Shown here: positions 1-64,000 of the stretch, piece after piece
Numbering within the stretch: the first letter of the stretch is position 1
How the letters are laid out: every line of letters starts with the position of its first letter
DNA from: Caldifarciminota bacterium
GTDB lineage: Bacteria > Hydrothermota > Hydrothermia > LBFQ01
Length of the DNA: 64,000 nucleotides
Assembly (NCBI GenBank): GCA_027003075.1
Contig: JALWYV010000016.1
Coordinates: 1 to 64,000 of the forward strand
Direction: 5' to 3'
Notes under the pieces: generated by a model
Database searches by the model: none
Seen by the model: only the letters and a program-made list of their open reading frames with translations
Told to the model about the DNA's origin: nothing
Position numbers and translations under genes: made by a program

Positions 1-2
1 GG

Positions 3-251
3 GTGAGGGTGAGGAGCAGGAGGGAGGGGGAGAGGATAGGCGGGAAGAGACTCAAAGACCTTTACGACTCCTACGGTATCCCCGGCGTACTCCGGGACGT
101 ACATCCGGTAGTGGAGAGGCACGGTAAGGTCATCTGGATACCGGGGATATACGGCAGTCCGGGATCCCTGCGTTTCGTGAAACTGTGTGATCAGAAACCC
201 CACCTCTTTGACGTTTACGACTTCGTAGGTCTGAGGCTGCGCAACCCGTGA
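3..251 (+). CDS. tilS: tRNA(Ile)-lysidine synthase, C-terminal fragment (partial)
   Basis: This is the 3' end of a gene entering from the left edge; the reading frame is open to the first base, so the true start lies outside the window. The roughly 80 visible residues match the small C-terminal substrate-binding domain of TilS: a basic R-S-R-R-x-G-E-R-I stretch, then K-R-L-K-D-L-Y, an I-P-x-x-x-R-D segment and an I-W-I-P-G-I strand. TilS converts C34 of tRNA-Ile2(CAU) to lysidine, using ATP, so that it reads AUA. The catalytic PP-loop domain is not visible, so the assignment rests on the C-terminal domain alone. AUA is a common Ile codon throughout this window, which fits a need for TilS. Confidence 0.72.
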   Translation: MRVRSRREGERIGGKRLKDLYDSYGIPGVLRDVHPVVERHGKVIWIPGIYGSPGSLRFVKLCDQKPHLFDVYDFVGLRLRNP

Positions 252-279
252 TGCCCTTTCGTCCTTATATTCCCGCCTC

Positions 280-2043
280 TTGAGGTTGTTTGCGATAAAG
301 GTAAAGGGGAAGTACGTCCCCGTCGTGGGTGAGGTGAAGAACGGGGTACTGATGGGAAAGGACCGGTTGGGAAGGCCGGTTAAGATGAAGGCGAAGGGGA
401 TCGTGGATTTCGGGCCACTGAAGGAGGGAACCGCCGTACCCGATCTCGCTGATGTGAACCTTGAAGAACTCTGGGAGGTGGGGGAGGAGTTGAGTCTGGG
501 CGAGGCGAGCGAACTGTTATTCGGAAACGTTGACGCCACAAGTAAGGCGAGGGTATTCTTCTCTGCCCTCAGCTCACCCTACTTCAGGGTGGAAGGAGAA
601 AGGTTGATCCCCAGAAGCGGGGAGGACGTACAGAGCATACTCAAAAGGGAGGAGGCCGCGAGGGAGGAGGAAACCCTTCGGGAGGAGGTGCGGAAGGTAC
701 TTAAAGGGGAATCCCTGTCGATCGTTGAAGCCCTGAGGGCGATGTACAGGGGGGATCGGGAGGATAAGCGCCTGAGCCGAATCGTGGCAGAGGATCCCGA
801 CTTCTGGAGGAAGTTCCTTAACGCCGGGCATATAACTCCTGAGGATATATCGGCTGAGGTGCGGGCGCTAATGCAGGAGAACACGGGGAATTTTTCGGGA
901 AGGGAGTTTGAGTACGAGGATCTCAGGGATCTGCCAGCGTTTTCAATAGACGACGCCGAAACGGAGGATATAGACGACGCTATCTCCCTGAAGCCCATTG
1001 AAGGGGGGTACGAGATATTCGTTCACATAGCCCTGCCCTACGCCGTGGTAGAGCGGGGGAGCGAAGCCGACCTCCTGGCGAGGACGCGGGGGTCAACCCT
1101 CTACTTACCGGACGGCAAGTGGCACATGTACCCGTCGGACGCCGTAAGGAAGATGTCCCTGATGGAGGGGGAGGACCGTCCCGCTCTAACCCTGAGGGTA
1201 AAGATGGACCTATCGGGTGAGATTCTGGACTACTCCTTCCACCTTTCCCTTATCAGGAACAAATTGCGCCTGACCTACAGGAACGCTCACGAGATACTCT
1301 CACGGGAGGGAATATGGAAGGATCTGATGTACGTAAAGAACGTCCTCAGGGAGAGGCGGGTTAAGGCGGGAGGTCTGGCTTACGACCACCCCTTTCTGAA
1401 GGTGAAATATTCCGAAGGGGAGATAAGCGTTTCCCTCTTAGAACCGAACGATGCGACGGCTCTCGTGGGAGAACTCATGATACTCTACAACTTCCTTGCC
1501 GGAAAACGTCTTGCGGAGAGGGGACTTCTTGGAATATTCCGCATACAGGAGGAGCCCCCACCGGGTAAACAACCCCTGCCTTCGGATCCCCTTTACCTGC
1601 TCAAACTCAGGGCCCTGGGGAGACCCGTCCGTACATCCATTAAACCCGGACCCCACAGGGGCCTCGGGGTACCCTACTACATAAGGGCCACGTCCCCCAT
1701 ACGGCGGTACTCGGACGTACTGAACCAGCACCAGATCCTGGCCAGCCTGAAGGTTCTGCCTCCTCTATCCCCGGAGGTTCTGGAGAGGGACATGGGAACC
1801 GCCCTCGCCGGTGAACTTAAAAGACACAAGGCCCAGAACGAGCGGCGTACCCACATCCTCCTCCACTACATCAAACGAAAGGGACGGGTAGAGGGCGTCG
1901 TGTCGGGTAAGAGAAAGGTGTTCGTACCGGAGATCCTCATGGAGGTACAGGGTAGAGGGTTGCCAGGAGTAGGGACAAAAACGACGTTCCGAGTTGCCCG
2001 TACTCTGATGGGAGACGGGACGGCCATCCTTGAGCCGGAGTAG
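280..2043 (+). CDS. RNase II/RNase R family 3'-5' exoribonuclease
   Basis: 587-residue exoribonuclease of the RNB family, expected to degrade RNA processively from the 3' end in the cytoplasm. The RNB domain runs from about residue 220 to 510: the Asp-rich metal site (S-I-D-D-A-E-T-E-D-I-D-D-A-I-S) is near 220-236 and the R-A-T-S-P-I-R-R-Y-S-D motif near 468-477. The first 210 residues look like an OB-like strand region followed by a helical/winged-helix part, as in short RNase II-like proteins. Only a short beta region follows RNB instead of a full S1 domain. I chose the TTG at 280 because a TATATT box (266-271) ends 8 nt upstream and no Shine-Dalgarno is present. Family assignment is secure; RNase II versus RNase R is not. 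Confidence 0.88.
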   Translation: MRLFAIKVKGKYVPVVGEVKNGVLMGKDRLGRPVKMKAKGIVDFGPLKEGTAVPDLADVNLEELWEVGEELSLGEASELLFGNVDATSKARVFFSALSSPYFRVEGERLIPRSGEDVQSILKREEAAREEETLREEVRKVLKGESLSIVEALRAMYRGDREDKRLSRIVAEDPDFWRKFLNAGHITPEDISAEVRALMQENTGNFSGREFEYEDLRDLPAFSIDDAETEDIDDAISLKPIEGGYEIFVHIALPYAVVERGSEADLLARTRGSTLYLPDGKWHMYPSDAVRKMSLMEGEDRPALTLRVKMDLSGEILDYSFHLSLIRNKLRLTYRNAHEILSREGIWKDLMYVKNVLRERRVKAGGLAYDHPFLKVKYSEGEISVSLLEPNDATALVGELMILYNFLAGKRLAERGLLGIFRIQEEPPPGKQPLPSDPLYLLKLRALGRPVRTSIKPGPHRGLGVPYYIRATSPIRRYSDVLNQHQILASLKVLPPLSPEVLERDMGTALAGELKRHKAQNERRTHILLHYIKRKGRVEGVVSGKRKVFVPEILMEVQGRGLPGVGTKTTFRVARTLMGDGTAILEPE

Positions 2044-2055
2044 CTTGTATCTGTC

Positions 2056-4107
2056 CTAGTGTATTACCACCCGGCGCACCTCCTTCCCTTTCTTGATAAA
2101 GTAAACCCCACTCCTCTCCGGCACGGTACTGCCCACGTACCTGCCGTCGGCGGTGTATACGGCCACCTCATCGGAAACGTAGCCTTTACCATCCCTCTCG
2201 GCAACGGATACGCTGGAACTCACGACCACCTTTCTGGGGGCGCTCCAGTCTCCCCACCCTTTGGCCGTGTTGTACCCTCTCATCTGGATGTAGTAGGTGC
2301 CATCGGAAAGCGTCAGAGAATAAGGTAGAGACGTTATGTTGTTATCCACGACCGTCTCCGTACCCATATCGGCCACAGGGTGAACGTCGTCCACGAAGAA
2401 ACCGTCGTCCGTGACGTAGGAGTCGCTCACGAAGCGGAAACGGAAGTAAACCCACTTTCCGACCCACGGGGAGAGATCGTAGGCCTTTCTGACCCATCCT
2501 CCGGAGTTCCCGGTGAACTTCTCCAGCTGGGTGAACTCCCTTCCGTTCAGGGAGATCTCAACGAAGGCGGCGTCGTAGTTCTCCTCTATACCGTACCACG
2601 TCCAGAAGGTAAGGCTGTCGCCGGGCTGTACGAGGTAGGGGTACTTCGTAGTCATGTGGTAGGCTACCCGGTTGTTGTACGTGGCTTTGAAGGAGTAGGA
2701 ACCGCTGTGGGCGCGAGAGGAGGACCTGCTAAAGCCGTTGTAATCCCAGAGGGACATGGAAGTCTCGGCGCCGTCGGTTCCGACGTTGTAAGACGTGAAG
2801 TAGCGAAGGGCGTACTTAGTGGGGTTCATGTAGGGAGACTTAAGGCTCAGGGAGACGCTGAAGGTGTTGGGTACGGTATCGTCCACTATCAGTGAGTCAA
2901 CTATCACCATGGGTTTGATGTTGTTGCGTACATCGGGGGCGTTCCTCAGGAGGGCGGCTATACCCTTCCAGTTCTCCCTGACTATCTGATCAAGTTCACT
3001 CTCCGGAGGCTGAAACTGCTCGCAGGCCTCAACCGTAAAGGCCAGCATGGGATAACCGCTCACGTATATGGAGTGTCCGTACTCCCAATCGTCCGAATCG
3101 GCCGTTGCCGTGTACCCTATGTCGGGGGCCTGAATGGCCGTATAGGGGTTGTTGTTCTCCGTGACCATCTGGGAGGCCATGCTGTCGGCTATGGCGTAGA
3201 GGTAAGCCTCGTCGGGAGCCGAGTTGGTGGTGTATCCCCACGGGTACAGGACGGCGCCCGTGTAGGTGTGGTAGTTAACGGCAGCCACTAAGTTGGGGTG
3301 GGCTTTTACAAAGTCCCTTATTGCGCTTATCTCGTTCTCGCTGAAGTCCGTGGGACCGCAGTAGACGTCGTCCGATGGGTTGTTGGTCGTACCTGCCGTA
3401 GGTGTACAGTGCTGTCCTTTAGGATCACCGTTGGCTGCCCCACCGTAGTTGCGGTTGTCGTCCACGCCGTACGTACCGAACTCCGGGAAGTACCTCCTGT
3501 TCTTGCGCCACATGGTGTTGCCGAGGTCGTGGGAGTAGTGGTAGCCATCGGGGTTGACCAGAGGGATGACGTAGATGTCAAGGTTGTTGACGAAGTTGGT
3601 TATCTGAGGGTCGGAACCGTACCCCCTGAGGAGGGTATCTATGGCGAACATGGTGATCTCAACCGTAGGCCACTCTCTTGAGTGATGGAGACCGGTAAGC
3701 AGTACACCCGGCTCCCCCTCGTCAATGTCGGGGTTGTCGGTTATACGGAGAACCATAACGGGACGTCCCTCGTAGGTGAAAGCGAGTGTGTCCAGCTTCG
3801 TTATGGAAGGGTAGGTCGTGGCGTAGTTCACGAGGTCAGTGAAGACCTGATCAGTTGAACGGTAAGACCCCATCACGGTGTAGTTCCACTCCCTCACGTC
3901 GGGTACCACTATCTCGGTCTTAAATCCGAGGGAACGTATCATCTCCATCTGGTTCGGGGTTACGAGGACGTCCGTCCAATCTCCCTTCGGGGAGAATCCT
4001 ACGACGTCAACCGCCCTGAGGTACTGGCTATGTATCTCGTCGGGCGATGCGTACACCCGTACGATCGTGTTAGGCTCCTCAACGTAGAAGGCAAATAGCA
4101 GAAGCAT
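2056..4107 (-). CDS. secreted zinc carboxypeptidase (M14) with Por-like C-terminal sorting tail
   Basis: 683-residue exported metallocarboxypeptidase. The M14 domain spans about residues 75-395: zinc ligands H142/E145 in G-L-H-H-S-R-E, an N-R-N-Y-G substrate-binding segment, a Y-H-T-Y-T-G-A segment carrying the third zinc ligand, and F-T-V-E-A-C-E with the catalytic Glu. It is followed by a beta-sandwich (MAM/jelly-roll-like, about 430-580), a fibronectin-like segment, and a tail of about 55 residues with the T-A-D-G-R and G-V-Y-F-I-K pattern seen in five other proteins here. The N-terminus is only M-L-L-L-F-A-F-Y, very short for a signal peptide, but a TAGAAT box (4117-4122) ends 9 nt before the ATG and leaves little room for a longer start. 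Likely a surface or secreted peptidase for scavenging peptides. Confidence 0.88.
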   Translation of the reverse strand: MLLLFAFYVEEPNTIVRVYASPDEIHSQYLRAVDVVGFSPKGDWTDVLVTPNQMEMIRSLGFKTEIVVPDVREWNYTVMGSYRSTDQVFTDLVNYATTYPSITKLDTLAFTYEGRPVMVLRITDNPDIDEGEPGVLLTGLHHSREWPTVEITMFAIDTLLRGYGSDPQITNFVNNLDIYVIPLVNPDGYHYSHDLGNTMWRKNRRYFPEFGTYGVDDNRNYGGAANGDPKGQHCTPTAGTTNNPSDDVYCGPTDFSENEISAIRDFVKAHPNLVAAVNYHTYTGAVLYPWGYTTNSAPDEAYLYAIADSMASQMVTENNNPYTAIQAPDIGYTATADSDDWEYGHSIYVSGYPMLAFTVEACEQFQPPESELDQIVRENWKGIAALLRNAPDVRNNIKPMVIVDSLIVDDTVPNTFSVSLSLKSPYMNPTKYALRYFTSYNVGTDGAETSMSLWDYNGFSRSSSRAHSGSYSFKATYNNRVAYHMTTKYPYLVQPGDSLTFWTWYGIEENYDAAFVEISLNGREFTQLEKFTGNSGGWVRKAYDLSPWVGKWVYFRFRFVSDSYVTDDGFFVDDVHPVADMGTETVVDNNITSLPYSLTLSDGTYYIQMRGYNTAKGWGDWSAPRKVVVSSSVSVAERDGKGYVSDEVAVYTADGRYVGSTVPERSGVYFIKKGKEVRRVVIH

Positions 4108-4197
4108 GATAACCGTATTCTAACCCCGAAACGAGCGGTTGAGAGTGTAGCCCCTATTGGGACAACTGGAATCGTAAGCGGGTATAGAATACCCTCT

Positions 4198-5454
4198 ATG
4201 GCCAAAGAGTACAGGTTGCTTCTGTCTTATACCGAAAGGGAAGACAGCCACACCATAGATGCCTACGAGTCCCTCGGCGGTTATCAGGGACTCCGTAAGG
4301 CCCTTGAGATGGACCCGGATGAGATTATAGATGAGGTTATGAAGTCCGGTCTTAAAGGCAGGGGTGGGGCCGCGTTCCCGACCGGTAAGAAGTGGTCCTT
4401 CATCCCGAAAGACCACCCCGGTCCGAAGTACGTCGTGGATAACGCCGACGAGGGCGAACCGGGGACATTTAAGGACAGGGAACTGCTCTATAGAGCGCCT
4501 CACCTCGTCCTTGAGGGCATGATAATAGCAGGCAGGGCCATAGGGGCGCGTGAGGGTTACATGTACCTCAGGTACGAGTACCTCTGGATATTCCCCAGAA
4601 TAAAGCAGGCAATAAGGGAGGCCTACCAGAAGGGTTACCTCGGGAAGAACATCCTTGGGAGCGGATTTGACTTTGATATATACGTCTACCTCGGGGCGGG
4701 GGCGTACATAGCCGGGTACGCCGTATCCACGCTTGAGAGCCTTGAGGGTAAGAGGGCTCTCCCCCGTCTTAAGCCCCCGCGCACGAGTCAGGTAGGTCTA
4801 TACGGCAAACCCACGGCAGTTAACAACGTTGAAACCCACGCCACCGTCCCCATAATCATATCTAAGGGGGCGGACTGGTACGCCCGGTTAGGCACCCCCG
4901 AGAGCAGGGGAACCCGTCTGTTCTCCATATCTGGAGCCGTGAAGAGACCGGGGGTATACGAGTTTGAACTCGGATCTCTCACCCTCCGGGAGTTCATCTA
5001 TGAGGTCGCCGGCGTTGACGAGGGCACCGAACTCCTCGGCGTATTCCCCGGTGGTCTCTCCTCGGAGATCCTGACTCCCGACGAGCTGGACGTTCCCATG
5101 ACCCACGAGGATCTGGCAAAACTGGGTAGCACCCTCGGAAGCGGGGCAATAATAGTTCTGGACAGGAGTCAGAAGGCCCTGAGTATCCTGCGCCGTTCAA
5201 TAGAGTTCTTCTCGTACGAATCCTGTGGTAAGTGTACGCCCTGCAGGGACGGTACCAACTGGATGACCCGTATACTGGTGCAGGCCGAAAAGAGGGGATA
5301 CGCCACGGCCGAGGATATAGCCCTCCTCAGGGAGATAACTCATATGATGAGGGGCAGGAGCTTCTGTCCTCTCGGCGACTCTGCCGAGTTCGTGGCCCGC
5401 ACCTTCCTTGATAAGTACGGAGATGAACTTACCCGGAAACCTGTGGCAGCTTAA
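4198..5454 (+). CDS. nuoF: NADH-binding, FMN/4Fe-4S subunit, NuoF/HoxF-like
   Basis: 418 residues, normal length for NuoF. The Gly-rich G-R-G-G-A-A-F-P-T-G-x-K-W segment (near 55-66) and D-N-A-D-E-G-E-P-G-T-F-K-D-R (near 82-95) are the NADH/FMN pocket. The 4Fe-4S ligands are E-S-C-G-K-C-T-P-C-R (near 341) with a fourth Cys in S-F-C-P-L-G (near 388). NuoF oxidises NADH and passes electrons into complex I, NAD-linked hydrogenases or formate dehydrogenases. No nuoE, nuoG or hydrogenase genes are adjacent, so the complex it serves cannot be decided. ATG 4198 has TAGAAT at 4185-4190 (7 nt gap) and no Shine-Dalgarno, so it is probably leaderless. Confidence 0.9.
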   Translation: MAKEYRLLLSYTEREDSHTIDAYESLGGYQGLRKALEMDPDEIIDEVMKSGLKGRGGAAFPTGKKWSFIPKDHPGPKYVVDNADEGEPGTFKDRELLYRAPHLVLEGMIIAGRAIGAREGYMYLRYEYLWIFPRIKQAIREAYQKGYLGKNILGSGFDFDIYVYLGAGAYIAGYAVSTLESLEGKRALPRLKPPRTSQVGLYGKPTAVNNVETHATVPIIISKGADWYARLGTPESRGTRLFSISGAVKRPGVYEFELGSLTLREFIYEVAGVDEGTELLGVFPGGLSSEILTPDELDVPMTHEDLAKLGSTLGSGAIIVLDRSQKALSILRRSIEFFSYESCGKCTPCRDGTNWMTRILVQAEKRGYATAEDIALLREITHMMRGRSFCPLGDSAEFVARTFLDKYGDELTRKPVAA

Positions 5455-6157
5455 GAGTACGTACGACCGGTTTTCGGAGAGGGTTTTCTGGCCGGTCGGC
5501 ACCGTTGAGGCCCACGGCCCCCTTCCGGTCGGGACGGATAACCTCTCGGCCGAATACATCGCATCAAAACTCGCCGGGGAGTACGGAGCCGATATAATCC
5601 CCCTTTTCCCCTTTGGTGTTAACAGGTCCCTCGTAAGGTATAAGGGGAACCTGAGCCTATCCCCCGAGACTTTCAAGGCGGTGGTTTACGACGTCGGTCT
5701 ATCCCTCTGGCGCAACGGTGTTAAGGAGCTGGTGGTAATAAACGGACACGGAGGGAACACCTCCCACCTGAAGGAGGCCCTGCACAGGCTTCACCTTGAT
5801 ACGGGTATGAGGGTGGCCGCGATAGACTGGTGGGTACTTGTACCGACCCTCTCAAAGGAGGTATTCGGTGAGGTTCAGGGACATGCCGGTGTGGAGGAGT
5901 GGGCCTTCGTCGTCACCTCCTATCCGGAACTTTACGGGAGGGTAGACAGGGAAAAGGAATATCCCGCTTACCATCCGCGGGGTGGAGTTTCGGTCTACCC
6001 TGCTCCCCGGAGCATCCTCCTCTACGAAGAAGGGAGAACCAACAGGTACCAGTTCATCGAGGCTCAACTGAATAGGTACGTGGAAGGGGTTTTAAAGGTC
6101 GTAAAGGAAGTTCTGGACGAGATCTTTGGGGGGTGGCGGAGTAACGGAGAGGATTAG
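5423..6157 (+). CDS. creatininase family amidohydrolase
   Basis: About 244 residues from the ATG at 5423; a TTG at 5408 would add five residues. The gene overlaps the end of the nuoF-like gene by 32 nt, so the two are probably co-transcribed. Creatininase-family metal-binding segments are present: G-T-V-E-A-H-G-P-L-P-V-G-T-D near the N-terminus and I-N-G-H-G-G-N-T-S in the middle, with V-Q-G-H-A-G-V-E-E later. The family contains creatinine amidohydrolase, FAPy deformylases and mycofactocin MftE, all metal-dependent amide hydrolases. The substrate cannot be told from the sequence, and the NuoF neighbour gives no obvious pathway. Confidence 0.82.
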   Translation: MNLPGNLWQLKSTYDRFSERVFWPVGTVEAHGPLPVGTDNLSAEYIASKLAGEYGADIIPLFPFGVNRSLVRYKGNLSLSPETFKAVVYDVGLSLWRNGVKELVVINGHGGNTSHLKEALHRLHLDTGMRVAAIDWWVLVPTLSKEVFGEVQGHAGVEEWAFVVTSYPELYGRVDREKEYPAYHPRGGVSVYPAPRSILLYEEGRTNRYQFIEAQLNRYVEGVLKVVKEVLDEIFGGWRSNGED

Positions 6158-6177
6158 GTCGGTTTTTGAGCGGTCGT

Positions 6178-6503
6178 TTACAGGGTGTCGGGGTAAAGTT
6201 TCCGTATCGGCCCCGGAGTGATAGGAGAATACGTCTTCACAGCGTACCCTTTCCGTCTCGATACTCCGTTGTACCGCAGTACAATCTTCCGAAAATTTTC
6301 ATGATATCGGTTCTTCCTTGGAGAACAATGACATCGCCTGAAAGCATTGGAGGGGTCGGATACGTCTAAGGCCATTACGCTCCCCTTATCCGTGCGGGAG
6401 CCGCAGGAGTGGATACGTCGTATATCGCAACGGCATTTCCTGAGGGGGCATAAAGTACACTTCCGGATACCTCCATCGCCGTACTTGAAGTTCCTGAAAC
6501 CTG
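6178..6503 (-). pseudogene. decayed LVIVD-repeat beta-propeller remnant
   Basis: This 346-base stretch between 6157 and 6504 has no intact gene. On the minus strand, directly after the stop of the preceding small gene and in its frame, about 42 codons read as a propeller blade ending in A-V-A-I-Y-D-V-S-T-P-A-A-P-A-R-I, then meet a stop (6376-6378). After a frame change the next blade starts M-A-L-D-V-S-D-P-S-N-A-F-R and degenerates. Two blades with the D-V-S-x-P pattern in different frames, separated by a stop, are typical of a broken LVIVD-repeat surface protein. I see no promoter, RNA gene or other feature here. The call rests on two short motifs only. Confidence 0.45.
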
Positions 6504-6809
6504 TTACGCCCTGAAAAAAGCGTACGAGGCCATCAGAAAGAAGGGAAAGGATAGAAGAGGATCGCTCAGCCTGTAGTAAGTGTAAAGGCCAAGGGCGACG
6601 TTAACTATCCCGACGGCTTTAAGGGCGAGGCTCACGAAGGGGTGTTTTACCAGACGCCTGACCCACGATACGGTGAGGACGGCGAACAGGACGAGGAGCA
6701 TGAACTCAAGGGCAACGACGGATACCTCTCTATGGCTTTCGCTTCCCCCTATCAGGAACAATAGGAGCCCCAGACCTACGGGTAATAGAGAAACGATGAA
6801 CCTTCTCAA
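6504..6809 (-). CDS. small integral membrane protein, unknown function
   Basis: 101 residues, very hydrophobic, with about four predicted membrane segments (near 5-21, 31-50, 60-77 and 83-99) and short basic loops (V-R-R-L-V-K-H). I do not recognise a family. It begins with an ATG overlapping the last 4 nt of the lpdA gene, so it is co-transcribed with it, but nothing in the sequence ties it to lipoamide metabolism. The downstream sequence is the decayed propeller gene, so this may be the last intact gene of the transcript. Confidence 0.6.
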   Translation of the reverse strand: MRRFIVSLLPVGLGLLLFLIGGSESHREVSVVALEFMLLVLFAVLTVSWVRRLVKHPFVSLALKAVGIVNVALGLYTYYRLSDPLLSFPFFLMASYAFFRA

Positions 6810-8182
6810 TTTACTATGTGTATAGCCTTCTTAAGCACGTTTGCGGCTGCCTCCATCAGGGCCTCCGACGTTGTCGGATGCGGATGTATCACACCCTCTA
6901 TCTCCTCAACGGTCAACCCCTTTTCAAGGGCAAGGGCGGCCTCCGAAACGATAGCCGAGGCCTCCGGCGACACGATATGAACACCTAACAGTTTACCACT
7001 TCCACGCTCTGCCACTACCTTGACGGCTCCTTCTACCCCGCCCATGGTATGGGCCCTTCCGAGGGCGGATAGGGGGAACTTACCCACCACCACGTCGTAC
7101 CCCTCCTCTCTGGCACCCTCCTCCGTAAGGCCCACGGTGGCGTATTCGGGGTAGGTGTATACGACCGCGGGAACGTACTTCCAGTTTTTCCTTACGTTCA
7201 GGCCGGCGGCCACCTCGGCGGCGAGGACACCCTCCTTCTGAGCGCGGTGGGCGAGCATGGGTCCGGGCGTTATATCCCCTATGGCGAAGATGCCGGGCAG
7301 GTTCGTCTCCATCCTGTCGTTCACCCGAACGAAGCCCCTACCGTCCATCTCTATACCCGTACCCCTCAGGAATTCCGTATTTGGCACCCTGCCCACGGCT
7401 ACGAGTACCCTGTCGTACTCCTCCTTCACCTCCCCCTTCCCGGAAGCGAGAACGACCGCACCGTCCTCCCGTACCTCTTTAACCGTGGTTGAGAGCCTTA
7501 TCTCTATCCCCTCCTTCCTGAGGATGCGGGCGTAAAGGTGGGCCATCTCCCTGTCCGTTCCCGGAAGGACCTGATCCATTATGTCCACCACGACCACCCT
7601 CTCCGTACCGAGCTTTTTGTAAACGTAGGCGAACTCCAGGCCGACGGCCCCCGCCCCCACGATGAGGAGGCTCCGGGGTACCTCCCTCAAGGCCACAGCG
7701 TCGTTACTGTCCCATATTCTCTCTCCGTCCCTCTCCAGGCCCTTTACATAACGGGGTCTTGAACCCGTGGCCAGTATGACGTTTTTGCCCTCAACCGTAA
7801 CGGTCCCTTCCTCCGTTTTCACCTCAACTTTCCCCGGACCCAACAGTTTTCCCTCCCCCCTCAACAGGTCCACACCGTTCTTCTTAAAGAGGAACTCCAC
7901 CCCTTTAACCAACCTGTTTACCACCCTCTCCTTCCATGCATTGAGTTTCCGAAGGTCAACCTTTACATCGGCCTCCACACCGAACTTACTGGCGTCCCGG
8001 ACGGAGTCTACCGTATGGGCTGCGTGGAGCAGTGCCTTCGTGGGTATGCACCCGACGTTCAGACACACGCCTCCGACCTTCCATCTCTCCACGACGAGGG
8101 TTTTAAGTCCGAGTTGCCCGGCCCTTATGGCGGCTACGTACCCTCCGGGTCCAGCGCCTATGACTACGAGGTCGTACTTCAT
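6806..8182 (-). CDS. lpdA: dihydrolipoyl dehydrogenase
   Basis: 458-residue FAD-dependent disulfide oxidoreductase that reoxidises dihydrolipoamide with NAD+ in 2-oxoacid dehydrogenase or glycine cleavage complexes. Visible motifs are the N-terminal FAD fold (V-I-G-A-G-P-G-G-Y), the redox pair C40/C45 in G-G-V-C-L-N-V-G-C-I-P-T-K, the NAD fold (I-V-G-A-G-A-V-G-L-E-F), the second FAD motif (I-F-A-I-G-D-I) and the C-terminal H-P-H-P-T-T-S-E acid-base pair. No E1, E2 or glycine-cleavage genes are nearby. The ATG has TAGAAT at 8190-8195, 7 nt upstream, and no Shine-Dalgarno. A small membrane-protein gene overlaps its 3' end. Confidence 0.93.
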   Translation of the reverse strand: MKYDLVVIGAGPGGYVAAIRAGQLGLKTLVVERWKVGGVCLNVGCIPTKALLHAAHTVDSVRDASKFGVEADVKVDLRKLNAWKERVVNRLVKGVEFLFKKNGVDLLRGEGKLLGPGKVEVKTEEGTVTVEGKNVILATGSRPRYVKGLERDGERIWDSNDAVALREVPRSLLIVGAGAVGLEFAYVYKKLGTERVVVVDIMDQVLPGTDREMAHLYARILRKEGIEIRLSTTVKEVREDGAVVLASGKGEVKEEYDRVLVAVGRVPNTEFLRGTGIEMDGRGFVRVNDRMETNLPGIFAIGDITPGPMLAHRAQKEGVLAAEVAAGLNVRKNWKYVPAVVYTYPEYATVGLTEEGAREEGYDVVVGKFPLSALGRAHTMGGVEGAVKVVAERGSGKLLGVHIVSPEASAIVSEAALALEKGLTVEEIEGVIHPHPTTSEALMEAAANVLKKAIHIVN

Positions 8183-8271
8183 GGGCGGAATTCTAATCCG
8201 GAAGTGTGTATCCGGGCATTTATAGCCCTCCTCCCTTCCCGGCCGTGTTTCTGGTCTATAATATACACCGT

Positions 8272-8523
8272 ATGACGAGAAGGAATTTTCTGAAAGGTGC
8301 GTTTAGCCTGATTGTTCTGATGGGATTTGGGCGTCTCTTCGCCTCTAACGGAGAGAAGCCGGTTTTCAACGAGACCGGTATGAGGATATACCGCGGGTAC
8401 GTGTCCGGTCGTAACGTTGAGCAGATAGCCAGCGATCTGGTGGCGGAGTACGAGGTGGATTACGAAACTGCCCTCCGTGATACGAAAGAGTTTATTCGTA
8501 CTCTCCGCTCTATGGGCCTTTAG
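8272..8523 (+). CDS. Tat-signal protein with PqqD-like domain
   Basis: 83 residues. The N-terminus is M-T-R-R-N-F-L-K-G followed by a hydrophobic run (about 10-24), a textbook twin-arginine signal. The remaining ~57 residues match the PqqD/RRE fold: P-V-F-N-E-T-G-M-R-I-Y, then V-S-G-R-N-V-E-Q-I-A-S-D-L, E-Y-E-V-D-Y-E-T-A and a final F-I-R-T-L-R-S-M-G-L. PqqD-like domains normally bind precursor peptides for radical-SAM enzymes in the cytoplasm, so an exported or membrane-tethered one is odd. TATAAT at 8257-8262 ends 9 nt before the ATG, so the mRNA is probably leaderless and the twin-arginine start is well supported. The next gene (LptE-like) overlaps it by 47 nt. No radical-SAM gene is in the window. 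Confidence 0.72.
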   Translation: MTRRNFLKGAFSLIVLMGFGRLFASNGEKPVFNETGMRIYRGYVSGRNVEQIASDLVAEYEVDYETALRDTKEFIRTLRSMGL

Positions 8524-8968
8524 CGGCTGCATCTACACCTTCGGAGCGGGTCTTCCGAAAGGTAAAGATAGGGTATTTTTTGCTATACCCCAAAACTCCA
8601 CCGGTTATCCCCTGATACAGGATGTAGGTATCTCCTACGGCTTCCAGATCCTGCGTTCTGACGGCAGGCTTAACCTTACGGACAGTACCAGAGCCAGCCT
8701 CATACTCAGGACTGAGTTCACCTCCTACAGTAAGGTACCCGACCGCTACGACAACTCCGGCAAGGTAATCACCTACCGGTTGAACCTCTCCGGAAGTGTG
8801 GAGTTCGTGGACAGGGAGACCGGAGAAGACTTCGTTCCTCCAGCCCGGATAACCGGAACGACCCTGTGGTCTCCGGACAGGGAGAGCGAGGAGCAGGCCG
8901 TTAAGCGGGCCATGGAGGACTTCTACTCTCAGGCCCTCAGGTACCTGTTCTCAAAGGTGGAATGGTAA
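8477..8968 (+). CDS. lptE: LptE-like LPS-assembly lipoprotein
   Basis: 163 residues starting at GTG 8477, inside the end of the PqqD-like gene in another frame. A basic start (M-I-R-K-S) and hydrophobic run end in F-S-G-C, a lipobox with Cys18. The mature part resembles LptE: a short G-A-G-L-P-K segment, I-P-Q-N-S-T-G-Y as the usual 'ipxfeN' strand, then alternating strands and a final helix. LptE plugs the LptD barrel that inserts lipopolysaccharide into the outer membrane, so this implies a diderm envelope. It overlaps ispDF by 7 nt, forming a tight run of three genes. LptE proteins diverge strongly and the call is moderate. Confidence 0.6.
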   Translation: MIRKSLFVLSALWAFSGCIYTFGAGLPKGKDRVFFAIPQNSTGYPLIQDVGISYGFQILRSDGRLNLTDSTRASLILRTEFTSYSKVPDRYDNSGKVITYRLNLSGSVEFVDRETGEDFVPPARITGTTLWSPDRESEEQAVKRAMEDFYSQALRYLFSKVEW

Positions 8969-10029
8969 GCGCCGTCCTTCTGGCCGCCGGAAAGGGAAAA
9001 CGTACGGGTGTACGCAAACAGTTCGTACGTATAGGGAGCCGTTATCTGTTTGAGTTCGCCCTTGAAGTCCTCCGTCGGGCCGGGATTGAGGATATCGTCC
9101 TCGTCCTCCCCCCCGGTGATACCTTGAACGTCCCCGGAGTCAGGACCGTTGGAGGCGGGGCCGAGAGGATGGATTCGGTGTACAACGGAGTTGAGGCGGC
9201 GAAGGGTGAGTCCGTTCTCATCCACGATAGCGCCCGGGCCAGCCTCTCTCTGGATCTTGTGAAGAGGATACTGGAGACACCGGGAGACGTGGTGGTGCCT
9301 GCCATAAGGCCTCCGGATTCGGTACTCTACAACGGGGAGTACGTGAACAGGGACGACGTCCTGCTCGTACAGACGCCTCAGAAGGTCAGGAGATCCCTAT
9401 ACCTTGAGGCATGCAGGAAGGCCAAGGCTTCGGGAAAGCTGTACACGGACGAGGGAAGCCTTATACTCGGTGAGATGGGGATAAAGCCGGTCATCGTTGA
9501 AGGGGAACGGTGGAACTTCAAGGTGACCTACCCGGAGGATCTGGAAGTTTTCAGGAGGTTGAAGTTGGAAAGGAGAGTACTGTTCGGATACGACGTCCAT
9601 CGCCTCGCCCCGGGACGTCCCCTCTACGTAGGCGGGGTGAAGGTCAGCGAGGACTTCGGTGCCGTGGGACACTCGGACGGGGACGCCGTACTTCACGCCG
9701 TAGTGGACGCTCTCCTGTCCTACATGGGGTACGGGGATATCGGGACAGTCTTCCCGGATTCGGACGACAGGTGGAAGGGGGCCAGAAGCGAGGTCTTCGC
9801 CCTTGAGACCGTGAGGAGGGCAAGGGAAAAGGGGATATCCGTATCCCGGCTTGACATAACCGTTATCCTTGAGAGGCCCCGTCTGGGGAAGTTCCGTAAG
9901 GAGATAGTGGCCAACCTTTCCCGTCTGTTCTCCGTGCCGGAGGGGAACGTATCCCTGAAGGCCAAGTCCGGGAACGGTCTCTACCCTGACAGGGTTGAGG
10001 TTTTCGCCGTCGTAGAGCTCACCTTATAG
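8962..10029 (+). CDS. ispDF: bifunctional IspD/IspF isoprenoid enzyme
   Basis: 355-residue fusion of two MEP-pathway enzymes. Residues 1-205 are IspD (2-C-methyl-D-erythritol 4-phosphate cytidylyltransferase), starting L-L-A-A-G-K-G-K-R-T with H-D-S-A-R in place of the usual H-D-G-A-R. Residues 206-355 are IspF (MEcPP synthase), with the metal site G-Y-D-V-H-R-L, the H-S-D-G-D-A-V-L-H-A motif and F-P-D-S-D-D-R. The fusion makes two non-consecutive steps; IspE would have to be elsewhere. The start overlaps the LptE-like gene by 7 nt, so translation is probably coupled. It shows that isoprenoids are made by the bacterial route. Confidence 0.93.
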   Translation: MVSAVLLAAGKGKRTGVRKQFVRIGSRYLFEFALEVLRRAGIEDIVLVLPPGDTLNVPGVRTVGGGAERMDSVYNGVEAAKGESVLIHDSARASLSLDLVKRILETPGDVVVPAIRPPDSVLYNGEYVNRDDVLLVQTPQKVRRSLYLEACRKAKASGKLYTDEGSLILGEMGIKPVIVEGERWNFKVTYPEDLEVFRRLKLERRVLFGYDVHRLAPGRPLYVGGVKVSEDFGAVGHSDGDAVLHAVVDALLSYMGYGDIGTVFPDSDDRWKGARSEVFALETVRRAREKGISVSRLDITVILERPRLGKFRKEIVANLSRLFSVPEGNVSLKAKSGNGLYPDRVEVFAVVELTL

Positions 10030-10684
10030 AGAAGCCGAGGCCTGCGGATACGGACAGGTAGTTATCCTCGTTTCCGGGCCAGAAGAGGGCCATAAAGGAG
10101 AAGGTCGTCCTTCCCCTGTGCAGGCTCAACGTCCCTCCAACGCCGTGGATCATGGAGAACCGGAAGCCGGTCGTAATCCACTCCGGACTTCCGTAGCCGA
10201 AGAGGAGGTCGGCGTATACCGAAGGTATCAGGGCGCCGTTGGGTGAACGGTAGTAAACGAGGACCTGGGGGGCTATCTTGAGGCTGAACCGGAAGCTCCG
10301 TGAAGGTAATCCGACCTTGAAGTAAGGGGATAGGTCGGCCTGAAGGAAGGGGTCGGTTTTCCCCGTCTGACCGGATCCGGAATCGGACTCCACGATCCCT
10401 CCGGCAGAGGCTCCGCCCTGCACCCCCATCTCCACGACCCTACCGATACCGTGGCTAATCTGAACATCGCCCCTGACGGCTCCAGCGGAGTACTCCGTTG
10501 TGGATGAATATCCGCATATGCTCATGGTGTACTTACCCTTAAAGCCCTGCACACCTCCACCCACCCTTACCCTCGTGCTATCGTCGGGTATCTCGGCCGT
10601 GTCGTAGTTTATCGGTGTACTCACACACAACGGCAGGAAAATTGCGGACAGCAGGATCAAAAAAACTGCTCTCAGATTTCCCAT
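10019..10684 (-). CDS. exported protein, probable outer-membrane beta-barrel
   Basis: 221 residues with an N-terminal signal (basic M-G-N-L-R then a hydrophobic run to about residue 22). The mature protein is made of alternating hydrophobic/polar strands with many Gly and aromatic residues and ends in an L-G-F-S-I-R strand, as in small outer-membrane barrels. A Cys at about 20 (F-L-P-L-C) is not a good lipobox. I do not recognise a family. TAAAAT at 10691-10696 ends 6 nt before the ATG. It meets ispDF tail to tail with an 11 nt overlap. Confidence 0.6.
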   Translation of the reverse strand: MGNLRAVFLILLSAIFLPLCVSTPINYDTAEIPDDSTRVRVGGGVQGFKGKYTMSICGYSSTTEYSAGAVRGDVQISHGIGRVVEMGVQGGASAGGIVESDSGSGQTGKTDPFLQADLSPYFKVGLPSRSFRFSLKIAPQVLVYYRSPNGALIPSVYADLLFGYGSPEWITTGFRFSMIHGVGGTLSLHRGRTTFSFMALFWPGNEDNYLSVSAGLGFSIR

Positions 10685-10733
10685 ACCAGAATTTTAGACC
10701 TGAAACCCCGGATTATAGGAGGCGCTTGCAGGC

Positions 10734-12437
10734 TTAACGCTTCCGGATGACCACGTACTCCCCTACGGCCAGGGCGTCAAGGTCGGAGTTCAGGAGGGTA
10801 AAAACGGCCTGCTCCGGGTTATAGACTATGGGGTAACCGTGGAGGTTGAAGGAGGTGTTCAGGACGGCCCCCACGCCCGTCTTCTCCTTAAAACGGCTTA
10901 TGAGCCTGTAGTATTCGGGATTGTCCTCCCTGTAGACCACCTGTGGCCTTCCCGTACGGTCGTTCTGATGGAGAGCGGCGGGTATATGGGACGATGCTAT
11001 CTCTTTAGTGGGATACGCGAGGATCATGTAACGCTCGCTCTTGGAGCGAGCAGGAGAAATAAAGTAGGTCTCAAAGTCATCAGCGAGAACCGAGGGTGCG
11101 AAAGGCATCCAGAAGTCCCTCTTCTTTATCATCCGGTTTATCCTCTGGACGACCTCTAACCTCCGCGGGTCTGCGAGTATGGAACGGTTTCCGAGGGCCC
11201 TCGCTCCCCACTCCGACCTGCCGTAAAAACGCGCCACCACCTTACCCTCGGCAAGCATCTCCGCAACGTACTCGTGGATGTCGGGACCCACCTTCTCAAC
11301 CCTGAACCTCTTCTCGTCCAATTTCTCAAGGGCCTTCTCTATATCCCCGCTCCCGAACTCCCTTCCCAGATAGAGCGTACCTATGGGCTGGGGTCTTATA
11401 CCCTTCTGGGCGGTCACGTAGGCGGCAACGCCGTAGGCGAGGCTCTCGTCCCCGGCGGAGGGCATGACGAAGACGTTCTTAAACCTGCTCAGGAGGTGGT
11501 AGTTCATCTTGACGTTCATGAAGACCCCACCCGCCACCGCAAGGTTCTCGTGGCCACCCCTCAGGTTGTCTATCCACGCCATCACGACCTCTTCCAACAG
11601 CCTCTGGGCGGAGTAGGCCACCACGTCAAACCTGACCTTGAAGAATAGCCTCTGAAACAGTCTGAGGTAATCGGCCTTGTAAACACCGCTCTCGTTGACT
11701 ATCCTGTTCTCCTTCACGGCGAACAGTCTCCTCACCCGCTCGTAGGCCCTCTTCACCCTCTCGTTATCCGGGTTGACGTAGGGGGCAAGGCCCATGACCT
11801 TGTACTCGTGGGATAGGGGCTTCATACCGAGGTACTCCGTCACCCTCGTGTAGAACTCCCCGAGGGAGTTGTAAGCGGATATCCTCCCCTTTCTGGATAG
11901 GGTGAGGCCATCGCCGACGTAGTAGGAACCGCTCAGACCGTCCCCCGCGCCGTCAAGGGTGACGACTAACGCCCTTTCAAATCCGGATCCGAAGAAGGCG
12001 GAGGCGGCGTGTCCGAGGTGATGCTCAACGAACTCAACGGGAGCGTTTACGCCCATCTCCCTCAACTCGCTCTCAACCTTCTCCCGCCTACCGGATAGGC
12101 GGTGTACCACCTTAACAGCCAGATCCACGTACGAGTCCCCCTGAAGGAACCCCTTCGGAAGGATACGGTAAAGGGTCTGATATACGTTGCGGGGAAACTT
12201 CGGCTTATCAAACTCCTCAGGCATCAGGGGAGGGGTGAGCGTGGCGACAGCCACCACATCTATATCTTCGGGTCTGAGGCCGGCCAGCGATAGAACCTCT
12301 TCAATTGCCCTCTTCGGGAACCCTCCCTTCTCCTTCTCGTGCCAGAGTCTCTCCTCGGAAACCATGGCAAGGAGTTTGCCGTCCACCATAACGCATGCGG
12401 TGGCAGTATGCCCGTCGTGTATGCCTAGAACCTTCAT
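10734..12437 (-). CDS. carbamoyltransferase (NodU/CmcH/TobZ family)
   Basis: 567 residues covering the full NodU/CmcH layout. The N-terminal ASKHA half starts M-K-V-L-G-I-H-D-G-H-T-A-T and has the H-H-L-G-H-A-A-S-A-F metal/active site and T-L-D-G-A-G-D-G. The C-terminal YrdC-like half has R-S-E-W-G-A-R-A-L-G-N-R-S-I-L-A-D-P-R. These enzymes move a carbamoyl group from carbamoyl phosphate, via carbamoyl-AMP, onto hydroxyls of sugars or small molecules. No biosynthetic cluster is adjacent, so a surface glycan or lipid acceptor is only a guess. TAGAAT at 12449-12454 lies 11 nt upstream of the ATG. Confidence 0.9.
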   Translation of the reverse strand: MKVLGIHDGHTATACVMVDGKLLAMVSEERLWHEKEKGGFPKRAIEEVLSLAGLRPEDIDVVAVATLTPPLMPEEFDKPKFPRNVYQTLYRILPKGFLQGDSYVDLAVKVVHRLSGRREKVESELREMGVNAPVEFVEHHLGHAASAFFGSGFERALVVTLDGAGDGLSGSYYVGDGLTLSRKGRISAYNSLGEFYTRVTEYLGMKPLSHEYKVMGLAPYVNPDNERVKRAYERVRRLFAVKENRIVNESGVYKADYLRLFQRLFFKVRFDVVAYSAQRLLEEVVMAWIDNLRGGHENLAVAGGVFMNVKMNYHLLSRFKNVFVMPSAGDESLAYGVAAYVTAQKGIRPQPIGTLYLGREFGSGDIEKALEKLDEKRFRVEKVGPDIHEYVAEMLAEGKVVARFYGRSEWGARALGNRSILADPRRLEVVQRINRMIKKRDFWMPFAPSVLADDFETYFISPARSKSERYMILAYPTKEIASSHIPAALHQNDRTGRPQVVYREDNPEYYRLISRFKEKTGVGAVLNTSFNLHGYPIVYNPEQAVFTLLNSDLDALAVGEYVVIRKR

Positions 12438-12471
12438 TTAAACGGCATATTCTAAGGAAGTACGTCCCGCT

Positions 12472-13014
12472 TTAGGGAAGTACCCGAACCTTTACCTGAA
12501 ACTTCTTCAGAAACTTTTCAACCTTCGGAGCTATGACGAACTGACAGTAGGGGTTTTTCGGATGCCTCTCAAAGTAGTTGTGGTGGTACTCCTCCGCCTC
12601 GTAGAACTCGCCAAGGGGGACGATCTCGGTGACGAACTTACCCGGCCATATACCCATGGCCTCGTGCTTTCTCTTTGACTCCTCGGCTATCCTCTTCTGT
12701 TCCTCGTTGTGGTAGAGGATTATTGACCTGTACTGAGGTCCAACGTCGTTTCCCTGACGGTTGGGGGTGGTGGGGTCGTGGATATACCAGAAGATCTCCA
12801 GGAGTTCACCGTAGGAGATGACGGAGGGGTCGTAGGTTATCTGCACGACCTCGGCATGGCCCGTGGTGCCGGTCTTCACCATCTCGTACGTAGGGTTGGG
12901 TACATGGCCACCGGCGTATCCGGGTACCACCTTGACTACACCCTTAACCCGCCTGTATATCGCCTCAAGACACCAGAAACAACCACCTCCGAGCGTTGCC
13001 TTCTCGTATCGCAT
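12472..13014 (-). CDS. msrA: peptide methionine sulfoxide reductase A
   Basis: 180 residues, normal length. The catalytic motif G-G-G-C-F-W-C-L-E lies at residues 9-17, with the nucleophile at C12. The G-Y-A-G-G-H segment, T-G-H-A-E-V-V-Q and the Q-Y-R-S-I-I strand are all present, and a C-terminal Cys in N-P-Y-C-Q-F could act as a resolving residue. It reduces methionine-S-sulfoxide in proteins. TACAAT at 13022-13027 ends 7 nt before the ATG, indicating its own probably leaderless promoter. No MsrB is in the window. Confidence 0.93.
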
Positions 13015-13037
13015 ACCGTCTATTGTAAGGCCAGCGT

Positions 13038-13295
13038 CTATTTGGCCTTCGGAGGCCTGATCATGGACCCCTTCTTCCGGTACTCCTCGTTCACAGCGTC
13101 CCTTATCTCAGCCTCGTACTCCTCGGCCTGTTTGAGAGACTCCCTGAGTCTCCTTGCCTCCTCCTTTAACCTCCTCGTCTCCTCCCTGAGGCTCTTTACC
13201 TCCCTCTCAAGTTCCTCCACGCGTTTAACGTAAGAGGCGGGTACGGTGGCGCACCCGGTGGAGAGTAAAAGGGTCAAAACCAGAAGACGTCTCAT
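13038..13295 (-). CDS. small coiled-coil lipoprotein
   Basis: 85 residues. M-R-R-L-L-V-L-T then a hydrophobic run ending L-L-S-T-G-C is a clear lipobox (Cys15). The mature part is one long charged helix with Leu/Val/Ala heptads (about 22-70), predicted as a coiled coil, followed by a short basic tail with prolines. It resembles Lpp-like or periplasmic spacer lipoproteins in design, not in a recognisable family. TAGAAT at 13302-13307 ends 6 nt before the ATG. Confidence 0.65.
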
Positions 13296-13312
13296 GCCCC
13301 CATTCTAAGCCC

Positions 13313-13342
13313 GAAATAAAAAGAGGGGGCCGAAGCCCCCTC
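13313..13342 (-). terminator. intrinsic terminator for the fibronectin-like lipoprotein gene
   Basis: Eight-base-pair GC-rich stem (arms 13323-13330 and 13335-13342) closed by a CGAA/TTCG tetraloop. On the minus strand it is followed by a T-rich run (complement of the A-run at 13313-13322). It lies about 20 nt beyond the stop of the gene ending at 13364. Confidence 0.85.
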
Positions 13343-13363
13343 AACCTCTGTCGCGTTCGGTGT

Positions 13364-14134
13364 TTACATCTTCAGCCAGCGGAGACCGGCCACGTGGTGC
13401 TGTATGTAGATCACGAAGTTGGCCGTGTAACCCCCACCGGAGTTGCTGAGGCTCGTAACCTTAACACCGCCGAAGTAGTCGTTGGCGTCTATAGAACCGT
13501 AGCCGGCGCTGGTGTTATCCGCCCAGAAGAAGTAGAAACCGTTCTCGGCGATCTCGCGTACGGTGCTGTAGTTTCCGGTTCCGGGAGCCATGTTACCGCT
13601 GCTGTTAGTCGTGAAGGCCAGCTCCATCTTGGCGGCACCCACGCTCGTGGCACCGGCATCCCTCAGCTCAGCCGTACCGGAGTTGTTGTAGAGGATAAAG
13701 TAGCCGGTGTTGGCGGCATCAGTGTCCACGCTGCTCTGCTGTATGGCGTCCACCGTGGGTGAATCACCGAATACGACCTTCACCCAGGAGGTGCCGGTGA
13801 GGTCGTGGGAGACTATGTCGCTGACCGTACCGCTGAAGGGAGTGAGGTCAAACTTGGTCTTCGTTCCACCGGCGTCTATGAATATAGCGTAGTACACTCC
13901 ATCGGCTCCAGCGAGGGTGTAAGTGGTATCGTTCACCGTGGCTATCTCGTTCTGGTTCTCGTCAAGGATCTTGTACTCGGAAACGCCCTCAACGGACGTC
14001 CAGGTCAGCTTGAGATCTGCGCCGTCGTTGACGGCCTCTGCCGTTATCTCCACGTTGCCACTGCCCGTAGGCTTACATCCGGTGGCAACGACACCTACCG
14101 CGAAGATGGGTAAAAGTATCAAAAACTTCCTCAT
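13364..14134 (-). CDS. lipoprotein with fibronectin III-like domain
   Basis: 256 residues. The N-terminal M-R-K-F-L-I-L-L-P signal ends in V-A-T-G-C (Cys20), a good lipobox. Residues 27-90 read as a fibronectin type III fold (A-D-L-K-L-T-W-T-S-V-E-G-V-S-E-Y-K-I). The rest is a Thr/Ser/Gly-rich beta region I cannot assign. Unlike most genes here, its ATG has a clear Shine-Dalgarno (AAAAGGAGG, about 10 nt upstream), placed in the 16 nt gap after the coiled-coil lipoprotein gene, so the two form an operon. A strong terminator follows. Probably a surface or periplasmic lipoprotein of unknown role. Confidence 0.65.
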   Translation of the reverse strand: MRKFLILLPIFAVGVVATGCKPTGSGNVEITAEAVNDGADLKLTWTSVEGVSEYKILDENQNEIATVNDTTYTLAGADGVYYAIFIDAGGTKTKFDLTPFSGTVSDIVSHDLTGTSWVKVVFGDSPTVDAIQQSSVDTDAANTGYFILYNNSGTAELRDAGATSVGAAKMELAFTTNSSGNMAPGTGNYSTVREIAENGFYFFWADNTSAGYGSIDANDYFGGVKVTSLSNSGGGYTANFVIYIQHHVAGLRWLKM

Positions 14135-14150
14135 GACTGTCTACCTCCTT

Positions 14151-14444
14151 TTACTTAACCTTTCCAGGCTTGGGAGCGACCTTGGGCTTGGGCTTGTAGG
14201 TACCGCCCGTGGCCTTCTTCCCGCCTTTGCTTTCGTGTTCCTCGGCTTCCATCTCCTGAAGTTCGCTTATCTTGGCCTCAAGCTCGCTCAGGCGGTTCTC
14301 AAGGGACTCCACCTTGCTCTGGAGCTCCTCTACCACGGCGACCTTGCTCTCAATATCCTCCAGTTTACTCTGGAGTTGACCCTGATTACATCCCGCAAAT
14401 GCTACGAATGCACCTGCGATTATGAAAGGCAATATCTTTTTCAT
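14151..14444 (-). CDS. coiled-coil lipoprotein with Lys/Pro-rich tail
   Basis: 97 residues from ATG 14444. M-K-K-I-L-P-F and a hydrophobic run end in F-A-G-C (Cys19), a lipobox. Residues 25-65 are a heptad-repeat coiled coil (L-E-S-K-V-E-S-L-E-N-R-L-S-E-L-E pattern). The last 25 residues are Lys/Pro/Gly-rich and could lie against peptidoglycan. Its design is Lpp-like. A longer in-frame reading to 14567 exists but lacks a signal peptide, and TAAAAT at 14453-14458 ends 8 nt before 14444, which fixes the start. It is followed in an operon by the fibronectin-like lipoprotein. Confidence 0.7.
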   Translation of the reverse strand: MKKILPFIIAGAFVAFAGCNQGQLQSKLEDIESKVAVVEELQSKVESLENRLSELEAKISELQEMEAEEHESKGGKKATGGTYKPKPKVAPKPGKVK

Positions 14445-14566
14445 GAGGGTATATTTTAAGGGGGAAAAGGTGAACGTGTGGGAAACACGTCTTAAATTGT
14501 TGCGCACTCTATACTGGCACGCTCTGGAACGGTACAGAAATCCCGATATCTCTCGGGATAGGGACA

Positions 14567-15007
14567 TTACCTGAAGTTCATGACGATATTGACCGGTCCA
14601 TCGTTCTCCGAAATTATCCGCATATACGTACCGAACTCCCCCCTTTGAGCGTTCACCTCACCCTTCAGCTCCTCAAAGAGTGCGAGGAACATCCCGGAAG
14701 CCTCTTCGGGAGGTTTGGCCCCTCCGAAACTGGGGCGGTTCCCCTTCTTCGCATCCCCCGCAAGGGTGAAGTTCGGTATTAACAGTATCTCCCCACCGAT
14801 GTCTTTGACCGACAGGTTCATCTTGCCCACGGCGTCCTCAAATATGCGAAGATTCACTACCTTCCGTGCTATCTTTGGTATAACTTCGGGAGTATCCTCC
14901 CTCTCAAAACCCACGTATACCAGAAGACCCTTCCCCGTACTCCGTTCCTCACCGCTTTCAAGGATTACGCTGGCACTCTTTACCCGCTGTACGAGTACTA
15001 CGGCCAT
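14567..15007 (-). CDS. dtd: D-aminoacyl-tRNA deacylase
   Basis: 146 residues, the usual Dtd length. It starts V-V-L-V-Q-R-V-K-S-A-S-V and has the I-P-N-F-T-L-A-G-D segment (usually S-Q-F-T-L), R-P-S-F and the C-terminal N-D-G-P-V-N-I cross-subunit motif. The enzyme hydrolyses D-amino acids, and glycine from tRNA-Ala, from mischarged tRNAs. Its ATG overlaps the stop of infC by one base, making it the last gene of a permease-amidase-infC-dtd run. Two usual active-site positions are changed (Q to N in the first motif, T to N in the last), which may be family variation. Confidence 0.9.
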   Translation of the reverse strand: MAVVLVQRVKSASVILESGEERSTGKGLLVYVGFEREDTPEVIPKIARKVVNLRIFEDAVGKMNLSVKDIGGEILLIPNFTLAGDAKKGNRPSFGGAKPPEEASGMFLALFEELKGEVNAQRGEFGTYMRIISENDGPVNIVMNFR

Positions 15008-15549
15008 TACCTCTTCCTCGGTTTTAGTATGAAGTGGACGAAGCGACCCTCCTGCTTGGGCGCAACGTCAACGGCTGCCACGTCGTCTAAGAGGGCTATC
15101 ACCTTTTCGGCGAGCTGCTCGGTTATGTCCACGTGGAGCATCTGGCGGCCCCGCATCCTGATCTCTATCTTCACCTTGTGTCCCTTCTCAAGGAACTCGC
15201 GGGCCTTCTTGAGCTTCACCTGCAGGTCGTGTTCCCCTATGGTGGGCGTCAGCTCTATCTCCTTCATCTCGGGCGTTTTATCCTTCTTCTTCTGCTTCTT
15301 CTTCAGCTCGTACATGTACTTGCCGTAGTCCATGATCTTGACGACCGGTGGGTTGGCGTTGGGGGATACCTCCACGACGTCTAATCCGTGTTCTTCGGCT
15401 ATGGCCATGGCCTCCCTTACGCTCATAACTCCGAGGTTGTTCCCGTCGGGTCCTATCACCAGGACCCTCGGCACCCTTATCTGCTCGTTCACCCTTACTC
15501 TGGGCAGCCTGTTCCTGTTGTTGTTATGCTTCTTCTTCCTTCTTCCCAC
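15007..15549 (-). CDS. infC: translation initiation factor IF-3
   Basis: 180 residues with both IF-3 domains: the N-domain (R-V-N-E-Q-I-R-V-P-R-V-L-V-I-G-P-D-G) and the C-domain (K-E-I-E-L-T-P-T-I-G-E-H-D), joined by a Lys-rich linker. IF-3 binds the 30S subunit and checks the start codon-anticodon match. The start is GTG at 15549 with a strong AAGGAGG about 8 nt upstream, not the ATT/ATA start often used for infC autoregulation. The usual downstream partners rpmI and rplT are absent; dtd follows instead. It sits one base beyond the amidase stop codon. Confidence 0.95.
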   Translation of the reverse strand: MGRRKKKHNNNRNRLPRVRVNEQIRVPRVLVIGPDGNNLGVMSVREAMAIAEEHGLDVVEVSPNANPPVVKIMDYGKYMYELKKKQKKKDKTPEMKEIELTPTIGEHDLQVKLKKAREFLEKGHKVKIEIRMRGRQMLHVDITEQLAEKVIALLDDVAAVDVAPKQEGRFVHFILKPRKR

Positions 15550-15550
15550 G

Positions 15551-16810
15551 CTATTTACCTCCTTGTTGCTTTATGTACCTCTCTATTCCCGAAGCTATCG
15601 CCTTTGCGAGACGCCTCTGAAAGGAGGGACTCGCCAGTTTCTTCGCCTCCCTCCTGTTGGTTATAAAACCGAGCTCCACCAGTACAGATGGCATCATAAC
15701 CCACTTGAGGACGTAAAAGCCCGCCTGTCTTACCCCCCTGTCCTTCGTCAGGGCCATCTTCAGGGCGGCCCTGTGTATGCTCAGGGCGAGGTTGTAGGAC
15801 TGCTCAAGCAGGAGATTCTGGAGCAGATCCCCGATTATGGCTCCTACGGGTTCGTCCGGTTGTACGTACCCTATGTCGTACTTTATAGCCGAGTTCTCAA
15901 GTATGGCCACCGCCCTCTCCTGAGACGTACGGGATTCCGAGAGGAAGTAGGTTTCCATTCCGCTCGCGTTCCGGTCCCTGCTCGCGTTGCAGTGGATGCT
16001 CACGAACAGGTGGGCGCCACTCCGGTTGGCCACTCTCGCCCTCGCGTAGAGGGAGACGTACTCGTCCTTTGTCCGGGTGAGGATTACCCTGTACCCCTTA
16101 GATCTCAATATCCGTGCTACCTTTAGAGCCACGGCAAGGTTTATATCCTTCTCCTTATAACCGTTACCTACCGCTCCGGCGTCCCTACCTCCGTGTCCCG
16201 GATCTATAACGACCGTAACCCTGGACGCCTTTTTCGGGGTCAGTTTGCTTATAACTACCCGGAGGGTATTACCGTCGCGCGAGACTTTATATCCGTTGGC
16301 CCTTGGGCCGAGATGAACGACGAAGCGGGTACTCTTCCGTTTTTGAATTACCTTCACTATGGAGACGAAGTTTCCGTCCCCCACTATCCTCCAGAATTTA
16401 CCGTAAAGTCCCTTTACGTCTATTACGATGCTGTCCGGGTCCTCCTTCACCTTAAAGTTCGTGGAGGCGGCCTTCACGGTTATGACGTACTTATCCCCGT
16501 CCGATGTCTTTCCCATAACGAAGCGGATGTTCGGCTTCCCCTTGAAGAAACGCTTTTTCTTTGAATCCCAGAACCACTTCCCTCCCATGTGCAGGAGTAT
16601 GGGGGCGAGCTGATCTGCCCTCACGTAGAGTTTCTTACCCTTCCAGTGCTTTTCAAGGGGGAAAAGATGCTCACCATACTTTACGGCGTTGTCGTGTACG
16701 TACCGGGCGACCTTCCCCCGGTAAACTACCTTGTTTTCGTATACTCTGGCTCCGGTCAGCCTCTTGATCTCGGACGTGGTAAGCCACTGGGAGAGTAGAA
16801 GGAGCAGCAT
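15551..16810 (-). CDS. N-acetylmuramoyl-L-alanine amidase (AmiC-like)
   Basis: 419 residues, periplasmic peptidoglycan hydrolase that cleaves the MurNAc-L-Ala bond. The Amidase_3 domain runs from about 198 to 415: V-I-D-P-G-H-G-G-R-D with zinc ligand H206, E220 in G-Y-K-E-K-D, S-I-H-C-N-A-S as the third ligand, and the terminal V-E-L-G-F-I-T-N with the catalytic Glu. Residues 10-95 resemble a copper-amine-oxidase-N-like or AMIN-type module for wall binding. The signal is only M-L-L-L-L-L-S-Q-W. Its ATG overlaps the stop of the ABC permease by one base. Confidence 0.9.
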   Translation of the reverse strand: MLLLLLSQWLTTSEIKRLTGARVYENKVVYRGKVARYVHDNAVKYGEHLFPLEKHWKGKKLYVRADQLAPILLHMGGKWFWDSKKKRFFKGKPNIRFVMGKTSDGDKYVITVKAASTNFKVKEDPDSIVIDVKGLYGKFWRIVGDGNFVSIVKVIQKRKSTRFVVHLGPRANGYKVSRDGNTLRVVISKLTPKKASRVTVVIDPGHGGRDAGAVGNGYKEKDINLAVALKVARILRSKGYRVILTRTKDEYVSLYARARVANRSGAHLFVSIHCNASRDRNASGMETYFLSESRTSQERAVAILENSAIKYDIGYVQPDEPVGAIIGDLLQNLLLEQSYNLALSIHRAALKMALTKDRGVRQAGFYVLKWVMMPSVLVELGFITNRREAKKLASPSFQRRLAKAIASGIERYIKQQGGK

Positions 16811-17727
16811 TATACCTCGTAGTATATCCTTCGCTCTATGAAGACCTTCTGGAGGATCGTGAGAATACCAACAACGGCGAGGAGGGCGATGGCCACGGCG
16901 GAAGCGTAGCCTATGTTGAAGTCCTCAACGCCCTTCTGGTACAGGTAGTATACCAGAACGTTGGTCGTACCCATGGGACCTCCGGGAGGGGGACCGGTCA
17001 TGATCCAGATGGGGGCGAAGACCTGAAAGGACACGATGAAACTCGTGAGGTACACGTAAAAGAGGGACGGAGCGAGGAGGGGCAGGGTTATTCTCCAGAA
17101 CACCGTCCAGGGACCGGCGCCGTCTATGGCCGCCGCATCGTAAACGCTCCTGTTTATTGACTTAAGCCCGGCATAGAGTATTATGGTGTTGTACCCGAAG
17201 CTCTTCCAGACGGCCATGATAACCACGGAGAGCAGAGCCAGAGATGGACCGTGTCCGAAGAATATACCGGAAGGCTCCTCTAACCATCTCAGGGGCGGGA
17301 GGTGCAGGAGGCTCAAAACGAAGTTAAAGAAACCGGCGGAAGGGTTGTATAACCACTTCCACACCACCGAGGCGGGTACGAGGGAGATCACGACGGGTGT
17401 GAACACGGCGAACTTGAGAAGACCGGAGAGTGGACCCTTTACACTGCTGATGAGGAGGGCGGCGAGCATGGCCACGGTTATGCCTATGGAGATGCTCAGG
17501 AAGGAGTACCAGAAGGTGTTCACCAGAGCCTGATAGAAGAAGGGGTCGTGCAGGAGCATCTGGAAGTTCCGCAGTCCAACCCACTTCTGAAAGCCAACGA
17601 GTCCCCACTTCTGAAAGGAGTTAATAAAGACCATAAAAGAGGGGACGAACTTAAACAACGTCAAAACAGTTAGTGCCGGTGCGAGGAACCCCACGGCCAA
17701 CAGAAACTTCCTTCCCTCAGATAACAA
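16810..17727 (-). CDS. ABC sugar transporter permease, MalF/UgpA type
   Basis: 305 residues, six predicted membrane helices. The cytoplasmic coupling loop (EAA motif) is Y-D-A-A-A-I-D-G-A-G-P-W-T-V-F-W-R-I-T-L-P-L-L, as in binding-protein-dependent permeases for sugars or glycerol-3-phosphate. No second permease, binding protein or ATPase is in the window; instead it heads an amidase-infC-dtd operon. The start is TTG at 17727, supported by TATAAT at 17735-17740, 7 nt upstream. It may import a cell-wall sugar next to the wall amidase, but that is only inference from position. Confidence 0.87.
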   Translation of the reverse strand: MLSEGRKFLLAVGFLAPALTVLTLFKFVPSFMVFINSFQKWGLVGFQKWVGLRNFQMLLHDPFFYQALVNTFWYSFLSISIGITVAMLAALLISSVKGPLSGLLKFAVFTPVVISLVPASVVWKWLYNPSAGFFNFVLSLLHLPPLRWLEEPSGIFFGHGPSLALLSVVIMAVWKSFGYNTIILYAGLKSINRSVYDAAAIDGAGPWTVFWRITLPLLAPSLFYVYLTSFIVSFQVFAPIWIMTGPPPGGPMGTTNVLVYYLYQKGVEDFNIGYASAVAIALLAVVGILTILQKVFIERRIYYEV

Positions 17728-17976
17728 GGGTGTTATTATATGGATGCTTCTACCGGAATTAGGGCGTGAATGAAGGATGAACTACGACATTTCGTTTCCA
17801 ACCTGTTTAAACCGTATCCCCTTTGACGTGTCCTTATCTTCGGGCGAAGCGTCCGATACAATTGGCTGCAGGTGGGGAACCATTCCTGTACGTCCTTTAT
17901 CCCCGGGAGGGAGTATAACATCCCATGTTGAACATATCCTCAGGATAACTGAAGGCGTCCGTAGGATAGGAGTACC

Positions 17977-19503
17977 ATGTTAATGCTCGTGGGATTTTCA
18001 CTGAGCAAGGGAATGCCGGAGAGACCTCCGATAGAGAGGAGCGGGGGATTCCCGGTGGATGTGAACGTGAACATGCCGCAGAAACCTATCTGGTACGCCA
18101 TAGAGAGAGCCGACGATCCCACATACTGGCGAGACGCCAGAACGGACAGGATAGTCCTGATGCTGGATATTGGGTACACCCTTGACTCCCCACCCATCCG
18201 GGACCTTCTCCAGAGGTACGGAGCCACAGAGGTCGTGGGCAGGAGCATGTTCCCGGAGGTGTTGAACTTTTACGAGCTTAAACTTCCGGACGGAGACAGA
18301 GCAAAGGTACTCAGCTTCATCAGAGATGCACAGAAGGTTCCGGGCGTGGCCGTAGCCGAGCCGTCCATAATACACCGTGCGGCCGCCTGTCCCCCCAACG
18401 ACACCTACTGGAGTTATCAGTGGGGACCTTACCTGATATGGGCAGACTCCGCATGGTGTCACGAGACCGGAGATCCGGGTATCGTCGTCGCCGTAGTGGA
18501 TCAGGGGGTGGATTACAACCACGAGGACCTCAGCGGGAACTATGCCGGAGGGTACGACTACGTGGACAACGACTCCGACCCCGCACCCGACGACCCCTCC
18601 ACCGAACACCACGGCACCCACGTTGCCGGAACGATAGCCGCCTCTCTGAACAACTCCAGGGGTATAGCTGGTATGGCGAACGTACGCATATACTCGGCGA
18701 GGGCGTTAGATGAGAGCGGTTCCGGATACCTCTCATGGATAGCGAACGCCATCCTCGGTTCGTCGTCCGCACCCGGCGTACGTATAATAAACATGAGTCT
18801 CGGCTCCTCCTCACCGAGTTCCGTCATTCAGGCTGCCTGCGATACCGCATGGAACAGGGGCAAGCTGTTGGTGGCAGCCTCCGGAAACGATGGGGTGTAC
18901 GGTGTATCCTACCCGGCGGCCTTTCCTTCGGTGATAGCCGTGGGGGCCATCGGTACGGACGGAATTGACATATATCTCGCCTCCTACTCCAACTACGGCC
19001 CGGAGCAGGAGCTGACCGCCCCCGGTGGGGACGCCGGTACGGGATACTGCATACTCTCCACTCTCCCCGGAAACAACTACGGGGACATAGGTACCGGATG
19101 CTCTTGGCAGGGTACCTCAATGGCTACCCCCCACGTATCCGGCGTAGCTGCTCTCGTCCTGAGCCGCACCCCCACCATCGGCAACTCTTACCTGCGCAAT
19201 ATTCTGGCCAGCACGGCGGTAGATCTGGGGAACTCGGGAAGAGACGACTACTACGGCTACGGCATGGTTTGCGCCGTCTGCGCCGTTACGGCGACCGTTG
19301 GAGTAGATGAGATGCGGGCATCTAACCCTTACGTATCCTTCACAGTTAACGGAAGACACCTGAAGGCTCTGAGTGACCTGAAGATCTACGACCCCGCCGG
19401 CCGCCTCGTGGGACAGGTCGTCAAGGGTCAGGGAATCAACCTGAAGCCGGGCGCCTACTTCGTGAGGTCGGAGGTGGGTACGGAGAAAGTCGTGCTGTTC
19501 TAA
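17977..19503 (+). CDS. secreted subtilisin-like serine protease (S8) with Por-like tail
   Basis: 508 residues. An inhibitor-like prodomain (about 40-135) precedes the peptidase S8 domain (about 150-440). The catalytic Asp is in V-V-D-Q-G-V-D-Y (Q where T or S is usual), the His in H-H-G-T-H-V-A-G and the Ser in G-T-S-M-A-T-P-H. The last ~60 residues form a sorting tail (I-Y-D-P-A-G-R-L-V, G-A-Y-F-V-R, K-V-V-L-F). The N-terminus M-L-M-L-V-G-F-S-L-S-K is unusually short for a signal. TAGGAT at 17962-17967, 9 nt upstream, supports this ATG. The 249 bases before it hold no gene I can see. Likely a surface or secreted protease. Confidence 0.9.
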   Translation: MLMLVGFSLSKGMPERPPIERSGGFPVDVNVNMPQKPIWYAIERADDPTYWRDARTDRIVLMLDIGYTLDSPPIRDLLQRYGATEVVGRSMFPEVLNFYELKLPDGDRAKVLSFIRDAQKVPGVAVAEPSIIHRAAACPPNDTYWSYQWGPYLIWADSAWCHETGDPGIVVAVVDQGVDYNHEDLSGNYAGGYDYVDNDSDPAPDDPSTEHHGTHVAGTIAASLNNSRGIAGMANVRIYSARALDESGSGYLSWIANAILGSSSAPGVRIINMSLGSSSPSSVIQAACDTAWNRGKLLVAASGNDGVYGVSYPAAFPSVIAVGAIGTDGIDIYLASYSNYGPEQELTAPGGDAGTGYCILSTLPGNNYGDIGTGCSWQGTSMATPHVSGVAALVLSRTPTIGNSYLRNILASTAVDLGNSGRDDYYGYGMVCAVCAVTATVGVDEMRASNPYVSFTVNGRHLKALSDLKIYDPAGRLVGQVVKGQGINLKPGAYFVRSEVGTEKVVLF

Positions 19504-19595
19504 TCGGAAACAGGAGGCTTCGGGAGGGGAACCGACACCTCTCCCGCCTCCTGCGCACAAAAGTTCAAAAATTTGTTCACGCTTACAATACGTTC

Positions 19596-20330
19596 ATGCG
19601 ATTAATTACGTGGAGCAAGATTCTCGCCAGAAGGGGACGCTTTCCGAGGGACGACGAGGGACGTCCGTACGTACCCGGATTCTACCTTGCGGACGCCCTT
19701 AAGGACGCCGTAGTCTTCTACTTCGTAAAGAAGGATCGCTCGCTTGAGAGCAGGGTGAGGAGGTACCTGACGAAGGAGAACCTTGATATAGGGGAGGTTG
19801 CAAACAGGGTGTACGACATCGTCTTTGAGAGATACCCCGTACTCGGGGAGGTCAAAGTTCCGGACAGGATATACCCCGACCCCGACGGTATACGTACGGT
19901 CACGGTTGAGATCTTTGATCTCAGAAAGGGGTACGACGTTGACGACTTCAGGTCCGAATCCTTCTCAGGTGTACTGGAGATAGACCTTAATGTACCCGAC
20001 GGTGCGATGGAAAAGATACGTTATGCCGGAAGGTCCTTCACCGAGGCCCTCATAAAGATGGAGATGGGTATGTTAGAGGACCATCCTCTTGTTGAGGAAT
20101 TCTATCAGCCACTTATCAACGAGATCAGGGAGTGGGAGATACCTCTGAGATTGGGGAAGTGGACAACGGCACCTCACGGCGGCAGGTTACTCTTCTTCTG
20201 GAGGATAAAGGAGGTCAGGGAGAGGATAAAGAGGGACTACGGAATAGACATAAGACCGGTGAAGGTCCTCTACCTGCCGAGGGACAGAGCTACGGCCGGG
20301 TGGTCGGAGTTGAGGCGAGAGGAGGTGTAG
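19596..20330 (+). CDS. stand-alone RAMP-superfamily protein, Csm5-like
   Basis: 244 residues. The N-terminal G-R-P-Y-V-P-G-F-Y-L-A-D-A-L-K-D-A-V matches the RAMP 'G-x-P-x-I-P-G-S-S-L-K-G-A-L' signature. Near the C-terminus, I-P-L-R-L-G-K-W-T-T and the final L-P-R-D-R-A-T-A-G-W-S-E-L correspond to the Csm5 pattern 'F-R-I-G-x-x-T ... P-x-G-W-x-x-L'. Csm5 is a backbone subunit of type III-A CRISPR effectors. No cas10, other csm gene, cas6 or repeat array is in the window, so any such role here is unproven. TACAAT at 19584-19589 ends 6 nt before the ATG. The next gene begins 20 nt downstream. The assignment is from motif resemblance only. Confidence 0.5.
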   Translation: MRLITWSKILARRGRFPRDDEGRPYVPGFYLADALKDAVVFYFVKKDRSLESRVRRYLTKENLDIGEVANRVYDIVFERYPVLGEVKVPDRIYPDPDGIRTVTVEIFDLRKGYDVDDFRSESFSGVLEIDLNVPDGAMEKIRYAGRSFTEALIKMEMGMLEDHPLVEEFYQPLINEIREWEIPLRLGKWTTAPHGGRLLFFWRIKEVRERIKRDYGIDIRPVKVLYLPRDRATAGWSELRREEV

Positions 20331-20350
20331 TACCACCTTAAACTACAGGT

Positions 20351-20947
20351 ATGGAGACCCGGACGCTGGTAATAGCAGGTGTAGGGGGACAGGGTATAAT
20401 GCTGGCTTCCCGTATATTCGCCGACGCCCTCTTTCGCATGGGGTACGACGTCAAGCAGGCCGAAGTACACGGTCTCTCGCAGAGAGGCGGGAGCGTTATG
20501 ACCTACGTAAGGTGGGGAGAGAAGGTATGGTCGCCCATTACAGGAGACTTCGGGGCCGATTACCTTATAGCCCTTGAAGAACTGGAGTCCCTGAGGTACC
20601 TGCATCTAATCAAACCCTCCGGAACGGTCCTGATAAACACGTACCGGTTCGTACCCATGTCAGTATCCTCCGGCCTGAGGGGACCGGACGGCAAACCCTA
20701 CACCTACCCCAACAACGTGCCCGAGATCGTCAGGAAGAACGTGAAGGATACCCACACCGTTGATGCCCTCTCCATAGCCATGGAGCTGGGGAACGCCCGC
20801 GTGATGAACGTTGTGGTGGTGGGCGCGGCCGCGAATCTGATAGGGCTTGACAGGGAGATTATGGAAAGGACGGTGGCCGATAGGGTTCCCCCGAAGTACA
20901 GGGAACTCAACGTTGAGGCCTTTCGCAGGGGCTGGGAGGCGGTATAA
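20351..20947 (+). CDS. iorB: indolepyruvate ferredoxin oxidoreductase beta (gamma-type) subunit
   Basis: 198 residues. The start L-V-I-A-G-V-G-G-Q-G-I-M-L-A-S and the E-V-H-G-L-S-Q-R-G-G-S-V segment are hallmarks of the gamma-type subunit of 2-oxoacid:ferredoxin oxidoreductases; length and ending best fit IorB. The enzyme oxidises aryl-pyruvates to acyl-CoA with ferredoxin as acceptor during amino-acid fermentation by anaerobes. The large IorA subunit is not in the window. It follows the RAMP-like gene by 20 nt. Confidence 0.85.
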   Translation: METRTLVIAGVGGQGIMLASRIFADALFRMGYDVKQAEVHGLSQRGGSVMTYVRWGEKVWSPITGDFGADYLIALEELESLRYLHLIKPSGTVLINTYRFVPMSVSSGLRGPDGKPYTYPNNVPEIVRKNVKDTHTVDALSIAMELGNARVMNVVVVGAAANLIGLDREIMERTVADRVPPKYRELNVEAFRRGWEAV

Positions 20948-20990
20948 CACGACCCTGACAACGCTCTTTTCACGTTAGTACTTTCCGGCC

Positions 20991-20996
20991 TATAAT
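20991..20996 (+). promoter_or_regulatory. -10 box of the thi4 promoter
   Basis: TATAAT, 36 nt before the thi4 ATG, so the leader would be about 30 nt and carries an AAGGAGG Shine-Dalgarno at about 21021-21027. This is one of the few genes here with a conventional 5' UTR. The leader is too short for a TPP riboswitch. Confidence 0.65.
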
Positions 20997-21032
20997 ACCT
21001 GACTAATTTGGTCAACATAAAGGAGGTACGAT

Positions 21033-21824
21033 ATGGAGCGTGTAAAGTTCAAGAGCGTTCCGGAATCCGCAGTGAGCAGGGCTATCCTTGAGAACTTTTA
21101 CAGGGACCTCAGGGAAGCCCTCAACGCCGACGTCTTTGTGATAGGGGCCGGGCCATCGGGCCTCGTGGCCTCTTACGAGCTCGCCAGAACCGGGGTAAAG
21201 GTCTACGTGATAGAGCAGAACAACTACCTCGGCGGAGGTTTCTGGCTCGGCGGTTACTTCATGAACACCGTAACCGTCCGCTATCCCGCGCAGGAGGTGT
21301 TTGACGAGATAGGTGTGCGGTACGAGGAGGTGGAGGAGGGCCTGTACGCCGCGTACGGTCCTCTGGCCGCTTCAAAACTCATCGCCGCGGCCGCCGAAAG
21401 CGGTGTGAAGTTCCTCCAGCTCACCCATCTGGACGACCTCATCGTCAAAGATGGCAGGGTCTCCGGTGTGGTAATAAACTGGAGTCCCGTGAGGGCGTTG
21501 CCCAGGTCCATAACCTGCGTGGATCCGATAGCCCTTGAGAGCCGGTTCGTTATAGATGCCAGCGGTCACGACGCCGTGGCCGTTAAGAGGCTTGCGGACA
21601 GAGGGCTCGTGGAGATGAAGGGACTCGGAGCGATGAACGTGAACGCCTCCGAGGATGCCGTCGTGGAGTACACCGGCGAGGTGTACCCCGGTCTCGTAGT
21701 CAGCGGTATGGCCGTAGCCGAAACCTTCGGTCTCAGCAGGATGGGACCGACCTTCGGCGGGATGCTCCTCTCCGGAAAGCGCGCCGCACAGGTGATACTT
21801 GAGAAACTCGCCGTAAGCGTTTAG
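21033..21824 (+). CDS. thi4: thiazole synthase, Thi4 family, with Cys at the sulfur-donor position
   Basis: 263 residues. The FAD/NAD-type fold begins V-I-G-A-G-P-S-G-L-V, followed by E-Q-N-N-Y-L-G-G-G-F-W; the C-terminus has R-M-G-P-T-F-G-G-M-L-L-S-G. Thi4 makes the ADP-thiazole precursor of thiamine from NAD and glycine. Yeast Thi4 donates sulfur from a Cys just before M-D-P; archaeal and many anaerobe enzymes have His there and use sulfide. Here the equivalent site is T-C-V-D-P, Cys162, so the Cys appears retained. A strong Shine-Dalgarno precedes the ATG and an intrinsic terminator follows, so it is a single-gene unit. No other thiamine genes are near. Confidence 0.9.
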   Translation: MERVKFKSVPESAVSRAILENFYRDLREALNADVFVIGAGPSGLVASYELARTGVKVYVIEQNNYLGGGFWLGGYFMNTVTVRYPAQEVFDEIGVRYEEVEEGLYAAYGPLAASKLIAAAAESGVKFLQLTHLDDLIVKDGRVSGVVINWSPVRALPRSITCVDPIALESRFVIDASGHDAVAVKRLADRGLVEMKGLGAMNVNASEDAVVEYTGEVYPGLVVSGMAVAETFGLSRMGPTFGGMLLSGKRAAQVILEKLAVSV

Positions 21825-21837
21825 GTGGTTTCTCCGT

Positions 21838-21874
21838 AAGGCGGGGGGCATCGTCCCCCCGCCTTTTGGTTTTA
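21838..21874 (+). terminator. intrinsic terminator after thi4
   Basis: Eleven-base-pair GC-rich stem (arms 21838-21848 and 21855-21865) with a six-base loop, followed by TTGGTTTTA. It lies 14 nt beyond the thi4 stop and just short of the convergent barrel-protein gene. Confidence 0.9.
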
Positions 21875-22486
21875 TCTACCTATTCTGAACCCCACTCCCA
21901 GACTTATCTCGTGCCATCCAGCAGACCTCTGGAGGAAGGTCAGGGACGTGTCTATGCTGTACGAGCTCTGAAGGTTGACGGACGTCTCAAGGTTGTACTC
22001 CGCGTACAGGTAGAACCTCCTCAGGTCCCACTGGCCGTACAGACCCACGAACCCGGCCGGCGAATACCGGTTCAGGGTATAAAAAGAGAGAAAGCCGATG
22101 GACAGGTGCGCCCCATACCTCAGATTCCGGTAAGAGTTGAGGAGCCTGCCCCCGACCCCGATAAAGGCGACGTTCCCGTAGTTCACACCGTTAACCGGCG
22201 ATTTCAGACGGTTGTATGAGTGGTAGATCTCAGCGAAGGGGTAAACGTTGTTGAAGAGCGCGAGGGGAGGAAACCACTTTTTGAGGGAGGAAGAAACCGT
22301 AAACTGACCGTCGTACCCGATCCGCAGATGCCCCTGAACGCCGGGGTCGTGGTCGTTCTTGAAACTTCCGAACATGGGAAGCCACGGCCCTCCTCCGATT
22401 TCAAACCATACGTTACGGCCGGATGCTGAGAGGTGAGCTACGGGAAGAAGGGAGAAAAACGCCAGTATCCATACTACTTTTCCCAT
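21872..22486 (-). CDS. exported protein, probable small outer-membrane barrel
   Basis: 204 residues. A normal signal peptide (M-G-K-V-V-W-I-L-A-F then a hydrophobic run, likely cut after S-A-S near 22) is followed by alternating amphipathic strands rich in Tyr, Phe and Gly that end in L-G-V-G-F-R-I-G-R, as in outer-membrane beta-barrels. No family is recognised. TATAAT at 22494-22499 ends 7 nt before the ATG. The divergent neighbour starts 64 nt away, so both genes share a short promoter region. Confidence 0.6.
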   Translation of the reverse strand: MGKVVWILAFFSLLPVAHLSASGRNVWFEIGGGPWLPMFGSFKNDHDPGVQGHLRIGYDGQFTVSSSLKKWFPPLALFNNVYPFAEIYHSYNRLKSPVNGVNYGNVAFIGVGGRLLNSYRNLRYGAHLSIGFLSFYTLNRYSPAGFVGLYGQWDLRRFYLYAEYNLETSVNLQSSYSIDTSLTFLQRSAGWHEISLGVGFRIGR

Positions 22487-22549
22487 TGCCGCTATTATAC
22501 GGAGGCCCGATTTCGGACAGCCTCTAAACGCGTTTATAATATAAAGGCC

Positions 22550-24331
22550 ATGCTAATCTTCATAATATCGCAGGTTGTTTCTCAAACTGATTGGTCGGGA
22601 GGTCCCGGTACGTGCGGTACAGTTACGAGCTGGGGGAACACGTTCTGTTCGGCCACCTCTCAGATGTTCTATTTGTTTCCCGGAAAATTGAGATTGAAGG
22701 GCGTATTCAGGACGATAGACGAATTTCTGGTTGATGGGTCGTTAGGAGGGTACGACAACAACCCGGATATCGTTGATCTGGATCTGGATGGTGATAAAGA
22801 TTTACTTGCGGCCAACGAGCCGTCATATCTTACGGATGCCCTATACTGGTACGAAAACAGCGGATGTGGTAATTTTGCAAGGCACACCATAGACAATCCG
22901 ACAAGTCCCGACGAGGTGGTGGCCTTTGACTATCAGGGGGACGGTGATCTGGACGTTCTTCTCTCCTCCTATCCCTCGGAGGATTTTCTGCTTTACGAGA
23001 ACGATGGAAGTATGAACTTTACCAGAACCGTAGTTGATGCGGACGTTTATCCACCCACAACCCAGAGTCAGGGGGTAGCTGCCGGAGATCTGGACGGGGA
23101 CGGAGATTACGACCTCGTCGCAACCACGATCGGTGGTGGATCTATCCACTGGTACGAGCAGCAGTACCCCAGCTGGGTAAAGCACACCCTTATGACCGGG
23201 CAGGGAGACTCCTACGACGTTGAGGTCGCCGATTTTGACGGGGATGGGGATCTGGATATAGTTCAGGCTGCTGAGGATAGGGTCTATCTCTTTGAGAACG
23301 ATGGAAGTGGGAACTTTACGTCCCACGTTCTGGACAACACGACAGATTTCGCTTTCAACCTGACCGTGGGGGATTTTGACGGCGATGGGGATAACGACGT
23401 AGCCCTATCGGATCTAAACGCTGGAGAAGTGATAGTTTACAGGAACGACGGTGGACTTTCCTTTACCAGAACCGTTATAGATAACTCGTTAACGAACCCT
23501 TACGGGGTAGAGAAGGGGGATCTGGAGCCCGACGGGGATCTGGATATTATCGTTGCTGACAAGTTTGCTCAGAGGGTACATATCTACATAAACGACGGTT
23601 CCATGTCCTTTACCAGAATTACCCCTCCCATACCTTCAAGGCACTACTTCGGTGTGGGTATAGGGGATCTGAATGGGGACGCCTCTCCCGATATACTCGT
23701 AAGGGCAGGGCTTCCCTATTCTGCCGAGGGTCTATGGTGGTACAAAACGGTACTCCAGTACTATCCCTCGGCCACCCTCACGTCCTCCGTCTTTGACGCC
23801 GGTGTTTACAGGAGGTGGCTTCAGGTTCAGGTAACGTTCTCCAGCTGCAACCCACCCGCCCCCGGAAAGGAGATACACGTTTACGTCAGGGCCTCCCGCT
23901 ATGGCATAGCGTGGACACCGTGGATAGGCCCCTACGTCTTTACGGGATCCGGGGCGCAGAACCTCTATCAGCCTTCCATATCCGGGTCTGACACCTTCAC
24001 GGAGCAGAACTTCAGGTACATCCAGTACAGGCTTGAACTTTACTCCAGTACGGACTCCACGTTGAGTCCAATCCTTGACGAGATAGCCTTTACCTACGAC
24101 CCCCTCGGAGACGACGGGGAATTGAGTGTTGGAGAGTACGGTCACGGTGGGGGATACGTTTCAGTTAACGGTAAAAATCTCAGGGTTAGAACTGAAGGCT
24201 CTATCCTCGTTGTTAGTGCGGATGGGAGAGTGGTAGCAAAAGGGGATGAAGAGGTTAACGCAAGGTTAAAACAGGGCATTTATGGCGTTTTCGCCAACGG
24301 CAAACTACTAAGAAAGGTGATAATAAGGTAA
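22550..24331 (+). CDS. secreted FG-GAP/VCBS beta-propeller protein with Por-like tail
   Basis: 593 residues from ATG 22550. At least six repeats carry the calcium-binding D-x-D-x-D-G-D-x-D pattern (for example D-G-D-G-D-L-D-I and D-G-D-G-D-N-D-V), typical of FG-GAP/VCBS propeller blades, roughly residues 60-390. A beta-sandwich region (about 400-525) and a ~60-residue sorting tail (V-S-A-D-G-R-V-V, G-I-Y-G-V-F, K-V-I-I-R) follow. The N-terminus M-L-I-F-I-I-S-Q is short. TATAAT at 22535-22540 ends 9 nt before this ATG, which is why I reject an in-frame upstream start. A surface-exposed binding role is likely; the ligand is unknown. Confidence 0.82.
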   Translation: MLIFIISQVVSQTDWSGGPGTCGTVTSWGNTFCSATSQMFYLFPGKLRLKGVFRTIDEFLVDGSLGGYDNNPDIVDLDLDGDKDLLAANEPSYLTDALYWYENSGCGNFARHTIDNPTSPDEVVAFDYQGDGDLDVLLSSYPSEDFLLYENDGSMNFTRTVVDADVYPPTTQSQGVAAGDLDGDGDYDLVATTIGGGSIHWYEQQYPSWVKHTLMTGQGDSYDVEVADFDGDGDLDIVQAAEDRVYLFENDGSGNFTSHVLDNTTDFAFNLTVGDFDGDGDNDVALSDLNAGEVIVYRNDGGLSFTRTVIDNSLTNPYGVEKGDLEPDGDLDIIVADKFAQRVHIYINDGSMSFTRITPPIPSRHYFGVGIGDLNGDASPDILVRAGLPYSAEGLWWYKTVLQYYPSATLTSSVFDAGVYRRWLQVQVTFSSCNPPAPGKEIHVYVRASRYGIAWTPWIGPYVFTGSGAQNLYQPSISGSDTFTEQNFRYIQYRLELYSSTDSTLSPILDEIAFTYDPLGDDGELSVGEYGHGGGYVSVNGKNLRVRTEGSILVVSADGRVVAKGDEEVNARLKQGIYGVFANGKLLRKVIIR

Positions 24332-24333
24332 GC

Positions 24334-24906
24334 CTATCCCGATTTTCCGTCCGCGTACTCCCTCTGGGCCACGAGTTTGGCGTGGCGTTCTATGAGTTTC
24401 AGCGACATACCCGTGGATGCACTCACGGCCTCAAGGTAGGTGTACATGTAACCGGCCGCTATTATCGTGGCTATGGCATCTGTAACGTGTTTGAATGCCA
24501 TATATATCTCGGCAGCCTCATCCGGAGGAAACTCCTCCTTAACTTTCATAAGGAAAGCGTTTTGAACGAAGGCCATGGCAGACAGCATAAATTCGTTGGG
24601 TATGCCCCGAACGACGTGGACGAGTCCCACCTTCCTGAACTGCCACTCCCAGAAAGTGTCGTCGTACTCGCCGCTTACGACCTTCCTATACCAGAACTTC
24701 AATCCTTCCTCTCTCTCCGGACGCTCCCCTTCGCCGAATATGGAGGCCGTAGGACCATAGGAGAAGAGGCGGTCGTAGAAAGCCTTTGCAAAGAACTCAT
24801 CCCACTCCCGAAGTTTGTCGGCGTACTTTCTCAGGACCTCGGCGTGAGGTTCTATAGGACCAGCGATAGATTCAAAATCTCTGAGGATTTCCGTGTGAGT
24901 CCTCAT
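24334..24906 (-). CDS. protoglobin-domain heme protein (probable gas sensor)
   Basis: 190 residues, essentially a single protoglobin domain. The region F-W-Y-R-K-V-V-S-G-E-Y-D-D-T-F-W (about 71-86) and the following V-G-L-V-H-V-V-R-G-I-P-N (94-104) match the protoglobin/globin-coupled-sensor core, with H97 as the likely proximal heme ligand. The rest is all helical, as the fold requires. There is no attached kinase, methyl-accepting or cyclase domain. It is the last gene of a three-gene operon, 2 nt beyond the Roadblock gene, with a GGAGG site before its ATG. Context suggests it reports O2, NO or CO to the Roadblock/GTPase pair; that link is inference. Confidence 0.72.
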   Translation of the reverse strand: MRTHTEILRDFESIAGPIEPHAEVLRKYADKLREWDEFFAKAFYDRLFSYGPTASIFGEGERPEREEGLKFWYRKVVSGEYDDTFWEWQFRKVGLVHVVRGIPNEFMLSAMAFVQNAFLMKVKEEFPPDEAAEIYMAFKHVTDAIATIIAAGYMYTYLEAVSASTGMSLKLIERHAKLVAQREYADGKSG

Positions 24907-24908
24907 AT

Positions 24909-25298
24909 TTATCCTCCGGGGTTCAGGGTATTTTTAAACTCCTCCATCAGGACGGGGAGCATCTGCCTTATCTTGAGTAGCACGAAACCGGCGGTTACGT
25001 CCTTGGCAGTAACGACGCCGAGTGCGGCTATATCTTCCAGGCGGTATACGAACATCCTTCCCATCTCGGCAGTTATTAGTATTTCCTCCGGTGATCCCAT
25101 GTCCATACTCTCAGTTGAGCGACGGGCAAGGCTGGCAAGGCTCGCTATAACCGCCGCCTGTTTGTCTATCTCCATCTGATCGACGCTTCCCCGAAAGGCG
25201 TACGAGACAGGAAAACCATCCGTGGTAACCAGTATTACGCCATGAACTTCCGGCGTGCGGTGTACCAGATCCTCAAGAAGTGCCTTTATGCTATCCAT
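24909..25298 (-). CDS. Roadblock/LC7 domain protein (MglB-like)
   Basis: 129 residues spanning one Roadblock/LC7 domain: an N-terminal helix (L-L-E-D-L-V-H-R-T-P-E-V-H-G), then V-I-L-V-T-T-D-G-F-P-V-S-Y, a helix (A-A-V-I-A-S-L-A-S-L-A), and strands I-L-I-T-A-E-M-G-R-M-F-V-Y. Bacterial family members such as MglB act as partners or GAPs for small Ras-like GTPases. Here the partner is almost certainly the GTPase fusion encoded 11 nt upstream in the same operon. An AAGGAGG site precedes the ATG. Confidence 0.88.
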   Translation of the reverse strand: MDSIKALLEDLVHRTPEVHGVILVTTDGFPVSYAFRGSVDQMEIDKQAAVIASLASLARRSTESMDMGSPEEILITAEMGRMFVYRLEDIAALGVVTAKDVTAGFVLLKIRQMLPVLMEEFKNTLNPGG

Positions 25299-25309
25299 AC
25301 GTTACCTCC

Positions 25310-26377
25310 TTATATCGGTACTAACATGTTTATAAGAACCGAGAGCAACCTTTTTGCGCTTTCCCGATCCGTTGCGTTAACCTCTATAACAATATCCTCC
25401 GGGACTCCCAGTTTCATGGCAATATCCTTCAGGGATAGGCTGTTATCCAGATCACGCTTTGTAACGCCCACGATAAACGGGACATCGTACTTTTCCCTGA
25501 AGGTGCTGAGCATCCTCGCAGCCTCCTCCAGTCTATCGGGATCGCTGCCGTCAACGAGGAATATGTACCCGGATGCTCCCTTCATCAACTCATCCCACAT
25601 GAACGAGAAACGACTCTGCCCCGGAGTTCCGAACAAGTGGACGAGTGTACCCTTTAACTCCACTATGCCCAGATCCATTGCTATAGTAGTTGTAGGTTTA
25701 CCTATATCCACGCTGCTCCTCTCATCCGTATTCACCGGAAGAACGGTGGAAAGGGTCTTAACCATAGTAGTTTTACCTGCGCCCACAAGTCCGGTTATAA
25801 CTACCTTTAACCTGCTCACTTCTTTCTCCTTTGGTTTAACGTATCCCTCAATTTCCATGAGGGTAAGGTAATTCCTGACCATACTTAAACTCAGGCCAGT
25901 TACTTCGCTTATTCTACGGCTGCTTGCACCTTTTAAAAGGAGGGATCGGGAAGTTTCTATAAACTCCCGTAAATACTCCGGTACAATATTCGCGTCTATA
26001 GTGTGATTAACCAGTACGTACTCCACGTCAGGGGAAACTATCTCTACCGGATTTATTTGCTCTTCTTTTTCATCCTTCTCTTCCTTAAAAGCGTCAAAAC
26101 CGAATACGAAGGTGATAAGGTCTATATCTACGTCCCTGATATCGTGGCTCCCGGAAAAGTACTTAAACTCCCCCTCATTTATCCCGCTTAGGATATGGTA
26201 CATGAGTCTGGCAACAAACACCGGTACACCGTTCAGATGTATACCGGTGATACTATTTCTCCGTAGATATATCCTCACCTCCCCTCCCGCGAAGTCTATC
26301 ACAATTATCCCCTCCTTATCCCCCACTCTCTGGAGGAAGCCCATTAGATCTATATCTTTTAACGCTCCATGGAGCAT
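25310..26377 (-). CDS. DUF4388-like / winged-helix / small GTPase fusion
   Basis: 355 residues in three parts. Residues 1-100 resemble DUF4388 (PatA-like N-terminal domain), beginning L-H-G-A-L-K-D-I-D-L-M-G-F-L. Residues about 130-185 look like a helix-turn-helix (I-S-E-V-T-G-L-S-L-S-M-V-R-N-Y-L). Residues 188-355 are a Ras-like GTPase of the MglA/Gtr-like type: Walker A G-L-V-G-A-G-K-T-T (196-204), switch I P-T-T-T-I-A-M-D (228-235), F-G-T-P-G-Q (249-254) and the base-recognition T-K-R-D (306-309). TACAAT near 26399-26404 and an AGGGAGG site give it a short conventional leader. It leads the operon with the Roadblock and protoglobin genes. Confidence 0.85.
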   Translation of the reverse strand: MLHGALKDIDLMGFLQRVGDKEGIIVIDFAGGEVRIYLRRNSITGIHLNGVPVFVARLMYHILSGINEGEFKYFSGSHDIRDVDIDLITFVFGFDAFKEEKDEKEEQINPVEIVSPDVEYVLVNHTIDANIVPEYLREFIETSRSLLLKGASSRRISEVTGLSLSMVRNYLTLMEIEGYVKPKEKEVSRLKVVITGLVGAGKTTMVKTLSTVLPVNTDERSSVDIGKPTTTIAMDLGIVELKGTLVHLFGTPGQSRFSFMWDELMKGASGYIFLVDGSDPDRLEEAARMLSTFREKYDVPFIVGVTKRDLDNSLSLKDIAMKLGVPEDIVIEVNATDRESAKRLLSVLINMLVPI

Positions 26378-26618
26378 TTTTAACCTCCCTTGCCATCAAA
26401 AATTGTACAGGGGATCATACTCATTTGCAACACATATTTATAACCCAACAAAATCTGGTTAAAATTCCAGAACCCTGCACAATTTCATTAAAACAGTTTA
26501 ATAACCCAATTTTTACAATATTTTAGCGTTAAATTTTTTACATGGTCAAAAATTTGCCTCTCGGATGAAAGTCCCATCGGTTGCCTCCAACGTGCCGTAA
26601 GCCTTAAAATATAACCTC
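26378..26618 (+). promoter_or_regulatory. AT-rich divergent promoter region
   Basis: 241 bases without a gene, between the GTPase operon (left) and the PBP4-like gene (right). About 26430-26580 is far richer in A/T than the rest of the window. A minus-strand TACAAT (near 26399-26404) and a plus-strand TAAAAT (26605-26610) mark the two promoters. I found no clear inverted repeat that would identify an operator. Confidence 0.5.
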
Positions 26619-27785
26619 GTGTTTTTGATACTGGGGTACTTCTCCGAAGTGTGGTTGAGGGAAGGGACGTGCGAACCTGTAAGGCTACGCAACGAGACCG
26701 AGTACGTCGTTCCCGCTTCAACCCTTAAGTCAATATGGGCGGTGGTTTTGCTCAACGAACTGGGGGCGAATTACCGTATTCCCACTTATGTGGCAACGAA
26801 GGGCAACGCTCTCGTCCTCCGTTTCACGGGGGACCCGACCTTGTCCTTCAGGGAACTGGACTCTATAGTATCCGCGAAAGTTTCCCGGATGAGGGGGAAA
26901 AGCGTGTACGTCCTCATATCCTTTCCCCCATGGGGAGACAGGTACGGTTACGGCTGGGCATGGGACGATATAAAGTTTCGCAGGGTTTCCCCCATTACGA
27001 CGGTATCCATAAACGGCGGGGTGGTCAGATCCGATACCCTCCTCGGCATAAGGGTAGACACGTCCCTCGCTGTGGACTCGGTGATATTTCTGGATACCGT
27101 CGCCTTTATACCGAGGAAAGTTTACAGATATTCCGATCCCCTGTCCTTCGTGAAGTACGTGGTTAGAAGGGCGATTCTCAAAGCAGAGAAGAGGCCCAGA
27201 ATAGAGGTGCAGGAGAGCAGGGCGTTCTCCTTTAAGGGCCTGAAGGTTGACACCGTTTACAGCCCTCCCCTTAAGAGCATGCTCCGTCCTATTCTGACGT
27301 ACAGCATAAACTTCTCAATGGACATGGTGGTGGCCCACTACTCCGGCGGTATAACTAAGGCCGGTAGGTACCTGAGGAGGTTCATGGGGAACCTCGGTAT
27401 GGACACCACGGCGTACGTGTTTGACGGATCCGGTTTATCCCGTTATAACCTCATAAGGGCTATAGATGCGGTGTACCTTGTATGTGCGGGTACGAGGGGA
27501 ATAGAGGATGTGGTTAAAGAGGTCCTACCCTCTCCGGGAAGGGGTACCCTGAAGAGGAGACTTGTGGAGTTCAGCGAGATGGTCCACGCGAAAACAGGTA
27601 CGCTATTCGGCGTCTCCGCCCTGCTCGGTTTCTATACCGGGTGCAACGACCGGTACGTCTTTGGCATATACGTCCAGAACTCCCCGATAACACGCCATTC
27701 CCGGGACTTTATAGACTCCCTGGTAGTGTGGAGTAGTGGCGGAAAAGACTGTTTAACCGTAAAAAAGGAGGAAAGTAAGAGATGA
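26619..27785 (+). CDS. dacB: D-alanyl-D-alanine carboxypeptidase/endopeptidase, PBP4 (S13) family
   Basis: 388 residues. Penicillin-binding motifs are in order: A-S-T-L-K (SxxK nucleophile, near 33-37), D-G-S-G-L-S-R-Y-N (SxN-type, near 270) and H-A-K-T-G-T-L (KTG, near 325). The enzyme trims or cleaves peptidoglycan peptides in the periplasm. It is shorter than classical PBP4 (about 450-480) and seems to have reduced insert domains. The GTG at 26619 is supported by TAAAAT at 26605-26610, 8 nt upstream; the resulting M-F-L-I-L-G-Y-F-S is a very short signal. It overlaps the DUF3108 gene by 4 nt. Confidence 0.88.
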   Translation: MFLILGYFSEVWLREGTCEPVRLRNETEYVVPASTLKSIWAVVLLNELGANYRIPTYVATKGNALVLRFTGDPTLSFRELDSIVSAKVSRMRGKSVYVLISFPPWGDRYGYGWAWDDIKFRRVSPITTVSINGGVVRSDTLLGIRVDTSLAVDSVIFLDTVAFIPRKVYRYSDPLSFVKYVVRRAILKAEKRPRIEVQESRAFSFKGLKVDTVYSPPLKSMLRPILTYSINFSMDMVVAHYSGGITKAGRYLRRFMGNLGMDTTAYVFDGSGLSRYNLIRAIDAVYLVCAGTRGIEDVVKEVLPSPGRGTLKRRLVEFSEMVHAKTGTLFGVSALLGFYTGCNDRYVFGIYVQNSPITRHSRDFIDSLVVWSSGGKDCLTVKKEESKR

Positions 27786-28441
27786 TAGCACCACTTTTAT
27801 TCCTATCAAGACCGGAGACTCTGGTATTTGAGGCCAGATTCGGCCCGTTCAAGGCCGGCAGGCTATACCTTATAAGCTCCGGTAAAACCACGTGGAAAGG
27901 GAAATCCGCCTACAGGTTCAAACTTATAGCCGACGGCGGTGTCCCTTTCTATCCCATAAAGGATACGATGCTCAGCATAACCGATACCTCCCTCAAACCC
28001 CTGTTGTACAAGAAGGTTCAACACGAGGGGAACTATCACTACTGGGGATGGATAGCCTACGACCACTACATCGGCTCGGCCCTCTACAGTAACGGCAGGA
28101 GAGTTAAGATACCGAAGGGGAGCCTTGACCCCCTGAGCCTCGTATACGTAGCCCGAACCCTTGACTTTGATAAACGGAAGGAGTACGCCTTCCCATACCA
28201 CGTGGACTACATAACGGAGACGGTCAGGATACGGCTGGTGGGCAGGGAGAAGGTAAAGACGCCTCTCGGCACGTACGACTGCTGGGTCGTGAAGCCCATA
28301 ATGAAATCGGGAAAAAACGTATTCGGCGGCAAGGGAGGAATGCGAATATGGATAGACCGAAAGACCCGTACACCAGTTAAGGTTGAGGCGAAGATGATCT
28401 TCGGTAAGGCTGTTGGAGTGTTGGTGAGGAAAGTGCCTTAG
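27782..28441 (+). CDS. DUF3108 domain protein
   Basis: 219 residues. The pattern F-E-A-R-F-G-P-F-K-A-G-R-L at the start, repeated strands, and G-T-Y-D-C-W-V-V-K-P near the end fit DUF3108, a periplasmic beta-rich family of unknown function common in diderm bacteria. The N-terminus M-I-A-P-L-L-F-L-S is a minimal signal. It overlaps the PBP4-like gene by 4 nt, so an envelope role next to peptidoglycan turnover is plausible. Confidence 0.72.
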   Translation: MIAPLLFLSRPETLVFEARFGPFKAGRLYLISSGKTTWKGKSAYRFKLIADGGVPFYPIKDTMLSITDTSLKPLLYKKVQHEGNYHYWGWIAYDHYIGSALYSNGRRVKIPKGSLDPLSLVYVARTLDFDKRKEYAFPYHVDYITETVRIRLVGREKVKTPLGTYDCWVVKPIMKSGKNVFGGKGGMRIWIDRKTRTPVKVEAKMIFGKAVGVLVRKVP

Positions 28442-28839
28442 GAATGCTCTTCAACTATACCCTTTGCCCACTCGTAGACCTTGCCCGCTACCTCGTAGGC
28501 CTCTTCGTACTCCTCTTCGGAAACGGGGACGTAGTCGTCAGGATACCGGGTCGTGAAAGCGTATCGGGTCAGCGAAGGGGAGTTCAGAACATCCGGAGGC
28601 ATCGGTACATCCTCCTCTATCAGCACATCCACAAGATGCCCTATATCGTGGGTCTTAAATTTCCCAACCTTACCCTCCAGTCCAAGGATTATGACAACGG
28701 CCTTCAGAGACTTCTCCACGGCCTGCTGGAGCAGGAAAACTGCTATCCTACGATAACCCTTCTCCTCCATCACGGTGGCAGCCTCAAGGTCCTCCTTAGT
28801 GAACTGCAGCCACCTCCGGGCGTCTTCCTTCCTTCTCAT
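28438..28839 (-). CDS. HEPN-domain protein of a MNT-HEPN pair
   Basis: 133 residues, all helical. D-L-E-A-A-T-V-M and F-L-L-Q-Q-A-V-E-K-S-L-K-A are the HEPN helix signature, with T-R-Y-P-D-D-Y near 97-103. The HepT-type R-x4-H-x-Y ribonuclease motif is not evident, so a HepT-like toxin role is uncertain. It starts 44 nt inside the upstream nucleotidyltransferase gene, and such pairs often act as toxin-antitoxin modules. Its end overlaps the convergent DUF3108 gene by 4 nt. Confidence 0.82.
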   Translation of the reverse strand: MRRKEDARRWLQFTKEDLEAATVMEEKGYRRIAVFLLQQAVEKSLKAVVIILGLEGKVGKFKTHDIGHLVDVLIEEDVPMPPDVLNSPSLTRYAFTTRYPDDYVPVSEEEYEEAYEVAGKVYEWAKGIVEEHS

Positions 28840-29182
28840 ATATCACTACCCCCTCCCTGTGGGCATCGTAATATACCAGATAGGGAACGTCCTTCAACTC
28901 TTCAATCTTATCAGGCGACTGAACTATCACGTCCACGACCGCGTCCCTGTATATCCTCGCCTTGAGGAACTCAACGAGCAGTTTTCCTTCAACTCTCCTT
29001 CTATCCTCCGGCTTAATCCCCTCCTTAAGGACGAGGATATCGTAATCGCTGCCCTCTGTGTAGTCTCCCCTCGCCCTTGAGCCAAAGAGAACGATCCTGT
29101 CGGGGTCTATCTCCTTAACGATGACCTCAACTATCCGACGGAGGATCGAATCCTTCTCAAGTAAATCTCTACCATCTCTCAC
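28796..29182 (-). CDS. MNT-type minimal nucleotidyltransferase
   Basis: 128 residues with the pol-beta-fold motif G-S-R-A-R-G-D-Y-T-E-G-S-D-Y-D (G-S-x10-D-x-D, near 34-48) and a third acidic residue in A-V-V-D-V-I-V. MntA-type proteins neutralise HEPN toxins by adding AMP units to a Tyr. The start is GTG at 29182 with TAGAAT at 29190-29195, 7 nt upstream. The HEPN gene follows with a 44 nt overlap, giving MNT-then-HEPN order. Confidence 0.85.
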   Translation of the reverse strand: MRDGRDLLEKDSILRRIVEVIVKEIDPDRIVLFGSRARGDYTEGSDYDILVLKEGIKPEDRRRVEGKLLVEFLKARIYRDAVVDVIVQSPDKIEELKDVPYLVYYDAHREGVVIYEKEGRRPEVAAVH

Positions 29183-29221
29183 CGTCCCTATTCTAACGGC
29201 GAAAAGCCACTACCCTGATCT

Positions 29222-30292
29222 TCAGGTAGTCTCCCTGGCGATACCCATCTCCTTCGCCCTCGCCTTCAGGTCCGCCTCAAGGAGAGCCTCTATTATGGGG
29301 TCCAGCTCTCCGTTGAGTACCCCCTCAAGGTTGTATATGGTGAAGTTTATGCGGTGGTCCGTCACCCTGTTCTGGGGGAAGTTGTAGGTCCTTATCTTCT
29401 CAGAGCGGTCCCCGGAACCTACGTAAACCTTCCGGAGCTGTCTCAACTCCGCCTCTTTCTGGCTCTCGTAATACTCCCGCAGCCTCGCCTTCAGGATCCT
29501 CAGGGCCTTGGCCCTGTTCTGATGCTGGGACCTCTCGTCCTGCACCGTGACCACTATGCCCGTCGGTATGTGAGTTATGCGTACAGCCGACTCCGTCTTA
29601 TTCACGTGCTGGCCACCGGCACCGCCAGATCTGAAAGTGTCTATTTTCAGTTCGTCCGGCTTTATCTCCACCTCAACGTCCTCGTACTCCGGCAGCACCA
29701 CCACGGAGGCCGCGGAAGTATGGATCCTCCCGGAAGTTTCCGTTATCGGCACCCGCTGGACGCGGTGGACCCCTCCCTCAAACTTCAGGAGGCCGTAAGC
29801 CCCCTTCCCCTCAATCAGGAGGGTTATCTCCTTGTATCCGCCGAGGTCGCTCTCCGTAAAGTCGGTTATGGACGCCTTCCATCCTTTCCTCTCCGCAAAC
29901 TTTATATACATTCTGGCCAGGTCGGCTGCAAACAGAGCAGCCTCTTCGCCTCCCACACCGGCCCGTATTTCAAGTATGGCGTTTCCCTCATCCCGTGGAT
30001 CTCTCGGTATGAGCTCGTAGAATATCTTCTCATCCAGTTCCCTCGCTTCCTCCTCAAGCCTCTCCATCTCCGCCTCCAGTTCGGCGTCCCTTTCCTCCTG
30101 AAGGAGTTCCTTTATGGCCTCTATCTCACCCTCCACTTCCCGAAGCCGTCTTATCAACTCGGCCGCCCTTTTCAGATCACGGTACTCCTTAAGGAACTTC
30201 TGAAACTCCTCGTGGGTATAGTTTTGCGGATAGGCGACCTTTCTTTCCAGTTCCTCAAACCTTTCAAGGACCTCTTCGTACTGCCTCTTCAC
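29222..30292 (-). CDS. prfA: peptide chain release factor 1
   Basis: 356 residues, normal RF1 length. The catalytic loop [13 protein letters not shown] is present, as is [15 protein letters not shown] in the decoding domain. RF1 reads UAA and UAG and hydrolyses peptidyl-tRNA. It lies 4 nt downstream of the baeRF-like gene and is evidently co-transcribed with it. prmC, the usual partner that methylates the GGQ glutamine, is absent. Confidence 0.95.
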
Positions 30293-30296
30293 GGCT

Positions 30297-31448
30297 CTAT
30301 ACCTTCACCTCCATCTTCCACCTCATTATGGCCACAACGCTGCGGTCTATAGCGTTACGAAGATCCTCCGTGTTCGCCACTTCAACCCTGCCTCCCATTC
30401 TGAGAACCTCTTCAACCAGTTTATCGGTTATATCGGGAGTAGGTACGACCACGTCCGTCCCGGCGGGGCACTCCCCCTCAAAGGAGAAGTAGCCGGAGGG
30501 GTGGCAAATGAACCCTTCATGGGAGAAGTCGGGATCTATTATCAAAGTATCCACGTTACCCATCATGGCCAGAAGGGTGGCCGGTCTCAGCCCCTTCACG
30601 GCCATTTCCAGCCCGAGAGCTTCGTTGAACCTTTTCAGGAGATCCTTTTCGTCCTCTATATCCAGTTCTCTGGTTTTGTCTATAACCGCCCTGTATACCT
30701 CGTTCTTGTTGGTTGGCCATGAGAGTTGAAGTTCCGCCCTGAACGTCCTCTTCACGTAAGTGTGCAACTTCTCAAGGACGAGGGGTACCATCTTCTCGTT
30801 GGGGGAGGAGAGGAAGAGATTATCAAAAGGCTCCTCTTTGTAGATCTTGAACAGGTAGTCTGCGACGGCTTTCGCGACCCGGTTGGCCTCCTCGGCTTTT
30901 AAGGCTTCCATGTTCTTGGCCCTGAGAGTACGGAAGACGGGCATGTCGGCGACAGAGGTCTTAAAGACCCCCGGTTTCTCCGCCACCTCCTCTATGTCCA
31001 GCTTATCCACGAGATGACGTATAGAGCGGGCATCCACCATGTAAACGTCTATCATGCCCTTGCTGAAGTTCGCGACGAGGTTCTTGCCGAAATCACTCTC
31101 TACGGCGTAAACGCCCAACTTGTAGGGCTGTATATCCACCACCAGCTCGTTCCTGAGTACGTAAGCCAGTTTGACCACCTCCCAGTAGTTCTCATCGCTC
31201 TTTGAGAATATCGCTATACCCCCAACGGGTATACCCTCGTCGCTCTCAAGGTTTTTGGGGTTCTCAAAAAACTCCTCTATCTTTTTGAAGTCTTCAAACA
31301 CGCTCTGAAGATGTTTGGGGTCCACCCCCTTCTCCTTCAGGAACTCCCTATAACGCTTTATCAGATCCTTTATCCGTATGAGATAGCGGGGTGGTCTGTC
31401 CGCTCTGTCGTCCGGCTGCAGGCTCAAATATACGCTCGTGTAGAACAT
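30297..31448 (-). CDS. bacterial archaeo-eukaryotic release-factor-like protein (baeRF)
   Basis: 383 residues that resemble the bacterial eRF1/Pelota-like (baeRF) families. It starts with a strand T-S-V-Y-L-S-L-Q-P and a helix ([15 protein letters not shown]), has a central domain with [15 protein letters not shown], and a C-terminal L7Ae-like half ([17 protein letters not shown]). Such proteins are predicted to act on stalled ribosomes or peptidyl-tRNA. Direct coupling to prfA (4 nt gap) fits a translation-release role. TAAAAT at 31457-31462 is 8 nt upstream of the ATG. The exact baeRF family number is uncertain. Confidence 0.68.
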
Positions 31449-31506
31449 AGGCGGGAATTTTACCGCCGAAACGGGGGTTTAATATACGACTTTAAAATTC
31501 GCACCC

Positions 31507-32622
31507 GTGAGAGGTACGAAGAAGGACTACTACGAGATCTTAGGTGTACCCCGGAACGCGACCAAAGAGCAGATAGACGCCGCCTTCGCAAAGCTGGCCA
31601 TGAAGTGGCATCCTGACAGGGTACCCCCGGAGAAGAAAGAGGAGGCAGAGAGGAAGTTCAAAGAGATAAGCGAGGCCTACTCCGTACTCTCCGATCCCGA
31701 AAAGCGTAAACTCTACGATATGGGCGTAGACCCGGAGAGCGGAATGCCCGGTGGGGGTACCGCCTACGACTTCTCCGGTATGGGCATAGAGGAGATACTG
31801 GAACAGATATTTGGCAGGAACTTCGGTGGGTTTGGAGGTTTCGGTTTTGAGGATATATTCGGGGACGTGTTCGGAGGAAGGAGGAGGGAGAAGGCCAGAG
31901 AGGAAGATCTGGACGTCCACGTTGATGTAGAGCTGAGTCTTGAGGAGATAGTAAAGGGTACCACACGGGAGATCCGATATACCAGAAGGGTCCTGTGTCC
32001 CACGTGCAAAGGGGAGGGTATAGTTAACCCCCGCACCTGTTCCGTATGCGGTGGGAGGGGAAGAGTACGTCAGCATCAGAGGACATTCTTTGGCGTTTTT
32101 GTAATGGAGAGAACTTGTCCTAACTGTAAAGGCACGGGTGTAAGCGGCGAGACCTGTTCCACGTGTGGGGGCAAGGGGTACGTGGAAGAAGAGGTTGAGA
32201 GGGAGTTCGCCATTCCTGCGGGGGTCTTAGGTGGTCAAAAGGTCGTTTACCGGAACATGGGTCACGTGGGGAGATACGGTACCGGACGCCTCGTTATACA
32301 CGTCAGAGAAAAACCCCATCCGAAGTACGAACGCAGAGATAGGGACGTCATATATACGGTGGAGATAGGACCGGCCCGGGCTGCCCTCGGTGGAGAGATT
32401 GAAATAACTGACCTTCGGGGGGAGAAGATCAGGGTGAAGGTACCGAGGGGAGTACAGCACGGTGAGATATTCGCCAGAGTGGAGGGACGGGGGATACCGG
32501 ATCCCAAAGGCGGGAAAGGGGGAGACCTCCTTATCAGGGCGAGAATAAAGGTGCCTACCAGACTCAGCCGTGAGGAGGAAGAACTGTACAGAAAGCTCCT
32601 GAAATTAGAAGGGCTGCCGTAG
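31507..32622 (+). CDS. dnaJ: chaperone DnaJ
   Basis: 371 residues. J domain 1-70 with W-H-P-D-R (HPD), Gly/Phe-rich linker about 95-125, zinc-finger domain about 150-220 with four C-x-x-C-x-G-x-G repeats (C-P-T-C, C-S-V-C, C-P-N-C, C-S-T-C), then the two C-terminal substrate-binding domains. It stimulates DnaK ATPase and delivers unfolded proteins. dnaK and grpE are not in the window. The start is GTG at 31507 with TAAAAT at 31493-31498, 8 nt upstream. Confidence 0.95.
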
Positions 32623-32632
32623 AATTGCCGGT

Positions 32633-32932
32633 ATGAACGTTTACATGGCCATACTGTTGGTTTCGGCCTCTATATCTCTTCTCGCACTTGCGGGGGCGGT
32701 GTGGTACCTGGTAATAAGGATATCCTTTACCCTGGACCGCATGCTACTCTCCATGGAGAGGATAGCGGACGATGCGGAGGAGACCTTCAAACGCATAAAC
32801 CGGCTGGCGGAGAGGATAGACAACACCCTTACCCCCATAGAGCGCATGATTCAGGGTATATCCGTCCTGAGCATGGCGGGGAAGTTACTTGGCTTCATCA
32901 TGGGACGCAGGGGAAAGGAGAGGGGCAGGTAA
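32633..32932 (+). CDS. DUF948-like membrane-anchored helical protein
   Basis: 99 residues: one N-terminal membrane helix (about 5-28) and a long amphipathic helix with regular hydrophobic spacing (T-L-D-R-M-L-L-S-M-E-R-I through L-T-P-I-E-R-M-I). This is the DUF948 layout, seen in short envelope-associated proteins of unknown function. TAGAAT at 32620-32625, overlapping the dnaJ stop, ends 7 nt before the ATG. Confidence 0.6.
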   Translation: MNVYMAILLVSASISLLALAGAVWYLVIRISFTLDRMLLSMERIADDAEETFKRINRLAERIDNTLTPIERMIQGISVLSMAGKLLGFIMGRRGKERGR

Positions 32933-32956
32933 CCACACACACCCACCCTTCCACTA

Positions 32957-32962
32957 TATAAT
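32957..32962 (+). promoter_or_regulatory. -10 box of the tRNA gene
   Basis: TATAAT, 11 nt before the mature tRNA 5' end, so only a few leader bases are transcribed. This independent promoter shows the same -10 sequence and spacing as those before the start codons of many protein genes here. Confidence 0.65.
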
Positions 32963-32973
32963 ATACACCTCAA

Positions 32974-33046
32974 GGGGCCGTAGCTCAATAGGCAGAGCAG
33001 CGGACTCATAATCCGTGGGTTGCAGGTTCGAGTCCTGCCGGCCCCA
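32974..33046 (+). tRNA. tRNA with CAU anticodon (Met elongator or Ile2)
   Basis: 73 nt cloverleaf. The acceptor stem pairs 32974-32980 with 33039-33045 (7 bp), with discriminator A at 33046. The D-arm has GCTC...GAGC, the anticodon stem GCGGA/TCCGT encloses loop CTCATAA (anticodon CAT), and the T-arm GCAGG-TTCGAGT-CCTGC is intact. CCA is not encoded. The sequence alone does not separate elongator Met from the lysidine-modified Ile2. It lacks the initiator features. A seven-T run follows at once and probably ends transcription. Confidence 0.95.
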
Positions 33047-33102
33047 TTTTTTTATGGACGTAAAAGTGTCCCCTTTACCGCAGTATAATACTGTTCCTTA
33101 CG

Positions 33103-33918
33103 ATGTATAAACGTATCTTTTTAACTCTGGCAATCGTCGGAGCGGGGGTCGCTCTGGCCTCCGGATGTGATAAGGACTTCTGTGAAGACTATCCGAACTC
33201 CGAATTCTGTTCCCCATCTCCACCGCCCCCTCCCCCATCGGATACGGTGAGGATATCCTGTTCGGATACGGGAAGGACAGGATACTTCCCCCTTGTCGTG
33301 GGAGCAGTATGGAACTATCACGTTTTTGAGGGTACCAGTCTGAACGATTCGGCTGATAGCGTTACGAACCCCACGGGGAACGTGTGGGACGAAAGCGTTA
33401 CCATGGCGGACGATTCTACGTGGGTAACCTCCTACATGGGAGGTCCGTACGACGGTCTGGAAGATACTGCTTACGTATTCCTCAGGAACGACACCCTCTA
33501 TATGCGGGTAATAAAAACCACTACCATAGGGGGAGGGGATCCCATAACCATAACGGCGGAGGCACCGTTCGCGTGGTACCCGCTCGTGAGCGGAGACAGC
33601 ATCTCCACAGACTGGGATACCCTACCACCGGCGGACTACGTGGGTGGTGACAGCATCCCGGACACCATAGAGTACAGGATAACTACCCTCGTTAAGGACA
33701 CCACGACCTATACGGTGGGTAGCGAAACCTTCTGTGCCCAGAAGGTGCAGTATAAGACCACGCTCCACGTTATAAATCTCGGAGCGACGATAGATCTGAA
33801 CTCCTACTTCTGGTGGACACCCTACGTGGGGGTGGTCAAACGCATAGAGCGCAATTTGAGGGATACGATGGGGACAAAATGGCTCCAGAAGGATCTGCAG
33901 AACTACACTATACCCTGA
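33103..33918 (+). CDS. exported lipoprotein, unknown function
   Basis: 271 residues. M-Y-K-R-I-F-L-T-L then a hydrophobic run ending A-L-A-S-G-C (Cys22) is a clear lipobox. A Cys-containing stretch and a run of prolines (about 40-46) form a linker, followed by a ~220-residue beta-rich, Thr/Asp-rich domain (F-P-L-V-V-G-A-V-W-N-Y-H near its start), typical of predicted surface lipoproteins. TATAAT at 33084-33089 lies 13 nt upstream of the ATG, the longest gap of this class. Its 3' end overlaps the next gene by 40 nt. Confidence 0.7.
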   Translation: MYKRIFLTLAIVGAGVALASGCDKDFCEDYPNSEFCSPSPPPPPPSDTVRISCSDTGRTGYFPLVVGAVWNYHVFEGTSLNDSADSVTNPTGNVWDESVTMADDSTWVTSYMGGPYDGLEDTAYVFLRNDTLYMRVIKTTTIGGGDPITITAEAPFAWYPLVSGDSISTDWDTLPPADYVGGDSIPDTIEYRITTLVKDTTTYTVGSETFCAQKVQYKTTLHVINLGATIDLNSYFWWTPYVGVVKRIERNLRDTMGTKWLQKDLQNYTIP

Positions 33919-35633
33919 ATGCGGAAAGGGGAAACATAAAGAAGAAGGTATCGGCCTCCCTTAAGTTAAATTTACCCGATGTGATTGAGCAGAACATCGT
34001 TGATATGATCCTTGACCTGAAGGAAAGGGAGTTACCACAGGTGCGGGTCGTTGACGTGGAGGGTGGAACGTACTTCCTCGTGGTTGCGAAGGACTGGCCG
34101 GGACTCTCGGACGCCTCCCTCGCCGTTGTACACGAGAAGGGGTACAACCTGTCTATGGTATTTGGGGTCCAGGTTGTGGATACTCCTTACTCCGTCATGA
34201 TCATGCAGATATCCCCGAATTCGAACACCGATCAGAAGAGGCTCTTGAGGGATCGGGAGGAGATAGTTACACTGCTCCGCACGGTTGCGAAGGGTGGGCT
34301 GGATATACGTACCATCCTCGGAGCCGAGAGCCGCAAACTGCGGGTGTACGACAGGGTACTGAAGGAAATTGACAGGATGGTGGAGGAAGGAAAACTTACC
34401 CGGAAACTGAAAGCCCGTATAGTGGGGGACGAAGGGGAACTTATAAAGTTCATACGTTCCCGTACGATAGCCTACCTTGAGGAGAGGAGTCCGAGGACGC
34501 TGGCCGAGATAGTCAAGATGCAGGTTGAACTTGCAGATAAGGCGAGAAAGAACCCCGGGAACGTTTACGTGGACTTCCATCTTTTCAAAGTAGGCCCCGA
34601 AGGCAAGAGAAATAAGGATATGGTCGGCTTTACGATAGTGGGTAAGTCGGGACTCGTAAAGTTAAGCGACGTACTTCACGTATTCCGGAAGCAGGGGATA
34701 GTGGAGAGGTACAGGAAGGAGTTTATACTGCCCGATGGCATCTCCGTTGTACGGGTTGAGATAGACGGGACATACCAGAAGATGCTCATGACCCTCAAGG
34801 AGGAACTTCAAAACCTACGTGTGCCACAGGACGATGAGGAGGTAGCCCCCGGGGAGGAGATCTTCGGCAGGATGGTGAGCGATAGGCTTATGCGGGAGTA
34901 CGAGACGAGCGGCATACCCCAGCTCCTCACCATGCACGTAACCGGTAACATATACCGGGCCTCCGCCGTGGGGCCGTTGCTCGGAGAAACCGAAGAGGAG
35001 GCTGAGGACAGGATAGAGGAGGCTTTCAGAAAGAGGAACCTCACGGTTACCGACGCCATAGTCAAGTTCTTTGGAAAGGATGAAAAAAGGACCGGGCTTT
35101 ACATAATAAAATTCCATCCTAACGTTCCCATAAAGCACGTTCACGAGAGGGTCAAGGATGCCTTCCGCGAGCTGTTCGGATCCGAAAAGGGCATTAGAGA
35201 TTTTGACGAGAGCCTTCGGAGGATCAACTACGAGAAACTATCCGCCCTGTACGAGATGCTGTCGGAAAACGTACCCCGGAAGTTCATAGGTGATATCTTC
35301 TACTCCCTCAAAGACGAGTTGCGGATAATGGAATCCGTAGATGTCCTCGCGGCCATCATATCCCACATATTCTCCTCCGTAGAAGCGTTTCTGGAGAAGA
35401 GGCAGGGCGGAGGAAAGGACAGAGGTATATATTCCACGACCGTTTCCCGTTACGCCATTACGACCATCGTATGTGACAAGTCCTGTTCTAAAGAGGAGCG
35501 CGAGAGGTTTCAGAAGAAGTACGGCAGAAGGATATCCCGACTGAGTATATACGGAAGTGAAGTCCAGACCTACATGAAGAAGGTTGCGAGAGATGAGTCG
35601 GTCAAGAAAGAAAAAAGAAAACCGGTTTCGTAA
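33879..35633 (+). CDS. large protein with ACT-like segments, unknown function
   Basis: About 584 residues from ATG 33879, chosen because TACGAT at 33864-33869 ends 9 nt upstream; an upstream in-frame start at 33813 is possible. I do not recognise the family. Two segments look like ACT regulatory folds: V-A-K-D-W-P-G-L-S-D-A-S-L-A-V-V (about 48-63) and F-T-I-V-G-K-S-G-L-V-K-L-S-D-V-L (about 250-265). The rest is mixed alpha/beta and highly charged, with no membrane segment. It overlaps the lipoprotein gene before it by 40 nt and the RodA-like gene after it by 41 nt, so they are probably one transcript. Confidence 0.55.
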   Translation: MAPEGSAELHYTLNAERGNIKKKVSASLKLNLPDVIEQNIVDMILDLKERELPQVRVVDVEGGTYFLVVAKDWPGLSDASLAVVHEKGYNLSMVFGVQVVDTPYSVMIMQISPNSNTDQKRLLRDREEIVTLLRTVAKGGLDIRTILGAESRKLRVYDRVLKEIDRMVEEGKLTRKLKARIVGDEGELIKFIRSRTIAYLEERSPRTLAEIVKMQVELADKARKNPGNVYVDFHLFKVGPEGKRNKDMVGFTIVGKSGLVKLSDVLHVFRKQGIVERYRKEFILPDGISVVRVEIDGTYQKMLMTLKEELQNLRVPQDDEEVAPGEEIFGRMVSDRLMREYETSGIPQLLTMHVTGNIYRASAVGPLLGETEEEAEDRIEEAFRKRNLTVTDAIVKFFGKDEKRTGLYIIKFHPNVPIKHVHERVKDAFRELFGSEKGIRDFDESLRRINYEKLSALYEMLSENVPRKFIGDIFYSLKDELRIMESVDVLAAIISHIFSSVEAFLEKRQGGGKDRGIYSTTVSRYAITTIVCDKSCSKEERERFQKKYGRRISRLSIYGSEVQTYMKKVARDESVKKEKRKPVS

Positions 35634-36708
35634 TCGCGTCATACTTTACGTCCTCGCCATAGTGTGGCTGGTCGTATCCGGCATACTCCTTCAGTGGAGC
35701 GTTTTCATGTACAAGTCAGTCATCTACGACATCTCCATGGTGGACTTCGCTACGAAGAACGTCCTCAGACTCCTCCTTGGAGTCTTCGCCTTCCTTCTGG
35801 GTATGTGGGTGTACAGGTTGGGGGCGGGGGGATGGGTTAACTGGCTCTTTTACGTCTCAATCGGCCTGCTCGTGATGACCTACATATCCGGGAAGGCCTT
35901 CGGAGGAGCCACCCGATGGATAGCCGTCGGACCTTTCACAATCCAGCCCTCCGAGTTCGTTAAGTATACCCTTATTATGTACCTCGCCAACCTGTCGGTC
36001 TCGGAAAAGGGGGCCAGTACCGTGCGTATCTTCTGGAAGGCCCTGATAATATCCGCCGGTGTAAGCCTTCTAATACTGTTCCAGCCCAACTTCTCCACGG
36101 CCGTGGTCCTGATCCTCTCCGTGGTGATCACCCTGTTTCTGCTCGGTGCGACCGTTCCCCAGATGGTGGCTTCCGTCCTCTTCGCCGCCTTCCTTGGCCT
36201 TATCGCCTACAACTCGTTCGGACACGTCAGGGAGCGAATAGAGATCTTCCTCGGAAAGGGAGCCGGATCCTACAAGGCGGCCCAGGTGATACAGGCCAAG
36301 ATTTCCATAGTGCGGGGAGGGGTGTTCGGGAAGGGGCCTGGTATGGGTCTCCAGAAGCTGGGATACCTGCCTTCAGCAGACAAGGATTACGCCTTCTCAA
36401 ACCTGTTTGAGGAGTACGGCCTTCTCGGGATACCCGGCGGGGCGCTCTGGATCATCCTCTCCCTGATAGGAATAACTTGGGTGGGACTATGGGCGGCCCA
36501 GAGGAACGACGATCCCTTCAGGAGGTTCGTTATGGTGGGGTTTACGGTAACCTTTTTCACCTTCTCCTTCGTACATATAGCCGTGAACATAGGCCTGCTT
36601 CCGCCCACGGGTCTTCCTCTCCCCTTCGTGTCGTACGGGGGGTCGGCCCTCGTGGCCAACGCCTTTGCTCTGGGGTACGTCTTCAGGGGCGTGATTGAGG
36701 CGAAGTAG
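35593..36708 (+). CDS. rodA: SEDS-family peptidoglycan polymerase, RodA/FtsW
   Basis: 371 residues from ATG 35593, with about ten membrane helices. SEDS motifs: G-G-A-T-R-W-I, Q-P-S-E-F-V-K-Y, F-Q-P-N-F-S-T-A-V and the terminal N-I-G-L-L-P-P-T-G-L-P-L-P-F-V-S-Y-G-G-S. These glycosyltransferases make glycan strands from lipid II with a class B PBP. The F-V-S-Y-G-G-S ending leans toward FtsW; RodA often reads slightly differently, so I cannot separate the two. No PBP2/PBP3 or mreB is adjacent. It starts inside the preceding ACT-like gene. Confidence 0.9.
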   Translation: MSRSRKKKENRFRNRVILYVLAIVWLVVSGILLQWSVFMYKSVIYDISMVDFATKNVLRLLLGVFAFLLGMWVYRLGAGGWVNWLFYVSIGLLVMTYISGKAFGGATRWIAVGPFTIQPSEFVKYTLIMYLANLSVSEKGASTVRIFWKALIISAGVSLLILFQPNFSTAVVLILSVVITLFLLGATVPQMVASVLFAAFLGLIAYNSFGHVRERIEIFLGKGAGSYKAAQVIQAKISIVRGGVFGKGPGMGLQKLGYLPSADKDYAFSNLFEEYGLLGIPGGALWIILSLIGITWVGLWAAQRNDDPFRRFVMVGFTVTFFTFSFVHIAVNIGLLPPTGLPLPFVSYGGSALVANAFALGYVFRGVIEAK

Positions 36709-36739
36709 CCTCTCCTCTACCGACCTTAGAATCCCGCCC

Positions 36740-37642
36740 ATGTTGGAAGGAACTTGGTACCTGGAAAAGCACACGGAGAGCCTCCTGTTTCTCCACAAGA
36801 TAAAAAACCATATATACCACGGAAAGACGGCCTATCAGAAGGTGGATATCGTTGAGATAGAGGCCTTCGGAAAGACCCTGTTTTTAGACGGTAAGATACA
36901 GTCCGCCCAGATAGATGAGTTCATCTACCACGAGGTTCTGGTACACCCGGCCATGCTCACGCATCCCGATCCCAAAAACGTCATCATCTTAGGCGGTGGG
37001 GAAGGAGCCACCCTCAGGGAAGTTCTGAGGCACCCGGTTAAGAGGGCTACCATGGTGGACATAGACGAACAGTTAGTTAAACTGTGCGAGGCCTACCTTC
37101 CGGAGTGGCACGCGGGGGCCTTCTACGACGAGCGTACCAACCTCGTATTTGCGGATGCGAGATCCTACATGGAGAACTCCAACGAAACCTACGACGTGGT
37201 TATAAGTGACCTTACGGAACCCCTTGAGGGCGGACCTTCCGTAATGCTCTTTACGAAGGAGTTCTACGGCACCGTGTACGACCACCTCTCGGACGACGGC
37301 GTGCTGGTAGTACAGTCCGCGAGCGCTGACCCCTACTACAACGAGTTCGTGCGGGACGTTTTCGCTACCTTAAAGGAGGTATTTCCGACGGTTAAGGTGT
37401 TCCACGCCCCCGTTTTCTCCTTCCAGATGGACTGGGCGTTTACCCTGGCCACGAAGGGGAGGGATCCGGAGGGAGTCCCGGTTGAGGAGATAGAGAGGAG
37501 GATATCCTCCTTCTCAAACGCTCTGAAATTCTACACTCCGGACCTCCATCATGCCCTATTTAAGCTGCCCCGTTTTCTCAGGGACGTACTTACCAAAGGG
37601 AGGGTCATAACCGATGAGAACCCACCGGTCTGGCTCTCTTGA
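36740..37642 (+). CDS. speE: aminopropyltransferase, agmatine/triamine type (SpeE family)
   Basis: 300 residues. The SAM-fold motif I is G-G-G-E-G-A-T-L-R-E-V-L, followed by M-V-D-I-D-E, P-E-W-H-x-G-A-F and S-D-L-T-E-P. This G-E-G-A-T pattern with P-E-W-H is like the Thermus agmatine aminopropyltransferase and thermospermine synthases rather than classical SpeE (G-G-G-D-G-G). The enzyme moves aminopropyl from decarboxylated SAM to an amine. TAGAAT at 36727-36732 ends 7 nt before the ATG. It is the first gene of a three-gene polyamine operon. Substrate is inferred. Confidence 0.88.
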   Translation: MLEGTWYLEKHTESLLFLHKIKNHIYHGKTAYQKVDIVEIEAFGKTLFLDGKIQSAQIDEFIYHEVLVHPAMLTHPDPKNVIILGGGEGATLREVLRHPVKRATMVDIDEQLVKLCEAYLPEWHAGAFYDERTNLVFADARSYMENSNETYDVVISDLTEPLEGGPSVMLFTKEFYGTVYDHLSDDGVLVVQSASADPYYNEFVRDVFATLKEVFPTVKVFHAPVFSFQMDWAFTLATKGRDPEGVPVEEIERRISSFSNALKFYTPDLHHALFKLPRFLRDVLTKGRVITDENPPVWLS

Positions 37643-37643
37643 G

Positions 37644-38117
37644 ATGGTAGGAGACGTGAAGTTTGCCCTCGGTGCGGGGAAGGGGGTGGCGGAGGATTAC
37701 ATTCTGGCCTTTGACAGGGCGCTCAGGGAGGCCGGTTTTTCCGATTACAACCTCCTCAAGGTTTCCTCCGTACTGCCGGCCGGTGCCCGGCTTGTAGGAG
37801 CCGTAGACATGCCAAAGGGTTCCCTCCTCCCCATAGCCTTCGGTGAGAAGGCCAGCAACGTGAGAGGCCAGAGGATAGGGGCCGCCGTCGCCGTGGCCGT
37901 GCCTGAGAGTCCGAAGGATATCGGCATAATCATGGAGGTAACAGGAGAGGAGAGTGCCGACACTCTCCGGAAGAAGGCGGAGGCTCTGGCTCTTCTGGCC
38001 ATGGAGGACAGGGGTATAGCCGTTAAGGAGGTGCTGAGTGCGGGAGTTGATGCCGTGGTAGAAGAGGGTTATACGTGCGTATTCGCGGGGGTAGCGATAT
38101 GGAAAGGCCAGGGTTAG
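37644..38117 (+). CDS. pdaD: pyruvoyl-dependent arginine decarboxylase
   Basis: 157 residues from ATG 37644, which directly follows the upstream stop. The self-cleavage region is K-V-S-S-V-L-P-A-G-A (near 39-48); cleavage between the serines makes the pyruvoyl group. F-G-E-K-A-S-N and the terminal C-V-F-A-G-V-A-I also match the archaeal-type family. It decarboxylates arginine to agmatine. Placed between two aminopropyltransferases, it supplies their substrate. Its end overlaps the second SpeE-like gene by 19 nt. Confidence 0.92.
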   Translation: MVGDVKFALGAGKGVAEDYILAFDRALREAGFSDYNLLKVSSVLPAGARLVGAVDMPKGSLLPIAFGEKASNVRGQRIGAAVAVAVPESPKDIGIIMEVTGEESADTLRKKAEALALLAMEDRGIAVKEVLSAGVDAVVEEGYTCVFAGVAIWKGQG

Positions 38118-38896
38118 AGTTCAGAGAGGAACATGCCGAAGGGAGCGGACTATACTTCCGGATAGACGAGGTTCTGTATACCGGACGGTCGGACTTTCAG
38201 GATATACTCGTCTTCCGCAACGACTTCTGGGGCGTGGTCTTCGTCCTTGACGGTCTCGTGATGATGACGGAGAGGGACGAACACTTCTACCACGAGGCTC
38301 TGGTACACCCGGTCATGGCCGTGGCACCGAAGACGGACGGGGTCCTCTTGGTGGGGGGAGGGGACGGCGGAAGCGTCCGGGAGATCCTCAAGTACGGTCC
38401 CACATCCGTAACAGTGGCCGAGATAGACGGCGAAGTCGTAAACGTAGCCCGCAGATATCTCCCCACAGGGCGTTATTTGAATAGCCCGAACGTGAAGGTT
38501 GAGATTACGGACGGGGCGAAGAAGGTTAAGGAGAGCGGTAAATGGGACGTTATTATCGTTGACTCCACCGATCCCGTCGGACCGGCCAAGGTTCTCTTCT
38601 CGGAGGAGTTCCTTACGGATGTCAGGGATGCCCTCGGTGATGAGGGGGTGGTCGGGATGCAGGTGGGTTCCCCCATGTTCTACGCCCACCAGATAGATGA
38701 GACCCGTAAGGTACTGGAGAAATTATTCCCGTACGTCCGTTTCTACGTCTCCTTTACGCCTACTTATCCGTCAGGGATGTGGGGTTTCCTCATGGCTGGG
38801 AAGGTTCCCCTTGAGGTAAGGCGTACAATCCCCCCCGGAAACCGATTCCTTAAGAACGAAGGTAAGGTGCGGGCGCTCTTTCTTCTGGGCGATTGA
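38099..38896 (+). CDS. speE: spermidine synthase (classical SpeE)
   Basis: 265 residues from ATG 38099. Motif I is the classical G-G-G-D-G-G-S-V-R-E-I-L, then V-A-E-I-D-G-E-V and the catalytic-acid loop V-D-S-T-D-P-V-G-P-A. It transfers aminopropyl from decarboxylated SAM, usually to putrescine. With the agmatine-type paralogue and PdaD it forms a polyamine operon; SAM decarboxylase (SpeD) and an aminopropylagmatine ureohydrolase are not in the window. The stop is directly abutted by the convergent propeller gene. Confidence 0.92.
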   Translation: MERPGLEFREEHAEGSGLYFRIDEVLYTGRSDFQDILVFRNDFWGVVFVLDGLVMMTERDEHFYHEALVHPVMAVAPKTDGVLLVGGGDGGSVREILKYGPTSVTVAEIDGEVVNVARRYLPTGRYLNSPNVKVEITDGAKKVKESGKWDVIIVDSTDPVGPAKVLFSEEFLTDVRDALGDEGVVGMQVGSPMFYAHQIDETRKVLEKLFPYVRFYVSFTPTYPSGMWGFLMAGKVPLEVRRTIPPGNRFLKNEGKVRALFLLGD

Positions 38897-40480
38897 TCAC
38901 CTGACCACCACCGAAAAGGTCCTGTCGTTGAGTTTGACGATGTGGGAACCTCTCCTTACCGGTATGAAGGTCTCGCCGGGCATCAACTCCTTCACGACCT
39001 CAAGACGTCCGTCCGGGCTGTATATACGAACGCGGGCCCTGACGTTGGTACTTATGAGGATACCTCCCCTCTCACCGCTTACCGTCGTATAGAGGTAGTC
39101 GGGTCCATTCCTCTCCTGAGATCCGAGGTCACCACCCCTTCCGAGGGTACCGCAGGTGTCGTTATAGGGATATATACCACAGCCGGAAACGGCGTCGTTG
39201 TCCACGACGATGAACAGAGATCTACCGGCCGAAGGTAGAACCATTATCTCGGAACATCCGTCCCCGTCCACGTCGGCGAAGGCCGATCCCTCTCCCACTA
39301 TCCCGGAGGCTGACCACTCCAACGTACCACTGGACGCGTCGTACATCCTGAAGATGCCGTCTCCGAAACACATGTGGGCGTCCCAGTAGGGTACCACGGC
39401 TATCTCAAGCTGGCCATCGCTGTCAAAGTCGGATATTACCCGGCCACCTCCGTGGGTCATGTTGGGCCCTGTGAAGGATCTCGTCCATATAACGCTCCCC
39501 GACGACCCGTCTATAACCGTAACTCCTCCGGGAGTTCCACAATTACAGCTTCTCAGATGGCCCACTACAACGTCGTTCAGGCTGTCACCGTTGACATCGG
39601 CCGAGGTTATGGGGCCGCAGGCCATCTGCCCGGATATGTTCCTGACCCATATAGTGGAGCCGTCCGAACCGTTCAGGGCGTATATGTTCCCGTTGTCGCT
39701 GGAGACTATAACCTCGTCCACGCAGTCCCCCGTTATATCCACAAGGGTGGCGGGAGTGCGGGTGTAATACCTGTTACTGACGCTCGTACTCCACTGGAGC
39801 GAACCGGTGTTAACATCGTAGGCGTAAACCGTATTGGACCCTGCAACTACCACTTCGTAATCACCATCACCGTCAAGGTCTCCTACGGCGGGAGATTTTG
39901 CTATGCCTATAAGAGTCGTACCACCGGTGGGGGCAGACCACACTACGGATCCGGTTGATGCCCTTAGAGCGTAGAGGGTACCGTCGTCGTTCACCAGAAC
40001 GAGGGTGTCGGAACCGTCAACCACAACGGCCGGTCCACCGCTTCGGGTCCCACATCCGGCGAAGGAGGTCCATATTACGGAACCGTCCGTACCCCTTAAC
40101 AGTCGGGTGTTTGAGGCGTTGCATACGACGACCTCCAGACCGGGAATCGTAGGTATTATATCGGCAGCGGCAGGTGCGCCCCATGACCCGCCCGAAACCG
40201 ACGACGTCCACAGTATCCCACCCGTGGTGCCCCGTATAGCGTACACGCTGGAAGAACCGTAACAGTTGAATACTATCTCAGGTAATCCGTCCCCGTTTAT
40301 ATCTCCGACGATAGGCTGGGATTCCCCCGTACAGAGCGAAACGTTGTACTTAACGCTCCACCCCGAAATCTGACCCATCATCGCTCCGAAACCGTTATGC
40401 CCCATAGTGCCATGGAGCATGAGCCAGTCTCCCTCAGCCACGTGCCTTGGAGGAAACTGGAACAATAAAATCGTTAACAT
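38897..40480 (-). CDS. secreted PQQ/FG-GAP-type beta-propeller with Por-like tail
   Basis: 527 residues. Repeats alternate between PQQ-like blades (D-G-S-V-I-W-T-S, T-G-S-L-Q-W-S-T, D-G-S-T-I-W-V-R) and FG-GAP calcium blades (D-I-N-G-D-G-L-P-E-I-V, D-L-D-G-D-G-D-Y-E-V-V, D-V-N-G-D-S-L-N-D-V-V), about residues 50-440. The last 60 residues form a sorting tail with Y-S-P-D-G-R and S-V-V-V-R. The signal is short (M-L-T-I-L-L-F-Q-F). TATAAT at 40489-40494 lies 8 nt upstream of the ATG. The 265 bases upstream hold no gene I can support. Probably a surface-displayed binding protein. Confidence 0.85.
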   Translation of the reverse strand: MLTILLFQFPPRHVAEGDWLMLHGTMGHNGFGAMMGQISGWSVKYNVSLCTGESQPIVGDINGDGLPEIVFNCYGSSSVYAIRGTTGGILWTSSVSGGSWGAPAAADIIPTIPGLEVVVCNASNTRLLRGTDGSVIWTSFAGCGTRSGGPAVVVDGSDTLVLVNDDGTLYALRASTGSVVWSAPTGGTTLIGIAKSPAVGDLDGDGDYEVVVAGSNTVYAYDVNTGSLQWSTSVSNRYYTRTPATLVDITGDCVDEVIVSSDNGNIYALNGSDGSTIWVRNISGQMACGPITSADVNGDSLNDVVVGHLRSCNCGTPGGVTVIDGSSGSVIWTRSFTGPNMTHGGGRVISDFDSDGQLEIAVVPYWDAHMCFGDGIFRMYDASSGTLEWSASGIVGEGSAFADVDGDGCSEIMVLPSAGRSLFIVVDNDAVSGCGIYPYNDTCGTLGRGGDLGSQERNGPDYLYTTVSGERGGILISTNVRARVRIYSPDGRLEVVKELMPGETFIPVRRGSHIVKLNDRTFSVVVR

Positions 40481-40745
40481 GGTGCTAAATTATACACTGG
40501 AAATCATGATCAACCCGGGCAGTTTGATATGTTTGTAATTACTGAGCAACGCACCCTATTCGCAGAAGCACGATCTCTTGCGTATTGCCATACTTTTTCG
40601 GTATTGCGCCGATACCGGAGTTGCTGTTTCCTTTGTGTCAAGCAGGAATGATATCGTACGCTACCCTTCGTTTACCGACTTTCAGATGCCGACTCTCCCC
40701 TTCCCCCGGCGTAAATCCCTCCACTCGGCCGTAGAATAGGCGACT

Positions 40746-41378
40746 ATGGAGTACGTAGTCAAGGCCAGTACAAGGGATAAGTTCGGAAGAAACGCTGCCA
40801 AAAGGTACCGCAGGGAGGGATACATACCAGTGGTGCTTTACGGGAAGGGTGAGAAGAACGTCCACGCCATCGTGAAGAAGACGGAGCTTATGAAGTTCCT
40901 GCATGAGACCCACGGTGAGAGTGTCGTAATTACGGTAGAAGTTGACGGCAACCAGTACATGGCCATAGTGAAGGATATTCAGCTGGACCCGGTCACCGAC
41001 GACGTGGTTCACGTTGACTTCCAGCTCCTGCACAAGGGTGAGGAGATAGAGATTGAGGTGCCCGTCGTTCTGGTCGGGGCCGAGAACGCTCCTGCTACCA
41101 GGGCCGGAGGTGTTATAGAGCTCCTGACCCAGACTCTGGCGGTAAAGGCGGAGCCTCAACATATACCTGCTCACATAGAGATAGACGTGTCCGGTATGGA
41201 GATCGGGGACGTTATACACGTTAAGGACATAAAGACGGAGAACTTCACCATAGCCGAGGATCCGGATATGCCCGTGGTAACCGTTCTCACCGAGAGAGCG
41301 GCCCCTGAGGCTGAAGCTCCGGAGGAGGCTGCCGAAGAGGCGGGTGAGAGTGAAGCCGCCGAATCTTCGGAAGGTTAA
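40746..41378 (+). CDS. rplY: 50S ribosomal protein bL25 (Ctc form)
   Basis: 210 residues. The N-domain has V-K-A-S-T-R-D-K-F-G-R-N-A-A-K and G-Y-I-P-V-V-L-Y-G (5S rRNA binding). The Ctc/TL5 C-domain (about 95-190) follows, with an acidic Glu/Ala tail. TAGAAT at 40732-40737 ends 8 nt before the ATG. Pth follows 15 nt later, a common bacterial pairing. Confidence 0.95.
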   Translation: MEYVVKASTRDKFGRNAAKRYRREGYIPVVLYGKGEKNVHAIVKKTELMKFLHETHGESVVITVEVDGNQYMAIVKDIQLDPVTDDVVHVDFQLLHKGEEIEIEVPVVLVGAENAPATRAGGVIELLTQTLAVKAEPQHIPAHIEIDVSGMEIGDVIHVKDIKTENFTIAEDPDMPVVTVLTERAAPEAEAPEEAAEEAGESEAAESSEG

Positions 41379-41393
41379 ATCTCATAAGGCGTA

Positions 41394-41936
41394 ATGAAGG
41401 TCGCCCTCGTAGGGCTCGGGAATCCCGGGCCCGAATACCTTTTTACACGCCATAACGTGGGTTTCATGTTCGCCGACTTCGTCGCCCGTAAGCATGGGCT
41501 GGAATGGAAAATCTACCCTTCCGTGGCCCTCGCAGAGCATAAACGGTTCTACGTAATAAAACCCCTCCTTTACATGAACAACTCCGGGAAGGCCCTCCTC
41601 TCCGCCCCCGTGCCGGTGGTTAAGATGCCCATCGTTGTCGCTTACGACGACGCCGACCTCCCCTTTGGAGCCGTCAAATTCAAAAAGGAGATAAGATCCA
41701 CACCCTCCCATAAGGGTTTAAAGGACATATATCTCGCACTTAACAGGCGGGATATAATGAGGCTCAGGTTCGGAATAGGGCGTCCTCCGGAGGGTGTGTC
41801 GTTGGCCGACTGGGTCCTATCGTCCTTTACCGAGGAAGAACTGAAAAAGATTCCGGACATACTTTCAAAAGCCTACGAGGCCTTCCGCCTTATAATACAG
41901 AGAAAGTACGAGCTAATAGGGCAGGTACTGTCATGA
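41394..41936 (+). CDS. pth: peptidyl-tRNA hydrolase
   Basis: 180 residues. G-L-G-N-P-G-P-E-Y, T-R-H-N-V-G-F (catalytic His20), Y-M-N-N-S-G and Y-D-D-A-D-L-P are all present. It frees tRNA from peptidyl-tRNA that drops off ribosomes. The usual G-G-x-x-G-H-N-G-L-K loop is altered to S-T-P-S-H-K-G-L-K, replacing the conserved Asn after the His by Lys. Its last 4 nt overlap the sigma-factor gene. Confidence 0.92.
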   Translation: MKVALVGLGNPGPEYLFTRHNVGFMFADFVARKHGLEWKIYPSVALAEHKRFYVIKPLLYMNNSGKALLSAPVPVVKMPIVVAYDDADLPFGAVKFKKEIRSTPSHKGLKDIYLALNRRDIMRLRFGIGRPPEGVSLADWVLSSFTEEELKKIPDILSKAYEAFRLIIQRKYELIGQVLS

Positions 41937-42784
41937 GCAGGGAGAACGTTTCCGATGATCCTCTGCACTACTACTGGAAGGCGCTTGAGGAGTTGAAACC
42001 TCTACCTCTGGAGGAGGAGCTTGAACTGGCGAGGCGGGCGAAGAAGGGGGATAGGGAGGCTTACGAGAAGATCATAAAGTCCAATTTGAGGTACGTCGTG
42101 GACGTTGCCCTGCGGGAGGGATGGAACTCCGGGGTCCCCCTTGAGGATCTCATATCCGAAGGGAATCTGGGTCTTCTCAAGGCGTTTGAGAAGTTTGATC
42201 CGGACAGGGGCGTTAGGCTGATCTCCTACGCCGATAAGTGGATCAAGGAGGCCATAATAAAGTTCATAAGGTCGTACAAACCCCTATCAGGCATGCCACA
42301 CATATCCAAGAAGGATCTTCAAAAGATAACGGAGCTGTATCAGGAGCTCGGAAGGGAACCAACGGTTGAGGAGATAGCAGAACGGCTCGGCTCATCTACG
42401 AAACGAGTTAAAAGACTGCTTGACGCCGTCAGAACGCGATTCCTTAACACCGAGGGTAAGATATCGGAGCCGGGAGAGGGACCCTCAGATACGTTTATAC
42501 CGCTCGTGGCAACCGACAGCGAATCCATAGAGAAGGAATACGTCAGAAACAAGCTTGAAGAACTATTTGAAAAGGTCTTTGCCTCGGATATTCTTACGGA
42601 GAAGGAAAAGATCGTCCTCTCGGAGTACTTCGGCATAGACGGGAAACCCCGAAAGATGGCAGAAATAGCCCGGAAGTGGGGTGTAAGCAGGGAGTACATA
42701 AGGCAGATAAAGGAGTCTGCCATAAAGAAGATACGCAAAGCTTTTCCGGAGTTTCAGAATCTGGTGGATGAACATCTCGTATAG
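41933..42784 (+). CDS. sigma-70 family RNA polymerase sigma factor
   Basis: 283 residues with regions 1.2 to 4.2 but no 1.1. Region 2 includes N-L-R-Y-V-V-D-V-A and L-I-S-E-G-N-L-G-L-L-K-A. Region 3 includes R-E-P-T-V-E-E-I-A-E-R-L-G. Region 4 ends G-V-S-R-E-Y-I-R-Q-I-K-E-S-A-I-K-K-I-R. The -10-reading stretch reads R-L-I-S-Y-A-D-K-W-I-K-E-A-I where primary sigmas have F-S-T-Y-A-x-W-W-I-R-Q-A-I: the first Trp is Lys and the Gln is Glu. It could be an alternative (RpoH/RpoS-like) factor. It overlaps pth by 4 nt and precedes divIVA. Confidence 0.9.
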   Translation: MSRENVSDDPLHYYWKALEELKPLPLEEELELARRAKKGDREAYEKIIKSNLRYVVDVALREGWNSGVPLEDLISEGNLGLLKAFEKFDPDRGVRLISYADKWIKEAIIKFIRSYKPLSGMPHISKKDLQKITELYQELGREPTVEEIAERLGSSTKRVKRLLDAVRTRFLNTEGKISEPGEGPSDTFIPLVATDSESIEKEYVRNKLEELFEKVFASDILTEKEKIVLSEYFGIDGKPRKMAEIARKWGVSREYIRQIKESAIKKIRKAFPEFQNLVDEHLV

Positions 42785-42814
42785 GGATATTTTCGCCTTT
42801 ACAATAACCGCATA

Positions 42815-43450
42815 ATGAAGATAAAGAAAGGCAAGAAGAGGACTTTAAGTTCCGTAATTCGCACGCAGGAGTTCAGTCTGGTAGGAGGTCTCGGCAAGAA
42901 GGGTTATAATCCTGATGAGGTAAGGGATTTTCTGAACCGCATCGCCCGTCAGGTTGAGGAGCTGGAAAAGAAGCTGGAGGAGAGCGCCGGGGGTGGAGGT
43001 GTGGACGAGAGCGTCTTACAGGAGTACAGGGATCGTGTAGAGGCCCTTGAAACCCAGCTGGAACTTCTCGCCAAAGAGAACGAGGAGCTTAAAAAGAAAC
43101 TCAAAGAACTCTCGGAAGCCCCTCAGCCTTCGGGTGCGATAGACTGGGATTCCATACCGGAGGATAAACTGGCCACCGACCTCCTCAGGATGGCGAAGGA
43201 GACCGGGGACCGGATAGTTGAGCAGAAAAAGAAGGAAGCCGAGGAACTACTAAAGTCGGCACAGGCTCAGGCTGAGGAGATCATCCGCGAGGCTCAGTTT
43301 AAGGAGATGGAGATGCAGAAGAGGCTGAGCCTCCTTAAAGCGGAGATAGAGGAGGCCGAGAAGAAGAGGGCAACCATAAGGGAGGAACTGAAGAACGATC
43401 TTCTTAACCTCGCCCGCAAGATAGAAGAGTTTGCTACCACCTTAGAATAG
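42815..43450 (+). CDS. divIVA: DivIVA-domain coiled-coil protein
   Basis: 211 residues. The N-terminal DivIVA membrane-sensing segment is F-S-L-V-G-G-L-G-K-K-G-Y-N-P-D-E-V-R-D-F-L, followed by two long heptad-repeat regions (about 45-105 and 125-210) around a Pro/Gly hinge. DivIVA proteins gather at curved membrane and guide septum or pole functions. TACAAT at 42800-42805 ends 9 nt before the ATG. It precedes an FHA-domain protein, suggesting a polar or division-linked pair. Confidence 0.82.
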   Translation: MKIKKGKKRTLSSVIRTQEFSLVGGLGKKGYNPDEVRDFLNRIARQVEELEKKLEESAGGGGVDESVLQEYRDRVEALETQLELLAKENEELKKKLKELSEAPQPSGAIDWDSIPEDKLATDLLRMAKETGDRIVEQKKKEAEELLKSAQAQAEEIIREAQFKEMEMQKRLSLLKAEIEEAEKKRATIREELKNDLLNLARKIEEFATTLE

Positions 43451-43457
43451 AGTGGGC

Positions 43458-45209
43458 ATGTTAAAAGTAAAGATCCGCATAGGTGAAAGGGAGAAAGAGG
43501 TAACGATCCGTAAGGTGCCTTTCGTTATCGGAGGCTCCGCCAGAAGCGATCTCTTCGTAATCGGGACACCGCCGGAGTTCGCCGTAATAGACAGAAAGGG
43601 AGACACCTACGTACTGAAGGCCTTTGATAAGGGAGTAACGGCGGATGGCATAGAGAACGTCAGAGAGATAGAACTGGTTCCCGGGATGGAAATTGACTTT
43701 GCGGGGAAAGTTAAGATGACCGTACTTGAGGCCCCGGAGCCGGAGGAGGGAACGAGTCAGCCCACGCAGTTCCTTGAAGCCGAAGAGCCTCCCTACTTCA
43801 AGATACTCACCGGTCCGAACGCCGGAAGCATCATAGAGATAGTTTCGTCCGGTATCCTCGGGCGGGCACCGGACGTTGAATACAGGGTAAACGACCCCCA
43901 CACATCACGGGAGCATCTTAAGATATACTTTCTGGGAGACAGCGTAGAGGTTGAGAACCTCAGCAGCACCAACCCTACGGAGATAAACGGTAAGATACCG
44001 AAAGGGAGGGTACGACTGAAGAGCGGAGATATCCTGAAGGTCGGAAGAATGACCCTCCTTTACGTTAACCCGGTAGAAAAACCCGAAACGGAGTTGATGG
44101 TCGGGCGTGCGAAGGTGGGGCCGGTGGTGTTCGGTGCTGTTGGCGCCCTCGCCGTACTTATAGTGGCCATAGCATCCTTCCTGTACTTCAACCAGAGGAG
44201 GAGCGAAGCCCAGTCCAGCCTGAGTCTGGCGGTATCCACCTTCACCGCAGCAGAGAACGAGGGGGATCCGGAGAGGATCAAGAAGAACTACCTTCTCGTG
44301 AAGGAGTACGCCAGCAAGGCCCTCAGTATAGACAAAAACCTCGCTCAGGCCAAAGAGTACATAAAGAGGGCGGATAGCCTCCTCACGGCGTGGGATAAGG
44401 TCGTGAGGGCGAAGAAACTCATAGCCGAGGGTAAACTGCAGGAGGCCTTAGCGAAGCTGGATTCCGTTGCCCCTGTACTCGGAGATCGCCCCCAGTTTAC
44501 GGCGATATACGCCCCCCTCCTGAACAGGCTCGCCGTTGAGGAGAACGTAAACCTCGCCCGGGCTCTCATGGAGGAGGGTAAGTACGACGAAGCTCTTAAG
44601 GCCCTTGACGTTGCCCTGTCCATAGATCCCAACAACCCGGACCTTCTGGCCCTTAAGGAAACTATAGCCGAACTGAGGGCCTCAAAGAAGCCTGTAAAGA
44701 TGGAGGAGATAAAGAAGAGGTTCGTCCAGAAGAAGGAGGAAGTCAGGCAGAAACAGAAGGTCACCACGGCTCGGAAGGGTAAGGAAAAGGGTAAGACCGT
44801 TTCTCTCAAACCCTCCCTGAAGGGCGAAAAGATCTCCCTCAAAAAGGAACCTTCCCTGAAGAGCGACGTGTCGGTCAGCCTGCCTTCCGTCTCGGTGGAC
44901 CTTGGCACCCCGAAGCCGGCGATAAGCCTAACGTCCTCAAAGACCATAGACAAACAGAGGCAGATGATAGAGGCCTACAAGCGGGGGGATCTGCGGACGG
45001 TTAAGCGTATAGCCACCGACCTTCTAAGCGAAAACCCGCGGAACGTTACCGCCAGGAGATATCAACAGCTGGCGGAACTTGAAAGTAAGGCCAGGGCTTA
45101 CGAGGAGGCTGGAAACAAGAAGCAGGCCCTACGTTACTGGAAGCTGGTTCTACGCTACGATAAGCGCAACGCAAGAGCCAGAAGGGCAGTTGAGCGTCTC
45201 AGTAGATAA
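43458..45209 (+). CDS. FHA-domain membrane protein with TPR-like repeats
   Basis: About 583 residues. Residues 1-95 look like a degenerate FHA. The proper FHA is at about 110-205: G-I-L-G-R-A-P-D-V-E-Y, S-R-E-H and N-L-S-S-T-N-P-T-E-I-N-G, which bind phosphothreonine. One membrane helix follows (about 227-247). The outer part has TPR-like helix pairs (A-L-D-V-A-L-S-I-D-P-N-N-P-D), a basic Lys/Ser-rich linker, and further TPR-like repeats. ATG 43458 is chosen over GTG 43452 because TAGAAT at 43443-43448, overlapping the divIVA stop, ends 9 nt before it. No Ser/Thr kinase is in the window. Confidence 0.8.
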   Translation: MLKVKIRIGEREKEVTIRKVPFVIGGSARSDLFVIGTPPEFAVIDRKGDTYVLKAFDKGVTADGIENVREIELVPGMEIDFAGKVKMTVLEAPEPEEGTSQPTQFLEAEEPPYFKILTGPNAGSIIEIVSSGILGRAPDVEYRVNDPHTSREHLKIYFLGDSVEVENLSSTNPTEINGKIPKGRVRLKSGDILKVGRMTLLYVNPVEKPETELMVGRAKVGPVVFGAVGALAVLIVAIASFLYFNQRRSEAQSSLSLAVSTFTAAENEGDPERIKKNYLLVKEYASKALSIDKNLAQAKEYIKRADSLLTAWDKVVRAKKLIAEGKLQEALAKLDSVAPVLGDRPQFTAIYAPLLNRLAVEENVNLARALMEEGKYDEALKALDVALSIDPNNPDLLALKETIAELRASKKPVKMEEIKKRFVQKKEEVRQKQKVTTARKGKEKGKTVSLKPSLKGEKISLKKEPSLKSDVSVSLPSVSVDLGTPKPAISLTSSKTIDKQRQMIEAYKRGDLRTVKRIATDLLSENPRNVTARRYQQLAELESKARAYEEAGNKKQALRYWKLVLRYDKRNARARRAVERLSR

Positions 45210-45225
45210 AAAGGAGGTAGGAACC

Positions 45226-45513
45226 ATGAAGGCCGTAATAAAGTTCAAAGGTTTTCAGATACCCGTAGAGGAAGGGCAGACGATAACCGTCCCCAGGGTG
45301 GACGCCAGAGAAGGCGAAACCGTAGAGGCCGACGTCGTCCTTTACAAGGGGGAAAACGGCCTTGAGTTCGGAGGACATAAAGCCGTCCTGAAGGTGGTGG
45401 GGCACGTACAGAAGCCCCTCCTCGTCTTTAAGATGCGCCGCAAGACCAACTACCGCAGGATGTACCATCACGTGCAGGAGTACACGAAGGTAGTGGTTGA
45501 GAGGATTGAGTGA
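45226..45513 (+). CDS. rplU: 50S ribosomal protein bL21
   Basis: 95 residues from ATG 45226, with an AAGGAGG site about 7 nt upstream. K-A-V-I-K-F-K-G-F-Q-I-P-V-E-E-G-Q-T-I and the C-terminal F-K-M-R-R-K-T-N-Y-R-R-M-Y-H-H segment fit bL21 (usually K-R-R-K-x-Y-x-x-x-x-G-H-R). It binds 23S rRNA. rpmA (bL27), its near-universal neighbour, does not follow; a small membrane protein does. It sits 16 nt after the FHA gene. Confidence 0.9.
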   Translation: MKAVIKFKGFQIPVEEGQTITVPRVDAREGETVEADVVLYKGENGLEFGGHKAVLKVVGHVQKPLLVFKMRRKTNYRRMYHHVQEYTKVVVERIE

Positions 45514-46042
45514 GCTTTTAGACCTCCTGAAAGGTTTTCCACCGGAGGCGGCCGTCTTTATAGCGGCCGCCCTGCCGGTTCTTGAGTTGAGGGGTGCGAT
45601 CCCCTTGGGGGTTTTTTATTTTAGTATGCCCGTATGGAAGGTATTCGTACTCGCCCTGATAGGCAACCTCCTCCCCGTTCCCTTGCTGCTCGTACTCCTT
45701 CGGCCGTTGAATACTCTATCCAGAAAGTGGAAACCGACCCGCAGGTTCTTTGAGTGGCTGTACGATAGGGCGCAGAGGAAGGGGGTGTCCGTTCAGAGGC
45801 TCGGAGCCATAGGGGTGTTCCTGTTCGTGGCCGTCCCCATGCCGGGTACGGGGGCCTGGATGGGCAGCGTGGTGGCCGAAGTCTTCGGTCTACCCTTTAC
45901 CGTCGCCCTCGTAAGCATAGCCCTCGGCGTCGTAACCGCCGGTATTCTGGTGGCTATCGCCTCCTATATAGGCTGGTGGGCCGTAGCCCTTATGTTCGCG
46001 GCCCTCCTCCTGATAACCTATCTCATCTCAAGGCGGGGATGA
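45497..46042 (+). CDS. small multidrug export-like (COG2426) membrane protein
   Basis: 181 residues, about five membrane helices. The signature P-V-L-E-L-R-G-A-I-P-L-G (near 27-38) and V-A-V-P-M-P-G-T-G-A-W-M-G-S are typical of the COG2426 'small multidrug export protein' family, whose function is poorly known. Start TTG at 45497 (or 45506) overlaps the end of bL21. Its stop overlaps the next gene in ATGA style. Confidence 0.8.
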   Translation: MRGLSELLDLLKGFPPEAAVFIAAALPVLELRGAIPLGVFYFSMPVWKVFVLALIGNLLPVPLLLVLLRPLNTLSRKWKPTRRFFEWLYDRAQRKGVSVQRLGAIGVFLFVAVPMPGTGAWMGSVVAEVFGLPFTVALVSIALGVVTAGILVAIASYIGWWAVALMFAALLLITYLISRRG

Positions 46043-46485
46043 TGGAGATCTTCACCAACCGATTCCTGTGGGGGGCCGTCCTCTCCTCCTTCATAGCCCA
46101 GCTCATAAAGGTAATAGCGACCATGATCAGAACCGGCAAGTTTGACTTTTCCCGACTCGTGGGAACGGGAGGTATGCCTTCGGCCCATTCCGCCTCCGTT
46201 ATGACCCTGACGACCATGGTAGGTCTATCTCAGGGGTTTGATAGCCCCCTGTTCGGCGTCGTTGCCTTCTTCAGTCTCATAACCATGTACGATGCGGCGG
46301 GTGTGAGGAAGGCTGCAGGGGAGCAGGCGAGGGTCCTGAACGTGATACTTGACGAGATAATGAAGGGTCACCCCATCTCCAACGTTGAACTCAAGGAGTT
46401 GTTGGGCCACACTCCAAAAGAGGTACTTACGGGCGCCCTTATGGGCGTGGTGATAGGGGTACTACTCCACTTCCTGTGGTCATGA
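46039..46485 (+). CDS. divergent PAP2 family membrane protein (DUF212)
   Basis: 148 residues, about four membrane helices. The motif T-G-G-M-P-S-A-H-S-A-S-V and Y-D-A-A-G-V-R-K-A-A-G-E-Q-A are diagnostic of the divergent PAP2/DUF212 family, thought to be lipid phosphatase-like. ATG 46039 overlaps the previous stop (ATGA). Its 3' end overlaps the convergent STAS gene by 6 nt. Confidence 0.87.
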   Translation: MMEIFTNRFLWGAVLSSFIAQLIKVIATMIRTGKFDFSRLVGTGGMPSAHSASVMTLTTMVGLSQGFDSPLFGVVAFFSLITMYDAAGVRKAAGEQARVLNVILDEIMKGHPISNVELKELLGHTPKEVLTGALMGVVIGVLLHFLWS

Positions 46486-46839
46486 CCTATTCTTTATGAG
46501 GTACCTGACGGCCTGATCCAGATCCGTGAAGTGTTTAAACAGACTTGAGAAGCCCATGATACGGAATATCCTCTCCACGTTCGGCCTCAGGTTAACTAAG
46601 ACGAGGTCACCGTCCTTTGACCTCGCTCTATAAACGGACTGGGCAAGCACTCCCCATCCCATGGAGCTTACGTATCCGACGTCTTCCATAACCACCGCGA
46701 ACCTGCGGTACGACTTCAGGAGATCCGCGAACCTCTCCCTGAACATGTCGGCCGTGTACGTGTCCAGATCCCCTGTAAGGTGGATTATCAGGACGTCGGG
46801 GTACCCCTCCACGTTCTCCGTGTTTATCTGTAAAGGCAT
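46480..46839 (-). CDS. STAS-domain protein (anti-sigma-antagonist-like)
   Basis: 119 residues, a single STAS domain: V-L-I-I-H-L-T-G-D-L-D-T-Y-T, then F-A-V-V-M-E-D-V-G-Y-V-S-S-M-G-W-G-V-L. The second Ser of V-S-S is at the position phosphorylated in SpoIIAA-like antagonists. It overlaps the upstream paralogue by 1 nt and shares with it a 21-nt identical block (46754-46774 and 47119-47139) coding the D-L-D-T-Y-T segment. No anti-sigma kinase or SpoIIE-type phosphatase is in the window. Confidence 0.85.
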   Translation of the reverse strand: MPLQINTENVEGYPDVLIIHLTGDLDTYTADMFRERFADLLKSYRRFAVVMEDVGYVSSMGWGVLAQSVYRARSKDGDLVLVNLRPNVERIFRIMGFSSLFKHFTDLDQAVRYLIKNRS

Positions 46840-47195
46840 TATTTGAACTTGCTCTTCATGGCCTGAGCCATAGCCTCGCGGAGGTCGTCATAGGCCTTCA
46901 ATATTACCCTGAATCCCATTATCCTGTACACCCGCTTGACCTGCCCCCTGAGCCCGTAAAGTACAAGATTACCCCCCTTCTCGCGGCTCTTCTTATAGGC
47001 TGATGAGAGGGCACCCCATCCGGAGGAGCTTACGAAACTTACCTCCGACATATCCACAACAAAGCGATTTTTCCCCCTCTCCAGCTGTTTCTTAAAGAAG
47101 TCCAGAAAATCGTGTGCGGTGTACGTGTCCAGATCCCCTTTGAGCTTTATGATCAGTACATCACCGCCTTCAACAGTGGATAGATCAAGTGCCAT
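46839..47195 (-). CDS. STAS-domain protein (paralogue of the next gene)
   Basis: 118 residues from ATG 47195; TATAAT at 47206-47211 ends 10 nt upstream. The STAS motifs are V-L-I-I-K-L-K-G-D-L-D-T-Y-T and F-V-V-D-M-S-E-V-S-F-V-S-S-S-G-W-G-A-L, with the usual Ser phosphosite. The C-terminus keeps R-V-Y-R-I-M-G-F, as in its paralogue (R-I-F-R-I-M-G-F). Two adjacent antagonists suggest a partner-switch circuit with kinases and phosphatases elsewhere. Confidence 0.85.
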   Translation of the reverse strand: MALDLSTVEGGDVLIIKLKGDLDTYTAHDFLDFFKKQLERGKNRFVVDMSEVSFVSSSGWGALSSAYKKSREKGGNLVLYGLRGQVKRVYRIMGFRVILKAYDDLREAMAQAMKSKFK

Positions 47196-47290
47196 AAGCG
47201 GTGGTATTATAGAGCGGGAGATTAACTTCACGCAACCGGGATAAACACTTTCCCACGAAATCCCTTTTCGGGTATAGAATTAAAGTGAGT

Positions 47291-49513
47291 ATGCTGTTAT
47301 TAATATTCGTTTCCGTTGATGTTTCTGGAAGGAGTACGGGTTCCAGCGCAAGAATAGAGGTTTATAATGAGATGGGCGATAAGAGTTCTGTTGATGGAAC
47401 CTACGATGTAGCCCACCACTTCGGATGGAACGAGGAAATCCAGCGGTTCCTTAAGGAGTACAACCCCCACGATGCTACGGCCAAAGTCTCGGAGATTGCA
47501 TCCCTGTGGAACTCCCACTTCAGATACGCCCTGAACGGATATTACGAATCCACGGGAGATAAAGAGGCAGTATGTACCCGTTATCGGCTCAAGAATCTCC
47601 CCTGTCCTGCCGAGCATCCTCTCAACGAGAAGATGAAGGAGCTACTTTCTTCCTTTAGGGCAAAACCCGACCCGGAAACCTACGCAGAAATTATGTGGAC
47701 GTTCCACGTGATAAAACGCAGGGTAAACGCCATAGAGAGTGATAAAGAGGCCATCCAAAAGAAGACCCCCGTTAGGTTTCAGGTAGCCGTACCCAAGGTG
47801 AGTACCAGGAAACCCTTCCAGTGGGACGACGGTATAATGCCCCTTGACGGTACCAACTGGCATACGAGCGCCGTGGCGGCCACCACGAAGAAGGAGTACA
47901 ATCCCACGGTTGTGGCCGTAGGTTCGTCCGATACCCTCGTCTTCGCCTTTGAGGTGGAGGAATGCAACATGTGGTGTGCAGGTACATCCACTAACACCTG
48001 CATAATAGTGGGTACGTCCTACGATATGGGCCAGACGATGACGCCCCAGATATGTCTTCACAACCCATCAAGGGATCTCATGGAGCCTGCAATAGCAGCG
48101 GATCCCTACAGGAAGATAGTGTACGTGGCCTATTCTTACCCTTACTCTTCGTCGGACTACGACATAGACGTTTACGTGGCACATATAAGCGATCTTTTAG
48201 GTGGGTTCTTCAGGACCGTGGCCAACAGCTTTGACATGGAGATCACCCCCTACGTTAACCTTGAGTTCAACTGGGGAAGGTCGGGATGTGCCGGTCAGTG
48301 GACGAGCAGTTGTGCCTGTGCGGCTACCGATAACTGGGCTTTTATAGGTTACAACAGGAACATAGACCCCTACGTTGAGAGGAGTACGGACTGCGGAAAC
48401 AGCTGGAGCCTGTCGTACAACGACATACCTTCCGATGGTAGCGCCTATACCAGTTCCCAGATAATGCTTGAGACGACAAACGATCCCAGGAGCGGCTCCT
48501 CCGTATGTTCTGCCTCCAACGGCGGAGATAACACCATTCAGGGAGTTTTTGTGGAGAGCGACGCATCCAACGACCACGAGATATGGCACATATACACGGA
48601 TGCGTCCGACGGATGGGGTGACAGCTGGACCTCAACCATACTCATAAACAACTACCCTCACCCTATAAACATGCCATGGCTTTCCGTTGCCCGTACCCTT
48701 AGCACCTCCAGCATGACCCACCTCATACTCTTTGAAAGTCAATACTCTTCAACGGATGGAGATATAAGGGGTATACACGCCAGTGGTCTTCCACCTTCCG
48801 GGTGGTCCAGCGTATTCAACGTTGACTATACCACGATTGATAGCCGTACGCCCACGGTACATACGGACGCCCGCTGGCAGTGGTGTCCCGGCGCTGTGAC
48901 CAGTACGGCCAGTTACTTTCATACGGCCTTTTATCACAAGTGTCCCAACACTTACGACGGTCGCCTATGCGATGAGCCTCCTTCCTCCTATAACAACACG
49001 TTCAGAGTGGTCGTTATGAGGGCGCCCTGGTCCAGCCCCACCTCGTGGGGACCGGAGTACTGTGCCATAAATCTGACGTACGCCGATACCGTGGCCATAC
49101 CTCCTCCACCCTCTTACTCCGGTGGTGGCCTGTGGCAGAACTGGTGGCAGATAAACGGTACGACCTTCCGTGCCAATCCGTCTACGGGTGCTGCCTGGTG
49201 GTTTGGCGCGTTGTGGGTATATAACTACAGCTCCACCGATTGGGACGTTGAGTGGACCATACTCCAGTGCCTTCTCGGCAACGGGGACGACGACCTCTCA
49301 GTCGGTGAGGCGAGGGAGAACGTAGCGAACATGATCGTTACGACGGAAGGCAGAAGCATAGTACTCCGTGGTGAGGGTAAGGCCGAGATCTACTCCCTCA
49401 GCGGTCGCCTCGTGTCCGAAACGGACGTCAGGGGTACCGTAAAGATACCCCTTAGCAGCGGGACGTACTTCGTTAAGACGCCGGACGGCGTACGGAGGGT
49501 TATCGTAAGGTGA
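47291..49513 (+). CDS. large secreted BNR/sialidase-like protein with Por-like tail
   Basis: About 740 residues from ATG 47291 (TAGAAT at 47275-47280, 10 nt upstream; a GTG at 47285 would be only 4 nt away). The first 170 residues are helical. From about 190 to 660 the sequence is beta-rich with BNR-type 'S-x-D-x-G-x-T-W' echoes ([20 protein letters not shown]) and several Cys. The last 65 residues form the sorting tail ([19 protein letters not shown]). A propeller-type surface protein is likely; catalytic sialidase residues are not evident. Confidence 0.75.
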
Positions 49514-49737
49514 ACACCCTTCTGGACGTACTGAACAGGGGGGTGATCTGGCTTATCAGGATGTACAGGCGGTACGTTTCACCCATGAAACCGCCCACGT
49601 GCCGGTACGTACCCACCTGTTCCGAGTACTCCATTCAGGCGTTGCAGAAGTACGGTCTGATAAAAGGTGGTGCGAAATCCATCTGGAGGATTCTCCGATG
49701 CAACCCTCTCTCTAAAGGAGGATACGACCCACCGTAG
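49510..49737 (+). CDS. yidD: membrane protein insertion efficiency factor YidD
   Basis: 75 residues. [12 protein letters not shown] near the start, [15 protein letters not shown] in the middle and [16 protein letters not shown] at the end are the full YidD signature. It helps YidC insert membrane proteins. The usual rnpA/yidC neighbours are absent. GTG 49510 overlaps the preceding stop by 4 nt. A strong terminator follows. Confidence 0.95.
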
Positions 49738-49759
49738 GGCCGACTCTGCAACATTTGAG

Positions 49760-49788
49760 AAGGGGGCCATACGGCCCCCTTTTGTTTT
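49760..49788 (+). terminator. intrinsic terminator after yidD
   Basis: Nine-base-pair stem (arms 49760-49768 and 49773-49781, ATAC loop) followed by TTGTTTT. It lies 22 nt beyond the yidD stop and abuts the end of the convergent gene. Confidence 0.9.
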
Positions 49789-51751
49789 ATTCGTACCTGA
49801 CCTCCTGCTCCCTCTCCTCCTCCCTGAAGAGCTGGAGTACGAGTATTCCGGCTTCGGTCAGGGTGTTTTGACCCACGAGACCGGCCGCCCTCGCCAGAAT
49901 CATGGTCTTGCGGAAGAGTTCCGGCTCAAGACTGGAGCGTTTTATGGCCTCCTTTATGTTCTTCGGAAGGATACGTATCTTCCTCTCCTTGACGTACAGG
50001 GTTCCCACCTCTGCCAGCGCTTTCAGGAGACGCACCATAATAGGTGTTAGAGGGTTGATCATGCTGTCCGGAACACCGGCAAGCGCCCTCTTTATCTTCC
50101 TGCCCTTATCCGTGAGGACGATTCCCTCGTCGGGGAGTACGTCCAGATAACCCCGTGCCTCCAGTTTGTTTAGGGCGTAGGTTATCTCCTCGTGCCATAT
50201 CTCGTCAAACACGTTGTAAACGTCTCTCAGGAAGAAGCCCTGCTCCGGTACGGCCTTCAGGACCTGAAGCTCAAACTTCGTGACGTGAGGCTTGCGCACG
50301 ATCCTGTAGGAGAGGTCGGCGTAAAACCTTCCGGACTCCGTAGGACCGGCCACGCTCACCAGGTTCCTCTTCAGGGCCTCCTCGTACCACCTGACGTTGG
50401 GTGCTATAAACTCCCCGTAGGATACGGTTATGCTCTTTACGGCCTCAGAAGGAATGTCCCTGAAGCCTCGCTGGTACATGTCCCTTAAGACGGCACGGCC
50501 GTGTTCCGTCAGACGGTATACTTCTTTGTCCTTTTCGGTGGAGGAGTAGGCGAGGTCAAAGGACTCCAGGGAGTAGAGGGACTGGAGGACGACCTCTTTC
50601 ATCTTATCCTTCCACTTACCTCCCCTCTCATAGAAGCTCTTGAAAAGTTCCTCTACAGTTTTAACCTCGGAGAACTTCTTCTCTATCTCCTTCTTCTTGT
50701 GGTACCCGATATCCTGATATATCCGCCTTCCGTAGTAGGAAAGGAGATGTTTGTACTGCTTTATGGGGCGGTAGAAGAGCTCGTTTATGACCTCATCCAC
50801 GGTAGGAAGGAGGTCGGGGTTCTGCTCGTGCTTCTTCCATAGGGAGTCAAGGGTCTTCAGCACCTCGACATCCAGAATATCTATGGATATCGTCCTTACC
50901 GGCTTGAACTCCCTGCCTTTCCAGAGGTTGTAGGCCTCCAGAGCGAACTCCCCGGCCGGAAGCAGTTCCCCATCCCCGGACACGTAGGCGAGGACCTCAA
51001 GGAGTTCCTTCTCGGCGTCAGTCAGGCTCTCCCACCCCTCATCCATGTATCGCGCTATGAGGACCATTATATCTTCGGACAGGATAACGTTGCGGGAAGG
51101 GGCCGAGTACTCCACCACCTTCTTAACCGCCTGACCGAGACCGGTAAAGGTGTATATCTCCCTCTCCGGTACCGAAAGGGCTATAAGGCGCATAGACTCA
51201 AGGAGCTCGGCATAACGGGCCTCTTTGAGCAGGTTCCTTATGGGAGAAGGTCCTTCAGGAATCTTTCGGATGTACTCGTAAAGTTCCCTATCTATAACGA
51301 GTTTGGGATGGGCGCCCCTGTACACCTCCCACACCCTTTCGGCGTACTCGTTCAGAACCTTAAAGGTACCCTTTTTCTTCTCTTTACGGATCTCCATAAA
51401 ACCCCGTTCGTCCAGCATCTTTTCGGTCAGGTAGGAGACCTTATCCCCGTTTCTCCGGGCCGACTCAACGGCGGTTAAAACCTCCGATCCTATCCACCTC
51501 CATCCCTCTTCCCACTCCTCAGGGTGGGATATCTTACCGTTCTCTACCATCTCCTTCAGGGTATAGGCCATAAGTCGTCCCCAGTAGGTCAGGGAGTACC
51601 TGAGGGGACTTCTCAGGGCTACCAGATTGGCCATGTCAAGCTCTATATGCTCCTGCTCGTTTACCGGATCTATATCAAGGAAAGCGTGTCCTTCCTCTTC
51701 CCTTTCAAGCAGATTGAGAAGGGCCAAAGCGTGTTCTCTCCTTATGACCAT
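49787..51751 (-). CDS. DUF505-like helical/winged-helix protein
   Basis: 654 residues, no membrane segment. The start V-I-R-R-E-H-A-L-A-L-L-N-L-L and the string of winged-helix-like units (V-Y-R-L-T-E-H-G-R-A-V-L, I-V-L-T-D-K-G-R-K-I-K, N-T-L-T-E-A-G-I-L-V-L) resemble DUF505, a family known mainly from archaea and some thermophilic bacteria, function unknown. An AGGAGGT site precedes the ATG. Each unit carries an 'L-T-x-x-G-R' wing, so nucleic-acid binding is possible but not shown. My family call is from memory of the pattern and is moderate. Confidence 0.6.
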   Translation of the reverse strand: MVIRREHALALLNLLEREEEGHAFLDIDPVNEQEHIELDMANLVALRSPLRYSLTYWGRLMAYTLKEMVENGKISHPEEWEEGWRWIGSEVLTAVESARRNGDKVSYLTEKMLDERGFMEIRKEKKKGTFKVLNEYAERVWEVYRGAHPKLVIDRELYEYIRKIPEGPSPIRNLLKEARYAELLESMRLIALSVPEREIYTFTGLGQAVKKVVEYSAPSRNVILSEDIMVLIARYMDEGWESLTDAEKELLEVLAYVSGDGELLPAGEFALEAYNLWKGREFKPVRTISIDILDVEVLKTLDSLWKKHEQNPDLLPTVDEVINELFYRPIKQYKHLLSYYGRRIYQDIGYHKKKEIEKKFSEVKTVEELFKSFYERGGKWKDKMKEVVLQSLYSLESFDLAYSSTEKDKEVYRLTEHGRAVLRDMYQRGFRDIPSEAVKSITVSYGEFIAPNVRWYEEALKRNLVSVAGPTESGRFYADLSYRIVRKPHVTKFELQVLKAVPEQGFFLRDVYNVFDEIWHEEITYALNKLEARGYLDVLPDEGIVLTDKGRKIKRALAGVPDSMINPLTPIMVRLLKALAEVGTLYVKERKIRILPKNIKEAIKRSSLEPELFRKTMILARAAGLVGQNTLTEAGILVLQLFREEEREQEVRYE

Positions 51752-51813
51752 GCTCTTTACCTCCTGTTCAAGAACGTATTATAAGGTCGCCGTGAAATTA
51801 AAAAATTTCTGGA

Positions 51814-51848
51814 TTTTAAAAAACTACCCCCCGGGGAAACCCCGGGGG
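51814..51848 (-). terminator. intrinsic terminator for the second Roadblock operon
   Basis: Nine-base-pair all-GC stem (arms 51828-51836 and 51840-51848) with a three-base loop, followed on the minus strand by TAGTTTTTTAAAA. It lies just after the stop of the 78-residue gene. Confidence 0.88.
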
Positions 51849-51854
51849 CGGCTG

Positions 51855-52091
51855 CTATCCGCCACGCTTTTCCAGAAGATCTATCTGCTGCCGCAGGGAT
51901 ATGAGGAGTATGGAGGACTGTTTCTTTATATCTTCGTCCTTTATGTTGCTGGCCAGTTCATCCTTCAGGTTCAGGACCAGATCGGAGAAGATCTCCAGCA
52001 ATCCCGCGTAGTAATCCCGGGTAGATATTTCGTTCTTCTTCTTCCTGTTTATGAGGGTGTTCAGCTTATCTCTGAGATCCTTTGCCGACAT
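51855..52091 (-). CDS. small helical protein downstream of a Roadblock gene
   Basis: 78 residues, entirely helical and charged (L-R-D-K-L-N-T-L-I-N-R-K-K-K at the start, L-L-I-S-L-R-Q-Q-I-D-L-L-E near the end). No family recognised. It lies 12 nt downstream of the Roadblock fusion gene, with an AGGGGG site, and is followed by a strong terminator, so it is the second and last gene of the unit. A role as partner of the Roadblock protein is inferred from position. Confidence 0.6.
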   Translation of the reverse strand: MSAKDLRDKLNTLINRKKKNEISTRDYYAGLLEIFSDLVLNLKDELASNIKDEDIKKQSSILLISLRQQIDLLEKRGG

Positions 52092-52103
52092 GGCTTACCC
52101 CCT

Positions 52104-53054
52104 TTATATCATCTCGGTTTCCTTTGCAGCAGCCTCGCGTATATCGTCAAGGGCCTTGCGCACCTTCATGAAGATCAAGCCGGTGTTGGCGTCCTTGTCG
52201 GTCAGTATGCCCATCACGAGGTCACCGAGCGGGTAGAGGAATATTTTCCCTTTATCGGCCACTATAAGGATCTCGGACGTGTTTCCGAGGTCTGCGTCCC
52301 GCACGGAGCTCTCAGAAAGCGCTACGATGGCCGATGAGATAGCCGCCTGGATCTCGGGGTCGTAATTATAGGATGAGTAGTACGCTATGGGAAGGCCGTC
52401 CGGTGTTGCCACAACCACCCCGATCGTATCGGGGGATTCCTCAACGAGCTTCTTTAAAAGTTCGTGCAGCTTGCTCTGCATATCGTACCTCCTTTCTGGT
52501 TGTTGTCTTACCTCCAGAAAGTCTGGATATTCCTTCAGGGTCACCAGAACCATGTACCTTACAAAATCTCCGTTGAAACACGACGAGAGTGGAACTCTCT
52601 TTATGGGTACCCACATTCCGACACCGAACCTTTTCGCAATGTACTTTATGAACTTTCCGGGTAGATCGGATATATTTTCCGGTATTCCCCGTACCCTGAT
52701 GAAGAGATCATCCGAAGGTAGCTCATCCCCAAAGTACACCATCTCGTCCAGAATCGTGGCAACGTAAAGCACAAGCAAATCTAACGGAAGTATAGCCTCG
52801 CTTACCTTGACCTCCTCGTTAATGAACTCTATAAACGCTTCCTCCCTGGTCAGAATGCTGGACATCAGACCAACGATATCAACGGGGTCGTCAATTGTTT
52901 CTCCGTTTAAACTTGCCTCAACTATGTACCCGGATCTCACCCCTATATCAAGGGTACATTCGGAGGATGATATACGGAACTTTCCACTCTCCCGCGGAGC
53001 AAGGAAGATATCAAACATCTCAGATGCGTTGAAAGTTCTTCCTCCGGAACTCAT
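52104..53054 (-). CDS. DUF4388-like N-terminus fused to Roadblock/LC7 domain
   Basis: 316 residues. Residues 1-110 resemble the DUF4388-like start of the GTPase fusion at 25.3-26.4 kb (short strands, E-A-S-L-N-G-E near 43-49). A middle part (about 110-185) is unassigned. Residues 192-310 are a Roadblock domain: L-H-E-L-L-K-K-L-V-E-E-S-P-D-T-I-G-V-V-V-A-T-P-D-G-L-P-I-A-Y in outline, then I-L-I-V-A-D-K-G-K-I-F-L-Y. There is no GTPase part, so it may pair with a GTPase encoded elsewhere, possibly the one at 25.3 kb. TATAAT at 53064-53069 ends 9 nt before the ATG. Confidence 0.75.
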   Translation of the reverse strand: MSSGGRTFNASEMFDIFLAPRESGKFRISSSECTLDIGVRSGYIVEASLNGETIDDPVDIVGLMSSILTREEAFIEFINEEVKVSEAILPLDLLVLYVATILDEMVYFGDELPSDDLFIRVRGIPENISDLPGKFIKYIAKRFGVGMWVPIKRVPLSSCFNGDFVRYMVLVTLKEYPDFLEVRQQPERRYDMQSKLHELLKKLVEESPDTIGVVVATPDGLPIAYYSSYNYDPEIQAAISSAIVALSESSVRDADLGNTSEILIVADKGKIFLYPLGDLVMGILTDKDANTGLIFMKVRKALDDIREAAAKETEMI

Positions 53055-53399
53055 ACAGCAATTATTATATACTGGACCACTCCTTTTGTGGGGAGATAGT
53101 TGTAAATTTAGCGAGGTTAACCTTTATGCCGGATGTAATAATCCGTGCCCAGCGTATCATCGAAAAACCTACGTCCCTTGATGCCCAGACGGTATTACGT
53201 TAACGAAACTTATGTATGAAGCGATATCACAAGTTTCTGGAAGCCGGGGTTGCAATTCTCGCGCTGTTATAGACCTTTAATTTATCCTCCAACCCCCCAC
53301 AACCTGTATCAATGATAGAGTATACCTCTGCAATGTGCTCCGTGTCAATGAAAACAGATACCTTTCATCCACGGAAACCACTAAGATGGGATAGAGAGG
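53055..53399 (-). other. 345-base intergenic region
   Basis: Holds the minus-strand promoter (53064-53069) of the Roadblock fusion gene at its left end. I find no convincing gene, RNA, repeat or terminator in the rest. A short open minus-strand stretch near 53280-53375 has no start signal or recognisable motif. It may be decayed DNA or an unrecognised regulatory region. Confidence 0.4.
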
Positions 53400-54560
53400 T
53401 CACCGCCTGATATATCCGGTGCCGCATCCAAGCACTACCCTTCCTTTTCTGGGAGGAACCCTCCTGCCGGCCTTATCGTAGTATCCACAGAGACTCTTAT
53501 GAGTATCCAGACTTTCAACCGTGCCGTCCGTACTGACCTTTAGCAATACTATGGAGGGTTTTCCAGATGCGTCCGTGGTGTACGCGATGTAAAGCGCTCC
53601 GTTGTACAGGTTTGCTACCGGATAGTAGGTGTTTCCGATAAAAGGTAGATGGTCGTCTATAGGAAAGGTGTTCCACGAACGGAGATCCTCCGTGTACATC
53701 ATCCTGAGTCTGAATGTTCCCCGAGAGTTGTCCGACCACACCACGTACGTGGGCGTTCCAACGACCAGATCAACGTTGGTGACCTTACCCACACCCTCAG
53801 CTAACTTGTTGCATGAGAAAAGAAGGGATGTATCGGATGTACAAACGACTACGTCCCGGTTGTTCCTCGGTCCCGATACTCCGGCCACCACTATCCTGTC
53901 TCCTATGAAGCCTATATCGTAGGGCATCCCCGAAGGCAGGACTTCACCGTAGTGCCAGAGTGAGCCGTCGTACCTCAGAACGTACCCGCCGCTCTCTATA
54001 TCCCACGAGGACGCAAGAATGTACATATCACCGTCCGGAGACAGGAAGATGGGTGAGTTGTGAGCCACGTAAGGTGTGGGGATCGTTCCCTTCAGGGTAT
54101 CCGTTCCACCGATGGGTATCCTGTAGAACTGTATCTCCGGCCCCGATATCTCATAGACGAAGGTCAGGTAGAGGGTGTCTCCTAGAAGCAACAGGGAAGG
54201 TTCATCTTCCCCGAACCCGTTAGAGTCCACGACCAGAACGGTATTCCACGTTCTTCCTCCGTCGTAGGAGGCCGCCACCGTAATGGCCGAATCTCCGAAG
54301 TGGTAGTACCCCGCGTACATTGTGTCTCCACTACAGACTATGCTGCTTTCGGAACCGTGGTTGTCCCCTGATACGAAAAGAGCAGCGTCCGTTATGTTCC
54401 AGAAGTACAACTTCCTCTCGGGACAACCCCCATGGTAGAGGAGATAAAGCTTGCCGTTACAGGAGAAGAGGGTCTGCGGCTGATAATCGCTCTCAACGGG
54501 GGCGAAGCCGTCGGCGTAAGTGGAGGTGTAGTTACACCCGCCAAGTATCAGAGGGATCAT
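53400..54560 (-). CDS. lipoprotein with BNR-like propeller repeats
   Basis: 386 residues. The start M-I-P-L-I-L-G-G-C gives a lipobox (Cys9) after an extremely short hydrophobic run. The body is all beta with BNR/Asp-box echoes (A-S-Y-D-G-G-R-T-W, T-E-D-L-R-S-W) and Y-L-L-Y-H-type strands, probably a propeller. The last ~30 residues (Y-D-K-A-G-R-R-V then G-Y-I-R-R) look like a shortened form of the sorting tail of other proteins here. TAAAAT at 54570-54575 ends 9 nt before the ATG. Confidence 0.68.
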   Translation of the reverse strand: MIPLILGGCNYTSTYADGFAPVESDYQPQTLFSCNGKLYLLYHGGCPERKLYFWNITDAALFVSGDNHGSESSIVCSGDTMYAGYYHFGDSAITVAASYDGGRTWNTVLVVDSNGFGEDEPSLLLLGDTLYLTFVYEISGPEIQFYRIPIGGTDTLKGTIPTPYVAHNSPIFLSPDGDMYILASSWDIESGGYVLRYDGSLWHYGEVLPSGMPYDIGFIGDRIVVAGVSGPRNNRDVVVCTSDTSLLFSCNKLAEGVGKVTNVDLVVGTPTYVVWSDNSRGTFRLRMMYTEDLRSWNTFPIDDHLPFIGNTYYPVANLYNGALYIAYTTDASGKPSIVLLKVSTDGTVESLDTHKSLCGYYDKAGRRVPPRKGRVVLGCGTGYIRR

Positions 54561-54606
54561 GGTACGAGTATTTTAACGGGTTTTCTTCCGGGCAACTACG
54601 GAAAGC

Positions 54607-57600
54607 TCACCTCCTTCCCACTACGGCAAACCACTTGTTTACGGTCATATCCCCTGCTCTGACTCTCAGGAGGTACACGCCCACCGGGAGGGTGGGAAGG
54701 GTCCTCTCGTAAACGGTGGCACCGTTAAAGGTCCTGCTCTCGTGGAGTACCCGCCTGTACTTGAGGTCAAACACCTCTATGGTAACCGTCGTGGGTTCCC
54801 CCACGATTATCCGGATCTTACCGTGATCCTTAACCGGGCTCGGATAGACATAAACGTTCTCCGGAGAGAGAAGAGGGACGTCCAGAACATACAGTTCCTT
54901 AGTCTGGGATACCCCAAACACGTACCGGTTGTACGCCTTAACCCTTACGCTGTACTTTCCGGCCTCAAGATCGTCCGTCCTGAGCCACACGCTGACCGTC
55001 TCTACCGGTTCGTCGTATACGCCGTCAACCGCCCTCATTTCGGCACTGTCCCTGTCCCCGATCAGGAGTACGGCGTGGGTTATGGGATGGTCGGACGTCG
55101 CCACGGCTATGGCCTTTACGCTATCCCGGTTTCCGACGAACACGGTCTCCGGCTTCATCTCAACCCACCTCACGTTCACGTTCGTTTCTCCCACTATCTG
55201 GAAGGTGAAGGTATGGGGTACGAGGGTGTTCCCGGAGAGGTCCTGAAGGAGGCTTACACTCACCGTAACCATGGAATCCCACGGCAGGGGATCGGAGAAG
55301 GAAAGTCTCAGGGTGTAAGGGGTGTTCCAGCTACGGGAGAAGGAAACGGGAGAGGTGCCGACCACCACACTCACGGCGGAGGAGGGAAAGACGGTGGTAT
55401 CCATAGGTTCCGTGAAGGTTATCTTTACGTCCGTGTAGGGAGATACGGCCATTTCGCCGTTGGCCGGTTCCGTGAAGGAGACCCTGGGACGGACGGTGTC
55501 GTGTACGATCAGGATAATGGAGTCCACGTTCTGGGTGTTGGCGAGATCGTAGGCTATGGCTCTTACGATGAAGGTGTCTGAGGGCAGTTCAGATACATCC
55601 ACGCACGTGGTATCCGAGGCGACGTAAGGAAGACTCTTACAGGATAGAGGGGCATGGTAAGTCTCGCTGCCCACTATCCACGACGCCATGAGTATGCCGG
55701 AGTTATCCCAGACAGCCGCCTTCAGGGGTGACGTGATGGGATGGTAAAGTACGAGGGTATCGTTGGGAGGGGCCACTATGTCAACGTTGGGGGGTATATT
55801 GTCATAGGTGGATCCCACCTGAAAGACCACGGTCTTCGGTATAAGGGAACGGTTGAAGGTGTCCCTTATGGAGGAGTTGAACCGTACCGTCACTACCTCT
55901 GAAGGAAGGAAGGCGCTTATAGGTCTTATCACACAGTTCTTCAGGGTAGGACAGAATACGCTAAAGGAGTGGGATCCGGAGGAGGATCCGAGCAGGCTCA
56001 CTCCCCCGGCCACGGTGGTCGTGTCCATGGGTTTGGTGAAGAGGACGCTCATGGCGAAGTTCCTCGGGACCCCTATATCTCCACTATCGGGTACGGTCAT
56101 GTCAACACGGGGAGAGAGCGTATCCTCCTCAATCGTTCTGAAGGTTACCACCTTCGGATAGAGGGGCTGGCTGAAGGTGTCCTGAATACCGGCCGTAAGG
56201 CTGACCGTTATGTTAGTCGCCGGAGGGAAGTCCCCGAGGGGATCAAGGACGCACATGTTGGGGAAGGGACAGGAGACCGTGAATGGATAGTTCACCGTTC
56301 CGTCCGTTATGTCCACCGTATAGGTGTTCACGGTCGCGGGATCTATGGCCGTGGAGAACCATACCCCTATGTTAGCGTTGAGGGGGACGTTTATCTCTCC
56401 GCTGTCCGGCTGGGTAAATATCACACGGGGACGATCGGGAAGTAACCTGAAACTCAGAGAGATGCGAGAAGCGGGAGCGAGGGGGACACCGGCCGTATCC
56501 GTTATGAAGCCCGTAAGCCTCACCTGTATGGAGTCGTTCCCGGAGGCGTTGACTATCAGATAGCACGTGGAACCCGTACAGAAGGAGGACGTGGAAACGG
56601 GCATCCTGACCGAACCGTACCCGATGACCTCCGTACCGTACTGGAAGGTTACGGGATCCATAGCCTTGGAGAAGACGAATACGAGGGTGTCGTACGCCAG
56701 TATCACGGTATCCGAAGGATACGAGCTGAGGGTGGGGGCGAGCGTATCGTCCACGTAGAGGGGAGTAACCGCGAAGGATTCGGATAGACACGGGTAGATG
56801 GTGTCCGATATGAGCGGTGAGAACGTGGATGCCGTCAGAACGGGCGTCCCTCTCGTCAGGGAGAAGGAGTTCCAGGTCCGTACGTTATGCCGTACGAAAG
56901 TCGTATCCGTAAGGTCAAAGTTTGTATACACGAACCTCAGATAGCCGGAAGAGACCGTCCTTCCGACCACCGCGTAGTGTCCGGGAGAAAATTCAGCACC
57001 ACCGCCCACGTATCCGTCGCCGGACGGGGTGAATCCTTTTAGTGAGGTATCTCCCGACGATAGGGATATGGGTACGATCTGTGCAAAGGAAGCGGAAGTC
57101 AGGTCGGTAGATGTGATAAGTATCCCTTCCGACGACACACCGATATCCGTAAGGGTACCGGAGGAGTCCATGTAAAAAGCCGAAGGCGTGCCGTCGTAGA
57201 TGATAAAAGCGGGGTAAGGACGGGTACCCGTATTCACCGTAAGGCCCACTGCCAGACCCCCCGAAGGTAGTTTAACTAATTTCAGGATGGAGGGATCGTG
57301 TACGTACCACCCGGAAGGGAGCGCCAGAGATACGGTGCTGTCGTATGACAGAAAGCCGCCGGAGACCGAAAGGAACGTTAAAAAGACCGTGTCCAGAGGA
57401 TCGGAAGTGTGGGCTACGACCACATTACCTCCGGGGATCGTACGTACGGCGTACCTTACACCTCCGGAGTGGTAAGTGGGAAAACTCAGGGTGCTTATCG
57501 GCGTTAACCCGGATACGGACGCCACTCCCACGCTCACCCTCAGGGTATCTCCCCACGCGACCACCACGGTGTCCCCGGCCAGGAGGTCGGCGTCGGATCT

Positions 57601-57963
57601 CGCGCCGAGGTTTACCATTAGTACGCCGGATAGAGAGGTATCTGAGAGTAAGATACCCTCCGGATCAAAGGCTATTACCCTACCTTCCCGTACCTTCAGG
57701 CTCTGGAAACGCAGGGTTAACGGATAAGAGGGAACACCGCACGCACTCACCAGGTTGCCCACGGGGTCCATCTTAACGAACTTAACCGACGCAGCAGCAC
57801 TATCGTACGCCCCGATCAGCACGTTGGCCGATGAGAGTACACCCACATCTACTGCAGTAAAGATTCCCCCCGTAGAGGGATACACCTCGTACACCTTGAC
57901 GTGGGCGTTCAGATTCCCCGCCAGTATTCCAGAGATCAAAATCAAACCCAATAACTTTCTCAT
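54607..57963 (-). CDS. giant surface protein with Ig-like (Big_5) repeats and Por sorting domain
   Basis: 1118 residues. A classical signal peptide (M-R-K-L-L-G-L-I-L-I-S, cut near 20) is followed by a ~380-residue beta region, then at least four Big_5-type Ig-like domains, each opening with a 'F-x-x-P-x-x-G-x-x-x-V' strand and a 'F-S/T-x-x-M/I-D-x-x-T' strand (for example G-E-I-N-V-P-L-N-A-N, F-T-K-P-M-D-T-T-T, F-T-E-P-M-D-T-T). The C-terminal ~85 residues are the best type IX-like sorting domain in the window: Y-V-Y-P-S-P-V-K-D-H-G-K-I, V-F-D-L-K-Y-R-R-V and L-P-V-G-V-Y-L-L-R-V. It is translated 4 nt overlapping the PorQ-like gene. Confidence 0.82.
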   Translation of the reverse strand: MRKLLGLILISGILAGNLNAHVKVYEVYPSTGGIFTAVDVGVLSSANVLIGAYDSAAASVKFVKMDPVGNLVSACGVPSYPLTLRFQSLKVREGRVIAFDPEGILLSDTSLSGVLMVNLGARSDADLLAGDTVVVAWGDTLRVSVGVASVSGLTPISTLSFPTYHSGGVRYAVRTIPGGNVVVAHTSDPLDTVFLTFLSVSGGFLSYDSTVSLALPSGWYVHDPSILKLVKLPSGGLAVGLTVNTGTRPYPAFIIYDGTPSAFYMDSSGTLTDIGVSSEGILITSTDLTSASFAQIVPISLSSGDTSLKGFTPSGDGYVGGGAEFSPGHYAVVGRTVSSGYLRFVYTNFDLTDTTFVRHNVRTWNSFSLTRGTPVLTASTFSPLISDTIYPCLSESFAVTPLYVDDTLAPTLSSYPSDTVILAYDTLVFVFSKAMDPVTFQYGTEVIGYGSVRMPVSTSSFCTGSTCYLIVNASGNDSIQVRLTGFITDTAGVPLAPASRISLSFRLLPDRPRVIFTQPDSGEINVPLNANIGVWFSTAIDPATVNTYTVDITDGTVNYPFTVSCPFPNMCVLDPLGDFPPATNITVSLTAGIQDTFSQPLYPKVVTFRTIEEDTLSPRVDMTVPDSGDIGVPRNFAMSVLFTKPMDTTTVAGGVSLLGSSSGSHSFSVFCPTLKNCVIRPISAFLPSEVVTVRFNSSIRDTFNRSLIPKTVVFQVGSTYDNIPPNVDIVAPPNDTLVLYHPITSPLKAAVWDNSGILMASWIVGSETYHAPLSCKSLPYVASDTTCVDVSELPSDTFIVRAIAYDLANTQNVDSIILIVHDTVRPRVSFTEPANGEMAVSPYTDVKITFTEPMDTTVFPSSAVSVVVGTSPVSFSRSWNTPYTLRLSFSDPLPWDSMVTVSVSLLQDLSGNTLVPHTFTFQIVGETNVNVRWVEMKPETVFVGNRDSVKAIAVATSDHPITHAVLLIGDRDSAEMRAVDGVYDEPVETVSVWLRTDDLEAGKYSVRVKAYNRYVFGVSQTKELYVLDVPLLSPENVYVYPSPVKDHGKIRIIVGEPTTVTIEVFDLKYRRVLHESRTFNGATVYERTLPTLPVGVYLLRVRAGDMTVNKWFAVVGRR

Positions 57964-59570
57964 CTGCTGTACCTCCTGTAGAGGGCGGACAGTTTCTCGT
58001 ACACCCTGCGGTACTTCTCGTTGTTCGGCATGAGCTCGTACGCCACCTCCGCGTGGGCGTACGCTCCGAGGATATCTCCCTTCTGGAACATCTCAAGGGC
58101 CCTCATATAGTGGTACTCCGCCTGCTTTCTCAGGTTTTCGTTTACCTTCTGAAGGAGACTGACCCCTTTGGGGTCCTGAGTGAGGTCAAGGTACATCTCC
58201 AGGTAGGCCCGGGCTTTAGCCCATTCCTTTCGTTTCATGTTCACCATGGCAGAGTCCAGATAGACACCGGCCTTCTTCTTTATCCTCATAATGAGGGCTA
58301 TCTTCTGAGGAGATTCGGGTAATGTTTTAACCAGTTCGTAGGCCTCCATGTACTTCCCGGCGTCTATTAGACTATCGGCCTTGCGAATACTGCGGTCGGC
58401 GTATATATCAAGGGCTTTCGTCTTCACCTGCTTTACCTTCCTTCGTTGCTTTAACCTCCGATTTATACGTGCTTCAATCTCCTTGAAGAGCTTTACCGCT
58501 CTCGGATCGTCCGGAAACTCCCGAACGAACTCCAGAGCCTCGGCGTAGGCGTCAGCGTACATTCTGTTCCTGAGGAAAGCGTTTATACGTTTTATATACC
58601 TTTCCTTCTTCTTTTTAACGACCTCCCGTTTTAAACTGTCCAGAAGAATCTCCACCTCCGGAGACGAGTGGAAGACTGCTGCCATTTCAACCATCTTTAA
58701 CGCCCTCTCCGGATCCTTCTCCCTTCTGGCACGCTTTATGAGTTCCTGGGCTTTCATCTCGGCCTCCATCTCCATTTTCGCTATCTGCTGCTTTATATCC
58801 TTCAGTTCCCTCTCGTGGCGGGCGACTTTCACCTCAAGAGTCCCTATCCTCTCCTCTATACCCCTCTGGGCTCCCCAGAAGAAGGTCATACCCACAAGAT
58901 GCGAGCTGAGACCGTAATAGGCGTGGGTGTACTGGTATTTGAACCTCAGGGGTCCCACGCCGAGCGAGAGGCCAAGGGCTATGTACCTGTAGGCCGGAAC
59001 CAGTTCAAGATCAAGTACGGATAATCTCTTTCCAAGGTACAGGCCCGCATCTAAGTCCATATCTCCGAAGAATCTTAAGAAACCACCCATCCTGAACCCC
59101 TCCGGCATGTACAGGTACCCACCGGCAAAGGTCTCCGGTACGGGTACGACGCTCCCTATTCCGAGGTTACTTACCCTGAGTATTGCCCGTCCGGCGTTGA
59201 AGGATCCGTAGGCCATTACGTTCGCTGTTATTGCCCAATCCGCATAGGAGTGAATTCTGGAGAACATGAACCCCGGTCCTACACCGAATACCCAGCCCGC
59301 ACTTCCCGGCGTGGCCGTAGTGTACATTCCCTCCATACCCACGAAGGACGCGGAATAGCTTCCTACGTTCTTGCCCGATTCGTCCCTTAACTCCATATTG
59401 CTCAGATATCCAACCTTTGATGAGACGGACAGCCTGTCAAACTGGACGTAAGTTTCCTCCTGTCTGTACCCCGCAAAGTGTTCCCTGTGAAGGACCGTGA
59501 GGCTGCGGGGTATCGTATAAAATCTCTCAGCTCCGGTGCCGAGATTCCAGAAAATAAAACCCATTGGCAT
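57960..59570 (-). CDS. PorQ/PorV-like outer-membrane barrel fused to TPR region
   Basis: 536 residues. Residues 1-245 are strand-rich with PorQ/PorV-like features: an N-terminal G-T-G-A-E-R, L-S-V-S-S-K-V-G-Y-L, G-S-Y-S-A-S-F-V-G-M, and a long run of Gly/aromatic strands with V-S-N-L-G-I-G-S. Residues 250-290 are coiled coil and 290-536 are TPR-like helix pairs (A-D-A-Y-A-E-A-L-E-F-V-R-E-F-P-D-D, A-L-E-M-F-Q-K-G-D-I-L-G-A-Y). PorV/PorQ shuttle cargo in type IX secretion; the TPR fusion is unusual. TATAAT at 59579-59584 lies 8 nt before the ATG. It leads the operon with the giant sorted protein. Confidence 0.62.
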   Translation of the reverse strand: MPMGFIFWNLGTGAERFYTIPRSLTVLHREHFAGYRQEETYVQFDRLSVSSKVGYLSNMELRDESGKNVGSYSASFVGMEGMYTTATPGSAGWVFGVGPGFMFSRIHSYADWAITANVMAYGSFNAGRAILRVSNLGIGSVVPVPETFAGGYLYMPEGFRMGGFLRFFGDMDLDAGLYLGKRLSVLDLELVPAYRYIALGLSLGVGPLRFKYQYTHAYYGLSSHLVGMTFFWGAQRGIEERIGTLEVKVARHERELKDIKQQIAKMEMEAEMKAQELIKRARREKDPERALKMVEMAAVFHSSPEVEILLDSLKREVVKKKKERYIKRINAFLRNRMYADAYAEALEFVREFPDDPRAVKLFKEIEARINRRLKQRRKVKQVKTKALDIYADRSIRKADSLIDAGKYMEAYELVKTLPESPQKIALIMRIKKKAGVYLDSAMVNMKRKEWAKARAYLEMYLDLTQDPKGVSLLQKVNENLRKQAEYHYMRALEMFQKGDILGAYAHAEVAYELMPNNEKYRRVYEKLSALYRRYSR

Positions 59571-59613
59571 ACGATAGAATTATACAGAAGTAAACGTATC
59601 TTTACAACCGGGT

Positions 59614-60624
59614 TTAATAAACCGCCATTATCAGGCTCTCATCGGTGTAAGGTAGCACGTCAAATAGATAGACTTTATCAGGTTTTGTGTGACTAAACCC
59701 TTTCAACCTCTCCGCATCCGTACCTATAAGAACGGCTCGCTTTCCAACCTCAAGAACCTCGCTGTCTTTCACCCTGTCCACGTGTACGACCACGAAGTCG
59801 TACATCTCCCGGTTCACCATAAGAAACGCACCCGGATCCATCGCCCGGATATCCGGATGTACACTCATGGCCTCCGCCGTCTCCATGAACTCCTTCACGG
59901 GCATACCCCTCCGGTCAACGTAGGTAGTTATACGTGTAGGGGGAACGTACAACCCCGTCATAAAGGCCACAACTTTTCCGCCGAGAGTCCGACGGAGAAC
60001 GCGCCATATAGCCGGCAGTACGTTCAGGTTGTCCGGATACTCCCCGTAGGGGGTGACTTTGAACGTCTCCCTTCCGGCTCTGAATACCCTGAACATCTCT
60101 CCTCTTCCCCCTGTTATATGCTCTCCGAAGGTTCCGACGGACCACCATACTCCCACTATCTCCGGTATCCTGTCCATTATCTGGAAGGTGAGACGTTTTA
60201 CGAATACGGGTTTGCGCAGGTTAAGGCTCAGAACGACCCCGCTATCGTTCCCCACGAGGGTAAGACTTACCAGCTTACCTCTGCCCTTTTCGGCGTCCCA
60301 TACGCTCAGGGGGGCGGGGGCCATAACTGCGTTTATTTTCCGTATGAGGGAACTGAGGGCCGGTTCAAGTATCGGACACTCGTCCACACCGAAGACGAAC
60401 CCCCTCTCAAGCGTGTACCCTATTATCAGGTTACCCGGTTCCGGCTTCCTTACGTGGAACACGACTCTTCCCCTGTACCCCCTGTCCTTTGGGGAGGCCA
60501 CCACCTCAACGGGTACGCCCAGCACCCTCTCTACCCTCTTCGCCTTCTCCTTGAGGGTTTCCTTGTAGGGTTTATCCTGAAACTTACAAACGGGACACTG
60601 ACCGAAGAATTTACAGAAAGGCAA
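59614..60624 (-). CDS. RlmD/TrmA-like Fe-S protein lacking methyltransferase motifs
   Basis: 336 residues. The start M-P-F-C-K-F-F-G-Q-C-P-V-C-K-F (C4, C10, C13) and a later D-E-C-P-I-L match the four 4Fe-4S ligands of RlmD-type (RumA) uracil-5-methyltransferases; Y-R-G-R-V-V-F-H-V also fits the family. But the expected SAM motif I (D-x-F-C-G-x-G) reads V-A-F-M-T-G-L-Y-V, the D-P-P-R site reads H-V-D-R, and the catalytic S-C reads G-T before a retained end V-Y-L-F-D-V-L-P-Y-T-D-E. So it is probably a non-catalytic relative. Start is TTG 60624, 3 nt after the lamin-tail gene. Confidence 0.7.
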   Translation of the reverse strand: MPFCKFFGQCPVCKFQDKPYKETLKEKAKRVERVLGVPVEVVASPKDRGYRGRVVFHVRKPEPGNLIIGYTLERGFVFGVDECPILEPALSSLIRKINAVMAPAPLSVWDAEKGRGKLVSLTLVGNDSGVVLSLNLRKPVFVKRLTFQIMDRIPEIVGVWWSVGTFGEHITGGRGEMFRVFRAGRETFKVTPYGEYPDNLNVLPAIWRVLRRTLGGKVVAFMTGLYVPPTRITTYVDRRGMPVKEFMETAEAMSVHPDIRAMDPGAFLMVNREMYDFVVVHVDRVKDSEVLEVGKRAVLIGTDAERLKGFSHTKPDKVYLFDVLPYTDESLIMAVY

Positions 60625-60627
60625 GGT

Positions 60628-61050
60628 TCAACGCCTCTTTCCGGGTCCAAACAGGGCCTTTATCCTTCCCCAGGACTGCTCGTCAAGTGAGGCCGGCACG
60701 TCGTTGGGGCGACCGGGTGTGGGAGATATGAATATGCGAAAGTCCCCCGTACCGTTGGGGTATCTACCCATGCTCCCTCTGGAGGGCAGTGTGGACCAGG
60801 AGTGGGAATCAACCGGGTTACCGTCCATAGTGAGGGTGACGCTGTCGGATGAGCTTTTGAACCTTACGTAAAAAACCCTGTACTCCCCACCTGCCAGAAC
60901 TCCCGTTAAATTGAAGGTACCAAAACTCGTATTTATGCTGTACCGACTTAGATCCACCACGCTTCCGCTCTCGTTGTAAACTTCTACCCACCCCGAATCC
61001 TCCTGAAGGTAGGCGACTTCGTTTATCACGAGGGCGGTTAACCAGATCAC
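60628..61050 (-). CDS. lamin-tail domain (LTD) exported protein
   Basis: 140 residues. I-N-E-V-A-Y-L-Q-E-D-S-G-W-V-E-V-Y-N and V-D-L-S-R-Y-S-I are the classic lamin-tail domain opening; L-A-G-G-E-Y-R-V-F-Y and the G-R-Y-P-N-G-T-G-D-F ending also fit. LTDs in bacteria sit in surface nucleases and adhesins; here the domain stands alone. The start M-I-W-L-T-A-L-V is a minimal signal. GTG 61050 has TATAAT at 61059-61064, 8 nt upstream, overlapping the end of the previous gene. Confidence 0.8.
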   Translation of the reverse strand: MIWLTALVINEVAYLQEDSGWVEVYNESGSVVDLSRYSINTSFGTFNLTGVLAGGEYRVFYVRFKSSSDSVTLTMDGNPVDSHSWSTLPSRGSMGRYPNGTGDFRIFISPTPGRPNDVPASLDEQSWGRIKALFGPGKRR

Positions 61051-61059
61051 TGCAGGTTA

Positions 61060-62133
61060 TTATAAGGGGGAAACTGGACCTTTTGCAACCGAGGTGTAAA
61101 CCTCCTCAATTTTCCTCAGATAATCCTCCGAAGGCACCACGTTCCTGCGAGCCATTACCCTGCGGGCGACCTCCAGGGCCTTATCAAGGCGCATCCGTTT
61201 GCCCCCCGTCCAGTAGAAGTCGGGGACGAACTTGGGGGTGGGAGAGTCGGCGGCCGTTACGTTGGCGAATATGCCAATGACCGTGCCTGTAGATATGGTC
61301 GTGTTTATGCCTACCTTGGCGTGATCCCCTACGAAGGTGCCGGCGAACTGCAGACCCGTATCCACCACGTCACCCGCAGCATAGGAGTACACCTTCACCG
61401 TGCCGTAGGTGTTCTTCAGGTTACTGACCTCGGTTCCCGCCCCTATATTTACCCACTCTCCGACGTAGGAGTGGCCTATGAATCCGGAATGTTGCTTGTT
61501 GGCATAGGACGAAAATACCGTGTGGGATATCTCTCCGGAAACCTTACATACGGGGCCTATTACGGACGAGATCACATAGGAGAACGGCTTTACGAGGGAT
61601 CTTCTGCCGATGTAAAAAGGCCCCTTCAGGACAGTGAAAGGCTCAATTACGGCCCCCTCGTCCACCAGTCCGGGACCCAGGATCTCAACCCGCCGCGTTG
61701 GAACCGTCCTGTGCAGGTAGGCCTCGCCGTACCTTACGAACTCCTCCCTCCGCCGGGATACCTCCATCTCCGTATCTCCGACAACGGCATCGGGGACGAT
61801 ATGGGGCAGTTCCCAGAAGTTCCTGACGATACGGCCCCTGACTTCGGGGCCGTCGTACGCTCCCCTCTCAAATACGTCGCGCGCCCTCTCCTCGCTGTCC
61901 GTCCATACGGCCACGATCTCGCCGTCCACTCCCACCACGTCCGAATCCGGCATCTCGTGGAGTATAACGTTCGGCCTCACAAAGAGGGTCCCTTCCCTGC
62001 CTTCCGTGAGCAAATCTATCCTTCTGGCGAAGGTGTAAATTCCACTCCTGAGGTCCTCAACCCCCTTCAGATGGGTAAAGGGGAGGAACCTCTCCCTCAG
62101 ACCGTCCTCGTAGAAAAAGCGTATTACCGCCAT
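61060..62133 (-). CDS. GlmU-like sugar nucleotidyl/acyltransferase with left-handed beta helix
   Basis: 357 residues. The first ~130 residues are a reduced nucleotidyltransferase-like part, without a clear pyrophosphorylase motif. From about 150 to 310 hexapeptide repeats form a left-handed beta helix (V-D-E-G-A-V-I-E-P, I-G-R-R-S-L-V-K-P, I-G-H-S-Y-V-G-E-W-V-N-I-G-A-G-T, K-V-G-I-N-T-T-I-S-T-G). This matches the 'putative sugar nucleotidyl transferase' GlmU-like proteins common in Bacteroidetes and relatives. It overlaps the previous gene by 1 nt. Substrate unknown. Confidence 0.78.
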   Translation of the reverse strand: MAVIRFFYEDGLRERFLPFTHLKGVEDLRSGIYTFARRIDLLTEGREGTLFVRPNVILHEMPDSDVVGVDGEIVAVWTDSEERARDVFERGAYDGPEVRGRIVRNFWELPHIVPDAVVGDTEMEVSRRREEFVRYGEAYLHRTVPTRRVEILGPGLVDEGAVIEPFTVLKGPFYIGRRSLVKPFSYVISSVIGPVCKVSGEISHTVFSSYANKQHSGFIGHSYVGEWVNIGAGTEVSNLKNTYGTVKVYSYAAGDVVDTGLQFAGTFVGDHAKVGINTTISTGTVIGIFANVTAADSPTPKFVPDFYWTGGKRMRLDKALEVARRVMARRNVVPSEDYLRKIEEVYTSVAKGPVSPL

Positions 62134-62465
62134 TATCTTCCGGTAGCGTAAGCCGAAACCACGATAATCAGCCCCCCCACGAACGCCCCAAGGATACCAC
62201 CGTTAAGGGCCTTCCTGTAGGCCTTCGGTTTGAGCTCCGGTATGGGGGTCATTTGCTGGGCGACGGTCCCGTAAGCGAGGCAACCGATTCCGCCCGTTCC
62301 GACGGCCACGAGTACGGGCAGGAAACCTCCCAGACCGGAGGCGGCGTAGAAACCGAGCGTCTCCATACCGGCGACGGCACAACAGGAGGAGTAGTACCAG
62401 AAGTTCTCGCTCCCCTTCGGTAGTGCGGTGTCGGGCTGGGAACTTACGAGGGCAAAGATAAGCAT
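62133..62465 (-). CDS. small membrane protein, unknown function
   Basis: 110 residues from ATG 62465. A short hydrophobic start (M-L-I-F-A-L-V-S-S-Q) and two Gly-rich membrane segments (about 40-62 and 88-107) with a Cys pair S-C-C-A. No family recognised. TAAAAT at 62473-62478 ends 7 nt before the ATG; an in-frame extension to 62627 would run through the divergent plsC gene and is rejected. It overlaps the GlmU-like gene by 1 nt. Confidence 0.6.
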   Translation of the reverse strand: MLIFALVSSQPDTALPKGSENFWYYSSCCAVAGMETLGFYAASGLGGFLPVLVAVGTGGIGCLAYGTVAQQMTPIPELKPKAYRKALNGGILGAFVGGLIIVVSAYATGR

Positions 62466-62472
62466 GGCGAGT

Positions 62473-62501
62473 ATTTTACGGGGGGTGGCCCACCTTAGAA
62501 T
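62473..62501. promoter_or_regulatory. compact bidirectional promoter
   Basis: Minus-strand TAAAAT (62473-62478) and plus-strand TAGAAT (62496-62501) are separated by exactly 17 bases, so each -10 box occupies the -35 position of the other. They serve the small membrane protein (ATG 62465) and plsC (GTG 62509), both with 7 nt gaps. Confidence 0.6.
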
Positions 62502-62508
62502 AGGTCGG

Positions 62509-63093
62509 GTGAGGAGAAAAGGAAGCCTGAGATGGAGGCTCGGAAAGTTCCTTTCGTGGCTTCTTATGAGGTTTTTGTGGGGTGTGAGGGCGGTGGGGAT
62601 TGAAGACGTTCCTCCCCCTCCCGTCATAGTGGCGGCGAACCATTCCTCCTACATGGATCCTCCCCTCATAATGGCCCTCTGGCCCAGGGAGATCTACTTC
62701 GTAGCCCACGGGGGTCTGTTCGTCAACCCGGTATTCGGAGCCTTTCTGAAGTTCTTCCACGCCCTTCCCCTTCCGGGGGCGTACCGGAGGGCCTACGCTC
62801 TCCTTAGAGAGGGGTACGACGTCGCCATCTTCCCCGAGGGTGGAAGGAACAAACTCCCGGAAGTGAAACCGGGTACCTTCCGTATGTCCCGCAGGGTCGG
62901 TGTGCCTGTGGTGGTCTTCAGGATACACAACAACGATGGGAAGCCCCCCCTGAAGTGGCTCAGGTGGTTCTTTATGAGGGACTTCTACATGGAGAAGGTG
63001 GGTATCCTTTACCCGGAGGATTACAGAAGCGAGGAGGAGATGATGGAGGAATTTAAGAGGCTCGTTCTGGGACGTTCTCATTCCTTAGAATAG
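62509..63093 (+). CDS. plsC: 1-acyl-sn-glycerol-3-phosphate acyltransferase (PlsC-like)
   Basis: 194 residues from GTG 62509, chosen because TAGAAT at 62496-62501 ends 7 nt upstream. Acyltransferase motifs: N-H-S-S-Y-M-D-P (H-x4-D catalytic), F-P-E-G-G-R-N (phosphate binding) and V-P-V-V-V-F-R-I. It adds the second acyl chain in phospholipid synthesis. A basic amphipathic N-terminus (R-R-K-G-S-L-R-W-R-L-G-K-F-L-S-W) probably binds the membrane. Patatin follows after 6 nt. Confidence 0.9.
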   Translation: MRRKGSLRWRLGKFLSWLLMRFLWGVRAVGIEDVPPPPVIVAANHSSYMDPPLIMALWPREIYFVAHGGLFVNPVFGAFLKFFHALPLPGAYRRAYALLREGYDVAIFPEGGRNKLPEVKPGTFRMSRRVGVPVVVFRIHNNDGKPPLKWLRWFFMRDFYMEKVGILYPEDYRSEEEMMEEFKRLVLGRSHSLE

Positions 63094-63099
63094 TACCTG

Positions 63100-63969
63100 A
63101 TGCGGGCCTTAATTTTAAGCGGAGGATCAACGCGGGGGAGTATGCAGGTGGGTGCGTTAAAGGCGCTCTTAGAGAGGGGGTTCACGTTTGATATGGTGGT
63201 GGGTGTGTCCATAGGGTCAATAAACGGTATATACTTCGCCTACAAGCCGACCTTAGAGGGCGTAAAGGAGCTTGAACAGATATGGCTACGGATGAAGAAG
63301 GAGGATATAGTGCCGGAGGGACGGATAAAGGCCCTCTTTCGTCTCGTGAGGAACCGCAGTAGCCTCTTTTCAAACGAGGCGTTTTACCGTTTCATCGTGA
63401 GGACTGTCCCCGTTAAGAAGTTCGGTGAGCTGCAGATACCCGCCTACGTACCGGCCGTGGACATACGCACGGGTAAGGTTTACGTCTTCGGGGACGATCC
63501 CCTTGACCCCGTCGTGGACGCCATAATGGCCTCTACGGCACTTCCCCCGTACTTCCCCCCGTGGGAGTACAAGGGTATGGTACTTGTGGACGGTGGTTTC
63601 TTCAGCAACATACCCTACAGTATAGCAGTTGAGAGGGGAGCAAAGAGCATAGTCGCCCTGCACATCCGTGGGGGAAGGTCCTTTGACGACGAGGTCTACA
63701 ACATGTACGGTGTACTTTCCCGATCCATCGGCATGCTCCTTGAGGCCAAGATAAGGGAACAGGAGAGGTTCGCCGAGAGACATCACGTTGATACCATTTA
63801 CATTCCTCTTGATCCCCCATACAACGTCTCAATGTTTGACTTCTCAAAGACGAGGGATCTCATAGCCGCAGGTTACGTTCAGGCCGTTGAAGCCATAGAG
63901 AGGTACAGGAAGAGTCACAGAAGCCTATGGGAAAGGGTTAGAGACTGGATAAAAAGAATTATTAGATAA
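63100..63969 (+). CDS. patatin-like phospholipase
   Basis: 289 residues. The oxyanion loop G-G-S-T-R-G-S-M-Q-V-G-A-L, the nucleophile elbow G-V-S-I-G-S (G-x-S-x-G) and D-G-G-F-F-S-N (catalytic Asp) are in order, about residues 8-175. The family hydrolyses acyl esters of lipids. A basic C-terminal helix (W-E-R-V-R-D-W-I-K-R-I-I-R) may touch the membrane. TAGAAT at 63086-63091, overlapping the plsC end, lies 8 nt before the ATG. Placement after plsC suggests phospholipid turnover. Confidence 0.9.
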   Translation: MRALILSGGSTRGSMQVGALKALLERGFTFDMVVGVSIGSINGIYFAYKPTLEGVKELEQIWLRMKKEDIVPEGRIKALFRLVRNRSSLFSNEAFYRFIVRTVPVKKFGELQIPAYVPAVDIRTGKVYVFGDDPLDPVVDAIMASTALPPYFPPWEYKGMVLVDGGFFSNIPYSIAVERGAKSIVALHIRGGRSFDDEVYNMYGVLSRSIGMLLEAKIREQERFAERHHVDTIYIPLDPPYNVSMFDFSKTRDLIAAGYVQAVEAIERYRKSHRSLWERVRDWIKRIIR

Positions 63970-64000
63970 ACTTCCCCATAGTTTGCAAATAATACATCAG

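Follow-up and report, generated by a model that had tools for sequence, protein, structure and literature searches.

A free-standing protoglobin encoded beside Roadblock and small-GTPase genes in a WOR-3 genus and in Thermus: a candidate gas-responsive switch

Introduction

The signals that control bacterial Roadblock/GTPase switches are largely an open question. Several described systems come close to the operon analyzed here, which combines a protoglobin, a Roadblock/LC7 protein, and a small GTPase joined to a DUF4388-like region; we take DUF4388 to be a PATAN-type domain. First, the operon resembles the MglA/MglB modules of Groups 2–5 (Wuichet & Sogaard-Andersen 2014, PMC4316618), which pair a GTPase carrying GTPGQ in G3 with a Roadblock partner carrying an Asp-Gly pair, next to a DUF4388 protein; Group 1 has TVPGQ instead. 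Neighborhoods of GTPase, Roadblock, and PATAN genes are thus already known, although the accessible text of that paper names no heme or globin input. Second, the actinobacterial conservon (CvnA–D) has a similar four-part logic, consisting of a sensor (the histidine-kinase-like CvnA), a Roadblock protein, a small accessory protein (CvnC, DUF742), and a GTPase. Third, HGbRL, found only in Methylacidiphilum, is a globin of the flavohemoglobin/VsHb group fused to a Roadblock/LC7 domain and encoded in an operon with a methyltransferase; its authors proposed that the ligand state of the globin is relayed to the Roadblock domain (PMC4476040). Fourth, globin-coupled sensors such as AfGcHK/NmpU, HemAT, DosC, and Vibrio RsbR share their fold and key residues with the operon globin, but they carry an output domain on the same polypeptide.

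How does the operon compare? Its nearest described counterparts are conservons and HGbRL, which it resembles in logic, and it fails the defining features of both. A CvnB-type Roadblock protein and a CvnD-type GTPase are present, but CvnA and CvnC are missing from the operon and its relatives, which rules out conservon membership. HGbRL is a single fused protein, whereas the globin here is a protoglobin encoded in an operon with a GTPase, and globin and Roadblock protein are on separate genes in every locus seen, which rules out HGbRL membership. The operon differs from the MglA/MglB modules in having a protoglobin gene fixed beside the Roadblock gene and, in two genomes, a GTPase fused to the DUF4388-wHTH region. 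An earlier reading of the sequence alone (the sequence-only reading) knew of no described system with this composition. Searches of the available literature found no paper containing both “protoglobin” and “roadblock,” and a search for globin, MglA, and MglB returned only the HGbRL paper. The statement needs the qualification that a globin–Roadblock fusion (PMC4476040) and, in the accessible text of PMC4316618, GTPase/Roadblock/PATAN neighborhoods had already been described. The protoglobin input is probably the new element, and the MglA/MglB-type GTPase/Roadblock module is already known.

Organization of the operon

The window, i.e., the whole stretch of DNA analyzed, spans 64,000 nt of contig JALWYV010000016.1. 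A re-check against ORFs and Pfam placed the three genes, all on the minus strand, exactly at the coordinates given by the sequence-only reading and supported its gaps and domain names (Table 1). The gap between the GTPase-fusion and Roadblock genes is 11 nt, that between the Roadblock and protoglobin genes is 2 nt, and a GGAGG-type ribosome site precedes each of the three ORFs. A divergent gene lies at 26619, across the intergenic region from the operon; aligning the upstream DNA of the window with that of genome G002 singled out no obvious conserved operator. At 28438–29182 (minus strand), adjacent small genes by eye resemble a HEPN/MNT nucleotidyltransferase pair, possibly a toxin-antitoxin system.

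Table 1. Features of the operon in the window
Feature	Position	Strand	Basis
DUF4388-like/HTH/GTPase fusion, 355 aa	25310..26377	-	ORF list, Pfam/NCBIfam, AlphaFold2 model and Foldseek, alignments
Roadblock/LC7 (MglB/CvnB-type) protein, 129 aa	24909..25298	-	Pfam, PDB relatives, alignments
Single-domain protoglobin, 190 aa	24334..24906	-	Pfam, phmmer/hmmsearch, AlphaFold2 and Foldseek, alignments
Intergenic region 5' of the operon, likely promoter region	26378..26618	-	sequence, alignment with G002

The globin

The 190-aa protein scores 45.7 bits against the Pfam protoglobin family (PF11563; cut-off 25). Its AlphaFold2 model, for which seven sequences of the genus were used, has a pLDDT of 87.5 and a pTM of 0.81, and the best Foldseek matches of this model in the PDB (5ohe, 2w31, and 1or4; TM-score by target about 0.83–0.86) are the sensor domains of the globin-coupled sensors AfGcHK, Geobacter GCS (GsGCS), and B. 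subtilis HemAT. Sequence searches with phmmer and hmmsearch agree with the assignment to the sensor globins. In the alignment to AfGcHK, Tyr44 and His97 of the window protein fall on Tyr45 and His99, which are reported to serve in O2 recognition and as the heme ligand, respectively (PMC8697598). The proximal His97 and the distal (B10) Tyr44 are invariant in all seven globins of the WOR-3 genus, and both residues are retained in the Thermus globins, with the exception of one sequence. The sequence-only reading of this protein as a protoglobin with proximal His97 is thus borne out; fold and key residues together rule out that it is not a globin. From these residues and the model, we infer that the operon globin binds heme and a diatomic gas, most likely O2. 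The protein also has a C-terminal extension (about residues 160–185) with a TGM-x3-L-I-E-R motif that is partly shared with Thermus, and Gly166 and Leu171 are common to all aligned WOR-3 and Thermus globins. This extension may be a docking element.

The GTPase and Roadblock proteins

The 355-aa fusion consists of a DUF4388-like region (about residues 1–120), a helix-turn-helix (about 134–182), and an MglA-type GTPase domain (about 186–355) with the motifs GLVGAGKTT (P-loop), LFGTPGQ (G3), and TKRD (G4). It matches PF00025 (Arf) and PF03029 (ATP_bind_1) above the Pfam cut-off, as well as the NCBIfam small GTP-binding protein model TIGR00231, and the Foldseek matches of its GTPase domain are MglA (3t1q) and the Arf family. 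Its AlphaFold2 model has a beta-rich N-terminal part, then a helix-turn-helix and the GTPase domain; at an overall pTM of 0.49, it does not fix the relative placement of the domains. The DUF4388-like label given to the N-terminus by the sequence-only reading carries a reservation, since the window copy scores 13.8 bits against DUF4388 (PF14332; cut-off 25); the label draws support from orthologues in G004 and G005 (47.7 and 40 bits) and in Thermus (39.4 bits), which are above the cut-off. The Roadblock protein scores 46 bits against PF03259 (Robl_LC7; cut-off 23), and its relatives in the PDB include CvnB5 (3leq).

In the alignments, GTPGQ in G3 is invariant in 12 of 12 GTPase sequences, and the Asp-Gly pair of the Roadblock protein (D27-G28) is likewise invariant. 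By these motifs, the operon GTPase fits MglA Groups 2–5 as far as the accessible text of PMC4316618 defines them, and by exclusion, with a G4 of the form TKxD, it would belong to Group 5. Members of Groups 2–5 are single-domain proteins of ≤240 aa; the fusion protein of the window and G002, at 355 aa, exceeds this size, and the unfused orthologues in G001, G004, and G005 are within it. The genome (G000) also has a separate Group 1-type mglBA pair with TVPGQ (locus L003 1474–2516, contig 62), so the operon GTPase cannot simply be equated with the MglA of this genome. As in Groups 2–5, the operon GTPase has no Arg beside the G2 Thr, with TTT where the genome's own MglA has ERT. By eye, a 429-aa FIST-like protein precedes the Group 1-type pair. 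A second Roadblock protein in the window (316 aa; 52104–53054, minus strand) has no globin alongside; its long N-terminal region has no Pfam match and looks DUF4388-like by eye.

Conservation in the WOR-3 genus

Among 147 genomes of the phylum, the protoglobin is confined to this genus, where it occurs as seven genes in six genomes. All seven adjoin a Roadblock gene, with a 4-nt overlap in five cases and a 2-nt gap in two. The GTPase gene is adjacent in five of the seven loci (the window, G001, G002, G004, and locus C12 of G005); the other two pairs, in G003 and at locus C18 of G005, have no GTPase beside them, and no close homologue of the operon GTPase was found in G003. The fusion noted by the sequence-only reading is present in the window and in G002, whose protein has the same architecture and is 78% identical overall; elsewhere, two genes take its place. 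For example, DUF4388-wHTH is a separate adjacent gene in G004 and G005. No DUF4388 gene was seen beside the GTPase gene at the G001 locus. The tightest unit is therefore Roadblock plus globin, and the DUF4388-GTPase fusion is one arrangement among several. In two order-mates, G008 and G010, the genes for DUF4388-wHTH, GTPase, and Roadblock occur without a globin gene. A scan of genome contigs with the globin alignment reached only the same genus; the peptide patterns it used were probably so specific that even Thermus lay beyond their range. No relatives were found in viral contigs, which argues against viral carriage.

Thermus and Deinococcus plasmids

With the globin as the only query, tblastn against 72,556 plasmids returned four records, all from Thermus, which belongs to another phylum; there was no match outside Thermus even at E = 10. 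The Thermus globins are 36%–40% identical to the window globin over 81% of the query. All four records contain DUF4388, GTPase, and protoglobin genes, and three of the four contain a Roadblock gene; an EAL gene follows in three of the four. T. oshimai and T. thermophilus share the gene order DUF4388, GTPase, Roadblock, protoglobin, with an EAL gene downstream in T. oshimai and a transposase gene downstream in T. thermophilus. The T. brockianus GE-1 operon is longer: IclR-type regulator, DUF4388, GTPase, protoglobin, and a divergent globin-like gene are followed by Roadblock, a second protoglobin, a PAS-GGDEF-EAL protein, and HD-GYP. The divergent globin-like protein (locus L059 10950–11543), annotated as hypothetical, scores 26.3 bits against the Protoglobin family and has Tyr at the position of the proximal His. 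T. brockianus SNM4-1 has kept the GTPase and a globin and has lost the Roadblock gene.

The co-occurrence of globin, Roadblock, and GTPase in related genomes, on which the proposal of the sequence-only reading depended, is thus conserved both in the genus and in Thermus. Chance adjacency is ruled out by the recurrence in Thermus together with the unbroken Roadblock–globin adjacency in the genus. The globins of the two lineages are clearly related, and their Roadblock proteins are far apart. In a GTPase tree, members from WOR-3, Thermus/Deinococcus, and Streptomyces conservons are separate, with limited support inside; outside Deinococcota, the nearest homologues on plasmids are conservon GTPases (about 41%–44% to the Thermus GTPase). 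Deinococcus plasmids carry a trio of DUF4388-like-HTH, GTPase, and Roadblock genes without a globin. Since these plasmids and the globin-free order-mates keep the core module, the globin looks like an input added to a known MglA/MglB-type module.

Proposed mechanism and alternative explanations

What might the operon do? The sensor-globin model and the conserved co-occurrence in the genus and Thermus make a gas-responsive small-GTPase system the best reading, and with its gene set recurring in distant Thermus, the operon is probably a real gas-sensing switch. In somewhat more specific form, we favor, with some confidence, a cassette of input, switch, and output. The free single-domain protoglobin would bind heme and sense a diatomic gas, most likely O2. 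Its heme-ligand state would be passed in trans, by protein contact, to the Roadblock protein encoded by the neighboring gene. The Roadblock protein, presumably an MglB/CvnB-type dimer, would set whether the MglA-type GTPase is in its GTP or GDP state, and this state would be read out by DUF4388-wHTH, fused or encoded by a neighboring gene, to give a transcriptional response. In Thermus, co-encoded GGDEF-EAL or HD-GYP and IclR-type proteins may also read the GTPase state. The mechanism put forward by the sequence-only reading, with heme ligand state acting on GTPase cycling by way of the Roadblock protein, is plausible in this light. Counting against the cassette are the two Roadblock–globin pairs that have no GTPase gene next to them, the T. 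brockianus SNM4-1 plasmid with GTPase and globin but no Roadblock, and the failure to find ferrochelatase in the genus. No EAL match was found in the WOR-3 genus, so the two lineages must differ in output, and a common cyclic-di-GMP output is ruled out for WOR-3. The chances are about even that the operon stands for something broader, namely, a heme gas sensor that, in trans, allosterically controls a switch made of a Ras-like GTPase and a Roadblock protein, the output being DNA binding in WOR-3 or cyclic-di-GMP in Thermus. This would be an oxygen-sensing class present in two phyla and separate from the kinase-, cyclase-, and chemoreceptor-coupled globins.

Could the globin instead perform chemistry, such as NO or O2 scavenging or reactions with peroxide or nitrite, and merely be co-regulated with the GTPase module, with no signaling through the Roadblock protein? 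Elsewhere there are single-domain protoglobins whose role is unclear, and the operon globin is likewise free-standing, consists of a single domain, and conserves the distal Tyr. Nonetheless, its tightest link in all seven loci is to a Roadblock gene rather than to a reductase or detoxification gene, it is found again with Roadblock and GTPase in Thermus, and its closest folds are sensor domains. A role in chemistry is therefore unlikely.

More doubtful still is a heme-free or structural regulatory role, in which the globin would dock on the Roadblock protein or GTPase and respond to a cue other than gas. The accessible text of PMC4476040 cites a precedent, B. subtilis RsbR, whose globin has no heme; the divergent T. 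brockianus globin-like protein has no proximal His; and no ferrochelatase was found in the six genomes of the genus. On the other hand, the invariance of the proximal His and distal Tyr in WOR-3, and their retention in the other Thermus copies, would not be expected of a heme-free protein. Furthermore, heme-copper oxidase genes in five of the six genomes indicate heme use, so the genus plausibly uses heme and meets O2; heme is probably available to it. A search for heme synthesis with the AhbD model gave only radical-SAM matches, all below the cut-off, and HemE was found in one of the six genomes (G003), where it adjoins an AhbD-like radical-SAM gene (contig 121, 45–2181). Either heme is supplied unevenly or incompletely across the genus, or contig 121 is contamination of the metagenome-assembled genome.

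That the Roadblock–globin pair alone is the functional unit, acting on another target while GTPase and DUF4388 form a separate, often neighboring module, would suit the two pairs without an adjacent GTPase and the missing close homologue in G003, yet it is improbable given that the GTPase is adjacent in the other five loci and present in all four Thermus plasmids, that GTPase and Roadblock genes overlap by 8–23 nt in several loci, and that GTPases of this class are well known to partner with Roadblock proteins (PMC4316618, accessible text).

If the gas-responsive switch is real, heme gas sensors would gain small GTPases as a further type of output. The globin is also an unusually tractable input, with a ligand state that can be both set and read by spectroscopy, and gas-dependent control of the GTPase is directly testable in vitro with thermostable proteins, namely, the Thermus orthologues. 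The T. brockianus SNM4-1 plasmid is a natural variant for probing which parts of the operon are needed: a deletion has taken out the Roadblock and globin-like genes that lie between the two globins of GE-1, leaving a hybrid globin (locus L067 8554–9147) whose first third corresponds to GE-1 globin 1 and whose remainder corresponds to globin 2.
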